Shown piece by piece: positions 1 to 42,261 of a DNA stretch of 42,261 nucleotides (within the stretch, counting starts at the first letter, position 1; each line of letters begins with the position of its first letter). The translations under genes and the position numbers were made by a program. The notes under the pieces are model-generated. The model was not told where the DNA came from, did no database searches, and saw nothing but the letters and a program-made list of their open reading frames with translations. The stretch comes from Candidatus Firestoneibacteriota bacterium (GTDB lineage Bacteria; Oederibacteriota; D2-FULL-39-29): NCBI GenBank assembly GCA_903928075.1, contig CAIYPD010000091.1, positions 1 through 42,261 on the forward strand, given 5' to 3'.

Positions 1-13
1 AGCCACAAAACCC

Positions 14-42
14 TTTAAAACCATATATTAATATGATAAAAT
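14..42 (+). promoter_or_regulatory. Putative promoter of tRNA-Thr
   Basis: A -10 hexamer TAAAAT at 37-42 is preceded by TGA (34-36), the extended -10 form TGn. A weak -35 TTTAAA lies at 14-19 with a 17-nt spacer. Transcription would begin a few bases before the tRNA at 53. The assignment rests on consensus matching and position only. Confidence 0.4.
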
Positions 43-52
43 ACTATTAGAG

Positions 53-128
53 GCTGATGTAGCTCAGTTGGTAGAGCAGCAAATTCGTAATTTGCAGGTC
101 GTCGGTTCGATCCCGACCATCAGCTCCA
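53..128 (+). tRNA. tRNA-Thr (anticodon CGU)
   Basis: A full cloverleaf can be folded by hand. The acceptor stem GCTGATG pairs perfectly with CATCAGC (118-124), followed by discriminator T125 and an encoded CCA (126-128). The D arm is GCTC/GAGC with AGTTGGTA in the loop. The anticodon stem is GCAAA/TTTGC with loop TTCGTAA, giving anticodon CGT, which reads threonine codon ACG. The T arm is GTCGG/CCGAC with TTCGATC. Length is 76 nt including CCA and there is no intron. No T-rich terminator follows; a set of short direct repeats does. Confidence 0.97.
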
Positions 129-135
129 TAAAAAC

Positions 136-243
136 TATTCCACAAAAACGATTCTACAGATTTTGTAAGGAGATTCCACTGATAGAACGTATTGTATATA
201 AAACGATTCCACTGATAAAAAGTATGTAAGAGAGATTCCACTG
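136..243. repeat. Five degenerate copies of a GATTCCACTG word
   Basis: Between the tRNA and the next gene the words CTATTCCACA (135-144), GATTCTACAG (150-159), GATTCCACTG (172-181), GATTCCACTG (205-214) and GATTCCACTG (234-243) occur in the same orientation. Spacing is irregular (14, 22, 33 and 29 nt). The last copy ends 6 nt before the ATG of the next gene. The function is unknown; they resemble the other word-type repeats in the gaps of this window. Confidence 0.6.
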
Positions 244-249
244 GAAAAG

Positions 250-1710
250 ATGTTTAAAATATTAAAAGCGTATTGCATAGCCACATTATTCCTGGCGCCG
301 CTTTTTGGCGCCTCTTATCCTATTTCCGAATATTTCAATATCCTGATAAATGACGCAAAAGTGGGCTATTCTTCAGTGCTAACCGAAAAAACTATCTTCG
401 AAGAAAAAAAATGCCTTAAAGAAACCACCTATATGCTCTTTGAAATTAAAAGATTTAAAGATTCCATCAAGATGGAAACAAAAACTGAGATATATTTTTC
501 GGAAGAGCTGCAGCCGTATTATTATAAATCCTATGAAAATATGAGCGGGCAGGAAAGGTTTTCAGAAGGGAAAATAATTAAAAATAAACTTTATGTGACA
601 GATAAATTTGCCGGAAAGGAAGAGAAAAAAGAGTTTTTGCTTCCTGCAGGAACGATATTTGCCGGTATGCTGGATGATTTCTTGAGAAAGTCCCGGATTA
701 TTCCTAAAAGCACCTTTACGGTGAAAATCTTCGATAACAGTATGCTGGCCGCGACGGATGTAAAAGTGAGAATTATCGGCACGGAAAAACAGACTATCGG
801 CAACAGAGAGTACGATTGCTATGCGATCGACACCGAAATGTATAATATTTTAACAAGGATTTATGTAGATAAGCAGGGCTTTACCGTCCGCACGCAAAAT
901 GCGCAACTGGGTCTTGAAGAGGTAATTGCCACGGAAGCGGAAGCAAAAAAGAAGTTTTCCGCAAATCTTGACATCCTCTCTGATTTTGCCATAAAAGCCA
1001 ATAAAGTAATTGCGAGGCCGGCGGAGGTAAAGGAGATGAATTGCAGCCTTCTTTTTGACAAAGGGCTGCCGGCGGGGCTGAACAAGGACAGTATTTCGGA
1101 AACTTCCATTAAAATAATTAAAGATAATATGGCTATCTGCGTCTTAAGGCGTATCGAGTTTCCGGAAAACGAGGCAGCGCTTTTCCCGGTGAGTGAGAAG
1201 AAACTTGAAAAATATTTAAAGCCGTCCCCGTATGAGCAGTCGGATGATCCGGAACTTATAAAAATGGCAAAAGTAATAGCGGGAAATGAAAGGAACTCCA
1301 TAAAAACGGCAAAAAAAATTGTTAATTGGGTCAATAACTATGTTTCAAACAAGGATTTTAGTTCTGCTTTTGCTACGGCAAAAGAGACCTTCGAATCCAA
1401 ACAGGGGGATTGTAAAGGGCACGCAGTCTTAGCCGGCGCGCTTTGCAAGGCACTCGGTATCCCGACAAAAATAGCGGCGGGAATATATCCTATCAATGAT
1501 AGATTTTATTACCATATGTGGCTGGAGGTTTATGCCGGCAACGGTAATTGGGTGTCAATGGATCCTACTTTTAATGAAACGGTCCTGGACGCGGCGCATA
1601 TAAAACTTGTCGATGGGACTCTTGATGATGAAGGCAAACTTGCTTTTATGGTGGAAGTGTATAAGTATTTTAAAAATGTGGAAGTAATTGTTTTTAAACT
1701 AAATTATTAG
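250..1710 (+). CDS. Secreted transglutaminase-like (cysteine protease fold) protein
   Basis: This 486-residue protein begins with a Sec-type signal (basic MFKILK, then a hydrophobic stretch to about residue 20), so it is probably exported to the periplasm. A long region of about 350 residues that I do not recognise precedes a C-terminal transglutaminase-like core. The likely catalytic triad is visible: Cys388 in GDCKGHA, His422 in YYHMW and Asp438 in MDPTF, in the order and spacing usual for this superfamily. Bacterial members are often peptidases or amidases rather than true crosslinkers, so the substrate stays open. The ATG at 250 follows a purine run (GGAAAAG) but has no strong Shine-Dalgarno. 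It lies 11 nt upstream of gatB and may be co-transcribed with it. Confidence 0.85.
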   Translation: MFKILKAYCIATLFLAPLFGASYPISEYFNILINDAKVGYSSVLTEKTIFEEKKCLKETTYMLFEIKRFKDSIKMETKTEIYFSEELQPYYYKSYENMSGQERFSEGKIIKNKLYVTDKFAGKEEKKEFLLPAGTIFAGMLDDFLRKSRIIPKSTFTVKIFDNSMLAATDVKVRIIGTEKQTIGNREYDCYAIDTEMYNILTRIYVDKQGFTVRTQNAQLGLEEVIATEAEAKKKFSANLDILSDFAIKANKVIARPAEVKEMNCSLLFDKGLPAGLNKDSISETSIKIIKDNMAICVLRRIEFPENEAALFPVSEKKLEKYLKPSPYEQSDDPELIKMAKVIAGNERNSIKTAKKIVNWVNNYVSNKDFSSAFATAKETFESKQGDCKGHAVLAGALCKALGIPTKIAAGIYPINDRFYYHMWLEVYAGNGNWVSMDPTFNETVLDAAHIKLVDGTLDDEGKLAFMVEVYKYFKNVEVIVFKLNY

Positions 1711-1721
1711 CAGGGGGTACG

Positions 1722-3170
1722 ATGGTTAAATACGAAATAGTCATCGGTCTGGAAGTGCATGTGCAGTTGAAGACCGAAAGCAAACTTTTTTGCGGGTGCT
1801 CCACAGAATTCGGAGCGGAGCCCAACACCCATACCTGTCCGGTTTGCGAAGGCTTACCCGGTGCCCTGCCGGTGCTTAATAAAAAGGCCGTGGAATTTGC
1901 CGTGAGAACCGCATTAGCTTTGAATTGCCGGGTCAATGAGTACGCGAAATTTGACAGAAAGAATTATTTTTATCCTGACCTGCCGAAAAATTATCAAACC
2001 TCCCAGAAAGATATGCCTTTTGCCGAACACGGCTTTCTTGAAATCGGGGAGCCGGGTAAAAGCAGGAATATCGGTATTACCCGCGCGCATGTGGAAGAAG
2101 ATGCGGGAAAACTCATACATGCGGGCGTTTCGGGTCAGATAGGCGAAGCCGAGGAAAGCCTTGTGGATTTAAACCGGACCGGGATTCCGCTTTTGGAGAT
2201 TGTTTCGGAGCCGGATATACGGTCATCTGCGGAGGCCTACGAGTATCTGGGTTCTTTAAAAAGCATTCTGCAATATATAGGAATTTCTGATTGTGATATG
2301 GAAAAAGGTTCTTTGCGCTGTGATGCCAATATTTCTCTGCGTCCTTTTGGCCAGAAAGAGTTAAATCCCAAGGTGGAGATTAAAAATCTGAACTCTTTTA
2401 AGAATGTAAAAGACGCACTGGACTATGAGACAGCCCGCCAGACGGCCTGCCTTGATACCGGGGAGAAGACCTATCAGGAAACGCGGCTCTTTACCGCGGA
2501 GAAAGGCGTTACCACACAAATGCGCTCAAAAGAAGAGGCTAATGATTACAGATATTTCCCGGAGCCGGACCTGGTGGTAAATCATATAACGCCGGCCTAT
2601 ATTGAAGAAGTAAAAAAAGGTCTGGTTGAACTCCCTTCAGCGCGTAAAAAGAGGTTTGTTGAACGATATAAAATCCCTGAATATGACGCAGGAGTTCTAA
2701 CTGCGGCAAAAGCTACGGCGGATTATTTTGAAAGGTGTACGGCTCTTCATAACGGGTACAAAGCGCTTAGTAACCTTGTAATGGGCGAACTCGCAGGTTT
2801 TTTAAAGGCAACAGGTAAGGAAATAACTGAATCTCCGGTTACCCCGGAAAATCTTGTTAAATTGGTTAAATTGATGGAGAATAATACCGTCTCGAGTAAG
2901 ATTGCTAAGGTAGTCTTTGAGGAAATGTACAAAAAAGGCACAGACCCGGAAAAAATAGTGAAGGAAAAAGGCCTGGTGCAGATTACGGATACTAACATGA
3001 TAAACTCCATAGTGGAAAAGGTTATCGCCAATAATATAAAAAGTGTCGAACAGTATAAAGCAGGAAAGACGGAGGTTCTGGGTTTTCTTGTGGGGCAGGT
3101 TATGAAAGAATCACAAGGTAAAGCGAATCCGGGAATGGCAAATAAGGTATTGAAAGAAAAGTTACAATAA
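1722..3170 (+). CDS. gatB: Asp/Glu-tRNA(Asn/Gln) amidotransferase subunit B
   Basis: GatB is the kinase and tRNA-binding subunit of the GatCAB complex, which converts Glu-tRNA(Gln) or Asp-tRNA(Asn) to the amidated form in the cytoplasm. The 482-residue length is normal. The N-terminus carries the family signature YEIVIGLEVHVQL and the zinc-type cysteine pairs (FCGC and TCPVC). The middle has the conserved DLNRTGIPLLEIVSEPD and RCDANIS segments, and the C-terminal GatB/YqeY tail domain is present (from about residue 330). AGGGGG sits just before the ATG. gatA and gatC are not in the window. The last codons (KLQ) already fall in phase with a heptamer repeat array that fills the following gap. 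Confidence 0.98.
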   Translation: MVKYEIVIGLEVHVQLKTESKLFCGCSTEFGAEPNTHTCPVCEGLPGALPVLNKKAVEFAVRTALALNCRVNEYAKFDRKNYFYPDLPKNYQTSQKDMPFAEHGFLEIGEPGKSRNIGITRAHVEEDAGKLIHAGVSGQIGEAEESLVDLNRTGIPLLEIVSEPDIRSSAEAYEYLGSLKSILQYIGISDCDMEKGSLRCDANISLRPFGQKELNPKVEIKNLNSFKNVKDALDYETARQTACLDTGEKTYQETRLFTAEKGVTTQMRSKEEANDYRYFPEPDLVVNHITPAYIEEVKKGLVELPSARKKRFVERYKIPEYDAGVLTAAKATADYFERCTALHNGYKALSNLVMGELAGFLKATGKEITESPVTPENLVKLVKLMENNTVSSKIAKVVFEEMYKKGTDPEKIVKEKGLVQITDTNMINSIVEKVIANNIKSVEQYKAGKTEVLGFLVGQVMKESQGKANPGMANKVLKEKLQ

Positions 3171-3312
3171 ATAAGGTACAAAGTACGAAGTACAAGTGAC
3201 AAGATTGAAGCAGAATACAAGAGGAGAAGAAGACAGGGAAGAGCAAGAAGACAAGATTGGAGCATAAAATAAATAGGCTTTTCCTTGTTACTTGTACCTT
3301 GTGCCTTGTCCC
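3161..3312. repeat. Heptamer word array with inverted right arm (gatB-rlmD gap)
   Basis: Seven-nucleotide words run in register from 3161: GTTACAA, TAAATAA, GGTACAA, AGTACGA, AGTACAA, GTGACAA, GATTGAA. After a purine-rich core, the reverse-complement words TTGTTAC, TTGTACC, TTGTGCC and TTGTCCC run at 3285-3312, again exactly 7 nt apart. The transcript could therefore fold into a long imperfect hairpin. The first word covers the last codons of gatB. The segment around 3267-3289 recurs at 40316-40338. Confidence 0.8.
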
Positions 3313-3336
3313 TGGATGCAGTGAAATTGTTTTAGC

Positions 3337-3343
3337 AGAGGAG
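3337..3343 (+). promoter_or_regulatory. Ribosome binding site that fixes the rlmD start
   Basis: AGAGGAG lies 6 nt before the GTG at 3350. It is the only good Shine-Dalgarno near the 5' end of this reading frame. The in-frame ATG at 3257 has none and sits inside the repeat. Confidence 0.7.
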
Positions 3344-3349
3344 AAAAAA

Positions 3350-4714
3350 GTGAATCAACCGGTTAAAGTTGGAGATAAGATTAAACTGACAATAGACAGT
3401 GTTGCCAACAGCGCGGATGCTGTGGGAAAATATGATAATTTTATTGTTTTTGTGCCGTTTGCGGTACCCGGCGACGAGGTGGAAGTTCTTATTACCGAGG
3501 TAAGGGCGAACTTTTCCCGGGGAAAAATATTGACGGTGCTCAAGAAGTCGCCTTTCCGAGTGGAACCTGTCTGCAAAGTATTCGGAGAATGCGGGGGCTG
3601 TCACCGGCAGGCTGTAGACTATTCAAAACAGCTCGAATACAAACTCAAGATAGTGGAAAATGCTTTTAAGAAATTTCCGGGGGTAAAAATAAACAAAGTT
3701 GTTGCAGCTAAGGAACCCTATTATTACAGAAATAAAACCCAGTTCCCCGCGGATATGAAGCAAAGTAAAATAGGGCTTTATGCTTTAAGAAGCCACTTTG
3801 TCGTCGATGTGGCGTCCTGTCCTTTAGTCAGTAAAGAGATTAACACGATTTACGCTGAAATCCGCACTTATCTCGTAAAGATTAAATATGCGGTGCCTAC
3901 CTTAAGGCATGTTGTGATTCGTTCTGCTGAGACTACGGGACAGGCCGTCGTGATTTTTGTGCTAAAGAACGAGGATTTCACCAGGATACACGAAGTTTCC
4001 AGCTACCTGCGTTATAAGTTTCCCGGTATCTCGGTTTTGTATAATATTAATCCGGAAGATTCCAATATAATAATGGGGGATAAGCATTTTGTCTACGCCG
4101 GAGACGGCCGGATGGCGGAGAAAATTGATAAGATAGAATACGGTTTTTCGGCTATCTCTTTCTTTCAGACTAACACGGCCCAGGCGAAGATTATCTTTAA
4201 AAAAATAAAAGAATGGGTTAAAGGTTCTTTTGAGAAGACCGCTCTGGATCTTTTTTGCGGCGTTGGAGCCATATCGCTTTATGTTGCTTCGGAATTTAAA
4301 GAAGTGGTGGGTGTGGAGGAGATGGGACAGGCGATACTGGATGCCATGCAGAATGCAAAAAATAACGGAATAGAAAATTGCGAATTTTTGAACGGCAGAT
4401 CCGAGACGATGCTGGTTAAATTAATGAAACAGGGTTTTAAGCCTTCAACTATAATCTTGGATCCCCCGAGAAAAGGCTGTGAGCAGGAACTTTTGAATCT
4501 TATCGCCAAGTGCGCGCCGGAGACGGTTATCTATCTTTCCTGTGATGTGATGACCCTGACCCGGGACCTGGAAAATCTTACAGGGCACGGTTACAAAATA
4601 GAAGAGGTGGTTCCGTACGACATGTTCCCGATGACCTATCATATAGAAACGCTGGTAAGGCTGTCGAAAGGTCCGGCGCTTAAAAAGGACCTGCCTGTGA
4701 AAAAAAATGCTTGA
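3350..4714 (+). CDS. rlmD: 23S rRNA (uracil-5-)-methyltransferase, RlmD/RumA type
   Basis: The product is a SAM-dependent C5-uridine methyltransferase of the TrmA/RumA family, most like the 23S rRNA enzymes. An N-terminal TRAM domain is followed by a [4Fe-4S] cysteine set at C75, C81, C84 and C157, matching the spacing of E. coli RumA (C81, C87, C90, C162). The SAM loop LDLFCGVGAISLY starts near residue 299. Motif LDPPRKG follows, and the catalytic Cys398 lies in YLSCDVMTL. I chose GTG 3350 (454 aa) because of its AGAGGAG ribosome site. The open frame extends to ATG 3257, adding 31 residues that resemble a lipoprotein signal, but that stretch is translated repeat DNA. The 3' end overlaps the next gene by 8 nt. 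The exact target uridine cannot be read from sequence. Confidence 0.92.
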   Translation: MNQPVKVGDKIKLTIDSVANSADAVGKYDNFIVFVPFAVPGDEVEVLITEVRANFSRGKILTVLKKSPFRVEPVCKVFGECGGCHRQAVDYSKQLEYKLKIVENAFKKFPGVKINKVVAAKEPYYYRNKTQFPADMKQSKIGLYALRSHFVVDVASCPLVSKEINTIYAEIRTYLVKIKYAVPTLRHVVIRSAETTGQAVVIFVLKNEDFTRIHEVSSYLRYKFPGISVLYNINPEDSNIIMGDKHFVYAGDGRMAEKIDKIEYGFSAISFFQTNTAQAKIIFKKIKEWVKGSFEKTALDLFCGVGAISLYVASEFKEVVGVEEMGQAILDAMQNAKNNGIENCEFLNGRSETMLVKLMKQGFKPSTIILDPPRKGCEQELLNLIAKCAPETVIYLSCDVMTLTRDLENLTGHGYKIEEVVPYDMFPMTYHIETLVRLSKGPALKKDLPVKKNA

Positions 4715-5468
4715 AATTGCCGTAACGGCCGCAAAAAAAGCCGCTTACATACACAAAAAGTATTACCGGAAGATAAAATCTGTCACGCATAAAGGCACCT
4801 CAAATAATATTGTGACAAAAGTCGATATTATGAGCGAGAGGATAATAAAAGAAACACTGAAAAGCGCTTTTCCTTCACACGGGTTTATTTGTGAAGAAAA
4901 CGGCACGGAGAATGAGGATAATGAGTTCCGGTGGATTATCGACCCGCTGGATGGTACGGTAAATTATGCCCACGGCTTTCCGTTATTCTGTGTCTCTATT
5001 GCTTTGCAGAAGAACGGGGTTACGCAGCTCGGGGTGGTTTACGCCCCGGTTCTGGAGGAGCTCTTTACCGTCGAAGCGGGTAAAGGCGCCTGGCTCAACG
5101 GTCGTAAGACGGCTCTTTCTAAAACGAAAACTCTGGAAAATTCCCTGATTGCTACGGGTTTTCCGTACTCGCTAAAGCAAAAACCGGGCGACAATTACAG
5201 GCATTTTAATAAGTTCTGTAAAAGGTCCCAGGCGGTGCGCAGAGCGGGGTCTGCAGCGCTCGATCTTTGCTATGTCGGATGCGGCGTCTACGACGGTTTT
5301 TTTGAGCAGGAACTCTATGCCTGGGATACCGCGGCGGGCGTGCTTTTTATTGAAGAAAATAAAGGAAAGGTTACCGATTATACCGGCAAAAAATTTGATG
5401 TTTCTATGAAAAGAATAGCTGCAAGTAACGGTAAAATACACGGGGAAATGCTCGGGTTGCTGGCTTAG
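4707..5468 (+). CDS. suhB: Inositol monophosphatase family protein
   Basis: This 253-residue enzyme belongs to the metal-dependent, lithium-sensitive sugar phosphatase superfamily. Metal ligands are visible: E63-E64 in CEENG, D79 and D82 in IDPLDGTVNY, and D207 in WDTAAG. Residue order and length fit SuhB-type inositol-1-monophosphatases, which act on inositol-1-phosphate or related sugar phosphates and in E. coli also bind the rRNA antitermination complex. Fructose-1,6-bisphosphatase or histidinol-phosphatase activity occurs in close relatives, so the substrate is not certain. The ATG lies inside the end of the rRNA methyltransferase gene (8-nt overlap), implying translational coupling. Confidence 0.9.
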   Translation: MLEIAVTAAKKAAYIHKKYYRKIKSVTHKGTSNNIVTKVDIMSERIIKETLKSAFPSHGFICEENGTENEDNEFRWIIDPLDGTVNYAHGFPLFCVSIALQKNGVTQLGVVYAPVLEELFTVEAGKGAWLNGRKTALSKTKTLENSLIATGFPYSLKQKPGDNYRHFNKFCKRSQAVRRAGSAALDLCYVGCGVYDGFFEQELYAWDTAAGVLFIEENKGKVTDYTGKKFDVSMKRIAASNGKIHGEMLGLLA

Positions 5469-5489
5469 GCCTGTTTTTGAGGGAGTGAA

Positions 5490-5996
5490 ATGTCCAAAGG
5501 TAAACTTTTAGTAAATAAAAGGAAACTGCCCAGATGGAAATGTTCCATTGATGTTCAATTTAGAATAATTAATGAAAATAAATCCGGTATTTTTAAAAAT
5601 ATGTTTTTTAAGCATAAGGAAGGCCAGAGCCGGGAGTTTAACGCAGGAGGGGCACTGCTGGTCACAAAAGAAAAACTTACGGCCAGAATGCGGCTGGCGT
5701 TTAATATCTATCTGCCGGCAACGGAAAGCACGGTTAAGGCTTTATGTGATGTTGCCTGGGTTACCGAAAAAATAAGGGCCGGGGAAAAAAAGTACTTTAT
5801 CGGCGTAAAATATGTTGATATAATAACCGAAAGCGACGAGATTCTGGAAGAGATTCTTGAAAAAAAGCTTAAAGCTGGCGCAAAAACCAATTTGGTACGG
5901 GAAGACGCACTGAGACAGGCCCGCTATGAATATTTTATGTGTTTACTTAACGAAGAACCGTTTAAAATAGAAGCTGAGCTCGAAAAAAATATCTGA
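5490..5996 (+). CDS. PilZ-like domain protein with degenerate c-di-GMP motif
   Basis: A 168-residue cytoplasmic protein with no signal or membrane segment. The N-terminus holds an RxxxR element (R11-x3-R15 in KRKLPRW), as in PilZ c-di-GMP receptors, followed by a beta-rich region containing FNAGGALLV (50-58). In canonical PilZ proteins this second site is DxSxxG; here it aligns as E49-x-N51-x-x-G54, so ligand binding may be altered or lost. An insertion of about 20 residues (31-49) separates the motifs. The C-terminal 50 residues are charged and probably helical. GGGAG precedes the ATG. It lies between suhB and htrA with short gaps and is probably in the same transcript. Confidence 0.75.
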   Translation: MSKGKLLVNKRKLPRWKCSIDVQFRIINENKSGIFKNMFFKHKEGQSREFNAGGALLVTKEKLTARMRLAFNIYLPATESTVKALCDVAWVTEKIRAGEKKYFIGVKYVDIITESDEILEEILEKKLKAGAKTNLVREDALRQARYEYFMCLLNEEPFKIEAELEKNI

Positions 5997-6024
5997 ATAT
6001 TTTCCGAAGGAGGAAACCCGGTCC

Positions 6025-7233
6025 GTGAGTGTTAAGCTGCAAAGATTTGCCATACTTCTTGTCGGAATTATCGGGGTTTTTACCGGAGTAATTATTGTAT
6101 TGCTTATTAATCTTGTGGTTTTTACCCGGACAGCGGTTTTCAGTAAGGAAAAGCTTGCGCCCCCCAGGGAAGCAATAATGCTGCAGGATTCATTTATCGC
6201 TGTGGCGGATCTTGTCAGCCCCGCAGTTGTCAATATCAGCACCGAACAAATACTAAAATACCGCTACTATGGTTATGATTTTGATGATTTTTTTGACAGA
6301 TTCTTCGATTCCCCCTTCAGGAAACCCAAAGAAAAATACTACAAGAGGCAGGGGCTGGGGACAGGCATGATAGTTTCTGCAGACGGTTTTATACTCACAA
6401 ATAATCATGTGGTCGCAGATGTCAACAAGATAAAAGTTGTATTTGCGGACAAAAGTGAATTTGAAGCCAAACTTCTGGCCGTGGACAAAGCGCATGACCT
6501 TGCGCTGGTGAAAATAAAACCAAAGAGTAAACTGTCAAAAGTACTTCTCGGTAATTCCGAAAAGGTCCGGGTGGGGGAATGGTCCATCGCCATCGGCAAT
6601 CCGTTCGGCTACGACCACACGGTGACAGCGGGTATCGTGAGTGCCAAAGGCCGGCTCTACCAGAGCGCGGACGGGGCGGAAATGCCGAATCTGATACAGA
6701 CCGATGCGGCTATTAATCCCGGAAACTCGGGCGGGCCGCTGGTAAATATTTCAGGAGAGGTTATAGGCATAAATACTTTTATAGTTTCCACCTCTGGTTC
6801 TTATTCCGGTATTGGTTTTGCCGTCCCGATAAATGAAGCCGGAAAGCTTCTAAAAGAAATTCCCGGTCTTGAAAAAACGGAAGCACAAAATACTGAAAGA
6901 CAAAAACCCGGCACAACCGTAAATGCAAGTAGAAACGGGCAGGAGTTCGATACTCTGGGCCTAAAGATAAGCATTCTTGATGAAAGCAAAATAAGCAAAT
7001 ACCGCACTCCTGTTAAAGCGGGTCTTGTTATTACCCGTGTAAAAGAGGGTAGTTACGCTGATATTGCCGGATTATTGGAAGGTGATGTCATTCTGGAAAT
7101 AGATAAAAAACCGGCAGCTACTTTGGAGGCTTATTTTGCGGCTGTTAAAAATTCCAGTCTTAAAGAGGGATTGCTTTTTGTAATAAGCAGGCAGGGTGCC
7201 GCATACTATGTCATAATCAGCAGGCCGGAATAA
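6025..7233 (+). CDS. htrA: HtrA/DegP-type serine endoprotease with one PDZ domain
   Basis: A 402-residue envelope protease of the S1C family, which degrades or refolds damaged periplasmic proteins. One N-terminal membrane anchor (about residues 7-33) is followed by a trypsin-like domain with catalytic triad His128 (TNNHVVAD), Asp158 (AHDLALVKI) and Ser235 (NPGNSGGPL). A single C-terminal PDZ domain spans about 310-400, resembling DegS-like or Gram-positive HtrA architecture rather than two-PDZ DegP. A charged loop with repeated Asp, Phe and Tyr (about 75-105) precedes the protease core. The start is GTG with AAGGAGG about 11 nt upstream. Its stop shares one base (TAATG) with the downstream lipoprotein gene. 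Confidence 0.94.
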   Translation: MSVKLQRFAILLVGIIGVFTGVIIVLLINLVVFTRTAVFSKEKLAPPREAIMLQDSFIAVADLVSPAVVNISTEQILKYRYYGYDFDDFFDRFFDSPFRKPKEKYYKRQGLGTGMIVSADGFILTNNHVVADVNKIKVVFADKSEFEAKLLAVDKAHDLALVKIKPKSKLSKVLLGNSEKVRVGEWSIAIGNPFGYDHTVTAGIVSAKGRLYQSADGAEMPNLIQTDAAINPGNSGGPLVNISGEVIGINTFIVSTSGSYSGIGFAVPINEAGKLLKEIPGLEKTEAQNTERQKPGTTVNASRNGQEFDTLGLKISILDESKISKYRTPVKAGLVITRVKEGSYADIAGLLEGDVILEIDKKPAATLEAYFAAVKNSSLKEGLLFVISRQGAAYYVIISRPE

Positions 7234-7976
7234 TGAGAAGGGGTAAAGTTGCAGTTATTCTTCTGCTGCTATCGGCATTAATAGGCGGCTGTGCAGTTAA
7301 AAGAAAGATTCTTGATATAAACAGAAAACCACTGGTGCTGGCTGTGATGCCCTTTGAAAACTTCAGCAATGATGCTGCGGGTGCCGAGGTTTGTAGAAAA
7401 AAAACCTTTGAAACTCTCCTGGCACAGGGTTTTTTGGTTTTAGATCTGGAAAAGACGGATTCAATACTTCGCGGGCTCGGGGTGACCGACGGCGGACAGT
7501 TAAAGGCCGTGGAAATCGCAAAACTTGCCGAAGGGCTGGGCACCGCCGCTTTTGTTACGGGAGAAGTGCAGGAATATTTTCAGGGGCCGTCTTTGGAAGC
7601 TGCACCGTTCGGATTATGTTTTAAGAGGCAGGTTAAACTTCAAATTACGGTAAAAGATGTTGTCACCGGAAAAGTATTATTTACCGGCAGGAAAGAACTT
7701 GTAGAGAGGGAAGCTCTGGATAAACAGGAAGAAAGAAAGAAGAAAAAAGAAGAGAAAAGAAAAGAACGGGAAAAAGCAAAACTGGAGGGCAGGAAAGTAG
7801 AGGAAAAGGACGCCGGGGAAGAGGAGAGGGAACCGACTTTTTTCGAAAATCTTTTCGGTGGTTTGCTGAGGAATGTTGTCGCCGATACCATATATTCAGG
7901 AGTCGAAAGTATGGCAGATATTATAACGAAGGAATTGGTAGACAGGATGCCATTTTTTTACGAGGAAAGTCGATGA
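7233..7976 (+). CDS. Putative lipoprotein, CsgG/GNA1162-like fold, with charged insert
   Basis: A 247-residue protein with a clear lipoprotein signal: hydrophobic VILLLLSALIGGC with lipidation Cys20. The part after the signal (VLAVMPFENFSNDAAG...) follows the pattern of lipoproteins that share a CsgG-like nucleotide-binding-type fold and sense or build envelope structures. Two thirds along, a strongly charged Lys/Glu stretch of about 40 residues (EERKKKKEEKRKERE and neighbours) probably forms an extended helix, an unusual feature. The C-terminal helix region ends in PFFYEESR. It overlaps htrA by one base and lies upstream of a second CsgG-like lipoprotein, so the two may be partners. Function unknown. 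Confidence 0.75.
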   Translation: MRRGKVAVILLLLSALIGGCAVKRKILDINRKPLVLAVMPFENFSNDAAGAEVCRKKTFETLLAQGFLVLDLEKTDSILRGLGVTDGGQLKAVEIAKLAEGLGTAAFVTGEVQEYFQGPSLEAAPFGLCFKRQVKLQITVKDVVTGKVLFTGRKELVEREALDKQEERKKKKEEKRKEREKAKLEGRKVEEKDAGEEEREPTFFENLFGGLLRNVVADTIYSGVESMADIITKELVDRMPFFYEESR

Positions 7977-8200
7977 GGGTACATAAAGGTCTGTAAGGTT
8001 TGTAAAGTTTATAAGGTCCGTAAGGTCTAAAATCTTTGAGGGATATTTGTTTTTGTCTGTTATCCATGCCCGCCAGTCTTTTTGGAGGGTGTGTATCTGC
8101 CTTCAAAAATGTAAATATTTTGATATTTGAGCATCCGCCTGGGCGGAAGCTGCGCTTTTAGCAGCGTAAGGTCTAAAATCGTTGAGGGATATTGTTTTTT
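7977..8200. repeat. Nonamer word array and flanking direct repeat
   Basis: Five words of exactly 9 nt run at 7989-8033: GTCTGTAAG, GTTTGTAAA, GTTTATAAG, GTCCGTAAG, GTCTAAAAT. The block GTAAGGTCTAAAATC plus about 18 further bases (8020-8054) is repeated almost exactly at 8166-8199, enclosing about 110 nt. Between the copies lies a perfect short hairpin ATCCGCC/GGGCGGA near 8140-8154. No gene is apparent. The same nonamer appears inverted at 37356-37391 and directly at 42109-42126. Confidence 0.75.
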
Positions 8201-8212
8201 TCGGAGGGGGTA

Positions 8213-9130
8213 ATGAGAATAACTATAATAGTTATGTTGCTGGCAGGATTGTTTGCCGGATGCGGGGTTTCCTCCCGTGTGGCCAAAGAAGAGGCAATTT
8301 CAATAAAAGCTACGCAGCAGGTTACTTCAAAGTTTAAGGGGATCAAAAGAAGGGTCGCGGTAGCAGGTTTTACGAATAAGACCGCCTATGGCCAGCGGCT
8401 GGGCACTGCGGCTTCCGATATACTGATTACGGAGCTCAGTAAAACAGGCAATTATATTTTAATAGAGCGGGAGAGACTTGATAAAATAATGGAGGAACAA
8501 AAACTTTCTCTGACCGGAGTTATTGACAGCCGTACAGCTGCGAGTATAGGTAATATGCTGGGCGCCGGCGCGATTGTAACGGGAAGTATAACAGATTTTG
8601 GCGTTAAGACCGAGTCCGGAGGTATGATCCTTAGCCAGGGAAAAAAACAATCGGCCTCCTGTACGGTGGATGTGCGGGTTGTCGATGTAACTACCGGAAG
8701 GATAATATTTGCGGATTCAGGGAAGGGCCTGGCAGAAAAATCAAGCGGCACTTTTTTGGGCGTTGGTTCAAAGAGCGGTTATGATGAAACCCTTGAAGGT
8801 GAATCTCTCAGGGCCGCGATAGTTAAACTAATCGAAAATATGGTTTCACAGATAAATTCCTCCGTCTGGACCTGTAATGTGGCGGATGTAACTTCAAGCA
8901 GGATTTATATAGACGCGGGACGGTTTTCCGGACTTGAAAAAGGGATGAACCTTGATGTTTTCAGACAGGGGAAAGAGATTGTAAGCCCTTCAACCGGTAT
9001 TGTTCTGGGCCGGGAAGAGAAGAAGTCGGGGAGCGTTCAGATAATAGAAATGTTCGGCGAAGATGCAGCAATTGTCAGTGTTACCGAAGGTAATGTCGAA
9101 AAAGGAGATCTTTGTAAAATACATGAATAA
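8213..9130 (+). CDS. CsgG-family lipoprotein
   Basis: A 305-residue lipoprotein: signal MRITIIVMLLAGLFAGC with Cys17 as the lipidated residue. The body matches the CsgG/HfaB family, with RRVAVAGFTNKTAYG, a LIERERLDKIMEEQKLS helix and GAGAIVTGSITDFG. E. coli CsgG forms the outer-membrane curli export pore; many relatives have unknown jobs. The C-terminal 80 residues (VWTCNVADVTSSRIYIDAG onward) look like the beta domain found at the end of FlgT-type proteins. I chose ATG 8213 because GGAGGGGG stands directly upstream; an in-frame TTG at 8192 would lie in the repeat. No curlin genes are nearby. It overlaps ftsK by 8 nt. Confidence 0.85.
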   Translation: MRITIIVMLLAGLFAGCGVSSRVAKEEAISIKATQQVTSKFKGIKRRVAVAGFTNKTAYGQRLGTAASDILITELSKTGNYILIERERLDKIMEEQKLSLTGVIDSRTAASIGNMLGAGAIVTGSITDFGVKTESGGMILSQGKKQSASCTVDVRVVDVTTGRIIFADSGKGLAEKSSGTFLGVGSKSGYDETLEGESLRAAIVKLIENMVSQINSSVWTCNVADVTSSRIYIDAGRFSGLEKGMNLDVFRQGKEIVSPSTGIVLGREEKKSGSVQIIEMFGEDAAIVSVTEGNVEKGDLCKIHE

Positions 9131-11264
9131 AAAAAATGAGTTGGTCGGAATAGTCTGGTTTGCCTCGGGGGTGATTTTATTTGCGGCATTGCTCATCGGT
9201 ATTTTTGCCGGGTCGGGTATGGGGTTACTCGGCCGGTACATCAAAACGGCTTTTTTCTATATCTTCGGTTACGCGTCTTTCTTGATTCCCGTTATCTTCG
9301 GTTTTATCGGCTATTACAATTTTAAGAATAATGAACCCGGGAAGCCTGTTTATAAAATTGCAGGAGCCGTACTGTTTTTAGTCGGCAGCTGTTTGTTTCT
9401 TTTCCTGATAAACGCCGGATATTACGATGAAAATATGCTCGGTGAAAAATTTGGAGGCCTGCTGGTTACCCTGCTAGGGAAGATAGGGGCCTGGTTTGTC
9501 TGCGCGCTTTTTTATATTTTTGCCCTCTATTTTATGGAACTGGAGTATTTGCCGAAAAATGTATTTCAGCTTGTATTGGAGAAATTCAAAAAATGGAAAG
9601 CGGACCGGCCGGGAAGAATTGAACGGAAACTTGCCCGGCAAGCGGAGCAGATCAGAAATAAAGAAACCAAGAAAGAAAAAAAAGCCGGAGCTCTGTTTCA
9701 AAAGGAAAAAGAAAAGCCCAAACCGGAACCTGTTAGGATAGACGCGACAAGGCCGGCATCGAAACAGGAAGTTAGGACCGGAGGCAGTGAAAAGAAAGCA
9801 GAAAAATCCGGCAGGCCGGTTAAACCGGGAGAACCGGCGGGCCTATCCGGGGAAAAATCGTATGCTCTTCCCTCTTTTGATCTGCTTGATGACTCTGAAT
9901 CTGCCGTTAAAATGAGTGAAAGCGATTTTAAAGAAAAAGAAAATATTATTAAAAGCACTCTGGCTAATTTTGGTATAGATGTTACCCCTACCCGGGCTGT
10001 TATGGGACCGGTAATTACCCGCTATGAAGTGACGGTGGCCGCCGGCCAGAAAATCAGTAGAATAGTCTCTCTTTCCAATGATTTAGCGATGGGCCTCCGG
10101 GCTACGCACATAAGAATAATCGCGCCGATACCCGGAACCAATACCGTCGGCATTGAAATCCCAAATAAAAAAGCGAGCAAGGTAAGTTTAAAAAGTATAA
10201 TTGATTCACCGGAATTTAAAAATCCTGCTTTCAGACTGCCTATCTCCATCGGTAAAACGGTGGACGGCGGAAATACGGTGGCGGATCTTGCGGATATGCC
10301 GCATTTACTGGTGGCGGGGGCGACCGGCGCAGGAAAAAGCGTCTGCCTTAACTCGATAATTATATCGCTTCTTTACAAGTTTAATCCGGATGAACTTAAA
10401 CTACTTCTGATAGACCCGAAGAGAGTGGAATTCGCGCTTTATAATGAAATGCCGCATCTTTATACCCCGGTTATCACCGATGTTAAAAGAGCCTCCCAGG
10501 CGCTCAGGCATCTTGTTAAGGATATGACCGATAGGTATGATAAACTTGCGAAAGCGCATGCCCGGGATATTATCTCTTATAATAAAAAAGCCGAAGTAAA
10601 ACTTCCGTATGTGGTGGTTATTATAGACGAACTTGCGGATATGATGCTCCTGGCTGCAAGAGAGATTGAGGATGTTATTACCCGCCTGGCCCAGCTGGCA
10701 CGGGGTGTGGGTATTCACCTCATTTTTGCAACCCAGCGGCCTTCTGTGGATGTAATAACCGGCGTTATAAAAGCTAACTTTCCGTCGCGCATTGCGCTGC
10801 AGGTATTTTCCAAAGTGGATTCCCGGGTAATACTTGATATGGGTGGAGCCGAGGATCTTCTTGGAAAAGGTGATATGCTCTTCTCCCTGGCGAGTTTTCC
10901 CCAGCCGCTGCGCTGCCAGTGTTCCTTCATTTCGACAACAGAGATCAAAAAGATTATGGATTTTTGGACTGAACAGGGGAAACCGACCCTGGTAGAAATA
11001 GAAACTAAGAGTTCCGAAGGAATGAAAGAGGGAGACGGGGAAGATAATGAGCTTTTTATAAACGCCCTTATCTTCGTGAAAGAAAGAAAGCGCGCTTCCG
11101 TGCAACTTCTGCAGGGGGCTTTTCATATCAGCGGCGGCCGGGCTACCAATCTTATTTCTTTAATGGAATCTAAAGATTTAATAGGGCCGGGGCAGGGAAA
11201 CAAACCCCGGGATATCTACTATGACAGGATAGAAGAAATTTTAAAAAAGCACAAGAAGTCCTGA
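9123..11264 (+). CDS. ftsK: DNA translocase FtsK/SpoIIIE
   Basis: A 713-residue septal DNA pump that moves chromosome ends across the division site. About four membrane helices (roughly residues 8-150) are followed by a Lys/Glu/Pro-rich linker (about 165-260), the RecA-like motor with Walker A GATGAGKS (399-406) and Walker B VVIIDELADMM, and a C-terminal winged-helix gamma domain (from about 640) that in E. coli reads KOPS sites. The linker is short, so overall size is closer to SpoIIIE than to E. coli FtsK. The start ATG 9123 has AAGGAGAT upstream at suitable distance; the frame stays open to 9063 but those residues overlap the previous gene. lolA follows after one base, an ftsK-lolA order seen in many Gram-negatives. 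Confidence 0.97.
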   Translation: MNKKNELVGIVWFASGVILFAALLIGIFAGSGMGLLGRYIKTAFFYIFGYASFLIPVIFGFIGYYNFKNNEPGKPVYKIAGAVLFLVGSCLFLFLINAGYYDENMLGEKFGGLLVTLLGKIGAWFVCALFYIFALYFMELEYLPKNVFQLVLEKFKKWKADRPGRIERKLARQAEQIRNKETKKEKKAGALFQKEKEKPKPEPVRIDATRPASKQEVRTGGSEKKAEKSGRPVKPGEPAGLSGEKSYALPSFDLLDDSESAVKMSESDFKEKENIIKSTLANFGIDVTPTRAVMGPVITRYEVTVAAGQKISRIVSLSNDLAMGLRATHIRIIAPIPGTNTVGIEIPNKKASKVSLKSIIDSPEFKNPAFRLPISIGKTVDGGNTVADLADMPHLLVAGATGAGKSVCLNSIIISLLYKFNPDELKLLLIDPKRVEFALYNEMPHLYTPVITDVKRASQALRHLVKDMTDRYDKLAKAHARDIISYNKKAEVKLPYVVVIIDELADMMLLAAREIEDVITRLAQLARGVGIHLIFATQRPSVDVITGVIKANFPSRIALQVFSKVDSRVILDMGGAEDLLGKGDMLFSLASFPQPLRCQCSFISTTEIKKIMDFWTEQGKPTLVEIETKSSEGMKEGDGEDNELFINALIFVKERKRASVQLLQGAFHISGGRATNLISLMESKDLIGPGQGNKPRDIYYDRIEEILKKHKKS

Positions 11265-11265
11265 G

Positions 11266-11925
11266 ATGCTCAAGCATGCGCTGTTTGTTATAATATTGTT
11301 AGGCCACATGTTCGCGCTTAACTACGACGAGGCTTTTGAGAAGTTAAGAGTTAGTTTTAAAAAAAACCTTGAGACCTTCAGGGCCGATATTACTCAGGAA
11401 GTTAAAATTGCTGATATATCCCAAACCCAGATACTTTCGGGTAAGATTACTGTTAAAAAACCCGACAAACTGCTTTTGGAGTATTCGGCGCCGGTAAAAC
11501 AAAGCATCATTTCCGACGGAAAGACCTTCTGGATTTACCTTCAGGAACAAAACCAGGTTATCGTGCAGGCTTCCGCCGCGGTAAAAAGCAAAAACAATAT
11601 AATATTTCAGCTTCCCAGGTATATCGAATATTTGAAGAAAAAATACATAGGCAGCCTAAAAGAAGAAGAGCCGCATGACGGAGTGGAAGCTGTACTTCTC
11701 GAGTTTGTACCCAAGGGCGGGGTCGAGGAGCAGGATTTTGCAAAGATAGTCCTTTGGGTGGACAAAGAAAAATGGCTCCCTCTCTCCAGTACCGTCTATA
11801 TTGACCGGGAAAATAGTATTACGGTCAAATTCAGCAATATAAAAACAGCGGAAAAATTGGAAGATTCTATGTTTGAGTTTAAAATTCCGGAAGGAACCGA
11901 GAAGATTACTTCGTTGCTGGAGTAA
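11266..11925 (+). CDS. lolA: Outer-membrane lipoprotein carrier protein LolA
   Basis: LolA takes lipoproteins released by LolCDE and carries them across the periplasm. The 219-residue product has a Sec signal (about 1-18) and the LolA-type half-barrel sequence: LETFRADITQEVKI, GKITVKKPDKLLLEYS and SDGKTFWIYLQEQNQVIV are the family's conserved beta strands. The C-terminal IKVKFSNIKTAE-like and FEFKIPEGTE segments complete the fold. It directly follows ftsK with almost no gap, as in proteobacterial genomes, and supports a diderm cell. No LolB is seen here. The gene ends a co-directional run; a promoter lies downstream. Confidence 0.9.
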   Translation: MLKHALFVIILLGHMFALNYDEAFEKLRVSFKKNLETFRADITQEVKIADISQTQILSGKITVKKPDKLLLEYSAPVKQSIISDGKTFWIYLQEQNQVIVQASAAVKSKNNIIFQLPRYIEYLKKKYIGSLKEEEPHDGVEAVLLEFVPKGGVEEQDFAKIVLWVDKEKWLPLSSTVYIDRENSITVKFSNIKTAEKLEDSMFEFKIPEGTEKITSLLE

Positions 11926-11979
11926 TCGTGTTTAGAGAGAATTTTGCATTCTTTTTTTGCCTGAAAAATGTCGAAGTTA

Positions 11980-12009
11980 TTGTTTTTATATCGGTTTTAG
12001 TGGTATAAT
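11980..12009 (+). promoter_or_regulatory. Strong sigma-70-type promoter before the ABC ATPase gene
   Basis: A -35 TTGTTT (11980-11985) and a perfect -10 TATAAT (12004-12009) are 18 nt apart, and TGG at 12001-12003 gives an extended -10 (TGn). It lies in the 179-nt gap after lolA and would start a transcript at about 12016, roughly 90 nt before the ATG at 12105. Confidence 0.65.
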
Positions 12010-12025
12010 AATTTTGTTATACTCA

Positions 12026-12043
12026 TCCGCCCTTTGTGGCGGA
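12026..12043 (+). other. Leader hairpin TCCGCC/GGCGGA
   Basis: A perfect 6-bp stem, TCCGCC and GGCGGA, with loop CTTTGT, is followed by AAATATTTTT. It lies about 10 nt after the predicted transcription start, so it could be a 5' stabilising hairpin or a weak terminator of readthrough from lolA. A similar CATCCGCC...GGCGGAA palindrome occurs near 8138-8155. Confidence 0.4.
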
Positions 12044-12104
12044 AATATTTTTACTAGGCAGCGGCCGGCTGTATGCGACCACGCCCGGTAAAAGGAGGCC
12101 GTAA

Positions 12105-13211
12105 ATGGCAAAGGTAATTTTAGAGAAGTTGGAGAAAAGGTTTCCTAATAATCCGAGACCTGCAGTAGCTGAAATGAACCTGGAAATAAAAGACAAAGAA
12201 TTTGTGGTGCTTGTAGGTCCGTCGGGCTGCGGAAAATCCACGACCTTAAGAATGGTTGCAGGGTTGGAAGAAATATCCGCCGGCAAGGTAATAATCGACG
12301 AAAGGGTGGTTAATGATATTCCGCCGAAAGACCGGGATGTGGCTATGGTGTTTCAGAATTACGCGCTCTATCCCCATATGACCGTCTATAATAATATGGC
12401 TTTCGGTTTAAAGATCAAAAAATATCCCAAAGAAGAGATTGAACGCAGAGTTAAGGAGGCCTCAGAGATCCTCGGTATTCAGGATCTGCTTGAAAGGCGC
12501 CCGAAACAGCTTTCCGGCGGACAGAGACAGCGCGTAGCCCTGGGCAGAGCGATTGTAAGAAAACCAAAAGTATTCCTTTTTGACGAACCCCTGTCCAACC
12601 TTGATGCCAAGCTTCGCGGCCAAATGAGAACTGAAATTATTAAACTCCACAATAGGCTTCAGGCCACCATGATTTATGTAACGCATGACCAGGTCGAAGC
12701 TATGACCATGGGCGACCGGATAGTTGTTATGAAAGACGGTTTTGTTCAGCAGGTCGGAGTGCCGGTAGATATCTATGATCATCCGGTAAATAAATTCGTG
12801 GCAGGCTTTATCGGGACGCCTCCGATGAATATGCTTAATGGCCGGGTGGAAAAGAAAGACGGCGGTCTTTTCTTCAACGAAGGCAGTTTTTCTGTAAGAA
12901 TTGAAAAAGCTATGACGGAAAAGTTAGAAGTGTATAATGGAAAAGAAGTAATTTTGGGCATACGCCCCGAGTACATAGAAGACACTAAAACAAATGCCAG
13001 CAAAGAAGACGGCTGGAAGATTTCTGCGATGGTCGATGTCATAGAATCTATCGGCTCCTCGGCGTATGTTTATCTGACGACGGGGCATTCCTCTTTTGTC
13101 GCCGCGCTGGATTCCCATAAACAGATGAAGATATCCGAGAAAGAAGAAGTGGTTTTTAATATGGAAAAAGTACACTTCTTCGACATGCAAACGGATATGA
13201 CGATAGTTTAG
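12105..13211 (+). CDS. Carbohydrate ABC transporter ATP-binding protein (UgpC/MsmX/MalK type)
   Basis: This 368-residue ATPase powers sugar import. It has Walker [10 protein letters not shown] (38-46), signature LSGGQRQR (from 136), Walker [17 protein letters not shown] and the switch His in [17 protein letters not shown]-terminal TOBE/MalK regulatory region starts near residue 235 ([13 protein letters not shown]). No sugar permease or binding protein accompanies it, so it may serve several importers encoded elsewhere, as MsmX does in Bacillus. AAAGGAGG precedes the ATG. A sugar kinase of the ROK family follows 10 nt downstream, consistent with uptake followed by phosphorylation. Confidence 0.93.
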
Positions 13212-13221
13212 GAGCAGAAAA

Positions 13222-14196
13222 ATGGCTCGAAAAGATTATTATGCTATCGGTGTCGATCTCGGGGGGACCAATATTGCCGCGGGTATTGTAGATTCTACGG
13301 GTAAGGTTCTCTTGCGGGAAAAAATCCCGACTATGGTTGCACTGGGTGGCAATACGGTGCTCTCCCGGCTTGCTTTAGTAATTACACTGCTTTTTAAAAA
13401 AGCCTCTCCGTCTGTCAAAAACAAAATCAAAGGTATTGGTGTAGGCATTCCGGGTATGGTCGAACACGAAAAAGGTATTGTTCATGAACCTCCAAATATC
13501 CCGGCGTTAAACGGGGTTAATGTAAAAAAGTTCATCCAGCAGCGTTTCAAGAAACCCGCTTTTATTGCCAATGATGCAAATGCCCACGCCCTCGGGGAAC
13601 ATACTTTTGGCGCCGGAAAAGGTACAAGAAACATGGTCTGCATCACGCTCGGGACCGGTCTGGGCGGAGGTATTATACTTAACGGCAAACTTTTTACGGG
13701 TTCTTTTGAGACTGCCGGGGAACTCGGGCATATTGTAATACGCAAGGAAGGCATTCCCTGCAATTGCGGAAACAGGGGCTGCGTGGAGGCTTATGTGGGT
13801 GCAAATTTTATCGCAGAAAGGGCAAGAAAGGCGATAAAGGCCGGTACAAAAAGTTCCGTCACAAAACTTGTTAATGGGGATCTTTCCCTGATAACCCCTC
13901 ATTTATTGGAAAAAGCCGCAAGAAAAGGGGATAGGTATGCCTTGCAGCTCTGGACAGAAATAGGAAAAGAGATTGGAACCGCAATTGTCAGTATAGCCAA
14001 TATTTTGGGCCCGGAAAAAGTGGTCGTAGGGGGCGGGGTCTCGCGTGCGGGGAGTATCCTTTTTAAACCTATGATCAAAGAATTCAAAAAAAGGTCTTAC
14101 AGATATTTAAGAACGAGGGTGAAGATTGTCCCCGCAAAACTTCGGGATGATGCAGGAATACTGGGGTCCAGCTCACTTGTTTTTAAACAGAACTAA
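13222..14196 (+). CDS. ROK family sugar kinase (glucokinase-like)
   Basis: A 324-residue ATP-dependent hexokinase-type enzyme. The N-terminal phosphate loop DLGGTN (12-17), the second ATP site TLGTGLGGGII, and the zinc signature GHIVIRKEGIPCNCGNRGC with the following E are all intact, so this is an active-type kinase rather than a ROK repressor: no N-terminal helix-turn-helix is present. Glucose is the most likely substrate, but N-acetylmannosamine, fructose and allose kinases share these motifs. It sits directly after the sugar-ABC ATPase and before lptD. The start is ATG with GGAG upstream. Confidence 0.9.
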   Translation: MARKDYYAIGVDLGGTNIAAGIVDSTGKVLLREKIPTMVALGGNTVLSRLALVITLLFKKASPSVKNKIKGIGVGIPGMVEHEKGIVHEPPNIPALNGVNVKKFIQQRFKKPAFIANDANAHALGEHTFGAGKGTRNMVCITLGTGLGGGIILNGKLFTGSFETAGELGHIVIRKEGIPCNCGNRGCVEAYVGANFIAERARKAIKAGTKSSVTKLVNGDLSLITPHLLEKAARKGDRYALQLWTEIGKEIGTAIVSIANILGPEKVVVGGGVSRAGSILFKPMIKEFKKRSYRYLRTRVKIVPAKLRDDAGILGSSSLVFKQN

Positions 14197-14218
14197 TTTG
14201 TTAAACCGGGAAGAGAGG

Positions 14219-16381
14219 ATGAAAAAAAATACCATAACCGCCCTGATTTTCTGGGCGGTTTTCTTTTTTTTAAGTTCTTCTAATTTATTGGCTCAAGAGC
14301 CTCTCTCGTTGCAGGAAAAAATTCCATCAAAAGGACTTTTAAAAGCTGAGCAACAGGTTATCACCGGGGAGCGTCTGGCGGGTGTTAAAGAGGAAATCAC
14401 CGGGGAGGTCCGGCCCGTTGATTGTTTTGCCGACCACCTTGAATATGATGAAGTTAGCGGCGCTTTGTATGGCAAGGGCAATGTCAAAGTAATTTATAAA
14501 GGTACGGAGATAAAGGCCGATGAAGTAAGATTTAATGTGAAATCCTCTGAACTTGAAGCTAACGGTAATATAACCGTAACCGAAGGCGACACAATAATTA
14601 CGGGCGAGTCCGTTATATTCAACATGAAAGGAAAAGTGGGTCGAATTGAGAGAATGGAGCTTTCTAAAGTTCCCTGGTTTTTTAAAGGTAAGGCCATAGA
14701 AAAGCCGGACGAAAAGAACGCCTCCATAATAGAGGGTTATGCTACAACCTGTAAAGATACCGGTCACCCTCATTACCGGCTGGTTTCCCATAAGATACAT
14801 ATCGAAATTGACAATATTATAGAGAGCTGGGATGTTCTACTTTATATAGGGGATATTCCGGTTTTCTATTTCCCGTACATCTGGAGGTCACTTAAGGCTT
14901 CCGGTAAGAGCCCGCTTACCCTGCGGCCGGGGTATTCAAGCAGTGAGGGCCTTTTTCTTAAACTCGCCTATAATTACGACTTTTCCGAGTACTTTAGCGG
15001 AGCTCTCATCCTGGATCTTATGACAAAAAAAGGTTCGGGCTACGGTCTGCAGCAGAATTACAGATTTGCCGACGGTTTAAATGGCGGGTATCTTTATGCA
15101 TATTATATTCTGGAGAAAGATACTATGCTCGAAAGGTACCGGCTTGATTTTGACCACTCCAGCAGGATAAATAATGTCAGCCTGGTGGCCCGGCTAAATT
15201 ATTTAAGCGATGAAACCCTGACCCGGGATTTCTATTCCTATTATTATCCGGTAGTATCCCGTGATATACGCTCTTACCTGGCGGCAACCTATTATGATAA
15301 TATTTTTACTTTTATGCTGGCGGCTGATCGGCGAGACCACTATTTTCCTTTTGAAAAAACTTATAAACTTAATATTCAGACCCTGCCTGATATCCGTTTT
15401 AATACTACCTCGCTTAGAATCGGGGAAACCAACGCATACTGGTCTATTGCCTCAGAACTTATTAATTACTCAAGCTCTACCGGTGACTTTTACTATCTTC
15501 AGCCGGGCTTACAATCAAGTTTGAATTATTATACTAATCCGGCTCAAAACGGCTCGCTGGATAATATTATTGCATACACGCAGGCAAATTTGTATTACAC
15601 CATGAAATTAGACCAAATCAATTCTTTGAGCGCCTCGGTTTCACTGAATGCCAATGCCCAAAACAGACTGGTCCTGATGCCCGGTTTAGCCGATAGCCTC
15701 TCCAACCTGAATTATTCAGCTTCCTTGAATCTTCATACAACCTGGAATATGAATCTTGATACTGACCTTAACTATTCGTATTCTCAAAATCTCTTTCATA
15801 CGGAGTATGATTTTTATAAAGGGATCCTGTTTGAACAGGTGAACGGCCGGCTTAATATAAGGCTCGGTACCTTCCTTTCCAGCACCATGACTCTGGGTTA
15901 TGATTTGCGAAGCGTGAATCCGGATTATTTGCAGAATTTCAGTAATTTTATCAACTCTACAAATCTCTTTATCTCTCAGGAGTTTAGCTCTTCTTTCAAC
16001 TTTCAATATTCAATGGCTTCAAGTATGCTGGCTTCGTTTGATGTTTTTGCTAATTACGGTAAACCCCAGGGGACCCGGGTGACCTTCGGCGTAAATTATA
16101 TTAGAAATTACCCCGCGGATATACTGGACCTTTCCGGTTCTGTGGCTTTTAATGTTTCCGAGGATATGCGGATTGAATACGGGACGCGCTATAATACCAC
16201 GGCGAATGATTTTCGTGAGCATAGACTTGTTTTTTCTACCAACCTGACGGACTGCTGGTATGGGGACATTACCTTCGCTCAAAGCTATGGCATATTTTCT
16301 TTCGGTTTCAATTTGCAGCTCCGGGCTTTCAAGGAATCGGCTCTGGATAAGAAACTTGCGCCGGAGGTATTTAAGTATTAG
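14219..16381 (+). CDS. lptD: LPS-assembly protein LptD (OstA)
   Basis: LptD is the outer-membrane barrel that inserts LPS into the outer leaflet. The product has 720 residues with a Sec signal (MKKNTITALIFWAVFF to about residue 27), a periplasmic OstA/LptA-like beta-jellyroll (about 60-175: LEYDEVSGALYGKGNVKVIY, then DEVRFNVKSSELEANGNITV) and a long beta-barrel region rich in alternating aromatic and polar residues. The conserved ATTCKDTGHPHYRL segment joins the two. I chose ATG 14219, which has GGGAAGAGAGG upstream; the frame extends back to a TTG at 14126 inside the kinase gene. LptE and other Lpt genes are not present. It is strong evidence for an LPS-bearing outer membrane. Confidence 0.92.
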   Translation: MKKNTITALIFWAVFFFLSSSNLLAQEPLSLQEKIPSKGLLKAEQQVITGERLAGVKEEITGEVRPVDCFADHLEYDEVSGALYGKGNVKVIYKGTEIKADEVRFNVKSSELEANGNITVTEGDTIITGESVIFNMKGKVGRIERMELSKVPWFFKGKAIEKPDEKNASIIEGYATTCKDTGHPHYRLVSHKIHIEIDNIIESWDVLLYIGDIPVFYFPYIWRSLKASGKSPLTLRPGYSSSEGLFLKLAYNYDFSEYFSGALILDLMTKKGSGYGLQQNYRFADGLNGGYLYAYYILEKDTMLERYRLDFDHSSRINNVSLVARLNYLSDETLTRDFYSYYYPVVSRDIRSYLAATYYDNIFTFMLAADRRDHYFPFEKTYKLNIQTLPDIRFNTTSLRIGETNAYWSIASELINYSSSTGDFYYLQPGLQSSLNYYTNPAQNGSLDNIIAYTQANLYYTMKLDQINSLSASVSLNANAQNRLVLMPGLADSLSNLNYSASLNLHTTWNMNLDTDLNYSYSQNLFHTEYDFYKGILFEQVNGRLNIRLGTFLSSTMTLGYDLRSVNPDYLQNFSNFINSTNLFISQEFSSSFNFQYSMASSMLASFDVFANYGKPQGTRVTFGVNYIRNYPADILDLSGSVAFNVSEDMRIEYGTRYNTTANDFREHRLVFSTNLTDCWYGDITFAQSYGIFSFGFNLQLRAFKESALDKKLAPEVFKY

Positions 16382-16384
16382 TTT

Positions 16385-17353
16385 ATGATAAAATACACCC
16401 TTAAAAGACTGCTGCAGAGTTTACCCGTACTTTTCGGGATTACTCTTATTACCTTTGCGCTTGCGCATGTAACCCCGGGCGGGCCCACGGCTCTTCAGAG
16501 CAATATGAATGCGAAAGTTTCGGCGGACTCAGTGGCAAAACTAAGAGCGCTTTATGATCTCGATAAACCTCTTCATATTCAATACCTGAAATGGTTGAAA
16601 AGAATGGCAAGGCTGGATTTTGGAGAGTCCTTTAACGACAACCGGCCGGTTCTTGATAAAATAATGGAAAAAATCCCGAACACGCTGCTCCTCACGGGTT
16701 TATCTTTATTTTTGATACTTATTATAGCCCTTCCGATAGGTGTGTATTCTGCTGTAAAGCAAAATAGTATTTTCGATAAAGTAATTTCGGTTTTTACCCT
16801 TGTTGGCTACTCAATGCCTACTTTTTGGCTGGCGCTACTGCTTATGATGTATTTCGGGGTTTACCTGCAAATCTTACCGGTGTCAGGTATGCGATCCCCT
16901 GATGCCGAGAGATTCCCTTTCTACTTAAAGATTTTTGACCGTATCTGGCATCTTATTCTGCCAGTATTTGTAAGCGCGTTTGGGGGGCTGGCTTCTCTCT
17001 CCCGCTACGCCAGGTCGAGTATGCTGGAAGTTATCAGACAGGACTATATCCGCACCGCAAGGGCTAAGGGTTTGCCGGAAAGCAAGGTAATCTATAAACA
17101 TGCCTTAAGGAATGCGCTCCTACCGGTTGTTACAATTTTGGGCCTCTCCCTTCCCGGACTTATAAGCAGCGGTTTTATTTTTGAAACTATTTTTGCCTGG
17201 CCGGGAATGGGCCGGCTCGGTTTTGAAGCTACAATGAGTTTTGATTATACGGTGGTGATGGGGGTTGTGACTATAGGCGCGATACTCACCCTTATGGGTA
17301 ACATTATTGCCGATATTACCTATGCGCTGGTTGATCCCAGGATAAAATACTGA
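16385..17353 (+). CDS. dppB: Peptide/nickel ABC transporter permease, DppB/OppB type
   Basis: A 322-residue inner-membrane permease with about six transmembrane helices. The N-terminal MIKYTLKRLLQSLPVLFGIT is typical of DppB/OppB. The cytoplasmic EAA loop (DYIRTARAKGLPESKVIYKH) that docks the ATPase is present near residue 220, followed by RNALLPVVTILGLSLPGLI. It is the first gene of dppBCDF and begins 3 nt after lptD stops. No substrate-binding protein gene precedes it, so the ligand (dipeptide, oligopeptide, nickel or sugar oligomer) cannot be inferred. Confidence 0.94.
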   Translation: MIKYTLKRLLQSLPVLFGITLITFALAHVTPGGPTALQSNMNAKVSADSVAKLRALYDLDKPLHIQYLKWLKRMARLDFGESFNDNRPVLDKIMEKIPNTLLLTGLSLFLILIIALPIGVYSAVKQNSIFDKVISVFTLVGYSMPTFWLALLLMMYFGVYLQILPVSGMRSPDAERFPFYLKIFDRIWHLILPVFVSAFGGLASLSRYARSSMLEVIRQDYIRTARAKGLPESKVIYKHALRNALLPVVTILGLSLPGLISSGFIFETIFAWPGMGRLGFEATMSFDYTVVMGVVTIGAILTLMGNIIADITYALVDPRIKY

Positions 17354-17354
17354 T

Positions 17355-18209
17355 ATGCAAAATAAAAATTTTTCCATAGGCGGCGTGATTTGGGGAAAAC
17401 TCAAAAAAAATAAACTTGCGCTAATCGGGGCCGGTGTTGTTATTTTGCTGAGTATCCTCGCCCTGGCCGCGCCTTTTCTAACTGTCTATAGTCCGGGGGA
17501 ACAGGATATCGGCAACCGGCTTCTGGCACCTTCGGCGCAGCATCTGTGCGGAACGGACGAACTCGGCAGGGATATTTTTTCCAGGATGCTCTACGGCGCG
17601 AGGGTTTCTCTTTCCGTCGGTTTTATTGCCGTATTTATTTCAACTTTTATAGGCGTTGCGTTAGGCGCGCTTGCGGGTTATTTCGGCGGGCTTCTTGATA
17701 ATATAATAATGCGCATTGTCGATATCATGCTTTCTATTCCTAATTTATATCTTATTCTAATGATGATTACTTTCTTTGGCCCGAGTATTTTTAATGTTAT
17801 GCTTATTATCGGGTTAACCAGCTGGATGGACCTGGCGCGTATGGTCAGAGCGGAGTTTCTTTCGCTTAAGCACCGGGAGTATGTACTTTCTGCCCGGGTT
17901 GCCGGCGCTTCAAACAGCAGGATAATATTCCATCATATTCTTAGAAACGCGCTTTCGCCGGTCTTTGTGTCGGTGATTTTTGGCGTCGGCGGAGCGATAC
18001 TTCTCGAATCCGGTCTGAGCTTTCTGGGACTAGGGGTGCAGCCTCCCGACTCGAGCTGGGGGATAATTCTTTCCTCCGGCAAAGACTATATTGATAAAGC
18101 CTGGTGGCTTACTTTTTTCCCGGGCCTGGCTATTTTTATTACCGTCTTGTCTTACAATCTGCTGGGCGAAGGTCTCAGGGATGCGGTAGATCCCAGGCTG
18201 GTGGAATAA
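17355..18209 (+). CDS. dppC: Peptide/nickel ABC transporter permease, DppC/OppC type
   Basis: A 284-residue partner permease. A cytoplasmic N-terminus (IWGKLKKNKLALIGAG) leads into the first membrane helix; the periplasmic segment HLCGTDELGRDIFSRMLYGA is diagnostic for DppC/OppC. The EAA loop lies at EYVLSARVAGASNSRIIFHH. The end SFLGLGVQPPDSSWG...DPRLVE matches the family. It starts 1 base after dppB ends, and its stop overlaps the dppD start (TAATG), so the genes are translationally coupled. Confidence 0.94.
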   Translation: MQNKNFSIGGVIWGKLKKNKLALIGAGVVILLSILALAAPFLTVYSPGEQDIGNRLLAPSAQHLCGTDELGRDIFSRMLYGARVSLSVGFIAVFISTFIGVALGALAGYFGGLLDNIIMRIVDIMLSIPNLYLILMMITFFGPSIFNVMLIIGLTSWMDLARMVRAEFLSLKHREYVLSARVAGASNSRIIFHHILRNALSPVFVSVIFGVGGAILLESGLSFLGLGVQPPDSSWGIILSSGKDYIDKAWWLTFFPGLAIFITVLSYNLLGEGLRDAVDPRLVE

Positions 18210-19171
18210 TGGATAGACTTCTTAATATAAAAGATCTTTCAGTCCATTTTAAACTGGAAGAAGGTGTTTCAAAAGCCGTTGACGGAATCAGCCTGGCCGT
18301 CGGGAAAAAAGAAACGGTTTGCCTGGTTGGTGAGTCCGGTTCGGGTAAAACCCTGACGGCTCTGGCCGTAATGCGCTTAATTCCCCGGCCGGGAATTATT
18401 GCCGGCGGTGAAATTATTTTTAAAGAGGCTGACCTGCTCTGCCTTTCCGAGGAGAAAATCAGAGAGGTCAGAGGGGCAGAGATATCTATGGTTTTTCAGG
18501 AGCCTTTTACATGTTTAAACCCTGTTTTCACAGTCGGCGACCAAATCGGAGAATCGGTGGCGCTGCATATAGGTTTGCAAGGGCAGAAGAAAAAGGATCG
18601 CGTTTTTGAGGTATTGAAACTGGTAGGAATTAATGAGGAAGCACGGGTCTACGATGCCTATCCTCACGAACTCTCAGGGGGGATGCGCCAGCGGGTAATG
18701 ATCGCTATGGGACTTGTGAGTAATCCAGCATTATTGATAGCTGATGAACCGACAACCGCTCTGGATGTCACAATTCAAGCCCAGATTCTTGAACTTTTAA
18801 GTACTTTAAAAGAAAAACTTTCGTTAAGTATTCTCCTTATCACGCATGATCTGGGTATTGTAAATGAAATCGGGGACAGAGTATATGTCATGTATTCCGG
18901 AAAGATAATGGAACGCGGGCCAAAAAACGACATTTTCACAAAGACCAGACATCCGTACACGGAGGGTTTACTCAAGTCGGTCCCGGACCTGGGTCCCATA
19001 AAGGATCGTCTTTACACGATACCGGGAAGTATTCCTGAACCGTTTAAAGTTCCGAAAGGCTGCAGATTTAATCCCCGCTGTCCTTATGTGAAGGATATTT
19101 GCAGGCTGCAGGAGCCGGTAGAAACAAAGGTTTCGGCAGAGCATTTTGTCAGGTGTTTTAAATATGAATAA
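18209..19171 (+). CDS. dppD: Peptide/nickel ABC transporter ATPase, DppD/OppD type
   Basis: A 320-residue ATPase with Walker A GESGSGKT, signature LSGGMRQRV, Walker [13 protein letters not shown] and switch His in LLITHDLG. The C-terminal oligopeptide-transporter extension ([24 protein letters not shown]) contains four cysteines, [11 protein letters not shown] and VRC, a set known to hold an iron-sulfur cluster in some Dpp/Opp ATPases. ATG 18209 overlaps the dppC stop; the frame remains open to 18104 but that part is inside dppC. It overlaps dppF by 8 nt. Confidence 0.94.
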
Positions 19172-20114
19172 TAAACTTATTGTAGTTAAGGACATAAAGA
19201 AAACCTTTAAAACTGCCGGCGGTTTTTTTGGACAGGCGAAGAGTGTTTATGCCGTGAACAGAGTAAGCTTTGAGATAGAAGAGGGGAAAACCCTGGGACT
19301 GGTCGGTGAAAGCGGCTGCGGAAAAACCACGGTCGGAAAAATAATAGTCAATCTGGAAAGGCCCGACAGCGGGCAGGTTGTCTTTAACGGGAAGAAAATA
19401 TCCGGGCTGGCCGAAAAAGAACTCCGGCCGCTCAGGAATAATATGCAGATCATCTTCCAGGATCCGTTTGCCTCTTTGAACCCGCGGATCCGTATCGGAA
19501 AGGCCATAGGAGAAACGCTTAAGATCTACGGTGTTTCTGATATTGAGAAGAAAGTAAGAGCCATGATAAAAGAGGTGGGACTGCCGGAAGATACATATTA
19601 CAGGTATCCGCATGAGTTTTCCGGCGGTCAGCGCCAGCGGATTTGTATTGCCAGGGCGCTTGTCGGAAGGCCAAAGTTTGTAGTCTGTGATGAACCAATT
19701 TCTTCTCTGGATGTTTCCATTCAATCGCAGATAATAAACTTATTAAAGGATTTGAAAAAGGCCCTGAATCTTACCTATCTTTTTATTTCCCATGATCTGC
19801 GGGTAGTTAAAAATATTTGTGACAATATTTCTGTAATGTATTTCGGCAATATCGTTGAAGAAGGGACAACTGAGGAGATTTTTGCGATGCCGCTGCATCC
19901 GTACACCAGGCTGCTTATAGCGTCCGTTCCTTCCATGGGTGCCGGGAAAAAAGAAAAATATTTTAACCGGCCAATTGATAATAAGACCGCAAACGCAGGC
20001 GGGTGCGCTTTTTATACCAGGTGCCCGAATAGGCAGGATAAATGTGCCGGGGAAATACCTGAACTTGTTGACAGGGGAAAAGGCCATAGAGTAGCATGTC
20101 ATTTGAATTACTGA
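19164..20114 (+). CDS. dppF: Peptide/nickel ABC transporter ATPase, DppF/OppF type
   Basis: A 316-residue second ATPase that pairs with DppD. Walker A GESGCGKTT, signature FSGGQRQRI, Walker B FVVCDEPISSLD and FISHDLRVV are intact, and the C-terminal extension has GGCAFYTRCPNRQDKC with a final Cys near the end. ATG 19164 lies in the dppD end (8-nt overlap). The last codons, for Asn-Tyr, and the stop codon fall in phase with a heptamer repeat array that fills the next gap, so the original C-terminus may have been altered. Confidence 0.94.
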   Translation: MNNKLIVVKDIKKTFKTAGGFFGQAKSVYAVNRVSFEIEEGKTLGLVGESGCGKTTVGKIIVNLERPDSGQVVFNGKKISGLAEKELRPLRNNMQIIFQDPFASLNPRIRIGKAIGETLKIYGVSDIEKKVRAMIKEVGLPEDTYYRYPHEFSGGQRQRICIARALVGRPKFVVCDEPISSLDVSIQSQIINLLKDLKKALNLTYLFISHDLRVVKNICDNISVMYFGNIVEEGTTEEIFAMPLHPYTRLLIASVPSMGAGKKEKYFNRPIDNKTANAGGCAFYTRCPNRQDKCAGEIPELVDRGKGHRVACHLNY

Positions 20115-20213
20115 TTGCTAATAGCTAATTGATAGTTGCGAATTACTTATTGTTGATTACTAATTGCTGATTGCGGATTAGATTAATTAGAAATTAGTAA
20201 ATTAGTTATTTAG
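20107..20213. repeat. CTAATTG-type heptamer array with inverted right arm
   Basis: From 20107 eleven words of exactly 7 nt follow each other: ATTACTG, ATTGCTA, ATAGCTA, ATTGATA, GTTGCGA, ATTACTT, ATTGTTG, ATTACTA, ATTGCTG, ATTGCGG, ATTAGAT. They are followed directly by reverse-complement words TAATTAG, AAATTAG, TAAATTAG, TTATTTAG (the last two are 8 nt). The dppF stop (20112-20114) lies inside the first words. The gap ends with GTAGGAG before the next ATG. Confidence 0.8.
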
Positions 20214-20226
20214 TCGTAGGAGTTAT

Positions 20227-21723
20227 ATGTATCTTCTCGGGCTTGACATAGGAACGACGAATTGGAAAGCTAATCTCTATGATCTTTCCGGCCGGCTTAT
20301 TAAATCTCTAAGCGAGCCTGCGCCTCTTCGAAAAGATAAAAAAGGACACAGCTTTTATGATCCTATCGAACTTTGGAGCGTATTTTGCGGGTTAACCAAA
20401 GAGATCGTAAAGAATATCAAAGCTCCGGAAGATATTGCGGCAGTTTCTTTTGCTTCTATGGCGGAAGCCGGTCTCATAGTGGATGCCGAAGGAAGGCCGC
20501 TTTCTAATATTATTCCCTGGTTTGATAAAAGAACAACTCCGCAGGCCGAAAAAATTCAAAAAAAAATAAGTAAGAAAAGAATATTCGGGATAACCGGGCT
20601 TAATTTCCAGTATATCTTTTCTGTCTGCAAAATTATGTGGCTGAAGGAAAACGAACCGCGGGCTTTCAAAAAGGCAAGAAAATGGCTTTGTGTTCCGGAT
20701 TACCTCCTTTACAAATTTTCGGGTGAAATGGCCACAGATTTCTCTATTGCCTCGAGGACCGCGCTGTTTGATATTAAAAATAAAAATTGGTCTAAGGCCA
20801 TGCTTAAAGCAGCGGGGATAAAAGAGGAATTTCTTCCAAAATCTTATCCTTCAGGGACTGTTACCGGAAATATATCGGCGAAGGCTTCAAAGGAATGCGG
20901 GCTTTCGGTGAAAACAAGAGTTGTTCTTGGCGGACACGACCATCTTTGCGGTTGTTTGGGCGCCGGTATCTGCAAAGAAGGGATGGTTTGCGACTCCATG
21001 GGCACCTCGGAGAGTGTTGTTTCTCCCCTAAAGAGCCTTAAAAATTTAAATAAGTACTACAAATCAGGCTATTCCTTCGGCTGCTATGTTTTTGGTGACC
21101 TCTACTATGCCATGTCGGGTATATATTATTCCGGCGGACTGATTGACTGGCTGGGCCGGGTGTTCTACGGTAACTTAAAAAAGAAAGAACTGTATAAAGC
21201 AATGAGCAAGGAGGCAGAAAAGTCAAAACCCGGATCGGGAGGGCTTCTAATTTACCCTCATTGGCTGGGTATTGGCGCGCCGCACGGCCTGCGTCACGCA
21301 AAGGGTGTTATGGCGGGATTTACTCCCGAGATAAATAGGCCGGATATAATGAATGCAGTCTATGAAGGCCTGGCTTGTGAGTACCGGCTCACCCTCGAGA
21401 CCCTCGAAAAGACGGTAGCAAATAAATTTAAGTTCATAAAAGCGATAGGCGGCGGGGCAAAAAACAGGATCTTGCTGCAAAGAAAAGCAGATATAATGGG
21501 AAAGGATATTTTTTTGCCCGGGATTTCTGAAGCGGTTTGTTTCGGGGCTGCACTGCTCGGTGGTCTGGGTTCCGGTGTACTTAAGCATCCGAATGACCTT
21601 GTAAAGAATTTTAAACAGGATATAATAAAACATGACAGAAAACTTGCCCGTTACTATGACAGGCATTACAGGAAACATTATTTAAAGGTATACAAAGCAA
21701 TCCTCCCGCACCGGGAAAAGTAG
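20227..21723 (+). CDS. FGGY-family carbohydrate kinase
   Basis: A 498-residue sugar kinase of the actin-like FGGY family, related to xylulokinases and gluconokinases. The N-terminal phosphate loop is LDIGTTNWKANLYD, the likely catalytic base Asp238 lies in GGHDHLCG, and the second ATP motif is IGGGAKNRILLQRKADIMG. Residue FASMAEAG replaces the usual sugar-contact segment of xylulokinase (SGQMHG), so I do not assign D-xylulose with confidence. A xylose-isomerase-like gene does occur 20 kb downstream. The start ATG has GTAGGAG upstream. It ends 6 nt before moxR and could lead that operon. Confidence 0.88.
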   Translation: MYLLGLDIGTTNWKANLYDLSGRLIKSLSEPAPLRKDKKGHSFYDPIELWSVFCGLTKEIVKNIKAPEDIAAVSFASMAEAGLIVDAEGRPLSNIIPWFDKRTTPQAEKIQKKISKKRIFGITGLNFQYIFSVCKIMWLKENEPRAFKKARKWLCVPDYLLYKFSGEMATDFSIASRTALFDIKNKNWSKAMLKAAGIKEEFLPKSYPSGTVTGNISAKASKECGLSVKTRVVLGGHDHLCGCLGAGICKEGMVCDSMGTSESVVSPLKSLKNLNKYYKSGYSFGCYVFGDLYYAMSGIYYSGGLIDWLGRVFYGNLKKKELYKAMSKEAEKSKPGSGGLLIYPHWLGIGAPHGLRHAKGVMAGFTPEINRPDIMNAVYEGLACEYRLTLETLEKTVANKFKFIKAIGGGAKNRILLQRKADIMGKDIFLPGISEAVCFGAALLGGLGSGVLKHPNDLVKNFKQDIIKHDRKLARYYDRHYRKHYLKVYKAILPHREK

Positions 21724-21729
21724 GGAAAA

Positions 21730-22734
21730 ATGGCGGAAGAACTTAAAGGCAAAAACGATCTTATGCTGGTGGAGAAGTTAAAAGATTCTAAAAAAGAGCT
21801 TACCGGCCAGCTGAAGAAAATAATCGTAGGACAGGAAAAAACGATAGAAGAGGTGCTTATCTGTCTTTTTGGCCGGGGTCACTGCCTGCTTATAGGTGTT
21901 CCGGGCCTGGCCAAAACTCTACTCATCGAAAGTGTTTCTAAAATACTGGACCTGGAGTTCCGGCGCATCCAGTTTACCCCGGACCTGATGCCTTCGGATA
22001 TAACCGGTACGGATATTATGGAACAGACTAAAAACGGGCAAAGGTCCTTCAGATTTATTAAAGGACCGGTATTTGCAAACATTGTCCTGGCGGATGAGAT
22101 AAACAGGACTCCGCCAAAAACCCAGTCAGCCCTTCTGCAGGCCATGCAGGAATACCGGGTTTCGGCGGGCGGGCAGACCTATCCTTTACCTCTGCCGTTC
22201 TTTGTGCTGGCCACGCAAAATCCCATAGAACAGGAAGGCACCTACCCCTTACCGGAAGCGCAGTTAGACCGGTTTTTCTTTAATATTCTGGTGGATTATC
22301 CCTCAAGAAAAGAAGAGGCACTTATTGTCAAACAGACCACAGGGAATCTTGGTGTTAAGTTAAAGCCGGTATTGGATGCAAAAGAAATAATTGAGCTTCA
22401 GGAGCTCGTGCGGAAAGTTCCGGTCTCTGATTATGTAGTCGGGTTTGCCGTGGATCTGGCGGCCGCTACCCGCCCCAAAGACGCTGAGTCCCCGGAGTTC
22501 GTCAAAGAACTTGTCGCCTGGGGGGCCGGGCCGAGGGCTTCTCAAAGCCTTATTATAGGGGCCAAGGCCCGGGCAGTATTGAATGGTAATCTTGCAGCCT
22601 CGATAGAAGATGTCAAAGCTGTTGCTTACGCAGTCCTGAGGCATAGAATAGTTCTCTCTTTTAAAGCCCAGGCTGAAGGGGTTTCCCCCGACCGGCTAAT
22701 TAAAGATATTTTAAGTATTGTGAAACCGGCTTAA
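21730..22734 (+). CDS. MoxR-family AAA+ ATPase
   Basis: A 334-residue AAA+ protein of the MoxR group, chaperone-like ATPases that work with VWA-domain partners to mature or activate other proteins. Walker A is GVPGLAKT (56-63), Walker B is IVLADEINRTPPKTQ (sensor region follows with FFVLATQNPIEQEGTYPLPE), all fully conserved in the family. A C-terminal helical lid contains AVLRHRIVLSFKAQAEG. It is first of a tight cluster (moxR, DUF58, BatA-like, DUF4159, VWA), the standard setting for this family. No signal or membrane segment is present, so it acts in the cytoplasm on the membrane partners. Confidence 0.95.
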   Translation: MAEELKGKNDLMLVEKLKDSKKELTGQLKKIIVGQEKTIEEVLICLFGRGHCLLIGVPGLAKTLLIESVSKILDLEFRRIQFTPDLMPSDITGTDIMEQTKNGQRSFRFIKGPVFANIVLADEINRTPPKTQSALLQAMQEYRVSAGGQTYPLPLPFFVLATQNPIEQEGTYPLPEAQLDRFFFNILVDYPSRKEEALIVKQTTGNLGVKLKPVLDAKEIIELQELVRKVPVSDYVVGFAVDLAAATRPKDAESPEFVKELVAWGAGPRASQSLIIGAKARAVLNGNLAASIEDVKAVAYAVLRHRIVLSFKAQAEGVSPDRLIKDILSIVKPA

Positions 22735-22746
22735 TGCGGCGGTGAA

Positions 22747-23634
22747 ATGGGAAAATACTTTGAACCTGCGGAACTAGTAAAATTTTCCGGACTCTTTGTA
22801 ATTGCCAAAACTGTTGTTAATGGTTTTTTTGCGGGGCTGCATCCCGGCGCAAAAAAAGGGGCGAGTTCAGATTTTGCAGAGCACCGGGAGTATGCCCCCG
22901 GGGATGAACTTAAACGGCTCGATTGGAAAGTTCTCGGGAAGACCGACAGATATTATATAAAAGAATACCGGGAGGAAAGCACGCTTAACTGTAATATCCT
23001 TCTTGATTGTTCTGCCTCCATGGATTATGCCTCGGGTCAAATTTCAAAATTCAAATATGCCGTCTATCTGGCGGCGGTGCTTTCCTATCTCTTAAGCAAG
23101 CAGCATGACAAAGCGGGTCTTACGGCTTTTAATACAAAGACTATGGAGGCACTGCCGCCAAAAGCGGGTAAAGCGCATCTGACGCTTTTGCTTGATTCTC
23201 TGGAGAAACTCAAGCCGGTGGGGGCTACGGGTGTGGCCGGTGTGCTTAAGGAGACTATCAGCAGGGTGAAGGGAAAAGGTATATATATTCTTATTTCTGA
23301 CCTCTACGGGGAGCAGGCAGAAATAATAAAACAGGCGCGTTTACTGGCAGCCGGTAAAAATGAAGTCATCATTTTTCAGGTTCTGGATCATGAGGAAATA
23401 AATTTTTCCTTTAAAGAGCCGCAAACTTTCGAGGGCCTGGAAGATATTGAAACAATCCCGGCCCTGCCGGATATGATACAAGAGGAATACAAGAAAATTC
23501 TCAGAGAGTTTACGGACGGTTACAAGAACGCGTTTCACGGTTTTGGAATAGATTATGTCCTGCTTTCCACAAAGACACCGCTTGAAGAAGCGCTGGTGCA
23601 TTATCTTGCCAGAAGAGCCAGGGTGGGCAAATGA
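22747..23634 (+). CDS. DUF58 domain protein (MoxR partner)
   Basis: A 295-residue cytoplasmic protein with the DUF58 signature ASSDFAEHREYAPGDELKRL followed by DWKV (about residues 36-62), next to a VWA-like fold whose metal site begins LLDCSASMD. DUF58 proteins almost always accompany MoxR ATPases. A second metal-site Thr (ATGVAGVL) is visible near residue 160. The gene lies 12 nt after moxR and its stop overlaps the next start by 4 nt (ATGA), so products are likely made in fixed ratio. The biochemical role of the family is not known. Confidence 0.92.
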   Translation: MGKYFEPAELVKFSGLFVIAKTVVNGFFAGLHPGAKKGASSDFAEHREYAPGDELKRLDWKVLGKTDRYYIKEYREESTLNCNILLDCSASMDYASGQISKFKYAVYLAAVLSYLLSKQHDKAGLTAFNTKTMEALPPKAGKAHLTLLLDSLEKLKPVGATGVAGVLKETISRVKGKGIYILISDLYGEQAEIIKQARLLAAGKNEVIIFQVLDHEEINFSFKEPQTFEGLEDIETIPALPDMIQEEYKKILREFTDGYKNAFHGFGIDYVLLSTKTPLEEALVHYLARRARVGK

Positions 23635-25730
23635 ATTTCTCCTTTTTCAATCCGGCATTTTTATACACCCTGCCGCTTGTTTTTATCCCCGTGCTTATTC
23701 ATCTTTTTTCCGTTAAGAAATCAAGAGTTCAAAAATTCCCGGAAATAAAATTCATCAAACTGGCAGTCAAACAGACCCTTATAAAAATCAGGCTCCGGCA
23801 GCTTTTACTGCTGCTGCTCCGCATTCTTATGATAATCATTATTATACTTGTATTTTCCAGACCGGTTATACATTTAATAAAGAACAATCCGGGCGGTAGT
23901 GAAAAACCTCAGACCCTCTGCCTGCTGCTTGATAACTCTTACTCTCTCGGCGCTGTCTTCAAAAACAGCAGTTCTTTTGAAAGAGGCAAAGAGGCCTGTC
24001 TGAAACTTCTTGCTTCACTTAAAGAATCTGACTCGGTCTCTTTTGCTTTAATGTCAAATAGAGTAAAACCCTTAACAAAAGGCTTTACCTCTGACCTGGC
24101 AGCGACGGCAGAGCAGATAAAAAACGCTAATCTTTCCTTTAACACCACTTCGGTTGCTGCGGGACTTAATTATGGTTACAGTGAGCTTAAGCAATCGCCC
24201 GGAAGCAAAAAGCAGATAATTGTCGTAACGGACCTGGCACTGCACGGTTTTAATAACGAGTTTAAGTTGTTTAAAGATTATGACAGGAATGTTAATTTAA
24301 TTTTTGTGGATGTTTCGGAAAAGGCCTCTAATCTTGCACTTGCGGGGCTGACGGCCTCCTCCCCTGCCTCAGAGGAACCAGTTAAAATTTCTTTTACGGT
24401 AGAAAATTATTCCGATACAAAATACCTGAAGACTCCGGTGTCTCTGGTTATGAATAAAGTAAAAGCCGCCTACGGGTTTATTGACTCCTACCCCGGCAAA
24501 AAGAGCGTTAAGAATTTATACTTCAGCCCGGAAAAGAAAGAGACTGAAACAGGGTATGTACGGCTGGAGGCTGGAGACGCGCTTGCGGCTGATAATATTG
24601 CCTATGTTACGGCCCGGGCTCCGGAAAAAAGCAGGGTGCTTCTGGTGGATGGGGACCTTAAAATAGCCCAGTTTCAAAACGAGACTTTTTTCCTGAAACT
24701 GGCGCTAAATCCCGAAGAGCGGTTTTTTGGAGAGGTAATTGCTACGGTATGTGTCCCCGGGGAATTAGGCGGAAAAAATCTTTTTGATTTCAAAGCAGTA
24801 TTTCTTTGCAATGTTGAAAGCTTTACGCCGTTAATAGCGGCTAAACTTAAAGAATACCTGGGTGAAGGGGGCAATCTTGTCTACTTCCTGGGTGACCGGA
24901 TCAATGCAAAAGACTATTCAAAACTGGAACCCGAGCTCTTTCCCGCTTTTATAAGTGGTAGTGAAGAAGGGCTTTTTCGTATGGACCCGGCTAATACAAG
25001 CGTCAATCACCCGGTTTTCAGACAGACTTTTGCTGTTGAACTTGCAAAAGCAGGTTTCTACAGGCATTATAATCTTGCTCCCAAAAAAAATAGTTTTGCC
25101 GTCTCGTCATTTACAAACGGGGCTCCCTTTATGCTCGAAAATAAAGGCATAAAGGGTAAACAGGGAAAAGTGGTTATCTTTCCGTTTCCGGCTGACCGCG
25201 AGTGGAGTGATTTTCCTATGAGACCCGCCTATCTCCCGTTTGTTCAGGAATTGGCGAAATACCTTACGGAAAATACCGGCAAGGAAGATACTGCTTCAAT
25301 TTTTGTAGGAGAGACATTCAAAAGGACTTTTTCTCCGGCAGAAACACCGGTAAAGCTGGAACTTACGGTTCCAAACGGCGCGCCCGTAGTCTATATTCCG
25401 AAGAACAATGTTTTTGAATTTGCCGGCACTGTCACCCCCGGTATCTATACCCTGCAATACTCCAACAAGAAAGGAGAGAGAAAAACCGAGAGTTTTGCCG
25501 TAAATCTGGATGTTCTTTCAGGAGAATCTGATTTTAAAAAGCAGGACCAGGAAGGGATAAAAAGAGCCCTACCAGAAAGCACCTCCTTTTTTCTTATCAA
25601 GGATTATAAGAATATTGCAAGCGAAGTGCTTGTCCTCCTAAGAGGTAAAGAGTTGACCAGGCCTTTAATTATACTGCTCCTTCTTCTCTTTACTTTTGAG
25701 GGTATTCTTTCTTTAAGGAGGTTTTTGTGA
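23631..25730 (+). CDS. BatA-like membrane protein with VWA domain
   Basis: A 699-residue membrane protein. The N-terminal FFNPAFLYTLPLVFIPVLIH is the BatA (aerotolerance operon) membrane signature, with a second helix at about 58-80 (LLLLLLRILMIIIIILVF). A VWA domain follows with metal site DNSYS (D-x-S-x-S, near residue 103) and a later Asp in VVTDLALHG. The large remainder (about 200-670) is probably periplasmic and includes a GATase-like region (FLCNVESFTPLIAAKLKEYL). A last helix near 677-693 (LIILLLLLFTFEGILSL) anchors the C-terminus. It overlaps its neighbours by 4 nt on both sides. Related proteins are thought to work with MoxR; no function is proven. Confidence 0.88.
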   Translation: MNFSFFNPAFLYTLPLVFIPVLIHLFSVKKSRVQKFPEIKFIKLAVKQTLIKIRLRQLLLLLLRILMIIIIILVFSRPVIHLIKNNPGGSEKPQTLCLLLDNSYSLGAVFKNSSSFERGKEACLKLLASLKESDSVSFALMSNRVKPLTKGFTSDLAATAEQIKNANLSFNTTSVAAGLNYGYSELKQSPGSKKQIIVVTDLALHGFNNEFKLFKDYDRNVNLIFVDVSEKASNLALAGLTASSPASEEPVKISFTVENYSDTKYLKTPVSLVMNKVKAAYGFIDSYPGKKSVKNLYFSPEKKETETGYVRLEAGDALAADNIAYVTARAPEKSRVLLVDGDLKIAQFQNETFFLKLALNPEERFFGEVIATVCVPGELGGKNLFDFKAVFLCNVESFTPLIAAKLKEYLGEGGNLVYFLGDRINAKDYSKLEPELFPAFISGSEEGLFRMDPANTSVNHPVFRQTFAVELAKAGFYRHYNLAPKKNSFAVSSFTNGAPFMLENKGIKGKQGKVVIFPFPADREWSDFPMRPAYLPFVQELAKYLTENTGKEDTASIFVGETFKRTFSPAETPVKLELTVPNGAPVVYIPKNNVFEFAGTVTPGIYTLQYSNKKGERKTESFAVNLDVLSGESDFKKQDQEGIKRALPESTSFFLIKDYKNIASEVLVLLRGKELTRPLIILLLLLFTFEGILSLRRFL

Positions 25731-26509
25731 AAAAATACTTACTCTCACTGCTTATTGTTTTACTTTTTGTAGCTCCATTGTTTTGCCAGGCCGCAGGTCA
25801 AAAAGAAAAGCGTCTTGAGAATTTTAGTTTCGCGCAGCTTAAGTATCCGGGCGGCAATTGGGATCCTAATCCACTTGCCTGGGAAGGACTATATCCGTTC
25901 TTAACGGGGGTTACTAATATTCATCCCGAAAAAGAAAGGCGGGTGCTTGAACTTTCCAATATGGAGATATTTGAACATTCATTTATTGTCATCAGCGGGG
26001 ATTCCGGTTTTCCGCCGTTTACCGAAGGTGAAGAGCAGAAACTCCGCTGGTTCTTTGACGGAGGCGGCATCTGCTTTATTGACGATGCGACAGGAATACT
26101 TAACTCGGGATTTGATAAGTCAATAAGGCGCGAACTCAAAAAGATATTCCCCACGCAGGAACTTAACAAAATACCGTTCGAACACGCGATATTTTACGCT
26201 TTTCATTTGAAGCCGGCTGTAACCGGGACGCAGGAGGCTGCAGCTTATTTGGAAGGCATAGAATATAACAATCAGACAACGGTGATTTATTCCCGAAATG
26301 ATCTTTTAGGTGTATGGGCCACTGACCGACTCGGTAATCCTGTTAAGAAATGCACTCCGGGAGGGGAGTTGCAGAGGCTTGAGGCAAAGAAACTGGCGGT
26401 AAATATCCTGATGTACGGTTTGACAGGCACTTATAAACTTGATGCAATGCACCGCAACAATATTATAAATAAGCTTAAGTATAAGACACTTCTCAACGGA
26501 AAAGAATGA
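25727..26509 (+). CDS. DUF4159 domain exported protein
   Basis: A 260-residue protein with a Sec signal (about 1-22, ending FCQAAG). The mature part begins FSFAQLKYPGGNWDPNPLAW, the DUF4159 hallmark, and has SGDSGFPPFTEGEEQKLRWF and a GGGICFIDDATG segment typical of a GATase-like fold. DUF4159 is regularly found beside MoxR/VWA genes. The start is GTG 25727 with AAGGAGG upstream; it overlaps the BatA-like stop in GTGA. The stop overlaps the following VWA gene by 4 nt. Function unknown. Confidence 0.88.
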   Translation: MKKYLLSLLIVLLFVAPLFCQAAGQKEKRLENFSFAQLKYPGGNWDPNPLAWEGLYPFLTGVTNIHPEKERRVLELSNMEIFEHSFIVISGDSGFPPFTEGEEQKLRWFFDGGGICFIDDATGILNSGFDKSIRRELKKIFPTQELNKIPFEHAIFYAFHLKPAVTGTQEAAAYLEGIEYNNQTTVIYSRNDLLGVWATDRLGNPVKKCTPGGELQRLEAKKLAVNILMYGLTGTYKLDAMHRNNIINKLKYKTLLNGKE

Positions 26510-28704
26510 TAAAGTTTGAATTTACATATTGGATTCTGGTATTTATTCCGGCAGCTTTTGGCTCCGTCTGGCTGATACTGAGGTTTTTGGATCGGCGCAA
26601 GAGGACAATAGCTCTGCTGCGTGCAATGATTTATCTTGTTCTAATATTCCTTTTGTTGCAGCCGGTGCTGGTTCGGATCGAAAAGAAATTAAAGAAGACG
26701 CCACTGGCCGTTCTTGTTGATGTTTCAAAAAGCATGGACCTTAAGTTTTCCTTTCATAAGTATAGCCGGGTAAAGAATCTTCTTAAAGGCCCGCTGGATA
26801 AACTTTCCGGTTCTCACGAGCTTTCCTTCTATGCGTTTTCTTCGGGGATTTCCAGAGTAACAAAAGAAGAACTGCTAAAACTGGACAACCCGAAAGGGGA
26901 ATTTACGGATATCGGAGGCGTTCTAAACCTGGCCAAAGAAGAAATTGCCGGAAAGGCCAGTTCCAACGGCGGCGCAATACTACTTATAACCGACGGCAAC
27001 CATAATGCGGGACCTGAACCCGTTGAGTTTGCAAAGTCTTTAGGTTTGCCTGTTTCCGTTATAGGTATCGGAGATCTGAAGACGGGTTTTGATATTGAAC
27101 TGAAAAATGTACTGAGCTCGGAGATAGCCTTCAGGAATATTAAAAGCACTTTTACAGGGGTGATTAACGGTTTTAATGCGCAGGGGCGGTTGGTCCGGGT
27201 GGTGCTTAAGAAAGAGGGCGCGGAGATAGAGGCAAAAACAGCGGTACTCGGAAAAGCCGGGACCGAAACTCTGGTCTCCTTTGAATACTTGCCCAAAGAA
27301 ACCGGACTTTTAAAATTCGAACTTTCTATTGTGCCGCAAAACGGCGAAATAAATAAGCAAAATAACCGGCGGGAATTCTTTGTCCGGGTGCTGAAAGAGA
27401 AGGTACGGCTGCTATATATATCCGGAAGCCCCAATTACGAATACAGGTTTTTGAGACAGGTGCTTAATAATAATCCGAACTACGAGGTGGTCACCTTTAT
27501 AATCCTCCGGGGTTTGGGTGATGTACTTCCTTTTCCTGAATCGGAATATACTCTCATACCTTTCCCGGTCTATGAGATATTCACCAAAGAAATATTTAAT
27601 TATGATGTACTCATAATGGAGAATTTCTCCTATAGGAGTTATTTACCTCCGGAACTGTTAAAAAGCATAAACGATTTTGTAGAAAAGGCGGGCGGGGCTT
27701 TTGTAATGCTCGGTGGCCCTGAAGCTTTCGGCAGCGGCGGATATAAGAATACAGCGGTGGAAAATATTCTTCCCGTGGAGCTCTATGATGCAGGAGAGGA
27801 ACAGTTCATCAAGGAACCATTCCGGGTAAAACCGGCAAAACATCCCATAAATATGCTCTCGGAGGTAAAAGGTGAGAACGAAGAGATTTGGGCGCAGCTG
27901 CCAGAATTAAAAGGTTTTAACCGTTTTATGAAGGCAAAACCCGGAGCGGTTGTTCTCGGGACCCATCCTGTACTTAAGGGTTCTGATGGAAATTATCTTC
28001 CTGTGACCGCAGTCTGGCAGAAGGGGAAGGGGAGAGTTCTGGCGATGGCGGCAAATAATACCTGGCGCTGGTCTATGTGGCTGGCCGGAACCGGGAAAGG
28101 CAGTTATTCTTACGGCCGTTACTGGCAGCAGCTTTTTAACTGGCTTATAAGCGCCCCGGATGTAAAGCAAATAATAGTGGCACCCGAGAGGCCGGTTTGC
28201 CGGCAGGGTGAGGAGATAAAGATCCTGGTGACGGTTCTTGATGAGTTTTATCAGTATGAAGAGTCGGCGGCGGTAGCTCTGTCTGTTATAGACCCGAACG
28301 GAAAAACACAGACCTTTAATAATCTTATATACAGCGGAAACGGAGTCTATGAACTTCTTCTTCCCGCTGAGTTGGCAGGCCGGTATATTTTTAATGCAAG
28401 TGTAGAAAAAGGTTCAAAACTTCTCGGGCTTGCGTCAAATTTTGCGACGGTAAACGCCGCAACCTCCGAAGATTATGATATTTTCCAAAATGAAAAATTG
28501 CTCAAGGAGCTAGCCGCCGCAAGTAGCGGTGCTTACTGCGATAGCGGGAATATAGGGGATTTTGTCCTTAAACTTAAATCTTCGCAGATAGAAAGTATTT
28601 CACAGACAAAAGCACCGGTATATGACTCGCCGCTGTTTTTTGTAGTAATAATTGTTTTTTTGGCAATAGAATGGTATCTGAGAAGGATAAGCGGACTGCT
28701 GTGA
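26506..28704 (+). CDS. Large membrane protein with VWA and GATase-like domains
   Basis: A 732-residue protein. Two N-terminal helices (about 6-28 and 36-55) precede a VWA domain with metal site DVSKSMD (near residue 73) and TDGNHNAG. An immunoglobulin-like region (about 195-295) leads to a class I glutamine-amidotransferase-like fold (VRLLYISGSPNYEYRFLRQV, then GGAFVMLGGPEAFGSGGY), which lacks an evident nucleophilic Cys at the elbow and so is probably structural. A C-terminal helix (FFVVIIVFLAIEWYL) and an RRISGLL tail end the protein. It belongs to the translationally coupled MoxR cluster. The following gap is a heptamer array. Confidence 0.88.
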   Translation: MIKFEFTYWILVFIPAAFGSVWLILRFLDRRKRTIALLRAMIYLVLIFLLLQPVLVRIEKKLKKTPLAVLVDVSKSMDLKFSFHKYSRVKNLLKGPLDKLSGSHELSFYAFSSGISRVTKEELLKLDNPKGEFTDIGGVLNLAKEEIAGKASSNGGAILLITDGNHNAGPEPVEFAKSLGLPVSVIGIGDLKTGFDIELKNVLSSEIAFRNIKSTFTGVINGFNAQGRLVRVVLKKEGAEIEAKTAVLGKAGTETLVSFEYLPKETGLLKFELSIVPQNGEINKQNNRREFFVRVLKEKVRLLYISGSPNYEYRFLRQVLNNNPNYEVVTFIILRGLGDVLPFPESEYTLIPFPVYEIFTKEIFNYDVLIMENFSYRSYLPPELLKSINDFVEKAGGAFVMLGGPEAFGSGGYKNTAVENILPVELYDAGEEQFIKEPFRVKPAKHPINMLSEVKGENEEIWAQLPELKGFNRFMKAKPGAVVLGTHPVLKGSDGNYLPVTAVWQKGKGRVLAMAANNTWRWSMWLAGTGKGSYSYGRYWQQLFNWLISAPDVKQIIVAPERPVCRQGEEIKILVTVLDEFYQYEESAAVALSVIDPNGKTQTFNNLIYSGNGVYELLLPAELAGRYIFNASVEKGSKLLGLASNFATVNAATSEDYDIFQNEKLLKELAAASSGAYCDSGNIGDFVLKLKSSQIESISQTKAPVYDSPLFFVVIIVFLAIEWYLRRISGLL

Positions 28705-28862
28705 AAATAAAGTACAAAGTACGAAGTACAAGGTACAAAGTGAAGGAAAGAGGGGAGAAGCTCCCGCTAATATTAATAAAAAGAAATAAGTTTGGCAAAA
28801 GTTTTTGTTCGCCTTCATTAAGTTTGTACTTCGTACTTTGTACCTTGTACTTATCTTTACTT
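28705..28862. repeat. AGTACAA-type heptamer array with precisely inverted arm
   Basis: Left arm at 28711-28745: AGTACAA, AGTACGA, AGTACAA, GGTACAA, AGTGAAG. Right arm at 28824-28851: TTGTACT, TCGTACT, TTGTACC, TTGTACT, the exact reverse complements in a rearranged order. A 78-nt non-repetitive core separates the arms. The RNA could form a long hairpin. Both arms keep strict 7-nt phase. GGGAGG after the right arm serves the next gene. Confidence 0.85.
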
Positions 28863-28874
28863 GGGAGGTAATGG

Positions 28875-29288
28875 ATGAAATTTTATACAAAATATCTTAC
28901 TTTTAATACCAAAAAGCACAGGGAGTATATAAATATTACGGAAGAGGTGCACGAGGCTCTTTTTGCTTCCGGTATCAAAGAAGGGATGATTCTGGTCTCG
29001 GCTATGCATATTACAGCAGGGGTTTATATAAATGACGCGGAGAATGGGATAATTGCAGACATAGATGAATGGGCGGAAAAGCTGGCGCCATTTAAGGAAA
29101 ATTACAACCATCACCGGACAGGGGAGACAAATGGAGATTCCCACCTTAAAAGTCTGCTGGTTCATCATCAAGTCATTATACCGGTGACTGCCGGCGAACT
29201 GGATTTTGGCCCCTGGCAGCAGGTCTATTACGCGGAGTTTGACGGGCAGAGAAGAAAAAGGGTAATAGTAAAGGTGATGGGGGAATGA
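28875..29288 (+). CDS. yjbQ: YjbQ/UPF0047 family protein
   Basis: A 137-residue member of the UPF0047 (YjbQ) family, small trimeric proteins reported to have weak thiamine-phosphate synthase activity. Conserved features are the [13 protein letters not shown] strand, the histidines in ENYNHH and GDSHLKSLL, and the [20 protein letters not shown] close. ATG 28875 is 6 nt after GGGAGG; an out-of-frame ATG at 28871 is not used. It stands between the VWA gene and the DUF4175-like gene, flanked on both sides by heptamer arrays, and may have been inserted into the MoxR cluster. Confidence 0.92.
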
Positions 29289-29433
29289 TAAGGCAAGTAC
29301 AAAGTAAAAAGTACAAGGTACAAAGTTAAAGCAAACGCGAAAATACTCACAAAAATGGGAAATATTTTTCAAGTGAAATAAGAGAGCGAAATTAGGAAGA
29401 TACTTAAATCTCTTACTTTAACCGGGGAGTTTA
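29289..29433. repeat. Heptamer array after yjbQ
   Basis: In-phase words at 29291-29332 are AGGCAAG, TACAAAG, TAAAAAG, TACAAGG, TACAAAG, TTAAAGC. A weak reverse counterpart, TTACTTTAA, lies near 29413-29421. The rest of the 145-nt gap is AT-rich without a clear promoter. GGGGAG sits before the next ATG. Confidence 0.65.
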
Positions 29434-32178
29434 ATGGGATCATATTACAGTAAAATAAAAGAGTTGTTGGGACAAACGCAGAGGAAAGCTATTATTTTGA
29501 TTTTGCTTCGCGGAGGGCTTTATTTTACCGGGATAAGCCTTTTGTATTTTAATGTTTTTTGCTTTCTTGACGCGCTTATTGAGTTTTCGCCTGTTTTAAG
29601 ATATTTTAGTCTTTGCCTCTATTTGCTTGTTTTTGCAGGGGCAATTTTTGCTTTTTTGGTCAGGCCGTTTCTTGAAAAGATCAGCGAAGATGAGACGGCT
29701 CTTTTTCTTCAGAGGGAAAATAAACTGCTTAAAGATGATATTATTAATTTTCTTCAACTTGCGCGAAAGTTTGAAACAGGGGAACTTAAAGAAGCCTCGT
29801 CCGGAATAACTGAGGAATACCTTAAACGGTCGCTAAAAAAAATAAAGCCCGAAGTATTTTCTAAGGTAAAAATATTTCCAAAACTAAAAAAAGAGACGGT
29901 TCTATTTTCCGGTGTGGTTCTTCTGTTTATCCTCCTCTATATTTTTCCGCCGTATCTTATGCGGTATTCAATGCTCCGGCTTTTTGATCCCTCGCTGGAC
30001 ACCGCGTCTATCTCGGGGTTTAAGGCGTTGACCGGTCTGCCTGAGATAGGAGACCTTAAGGTAAAAGTTTATTATCCTTCTTATACCGGGCTGGGTGTTA
30101 AGGTAATTGAGGAAGGCGGCAATGCCGTAGTTTTAAAAAATTCCCGGCTTGAAATATCCGGCACGGCTAACAAGCCGTTTGCAGCGGCGTTTGCGACGGG
30201 CACCGAAGGCGGCAGGGGATTTAATCTGCCGTTTAATCTTTCTGATTCTTTAAAACCCGCGCTAAACCTGGTTATTAAAGAGGATATTGAATACAGAGTT
30301 GGGTTAACTGACAGGCAGGGGCAAACTAATATTGAACGGGCTGCGCATAGCATTAAGGTTATCCTGGATGAAAAGCCGCAGGTGAACATGTTATTACCGA
30401 ACGAAGAACTTATAGCCACTCCAGATGCTGTGATAAAAGTTATCTATGAATATGTCGACGATTTTGGAGTGACTTCGGTTAATCTGGTCTATGAAAAAGA
30501 GGGGAAAGCAAAACGCATATCTTTGACAAAAAACGGAAAACCGAAGCTTCATGAAACGGGAGAATTTGATTTAGAACTCGCCGGAACAGGGTATACTTTT
30601 GGGGATGAACTCTCGCTTTATCTGGAGGCCTATGACAATGATACAATTGACGGGCCCAAAAGAGGTGTTTCGCAGAAGGTGAAAATAAGACTACCCTCGC
30701 TTCAGGAATACCTGAAGGAAGAAAATCCTGTTGAGGCGGAGGCTTTTGATGATCTCCTCAAGTCAGCGGATTCTTTTAAAAACAGGCAGGAGGATTTTTT
30801 ACAGCAGGTGGAGAAGATGAAGAAGGCCGGAGACCCTGACCTGGCCCGTATGCTTGCCGATCTGGACGGGCTCCAAAATGACCTCGCTAAACTTGCTGAA
30901 AGACTGATGGCCACCGCCCGGAGAGTGCCGGAGGAAGCTTTAAATAGCGCTAATATGAGCAGGCTCGATATGGGCAAGATTGCCAAACTAATGAAAGAGC
31001 TTGAGGCTGCCATAGCCAGCGGCGATAAGGAAGCCGCAAAGCGCCTGGCGCAGGAACTAAGCGAAGCAATGAGTGAAATGATGGCTTCCCTGAAAAATAT
31101 GCTCGATTCGAGTGCCCTGGGCAGGAAGAACAAGGTTATGAAAAAGGCCGGGGAGTTGGGCCAAAATGTAAAAGATATGCTAAAGGAAGAAAAGGAAATA
31201 TATGAAAGAACGGCGAAGGCCGCCTCTGAGGGGCTAAAAGAACTCCTTGCCGGTCAGGAGAAGCTGATAGAAGAACTGGTAAAAAAACAGCAGGAAGCGG
31301 TTAATATTTCCGCTCAAACACTTTCCCTGGCCGCAGACAGAAAGTTTGGAGAATATGAGAATGTTATGAGTAGTCTGGGTCTAAGAGAACTGCTGCCGGT
31401 TACGGGAAAGCTTCTTAAAGACTTTAAAGAGAGAAAGTTCTCTACTGCCGTTCCCGAGTTAAATATGGTTATAGGCTTTACGGCGGGAACTATCAAATAT
31501 TGCGAAGCTCTGGAAAAAGAAGCAGACGCCCGGCTCGCGGAACTCAGAAAAAAAACCGGTACAGAAGAAGCGCTAAAAATAAAAATATCCGCTAAGGCCG
31601 TAATAACGGCAATAGCTCTCAACCTGAAAAATGTAAATGTCCTGGAAAAAGAGATAGTCGATATTTTACAGAAAGCCTCGGAAGGAAATAATTCCGTGAG
31701 TAAGCCGGTTTTGGATCCTTTAAAAAAGAAACAGAATGAGCTTAAGGATAAACTTTCCGTTTTTAAAGACAAAATAGCCGCTGCGGGCAAGGAAGATTTT
31801 CCTTCAGCGGTTTTCCGGGAGGATATTTCCGGTGCTGAGGAAGCGATGAAAAATGCCGCAAGCGAGCTTGGAGCAGGGGTAGACTATGAAGCAATAAGTC
31901 AGGAACAGGAGGCTATATCTCATCTTGAAAATATAGGTAATAATATGGAACAGCTGCAGCAGGGTGGCGGCGGAGCGCCCGGAGGGGTCTTCATTCAGGG
32001 CGGCGGCACAAAAGGCGGCAGGAGCAGGGTAAATACAGGTAAGCAGAAATTACCCCAAAAGAAAGAATATAAACCGCCCAAAGAATTCAGGGAAGATATA
32101 ATGGATTCTATGAAAGAAAAGCTTCCGCAAAAATATAAAGAACTGATTGAGGAGTACTATAAGAAGCTCCTAAGATAG
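29434..32178 (+). CDS. DUF4175-like large membrane coiled-coil protein
   Basis: A 914-residue protein. Two helices near the N-terminus (about 20-45 and 52-75) and a third near 152-172 (VLFSGVVLLFILLYIFPP) place it in the inner membrane. A beta-rich extracytoplasmic region (about 190-420) contains GDLKVKVYYPSYTG. A long Lys/Glu/Ala-rich coiled-coil section covers about 425-845, and a Gly-rich linker (about 850-865) leads to the conserved-looking tail PPKEFREDIMDSMKEKLPQ. This layout is that of DUF4175-like proteins next to MoxR/VWA clusters in several phyla. It likely belongs functionally to the cluster upstream although yjbQ intervenes. The stop codon lies in the loop of a 10-bp hairpin. Confidence 0.8.
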   Translation: MGSYYSKIKELLGQTQRKAIILILLRGGLYFTGISLLYFNVFCFLDALIEFSPVLRYFSLCLYLLVFAGAIFAFLVRPFLEKISEDETALFLQRENKLLKDDIINFLQLARKFETGELKEASSGITEEYLKRSLKKIKPEVFSKVKIFPKLKKETVLFSGVVLLFILLYIFPPYLMRYSMLRLFDPSLDTASISGFKALTGLPEIGDLKVKVYYPSYTGLGVKVIEEGGNAVVLKNSRLEISGTANKPFAAAFATGTEGGRGFNLPFNLSDSLKPALNLVIKEDIEYRVGLTDRQGQTNIERAAHSIKVILDEKPQVNMLLPNEELIATPDAVIKVIYEYVDDFGVTSVNLVYEKEGKAKRISLTKNGKPKLHETGEFDLELAGTGYTFGDELSLYLEAYDNDTIDGPKRGVSQKVKIRLPSLQEYLKEENPVEAEAFDDLLKSADSFKNRQEDFLQQVEKMKKAGDPDLARMLADLDGLQNDLAKLAERLMATARRVPEEALNSANMSRLDMGKIAKLMKELEAAIASGDKEAAKRLAQELSEAMSEMMASLKNMLDSSALGRKNKVMKKAGELGQNVKDMLKEEKEIYERTAKAASEGLKELLAGQEKLIEELVKKQQEAVNISAQTLSLAADRKFGEYENVMSSLGLRELLPVTGKLLKDFKERKFSTAVPELNMVIGFTAGTIKYCEALEKEADARLAELRKKTGTEEALKIKISAKAVITAIALNLKNVNVLEKEIVDILQKASEGNNSVSKPVLDPLKKKQNELKDKLSVFKDKIAAAGKEDFPSAVFREDISGAEEAMKNAASELGAGVDYEAISQEQEAISHLENIGNNMEQLQQGGGGAPGGVFIQGGGTKGGRSRVNTGKQKLPQKKEYKPPKEFREDIMDSMKEKLPQKYKELIEEYYKKLLR

Positions 32179-32191
32179 TGCCTTAGGAGCT
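32165..32191 (+). other. 10-bp hairpin with the stop codon in its loop
   Basis: AGCTCCTAAG (32165-32174) pairs perfectly with CTTAGGAGCT (32182-32191); the 7-nt loop ATAGTGC contains the TAG stop of the DUF4175-like gene. No T run follows, so it is not a standard terminator. It may slow ribosomes or protect the 3' end. Confidence 0.5.
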
Positions 32192-32499
32192 GATGACACG
32201 GATGGAAAGAGAGATGACACAGATAAAAATAAGCGTTTAAATGAAATAAATGTTTAAACTTTAAGTTAGCGGAGAAATATTATTGATTTACGGTAAAATC
32301 GTTTTTTTTACCTAAAATTTGGAGTTTGATTGGCGTGTTTGCTGTAAATATGAAAAATGTTAAAAAAATAGATCGGGTTTTGTAATTTCCGTAAAATAAT
32401 AATAATATTTTGCCGCGACCTGTATCTGTGTCATCTCACCACCCATCAGTGTCATCAGCCAAACTTGTAAAGTTTGGCAAAAAATGGTAAGATATAAAC
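32179..32499. repeat. 37-nt inverted repeat around an AT-rich core (gap before purF)
   Basis: This 321-nt gap has no gene. Arms at 32189-32225 and 32423-32459 are inverted copies with 32 of 37 positions matching; mismatches cluster in the middle. Each arm carries two GATGACAC words 21 nt apart. The 197-nt core is AT-rich, includes GCGTTTAAATG (32233-32243, also at 34977-34987) and a weak promoter-like pair TTGATT (32326-32331) and TATGAA (32349-32354). The arrangement resembles a MITE or the other inverted word arrays, but no target-site duplication is evident. Confidence 0.75.
32458..32478 (+). other. 9-bp hairpin upstream of purF
   Basis: GCCAAACTT and AAGTTTGGC form a perfect 9-bp stem with loop GTA, starting where the right inverted-repeat arm ends and 21 nt before the purF ATG. 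On the + strand an A run follows. It may be part of the repeat element or a purF leader element; the purF ribosome site is weak. Confidence 0.45.
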
Positions 32500-33870
32500 A
32501 TGTGCGGAATATTTGGAATTTATAATGTAGCAGAAGCCTCAAAACTTACCTATCTGGGACTCTATGCTCTTCAGCATCGCGGACAGGAGAGCGCCGGCAT
32601 CGCTTCGTCAGACGGGACAAAAATTCATTCGCATGTTAAGATGGGGCTGGTTTCGGAAAATTTTACGCCTGAGGTTTTTCACGAACTTCCGGGGCGTTCG
32701 GCTATCGGTCATTGCCGTTATTCCACCACAGGAACTTCCTCAATTAAAAATGCCCAGCCTTTGACGGTTTCCTATTGCCGCGGCCAGTTAGCCATGGCGC
32801 ATAACGGAAATCTTGTTAATGCAGACCTGCTCCGGTCTATTCTCGAAGCCGACGGCTCGATATTTTCTTCCACTACCGACACAGAAGTAATTATCCACCT
32901 TCTGGCACAATCCAAGAAAAATACTTTTGAAGAAATGCTCGTGGATTCTCTTAAGAGAGTTAAGGGCGCTTTTTCGCTGGTAGTACTCACGGAGAAGGAA
33001 CTTATTGGGGTGGTAGATCCCTGGAACTTCAGACCGCTTAGTCTCGGGAAAAAAGACAACGGTTATGTCCTGGCCTCGGAAACCTGCGCTTTTGATATTA
33101 TAGATGCCGAATATATAAGAGCGGTAGAACCAGGAGAAATGATAATAATTAATGAAAACGGTCTAAAATCTATAAAACCTTTTAAGCCTGTTAAACAAAA
33201 AAAATGTATATTTGAATTTATCTATTTTTCACGCCCGGACAGCTATATCTTCGGACAGAGTGTTCAAAAAGCCAGAAAGGCGCTCGGGGCCGAACTTGCC
33301 AAAGAAAGCGCGGTAGCGGCGGATTTTGTAATACCTGTTCCGGACTCGGCTAATTCGGCGGCGACGGGCTATGCGAGTGAAAGCGGAACACCTTATGAAA
33401 TTGGAATAATCCGTAATCATTATATTGGCCGGACTTTTATTGAACCGAGCCAATCAATCCGTGACTTTGGCGCCAAGATAAAGTATAATCCTGTTAAAGA
33501 TATTTTAAACAATAAAGACCTGCTGGTTATTGATGATTCAATTGTCCGCGGTACGACAAGCAGGAAGCTGGTTAAGATGCTGCGCAAAGCAGGCGCAAAC
33601 CTGGTGCACTGGCGGATAAGCAGTCCTCCGATAACTCATCCTTGTTTTTATGGTGTGGATACTCCGAATAGGAGTGAACTTATTGCGGCCTCGCACACGA
33701 TTCACGAAATAGAGAAATATCTAAAAGTCGAATCACTTTGTTACTTGAGCATAGACGGCATGGTAAAAGCAGTAGGCGGAAAAAAAGAAGATTATTGCCT
33801 GGCGTGTTTTTGCGGGGAATATCCGGTCCAATTTAATACCGAGCCCGATAAGAACGGGTTCGAAAGGTAG
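32500..33870 (+). CDS. purF: Amidophosphoribosyltransferase
   Basis: PurF catalyses the first step of purine synthesis, PRPP plus glutamine to phosphoribosylamine. The 456-residue enzyme starts MCGIFGIYN, with Cys2 the N-terminal nucleophile of the glutaminase domain and no propeptide. Conserved ALQHRGQESAGIA and GHCRYSTTG follow. The PRPP loop is VIDDSIVRGTTSRKL. C-terminal cysteines (ITHPCF and YCLACFCGEYP, with KKCIFEF earlier) match the [4Fe-4S] ligands of the Bacillus-type enzyme. purM follows 3 nt later. The usual Shine-Dalgarno is absent; GGTAAG is the best candidate. Confidence 0.97.
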   Translation: MCGIFGIYNVAEASKLTYLGLYALQHRGQESAGIASSDGTKIHSHVKMGLVSENFTPEVFHELPGRSAIGHCRYSTTGTSSIKNAQPLTVSYCRGQLAMAHNGNLVNADLLRSILEADGSIFSSTTDTEVIIHLLAQSKKNTFEEMLVDSLKRVKGAFSLVVLTEKELIGVVDPWNFRPLSLGKKDNGYVLASETCAFDIIDAEYIRAVEPGEMIIINENGLKSIKPFKPVKQKKCIFEFIYFSRPDSYIFGQSVQKARKALGAELAKESAVAADFVIPVPDSANSAATGYASESGTPYEIGIIRNHYIGRTFIEPSQSIRDFGAKIKYNPVKDILNNKDLLVIDDSIVRGTTSRKLVKMLRKAGANLVHWRISSPPITHPCFYGVDTPNRSELIAASHTIHEIEKYLKVESLCYLSIDGMVKAVGGKKEDYCLACFCGEYPVQFNTEPDKNGFER

Positions 33871-33873
33871 ACT

Positions 33874-34917
33874 ATGAAAAAAATATTTGATTATGCGAAA
33901 GCCGGAGTTAATATTGATATCGCTGATGCGGCCAAAAGAAAGATAAAGTCTCTGGTAAAGGCCACTTTTACGCCGGGGGTGCTTTCAGAAATCGGTAAAT
34001 TCGGCGGCTTTTTTTCTCTTGAACACTTAAAATATAAAAATCCCGTATTTGTTTCCAGTGTTGACGGCGTCGGAACCAAACTAAAAGTGGCTTCTATGAT
34101 GCACAAATTTGATACCGTCGGTATTGACCTGGTAAATCATTGCGCCGACGATATTCTTGTTCACGGCGCCCGGCCTATTTTTTTTCTGGACTATATTGCC
34201 ATGGCCAAGACCACACCTGAAGTCGTAGGCGAAGTGGTTAAAGGGATGGTAACCGCCTGTAAACTGGAAAAATGCGCTCTGATAGGCGGGGAAACCGCGC
34301 AGATGCCGGATGTTTACAAGGGGAATGATTTTGATCTGGTAGGGCTTGTGGTCGGAATCGTGGAAAAATCCAAAATAATTGACGGCAAGGATATTAAAGC
34401 GGGAGATAAAATAATAGGCTTGAAATCTACCGGCCTGCATACTAATGGCTATACGCTTGCGCGAAAACTTTTCTTTGGTAAAGCGGGTTACAAGGCCGGA
34501 AGTTATGTTAAACAATTGAAGACTACGGTCGGCAAGGCACTATTAGCCCCGCACCGTTCCTATACAAAACCGGTCTTTAAACTGATAGATAAAATTAAAG
34601 TAAACGGCCTGGCGCATATAACCGGCGGCGGCTTTACGGATAACATACCCAGAATACTGCCTGAAGGCGTGGGTGTAGTCATAGAAAAAAAGAGCTGGCA
34701 GCCCCTGCCGGTTTTTGAGATGATAGCCGCGTTGGGAAAACTCGAAGATAATGAAATGTACCGGACCTTTAATATGGGTATAGGCATGTGCATATTTGTC
34801 GCTCCCAAAGACTTAAAGAAAGCAATGAAAATTCTTAATGCCTCGGGTGAAAAACCGGTGATTATCGGTGATGTCGTAAAAGCCCGGAACGGCACAAAAA
34901 AAGTCGAGATAGTTTAA
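33874..34917 (+). CDS. purM: Phosphoribosylformylglycinamidine cyclo-ligase (AIR synthetase)
   Basis: PurM closes the imidazole ring in the fifth step of purine synthesis, using ATP to convert FGAM to AIR. The 347-residue product begins with DYAKAGVNIDIADAAKRKIK, and has the conserved SSVDGVGTKLKVA, GIDLVNHCADDILVHGARP and IGGETAQMPDVY motifs, then KSTGLHTNGYTLAR and HITGGGFTDNIPRILPE. Length is typical. It follows purF with a 3-nt gap, and purE lies about 200 nt downstream with its own promoter candidate. Confidence 0.97.
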   Translation: MKKIFDYAKAGVNIDIADAAKRKIKSLVKATFTPGVLSEIGKFGGFFSLEHLKYKNPVFVSSVDGVGTKLKVASMMHKFDTVGIDLVNHCADDILVHGARPIFFLDYIAMAKTTPEVVGEVVKGMVTACKLEKCALIGGETAQMPDVYKGNDFDLVGLVVGIVEKSKIIDGKDIKAGDKIIGLKSTGLHTNGYTLARKLFFGKAGYKAGSYVKQLKTTVGKALLAPHRSYTKPVFKLIDKIKVNGLAHITGGGFTDNIPRILPEGVGVVIEKKSWQPLPVFEMIAALGKLEDNEMYRTFNMGIGMCIFVAPKDLKKAMKILNASGEKPVIIGDVVKARNGTKKVEIV

Positions 34918-34967
34918 CGGTCGGAAAGGATGCGTTTTTAAGCGGTCTTTGTTTTTCATAAAACCTG

Positions 34968-34998
34968 AAATGAAATGCGTTTAAATGCAGTTTCATTT
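34968..34998 (+). other. Hairpin after purM
   Basis: AAATGAAA-TGC pairs with GCA-TTTCATTT around loop GTTTAAAT, about 11 bp with a one-base bulge. No U run follows, so termination is uncertain. The loop region shares GCGTTTAAATG with the gap before purF. Confidence 0.4.
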
Positions 34999-35040
34999 AA
35001 GCAAGTCTATTAATTTTCTGCAGTAAGAAAAAATAAAATC

Positions 35041-35069
35041 TTGTTTTAGCTCCTGCCATTTGTTAAAAT
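35041..35069 (+). promoter_or_regulatory. Putative promoter of purE
   Basis: A -35 TTGTTT (35041-35046) and -10 TAAAAT (35064-35069) are separated by 17 nt, with TGT (35061-35063) giving an extended -10. It lies about 45 nt before the purE ATG. The same form (TTGTTT, TGn) is seen at 11980-12009. No purine riboswitch was recognised in this gap. Confidence 0.5.
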
Positions 35070-35114
35070 AATACTGTTAAACATTAATATTTGAATATTG
35101 GGGGGGAGGGAACC

Positions 35115-35654
35115 ATGGCAAAAGGACTCGTAACAATAATTCTGGGCAGCGACTCCGACCTTCCGGTTATTGAGAACGGTGTTAATTTTCTTGAAAAAGC
35201 AGGGGTTTCTTTCGATATAATCATTGCCAGCGCGCACAGGGCGCTTCCCTTTCTTCAAAAGACTATAAAAGAGAAGGAAAAGAAGGGAACCAAGGTTTTT
35301 ATTGCGGTTGCAGGAATGGCTGCCGCTTTGCCCGGTGTTGTTGCCGCTGAAACTACTCTTCCGGTCATAGGCGTGCCGGTGGATGGTTCTGCGCTAAAAG
35401 GTGTAGACGCTCTTTATGCCATGGTTCAGATGCCGGGAGGCATACCGGTTGCAACTGTGGCGATAGGGAAAGCCGGAGCTTTGAATGCTGCGATACTTGC
35501 CGTAGAAATATTGGCCACTTCTAATAGTAAGTTGAAAGAATATTTAAAAACCTACAGGAAAGCCTTGTGTGCGGGAAATATAGTTAAAAATACCGGATTG
35601 CAAGATAAGGGCTTTAAGAAGTACCTGGCAGACCAGAAACAAAATAAAGTTTAA
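35115..35654 (+). CDS. purE: PurE, class I-like, with a His to Ala change
   Basis: PurE interconverts N5-CAIR and CAIR in purine synthesis (class I) or carboxylates AIR (class II). The 179-residue protein has GSDSDLPVI, the catalytic His41 in SAHRALP, and the class I segment ETTLPVIGVPVDGSALKG plus YAMVQMPGGIPVATVAIG. The class I loop normally reads AGGAAHLPG; here it is AGMAAALPG, with Ala71 replacing the His. It does not match the class II sequence either. ATG 35115 follows a GGGGGGAGGG ribosome site; a TTG at 35091 would give 8 more residues. No PurK is in the window. Confidence 0.92.
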   Translation: MAKGLVTIILGSDSDLPVIENGVNFLEKAGVSFDIIIASAHRALPFLQKTIKEKEKKGTKVFIAVAGMAAALPGVVAAETTLPVIGVPVDGSALKGVDALYAMVQMPGGIPVATVAIGKAGALNAAILAVEILATSNSKLKEYLKTYRKALCAGNIVKNTGLQDKGFKKYLADQKQNKV

Positions 35655-35727
35655 AAAATAATGAGTTCTTAAACCGCGGAAGCTATTGTTGGATTGTCCG
35701 TATCTTTGAATCGCAGGAATAATTAAA

Positions 35728-36366
35728 ATGGATTATGGCGCATCAGGGAAAATACTTAAGTTAGAGCAGCTCGACTTCCTCGCGAAAGAGCTCAAAGAGG
35801 GAAAAGTGGCGGCCATTCCGACCGATACGGTCTATGGCATCGCCGCCATCATGACTAACCCTGCGGCAATAGAAAAGATTTACAGCATTAAAAAAAGACC
35901 TAAGAATAAACCGCTGGTTATTTTTGTCAAAGATCCTCATGATGTAGATGATTTTGTCGAAGAACTGCCTCCTTTTGGCATCGATCTTATGGAGAAGTTC
36001 TGGCCGGGTGCGCTCACCATAATCTTCGCCGCCGGCGAAGCCATACCCAAAGAAATAATGGCGGGGTTGGATACCATAGGAGTCAGGATGCCAGACTGTA
36101 AAATAGTTCTGGAACTGCTGGGAAAAGTCAAAGTTCCTCTGGCTGTTACCAGCGCGAATATTTCCGGAAAAAAAGACCTGATAAGCGCGGCCGAGGTTGA
36201 ACGCGAACTTGGAGCAGAGCTGGATTACATACTCGAGGGTGCTGTCCATAAATCAAAAGGTGTTTCCACCATTGTGGATGTAACCGGGGACCATCCCTCA
36301 ATTTTCCGGGCAGGCGTTATAAAGAAAAAGCAGCTTGAAGAAATTGTTCCCGGGATTACCGACTGA
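35728..36366 (+). CDS. tsaC: L-threonylcarbamoyladenylate synthase (YrdC/YwlC/Sua5 family)
   Basis: This 212-residue enzyme makes threonylcarbamoyl-AMP from threonine, bicarbonate and ATP, the first step of the t6A37 tRNA modification. It carries the family motifs GKVAAIPTDTVYGIAA, KKRPKNKPLVIFVKD, FWPGALTIIF and PLAVTSANISGK, and the KGVSTIVDVTG segment near the C-terminus. The length fits the single-domain YrdC/TsaC form without the Sua5 C-terminal domain. AGGAA precedes the ATG. It shares one base (TGATG) with the phosphatase gene, and the order ywlC-ywlE-rpiB-glyA follows that of Bacillus. Confidence 0.95.
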   Translation: MDYGASGKILKLEQLDFLAKELKEGKVAAIPTDTVYGIAAIMTNPAAIEKIYSIKKRPKNKPLVIFVKDPHDVDDFVEELPPFGIDLMEKFWPGALTIIFAAGEAIPKEIMAGLDTIGVRMPDCKIVLELLGKVKVPLAVTSANISGKKDLISAAEVERELGAELDYILEGAVHKSKGVSTIVDVTGDHPSIFRAGVIKKKQLEEIVPGITD

Positions 36367-36818
36367 TGAAAATACTTTTCGTCTGCACCGGCAATACCTG
36401 CAGGAGTGTTATGGCGGAATACTACACCAGGGACCGCTTATTGCAGCTTGAAATTACCGGGTATAGTTTGTCTTCCGCCGGCGTCGCCACAATAGACGGC
36501 ATGCCGGCTTCCCAGGGGGCTCTGGCCGTACTGGAAGAACTGAATATAGACGCCTCGGCGCACCTGTCCCGGTCGCTTACGCCTGAAATAGCAGAAGCGG
36601 CCGACAAAATATATGTTCTTGCTGAAGGCCATCGAATGATAATCAATACTAACTTCCCTTCGGTTTCTGAGAAAGTATCTCTTTTGGGTAAGAAAAGCAT
36701 TCCTGATCCGGTGGGTTTATCGCTGGAAGAATACAAAGACTGTTTTGATATAATAATAAAGGGAATTGAAGTGCGGATAATTTCTCAATTTGATAAGCCC
36801 GATAGGAGGAAGGAGTGA
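36366..36818 (+). CDS. ywlE: Low-molecular-weight protein phosphatase, YwlE (arginine phosphatase) type
   Basis: A 150-residue cytoplasmic phosphatase. The P-loop FVCTGNTCRS gives nucleophile Cys7 and Arg13, and the acid Asp114 lies in IPDPVG. Thr11 in the P-loop and the CTGNTCRS sequence match YwlE-type protein-arginine phosphatases; tyrosine-specific relatives carry Ile or other residues there. The neighbouring ywlC and rpiB genes also match the Bacillus ywlE locus. A McsB-type arginine kinase is not in the window, so protein arginine phosphorylation is inference. It overlaps rpiB by 4 nt. Confidence 0.9.
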   Translation: MKILFVCTGNTCRSVMAEYYTRDRLLQLEITGYSLSSAGVATIDGMPASQGALAVLEELNIDASAHLSRSLTPEIAEAADKIYVLAEGHRMIINTNFPSVSEKVSLLGKKSIPDPVGLSLEEYKDCFDIIIKGIEVRIISQFDKPDRRKE

Positions 36819-37258
36819 AAATTACAATTGGAAATGACCACGCTTCTTTCGAGCTGAAATTATTTATAAAAGCAGAGCTGGGTAAAATGGGTTTTGAGGT
36901 GAGAGATCTGGGCTCAGATTCTGAAAAGAGCGTGGATTATCCTGACTTCGCCGTCCCGGTCTGCCGTGAGGTATTGGCAAAAAAAGCTGATTACGGCATT
37001 CTTTTATGCGGGACGGGTCTGGGCATGTCGATTACCGCCAATAAATTCAAAGGTATACGGGCCGCGCTCTGCAACGACCTTTTTCTTGCGGAGTTAGCCC
37101 GGCGGCATAATAATGCAAATGTTTTGGTAATGGGCGGCAGAGTTTTGGGCAAAAGTCTGGCCCTTGAAATACTGAAAAGGTTTTTCACCACCGGTTTTGA
37201 AGGTGGCCGGCATCAGGAGAGGTTGGATAAGATTATAAAGATTGAGGAAGGAAATTAG
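36815..37258 (+). CDS. rpiB: Ribose-5-phosphate isomerase B
   Basis: RpiB interconverts ribose-5-phosphate and ribulose-5-phosphate in the pentose-phosphate pathway. The 147-residue product starts MKITIGNDHASFELK and has the active-site Cys65 in LLCGTGLGMSITANKFKGIR, equivalent to Cys66 of E. coli RpiB, and conserved HNNANVLVMGGRVLG. GTG 36815 is used with AGGAGGAAGG upstream, overlapping the phosphatase end by 4 nt. It precedes glyA after a repeat-filled gap. Confidence 0.96.
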   Translation: MKITIGNDHASFELKLFIKAELGKMGFEVRDLGSDSEKSVDYPDFAVPVCREVLAKKADYGILLCGTGLGMSITANKFKGIRAALCNDLFLAELARRHNNANVLVMGGRVLGKSLALEILKRFFTTGFEGGRHQERLDKIIKIEEGN

Positions 37259-37400
37259 CAGGTTTGTAAGGTGATCTTTTCTTTATAGGCCGTGTGGCTG
37301 GTGTCAATTCTCGTTTACATAGCGGGGAAAAGTGAAATTAGCAAACAGTATTTACCTTATGAACTTTAAAAACATTATAAACTTTATGAACATATTTATT
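37259..37400. repeat. Nonamer array (inverted) and degenerate hairpin element before glyA
   Basis: Nonamers CTTATGAAC, TTTAAAAAC, ATTATAAAC, TTTATGAAC run at 37356-37391. Their reverse complements (GTTCATAAA, GTTTATAAT and so on) match the direct nonamers at 7989-8033. One direct unit GTTTGTAAG lies at 37262-37270. Between them, 37273-37333 is a degenerate copy of the 62-nt element found twice at 42126-42249 (shared TGTCAA, CGTTTACATAGCGGG against CGTTGACATAGCGAG). Confidence 0.7.
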
Positions 37401-37413
37401 CGGAGGTAAGAAG

Positions 37414-38667
37414 ATGTTTAAAGGGTATTTTGGAGATGTTCTAAAAAAAGAAGATCCGGAGCTGGAGAGATTAATCGTTGATGAATTCAAAAGAGAGAAT
37501 TCGAAATTACAGATGATTGCTTCAGAGAATTACGCCAGTAAAGCTGTGCTTGCGGCGCAGGGTTCAGTTCTTACAAATAAATACTCGGAAGGCTATCCGG
37601 GCAAAAAATACTATGAAGGCTGTCAGTACGCCAGCCAGGTGGAACAGCTGGCCATAGATCGTATGGCAAAATTATTCCATGCCGAACATGTCAATGTTCA
37701 ACCGCATTCCGGTTCTTCCGCCAATTTAGCGGTTTATATCGCGGTCCTGCAACCCGGAGATGTGGTTATGGGAATGGATTTAGCCTGCGGCGGGCATTTG
37801 ACCCACGGCGCCCCGGCAAATATTTCCGGTAAAACCTATAAAATAGTATCCTACGGGGTCAACAGGGAAACCAACCTTCTGGATTACGATGAAATACGAC
37901 TACTGGCCTTAAAGCACCGTCCCAAACTAATCATTGCCGGTGCTTCCGCCTATCCTCGAACCATAGACTTTAAGAGATTTAAGGATATTGCCACTGAAGC
38001 CGGTTCCTATTTTATGGCCGACATTGCCCACATCGCAGGTCTAATCGCGGGCAAAGTTCACCCTGACGCCTCGCCTTACGCGGATTTTATCACCGGTACG
38101 ACGCATAAAACGCTTTCCGGGCCGCGGGGCGGTTTTATCATGAGCAAGAAAGAATTTGCAAAGAAGATAGATTCGGCAGTCTTCCCCGGAATTCAAGGCG
38201 GGCCTCTGGTCCATGTGATTGCGGCAAAAGCCGTCTGTTTTAAACAGGCCCTGTCTCCGGAATTCAGGAAATATCAGCAGCAGGTCGTTAAAAATGCTTC
38301 GGTCCTTGCCGAGGAACTGACCAGGGAAGGCTTTACGCTTGTAACCGGCGGTACGGATAATCATCTTATGCTGGTGGATCTGAGAAGTCAAAATATTACC
38401 GGCCGCGAAGCCGCGGCTGTTCTGGATGAGGCTGGTATAACGGTAAATAAAAATGGTATTCCCTATGATACTCTTGATGTCTGGCATACGAGCGGTATCC
38501 GCATAGGCACACCTTCAGTCACAACCAGAGGCATGAAAGAAGAACAGATGCTTGAAATAGCCGGGCTAATTTCCAGGGCATTAAAAAATATTAAAGTTGC
38601 CAAAGTGCATAAGGATGTTTCAAATAAGGTCAAACAGCTTTGCAAAAAATTCCCGGTAAAGATTTAA
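37414..38667 (+). CDS. glyA: Serine hydroxymethyltransferase
   Basis: GlyA interconverts serine and glycine with tetrahydrofolate and is the main source of one-carbon units, here suitably near the purine genes. The 417-residue protein has the standard N-terminus ([20 protein letters not shown]), [13 protein letters not shown], and the PLP lysine Lys232 in [12 protein letters not shown]. Also present are [15 protein letters not shown] and [18 protein letters not shown]-type ribosome site (GGAGGTAAG) precedes the ATG. No membrane or signal segments. Confidence 0.98.
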
Positions 38668-38756
38668 AAGAAGAATGCAAGATAACAACCCTCCTGAGGC
38701 GGGCTGCTTTGCAGGATAAGTTGACAAGAGGACAAGAAAAAAAAGAGTATTTGTTT
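38668..38756. repeat. Short word repeats and palindrome in glyA-deaminase gap
   Basis: The 99-nt gap contains a CCCTCCTGAGGCGGG imperfect palindrome (38687-38702), and the words GACAAGA and GGACAAGA close to the heptamer style of other gaps (38723-38738). It is weaker than the other arrays. TTTAGGAG ends the gap. Confidence 0.45.
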
Positions 38757-38766
38757 AGGAGTGAAC

Positions 38767-39258
38767 TTGAGGAAAAAGTTAAATATTGAGAATAAAAAGA
38801 GTGCTGCGATTTCGCGCCCGAGCTGGGATGAATATTTTATGCAATTAGCCCACCTTATCGCTACCCGCGCCACCTGCACCAGAAGAAAAGTCGGCGCGGT
38901 TGTCGTAAAAAACAAGCGGATACTGGCAACAGGCTATAACGGGACCCCTTCAGGAGTCAGGCATTGCTCTGAAACGGGTTGTCTCCGTGAAAAACTCGGC
39001 GTGCCTTCCGGTGAAAGACAGGAAATCTGCCGGGGACTTCACGGGGAACAAAATGCGATAATTCAGGCGGCTACTTCCGGTACCTCCATAAAAGAATCGG
39101 TGCTTTACTGTACGACGCAGCCCTGTGTTACCTGCGCTAAGATGATAATAAATGCCGGAATCACCCGGGTCACTTACGAGGGGGTTTATCCCGATAAGCT
39201 GGCTCTCGAGATGCTTAAGGAAGCCGGAATAAAATTAATAAGGTTTAAATGCAAATAG
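38767..39258 (+). CDS. dCMP deaminase (ComEB-like cytidine deaminase family)
   Basis: A 163-residue zinc enzyme that converts dCMP to dUMP for thymidylate synthesis. Zinc and catalytic residues are His92 and Glu94 in HGEQNAI, and Cys120 and Cys123 in PCVTCAK. Conserved [20 protein letters not shown] and NGTPSG occur upstream. An insertion with extra cysteines ([13 protein letters not shown]) matches a second zinc site of ComEB-type dCMP deaminases. I prefer TTG 38767 because AGGAG lies 5 nt before it; a GTG at 38761 would have its ribosome site overlapping the start. It overlaps wecA by 10 nt. Confidence 0.9.
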
Positions 39259-40259
39259 AAATTAAATACTGGGTGCTTTTCTTTTTAAGTACACTTCTCA
39301 GCATCGTGATAACCAAACGCGTGATGAGGCTGGCAGTGAAATACGACGCTGTGGATAAACCGGCGCATAGAAAAGTTCATAGAAGTATCATTCCTTTATG
39401 GGGGGGCGCAGGCATTTACGCCTCCTTTTTTATTACCCTTTTTTTCTATTGGCTTTTTAGCGGCCTTTTTGGGCATGCCCTCAAGCTGAATGATTCCCTC
39501 CTAGCCAGAAAATTACTGGGGTTGTTCACCGGCGGGACTATTCTGGTGGTGCTTGGACTTATTGATGATAAATGGGGTTTGCCGCCAAAAGCAAAGTTAC
39601 TCGGCCAGACTATTGTGGCCTTAATTGTAATATACTTTGGTGTAAGAATAATGGGAGTTACCATTCCTTTTTGGCATAAGTATCTTCAATTTAATATTAT
39701 AATATCCGTTGTAATAACTTTGATCTGGATAGTAGCTCTTATTAATTCCATGAACTTTATAGACGGCATTGACGGTCTGGCGGGGGGTATTGCTTTTATC
39801 GGGTGTCTGGCTTTTTTTGTGGTGGCCTATTTTAAACCGCCGGATTCCGGTTATTATATAGCCGGAAAAGTTTCATATTTTATCTCAGTAATTTCCATAA
39901 TTCTTGCGGGCTCGTGTCTGGGTTTTCTACGGTTTAACTTTAATCCCGCACGGGTATTTATGGGTGACGGCGGTTCCATGTTCCTGGGCCTGATGCTGGC
40001 TGCAATGTCCATAATCGGTTCTTTCAAAGGCGTGACAGCCATTACACTTTTTACCCCGGCGCTTATTCTGACGGTTCCCATATTTGATATTGTTTTTGCC
40101 GTATACCGGAGATGGAAAAACCAGACGCCCGTATCCCAGGCAGACAAGAAACATCTGCACCACCGCCTGCTGGCGTTCGGCCTCTCCCAAAAACAGGCAG
40201 TAATTTTGCTTTATGCCGTCGCGCTGATATTTGCCGGACTGGCCGTAGTGCTTTCCTGA
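39249..40259 (+). CDS. wecA: Undecaprenyl-phosphate GlcNAc-1-phosphate transferase (WecA/TagO/MraY family)
   Basis: A 336-residue membrane enzyme with about ten helices that loads a sugar phosphate on undecaprenyl phosphate, starting O-antigen, enterobacterial common antigen or teichoic-acid-like glycans. The family motifs are in order: [52 protein letters not shown] and [12 protein letters not shown], then [14 protein letters not shown], the WecA-type C-terminal His motif that favours UDP-GlcNAc over UDP-MurNAc-pentapeptide. It starts inside the deaminase end. The following gap is a repeat array. Confidence 0.93.
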
Positions 40260-40355
40260 AAAGGCAAAAGACAAGATCGCTAGACTGACGATAGGGACAA
40301 GGGACAGGGATGCAGAAAATAAATAGGCTTTTCCTTGTAGTTTGTACCTTTTTAA
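40260..40355. repeat. Word array with segment duplicated from 3267
   Basis: Left words (GGGACAA, GGGACAG, GGATGCA at about 40294-40314) face right words (TTGTAGT, TTGTACC near 40335-40348) in the usual inverted style. The segment AAAATAAATAGGCTTTTCCT at 40316-40335 is identical to one at 3267-3286. No promoter was recognised. AAAGGAG serves the next gene. Confidence 0.65.
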
Positions 40356-40365
40356 AGGAGATTTA

Positions 40366-40995
40366 ATGATTAGTACCATCGTAGCTTTTGGGGATTCTAT
40401 AACCCAGGGTGCTAACGGGCTTAAGCCGGGTGAAGGATGGGTGGAACTATTGGGTGAGAGCTTAAAGAGTTTTAAAGTGCGCAACGCGGGGATAGGCGGG
40501 AATACTTCGGCCGAAGGTATAGCAAGGATGATAACGGATGTTTTGGCTCATATGCCGGGTTTGGTACTTGTAGAGTTTGGCGGGAACGATGCCGTACATG
40601 ATGCACGGGCGGTAAGTGTTGAAGCTTTTGAAAAGAACCTGAAGACCATTCATGAACAAATCAAGGCTAAAGGAGGTGAAGTTATCTTTATGACTTTTTC
40701 GCCTGTAATAAACGAGTGGCACGCGTGGTGTTCAGATAAATACTATAAAAAGTGGGGTGGTTTGGACGGCTGTGTCGAACAATACCGTGAAATCACAAGA
40801 AAAATGGCAAAGAAACTGAATTGCCCGCTCTTTGATCTGGATAAACTGATCAGGGAAAAGATAATGGCTGGTAAGAAAGAATATTATATCAGCAAGGATG
40901 GAGTGCACCTGACAAGGAGTGCTAATAAACTAATAGCGGAGAGCGTATTGAATTTCATAAAGGAAAATACAAAGTACGAAGTATCGGGTACTTGA
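40366..40995 (+). CDS. SGNH/GDSL-family hydrolase
   Basis: A 209-residue cytoplasmic esterase-type protein. The SGNH blocks are visible: block I AFGDSITQG with the nucleophile Ser, block II GIGGNTS with Gly, block III FGGNDAV with Asn, and block V DGVHLTRSANK with the Asp-x-x-His pair. Substrates in this family are acyl or acetyl esters; none can be named here. I chose ATG 40366 because AAAGGAG sits 5 nt before it; the frame extends back to 40342 inside the repeat. The last 10 residues (ENTKYEVSGT) are encoded by a heptamer array, so the native C-terminus was probably changed. Confidence 0.87.
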   Translation: MISTIVAFGDSITQGANGLKPGEGWVELLGESLKSFKVRNAGIGGNTSAEGIARMITDVLAHMPGLVLVEFGGNDAVHDARAVSVEAFEKNLKTIHEQIKAKGGEVIFMTFSPVINEWHAWCSDKYYKKWGGLDGCVEQYREITRKMAKKLNCPLFDLDKLIREKIMAGKKEYYISKDGVHLTRSANKLIAESVLNFIKENTKYEVSGT

Positions 40996-41045
40996 CAGTA
41001 AAAACTTCAATCTTGTCATCTTGTATTCTTGCGTGCTGCTTCAGA
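40965..41045. repeat. Heptamer array spanning the SGNH gene end
   Basis: Left words ATACAAA, GTACGAA, GTATCGG, GTACTTG begin about 30 nt before the SGNH stop (40993-40995). Right words (TTGTCATC, TTGTATTC, TTGCGTGC near 41014-41037, 8-nt phase) are the reverse complement of words at 3195-3225 (GACAAGATTGAAGCAGAATA). The array thus crosses a coding boundary. Confidence 0.65.
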
Positions 41046-41080
41046 ACCAGAGAAATCCACTTCAAAAAGGAGAGTGTGTT

Positions 41081-42106
41081 ATGATGAAGTATCGTTTTTC
41101 TTTCGGACCCTGGAATATTCATACGGGGGCGGATCCTTTTGGCCCGGCAGTAAGAGAAGAGTTCAGTTTTAGGGAAAAGGTAAAAATATATAAGAAACTG
41201 GGGTTTGAAGGGGTGCAGTTCCACGATGATGATGTGGTTTCTGCCGAAGCCGGCTATCCGGCGATGAAAAAGACGACGCTTGAGGTGAAAAAAATACTTG
41301 ATAACGAAGGCCTTGAAGCGGAGTTTATAGCGCCCAGATTATGGGAACACAAAAAAACCATAGACGGGGCGGCCACATCCAATGATCCCAATGACAGAAA
41401 ATATGCTATAGAGCGCTCAAAACGCGCCGTGGATATTGCTAATTTGCTCGGTACCAAGAGGATAGTTCTCTGGCCGGCCAGAGAAGGTACTTACATCCGG
41501 GAGTCAAAAGATCCGGTACTCATGCAGCACAGGATGGTAGATTACATAAATGAACTATTAAATTATGATTCCGGAATCCGTATTCTCGGAGAGATGAAAC
41601 CGAATGAACCGGTGGACCTGGGTTGCGTACCTACGACCGGACATTTTGTAGCTCTTGCGTATAGGACAATAGATCCGGCGCGGGTCGGCATTCTTGTTGA
41701 ATCTGCCCACGCTATACTTGCCGGACTGGACCCTTCCGAAGAGATGGCCTTTGCAATAGCTCATAATAAACTCTGGGGTGTGCATTTAAACGACCAGAAT
41801 GGCCTGAAATTTGATGAGGATAAAACCTTCGGAGCAATTGACCTAAGGAGAGCTTTTAACCAGGTTTATGTCCTGGAAAGATACGGTTATGGAAATAACG
41901 GAGAGTTTGTCGGACTGGATATAAAGGTAATGCGGACCCAGAAAAAAGAAAGCTCCTTTAAGCATCTTGAGAATAGTAAACGGGTTTTCCTTGCACTTGT
42001 TGATATAGTAAGAAGTGTAGACGAAAAGAAGATAGAGAAATTCCGCATAGCCCGGGATTACGAAGGGCTGGAGATGTATGTGCTTGAAAAGTTGATGAAA
42101 ATATAA
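41081..42106 (+). CDS. Xylose-isomerase-like sugar isomerase with altered metal ligand
   Basis: A 341-residue TIM-barrel enzyme similar to group I (actinomycete-type) xylose isomerases: FSFGPWNIHTGADPFGPAVR, then GVQFHDDDV with His48, EMKPNEP with Glu171 and Lys173, ESAH with Glu207 and His210, and FDED with Asp245 and Asp247. Spacing from Glu171 to Glu207 and His210 equals the E181, E217, H220 spacing of Streptomyces/Arthrobacter XylA. The metal-1 Asp of XylA (D245, in FHIDLN) is His235 here (GVHLND), so metal binding or substrate may differ, as in L-rhamnose-isomerase-type enzymes. AAAGGAGA precedes ATG 41081. An FGGY kinase lies 20 kb away. Confidence 0.9.
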   Translation: MMKYRFSFGPWNIHTGADPFGPAVREEFSFREKVKIYKKLGFEGVQFHDDDVVSAEAGYPAMKKTTLEVKKILDNEGLEAEFIAPRLWEHKKTIDGAATSNDPNDRKYAIERSKRAVDIANLLGTKRIVLWPAREGTYIRESKDPVLMQHRMVDYINELLNYDSGIRILGEMKPNEPVDLGCVPTTGHFVALAYRTIDPARVGILVESAHAILAGLDPSEEMAFAIAHNKLWGVHLNDQNGLKFDEDKTFGAIDLRRAFNQVYVLERYGYGNNGEFVGLDIKVMRTQKKESSFKHLENSKRVFLALVDIVRSVDEKKIEKFRIARDYEGLEMYVLEKLMKI

Positions 42107-42261
42107 TAGTTTATAAGGTTTGGAAGCAAAGCTTTTCTCGATAGGAAGGATATATAGATGTCAACTACCGTTGACATAGCGAGATAAGCAAAGCTTTTCT
42201 CGATAGGAAGGATATATAGATGTCAACTGTCGTTGACATAACGAGATAAGGTCTAAAATCA
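42107..42261. repeat. 62-nt tandem repeat with internal perfect hairpin, plus nonamers
   Basis: Two nonamers GTTTATAAG and GTTTGGAAG (42109-42126) lead into two tandem 62-nt copies at 42126-42187 and 42188-42249. Each copy holds a perfect 8-bp stem ATGTCAAC/GTTGACAT with a 4-nt loop, TACC in copy 1 and TGTC in copy 2, and an outer pairing of TCTCG with CGAGA. GGTCTAAAATC follows at 42250-42260, also found at 8024-8034 and 8170-8180. The array runs off the window edge, so more copies may follow. Confidence 0.8.

Follow-up and report, generated by a model that had tools for sequence, protein, structure and literature searches.

The window analysed here, a 42,261-nucleotide stretch of a Candidatus Firestonebacteria contig, carries a short heptamer-armed element in the 170-bp gap between two genes on the forward strand. 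The upstream gene (26506-28704; GATase1_like, PF07090) ends with the stop codon TGA at 28702-28704 (+), and the downstream gene, of the UPF0047/YjbQ family, occupies 28875-29288 (+). Six nucleotides after the stop codon the left arm begins (28711-28738, +), four heptamers that read directly as AGTACAA AGTACGA AGTACAA GGTACAA and correspond to positions 1-28 of the family model R1 described below. The right arm (28824-28851, -), read on its own strand from the outer end inwards, is AGTACAA GGTACAA AGTACGA AGTACAA, the left-arm phrase offset by one heptamer. Between the arms lies a core (28739-28823, +) that runs from AGT-TGAAGGAAAG through hairpin 1 (GGGA-GAAGC-TCCC, 28753-28765, +), an A/T spacer and hairpin 2 (GGC...GCC with a T-rich loop, 28794-28813, +) to TTCATTA-AGT. 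The Shine-Dalgarno sequence of the downstream gene, GGGAGG (28863-28868, +), follows 11 nt after the element, at a spacing seen family-wide. Directly 3' of the YjbQ gene is a solo heptamer arm, AGTACAA AGTAAAA AGTACAA GGTACAA AGTTAAA (29296-29330, +), for which the array scan detected no right arm.

The initial annotation had described matching heptamers in both arms, inverted with respect to each other, and we confirmed this at both positions. The pattern (RGTACRA)4 fits the two focal arms with 0 mismatches, and found 0 matches in 100 dinucleotide shuffles of the window even when three mismatches were allowed. The RNA fold that the annotation had proposed as a check also bore it out: the region 28700-28870 folds at -56.1 kcal/mol, far better than its shuffles (z -6.6; 0 of 200 as good). 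The focal arms pair best one heptamer out of register (28709-28731 with 28824-28846, 22 of 23 positions), with an identity of 95% at the one-heptamer slip versus 86% in register. The 85 nt between them are not a random spacer but are homologous to the cores of other copies of the same type (class M). The single inversion that the annotation had set up as the alternative was thus the wrong contrast, since both arms are parts of an element that occurs in many copies and has its own two-hairpin core.

This element belongs to a previously undescribed repeat family of Candidatus Firestonebacteria, in which four heptamers of the form NNNACNA are followed by hairpin 1, an A/T spacer, hairpin 2 and four inverted heptamers. 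The cores align from TATA or AGT, through a hairpin 1 of the TGAAGGCGG type whose loop is A-rich, the A/T spacer and a hairpin 2 with a T-rich loop, to TTCATTATA or TTCATTA-AGT; shorter copies with a single small hairpin form class S. The core is nearly symmetric, so that the orientation of an element is ambiguous. For a possible in-place inversion of the core between G000 C12 and G001 C43, the inverted alignment scores 68 versus 8, but unrelated copies reach nearly the same score (66-70). Covariance model R1, built from 12 sequences with the focal element among them, matches the focal copy at exactly 28711-28851 (141 bp, 116.7 bits, E 2.4e-20). The genome-wide statistics rest on searches and fetched loci. 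With both strands counted, R1 matched 15, 24, 58 and 68 times in genomes G000, G001, G002 and G004, and of the five genomes from one GTDB family four have about 8-34 copies each, the genomes being draft MAGs with few relatives within the genus. The R1 search gave no matches in the fifth genome of that family (G003) or in the genomes of the sister family f2, and 31 weaker matches in a genome of a distant family (G018). About 55 same-word arrays were found in the fetched loci of the host genome and 188 in those of five genomes, against 0 in the reversed-sequence control. The number of units per arm has a clear mode of four, and all 46 neighbouring array pairs within 250 bp face inward. A literature search found no description of the repeat family, Rfam yielded only microRNA hairpins of plants or animals that score below the gathering threshold, and phage and plasmid searches gave no match. 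We read 28711-28851 as a copy of a small non-coding palindromic repeat that is dispersed through Firestonebacteria genomes.

Further repeats occur elsewhere in the window. A second paired element at 3175-3312, with arms at 3175-3202 (+) and 3285-3312 (-), has a different core (GCATAAAATAAATAGGCTTTTCC) and matches R1 weakly (E 3e-6); a fragment at 40312-40350 (+; repeat family D18) has the core end in common with it, at 90% over 39 nt. Both fall into a further class of elements that ends in GCAKAAAATAAATAGGCTTTTCCTTGT and has the same heptamer arms around another core; this class is also present at L014, L027, L052 and L065. A 31-bp palindromic repeat, CCTCCTGAGGCGGGCTGCTTCGCAGGATAAG, and its variants are nested in or adjoin several heptamer elements (L014, L015, L052, L065, L070). 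At 42124-42250 the window holds a 62-bp tandem duplication containing AAGCAAAGCTTTTCTCGA, the reverse complement of which lies within heptamer-armed elements of G004 (C38 3597-3766, C41 9926-10204). Further intergenic arrays of short words (AAGGTCTGT 9-mers, AATTACTGATTGCT words and an inverted GATGACACAGATA pair; 7986-8028, 20105-20180, and 32189-32225 with 32423-32459) suggest additional word-repeat families. Outside the window, G018, from another family of the phylum, carries heptamer-armed hairpins (L234, L247, L252) whose words are ATTACTA/ATTACAA and whose core is unrelated.

Among the copies found by the model, the arms draw on three word sets, RNNACRA, NNNACTA and TTKACRA; ACTA arrays are essentially absent from the host genome. 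The two arms of an element use the same vocabulary in 59 of 62 classifiable elements, where 41.9 would be expected within genomes and the largest of 20,000 permutations gave 52. The proposal that the arms co-evolve therefore stands at the level of vocabulary; it fails at the level of base-pair compensation. When arms were swapped within one genome and vocabulary, an element's own arms matched less well in register than swapped arms (76.9% versus 79.5%, z -4.2). At a one-unit slip, own arms matched better than swapped ones in both comparisons (80.8 versus 79.0%, z +3.1; 79.2 versus 77.5%, z +2.8). The best alignment of the arms was at the one-unit slip in 49 of 60 elements, in register in nine and tied between the two in two, and since elements were collected with a pattern and a model that rewards in-register pairing, the bias runs against this offset and not for it. 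An earlier swap test on the first 46 pairs had shown no excess of own over swapped arms (z 0.6 to 1.1) and is superseded by the larger set. Because own arms match better only at the one-heptamer slip, the 'shuffled order' of words, from which the annotation had suggested exchange or co-evolution between the arms, is a family-wide one-heptamer offset and not random exchange. The arms are alike in vocabulary and are not mirrored letter by letter.

The core hairpins, on the other hand, do covary. Of 134 half-cores, 119 form a perfect stem 5 bp or longer, with 65 distinct stem sequences, and two-sided stem changes number 7 versus 2.5 in shuffles. Two species differ in hairpin 1 at the orthologous site L302/L261 (CGATGAC/GTCATCG versus GGCGAA/TTCGCC), where both flanks are 84% identical. 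The sole clean orthologous pair, L064/L136, is the same element in two species; a whole heptamer has been gained or lost in one arm and a single substitution has occurred in the other, neither of them compensated. Divergence of the arms without compensation, the outcome that the annotation had named as speaking against its reading, is what this pair displays. Two further junctions (L310/L273 and L311/L257) have flanks whose identity is 76-85% as far as the element, and one species has an ACTA element where the other has a TT element. Gene junctions thus remain occupied while the occupant, words and stems alike, is replaced wholesale. The focal junction itself lacks the element in a same-genus genome, where the gap is 54 bp. 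This is the one empty site found, and it is too diverged for defining an insertion point.

Placement relative to genes follows a rule: each copy occupies an intergenic gap, and the commonest position is from the stop codon of one gene to the Shine-Dalgarno sequence of the next. A Shine-Dalgarno sequence with a start codon lies at most 70 nt from one end in 53 of 70 elements, and the rate per flank is 39%, versus 8% in shuffled flanks; the spacing modes are 5-6 nt from stop codon to element and 8-10 nt from element to Shine-Dalgarno. Elements lie in same-direction gaps in 36 of 42 cases against a local background of 150 of 182, and divergent gaps are also occupied. The placement at junctions could merely mirror where tight operons tolerate insertions.

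As in a MITE, the element is short and non-coding and has terminal inverted repeats, though these are imperfect and offset by one heptamer. Target-site duplications of 3 nt or more were found in 0 of 69 elements. An autonomous parent with the same ends was sought among the Y1 transposases and at one pair of widely spaced arrays, with no match. The candidate autonomous copy at G004 C92 6313-7222 was set aside after inspection of its translations, which are short hypothetical ORFs with no recognised transposase. Ten Y1 loci had no heptamer arrays nearby, and no RAYT is flanked by the repeat. We rejected RAYT/Y1 as the mobiliser on the absence of linkage and because Y1 occurs in 33 of 40 relatives, most of them without R1 matches; an early hint in its favour, no Y1 in G003, which lacks the repeat too, did not hold up. 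Three loci (L220, L224, L227) contain Y1 (IS200-like) transposase genes flanked by or adjoining inverted repeats of their own (e.g. GTGACAGTCACAGCGTGACTGTCAC; TTAGGGACAGCGACCAATTAT), which resemble published TIRtrons.

Cyanobacterial STRR sequences are intergenic direct repeats of heptamers. TAACTGA repeats are likewise intergenic heptamer direct repeats, of Beggiatoaceae, Cyanobacteria and Bacteroidetes (PMC4679880), and the present family resembles them in its 7-nt units, short direct arrays and intergenic position, often just upstream of start codons, as well as in its patchy occurrence across phyla and in sites that one species has filled and a close relative has not. However, TAACTGA arrays are solo direct repeats of one fixed word, essentially without an inverted partner, whereas the Firestonebacteria elements have 4+4 units as two arms, a two-hairpin core, several variable vocabularies and a strict inward polarity, and are followed by a Shine-Dalgarno sequence. 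The same words occur in Bacteroidota and in one Syntrophaceae genome. The 75 arrays of two Bacteroidota genomes are all solo, with no inverted pair within 270 bp, and fit the definition of solo heptamer direct repeats (PMC4679880), which the Firestonebacteria family with its 46 inward pairs does not. Short intergenic palindromes in inverted pairs, often between co-directional genes, are shared with REP/REPIN sequences and their RAYT transposases (PMC3733652), as is the absence of target duplication; in contrast to these, the heptamer arms lie outside the hairpins and no RAYT has the repeat at its flanks. The family also lacks the GTAG/CGTC tag that REP/REPIN sequences have beside the hairpin (GTAG in 10 and CGTC in 1 of 134 half-cores). 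Correia/nemis and ERIC MITEs (PMC10969869) are similar in size (about 0.1-0.2 kb), non-coding nature, terminal inverted repeats, many copies and potential RNA hairpins in transcripts, but differ in that the present family has no target duplication, no parent that we could find, and ends that each consist of an array of four heptamers, with an offset of one unit between them.

Taken together, we hold with middling confidence that the family is a MITE/REPIN-like palindromic element, mobile or formerly so, whose arms are putative arrays of binding sites read by one protein; both the mobility and the reader are what we infer from the comparisons above. The heptamers would most likely be iterated sites for a single protein that reads both arms, and the candidate reader may be a mobilising enzyme or a nucleic-acid-binding protein. 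Such a reader would make the vocabulary of both arms change jointly, leave word order and in-register pairing free, and allow the ends to differ by one heptamer. A mobile or formerly mobile element read in this way would explain why the arms agree in vocabulary but do not match in register, why the ends are asymmetric and why there is turnover. On the other side, neither a target-site duplication nor an autonomous copy or linked transposase came to light, and a small number of founder copies could have passed on the concordant vocabulary, with no reader maintaining it. G-U exceeds A-C mismatches on the sense strand (156 versus 123), a weak excess in counts that are not independent, which leaves room for a role at the RNA level. 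The main rival, which we consider unlikely, builds on such a role: the DNA would be immobile, and a hairpin transcribed between stop codon and Shine-Dalgarno would govern mRNA processing, stability or translation of the downstream gene. The tight spacing to both signals, the recurrence of an element at one junction in different species and genera, stems that stay paired as their sequence changes and the strong fold all agree with this, and a transcribed hairpin may affect the mRNA. Yet the arms lack in-register compensation, the wobble asymmetry that RNA should leave is weak, copies sit in divergent gaps with a same-direction share near the local background, and the focal junction is without the element in the same genus.

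Two other explanations appear improbable. Heptamer tandem repeats of the TAACTGA/STRR type, grown by slippage and inverted by chance or by local inversion, would fit the whole-heptamer indels and the solo phrases of the same vocabulary in Bacteroidota and the Syntrophaceae genome, but every neighbouring pair faces inward here, none of the arrays is paired in the two Bacteroidota genomes, and the mode is four units per arm; the homologous two-hairpin core between the arms has largely refuted this explanation already. It is equally doubtful that the arms of each element are kept alike by gene conversion or by pairing directly with each other. Vocabulary concordance would agree with such base-pair co-evolution, and in the alignment of 12 sequences the in-register covariation score of the arms does exceed that of column shuffles, but a column shuffle is blind to genome and vocabulary; swaps stratified by both give no excess or a deficit, and the changes in L064/L136 went uncompensated. 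Returning to an element read by one protein, a tentative and rather unlikely extension is that heptamer-coded hairpin elements succeed one another at fixed junctions, which would serve them as persistent docking sites, with the arm vocabulary as an address read by a co-evolving putative protein and the one-heptamer offset of the ends as polarity. If this were true, both arms would switch words together.

Several phyla are reported to have solo heptamer arrays, with no known origin. In the Firestonebacteria family such arrays form the two ends of a defined element that has a core, keeps a fixed polarity and obeys a positional rule, and an origin thereby becomes testable. The family also offers natural experiments in how two ends co-evolve without base-by-base matching and in why gene junctions stay occupied despite the replacement of the sequence that occupies them.
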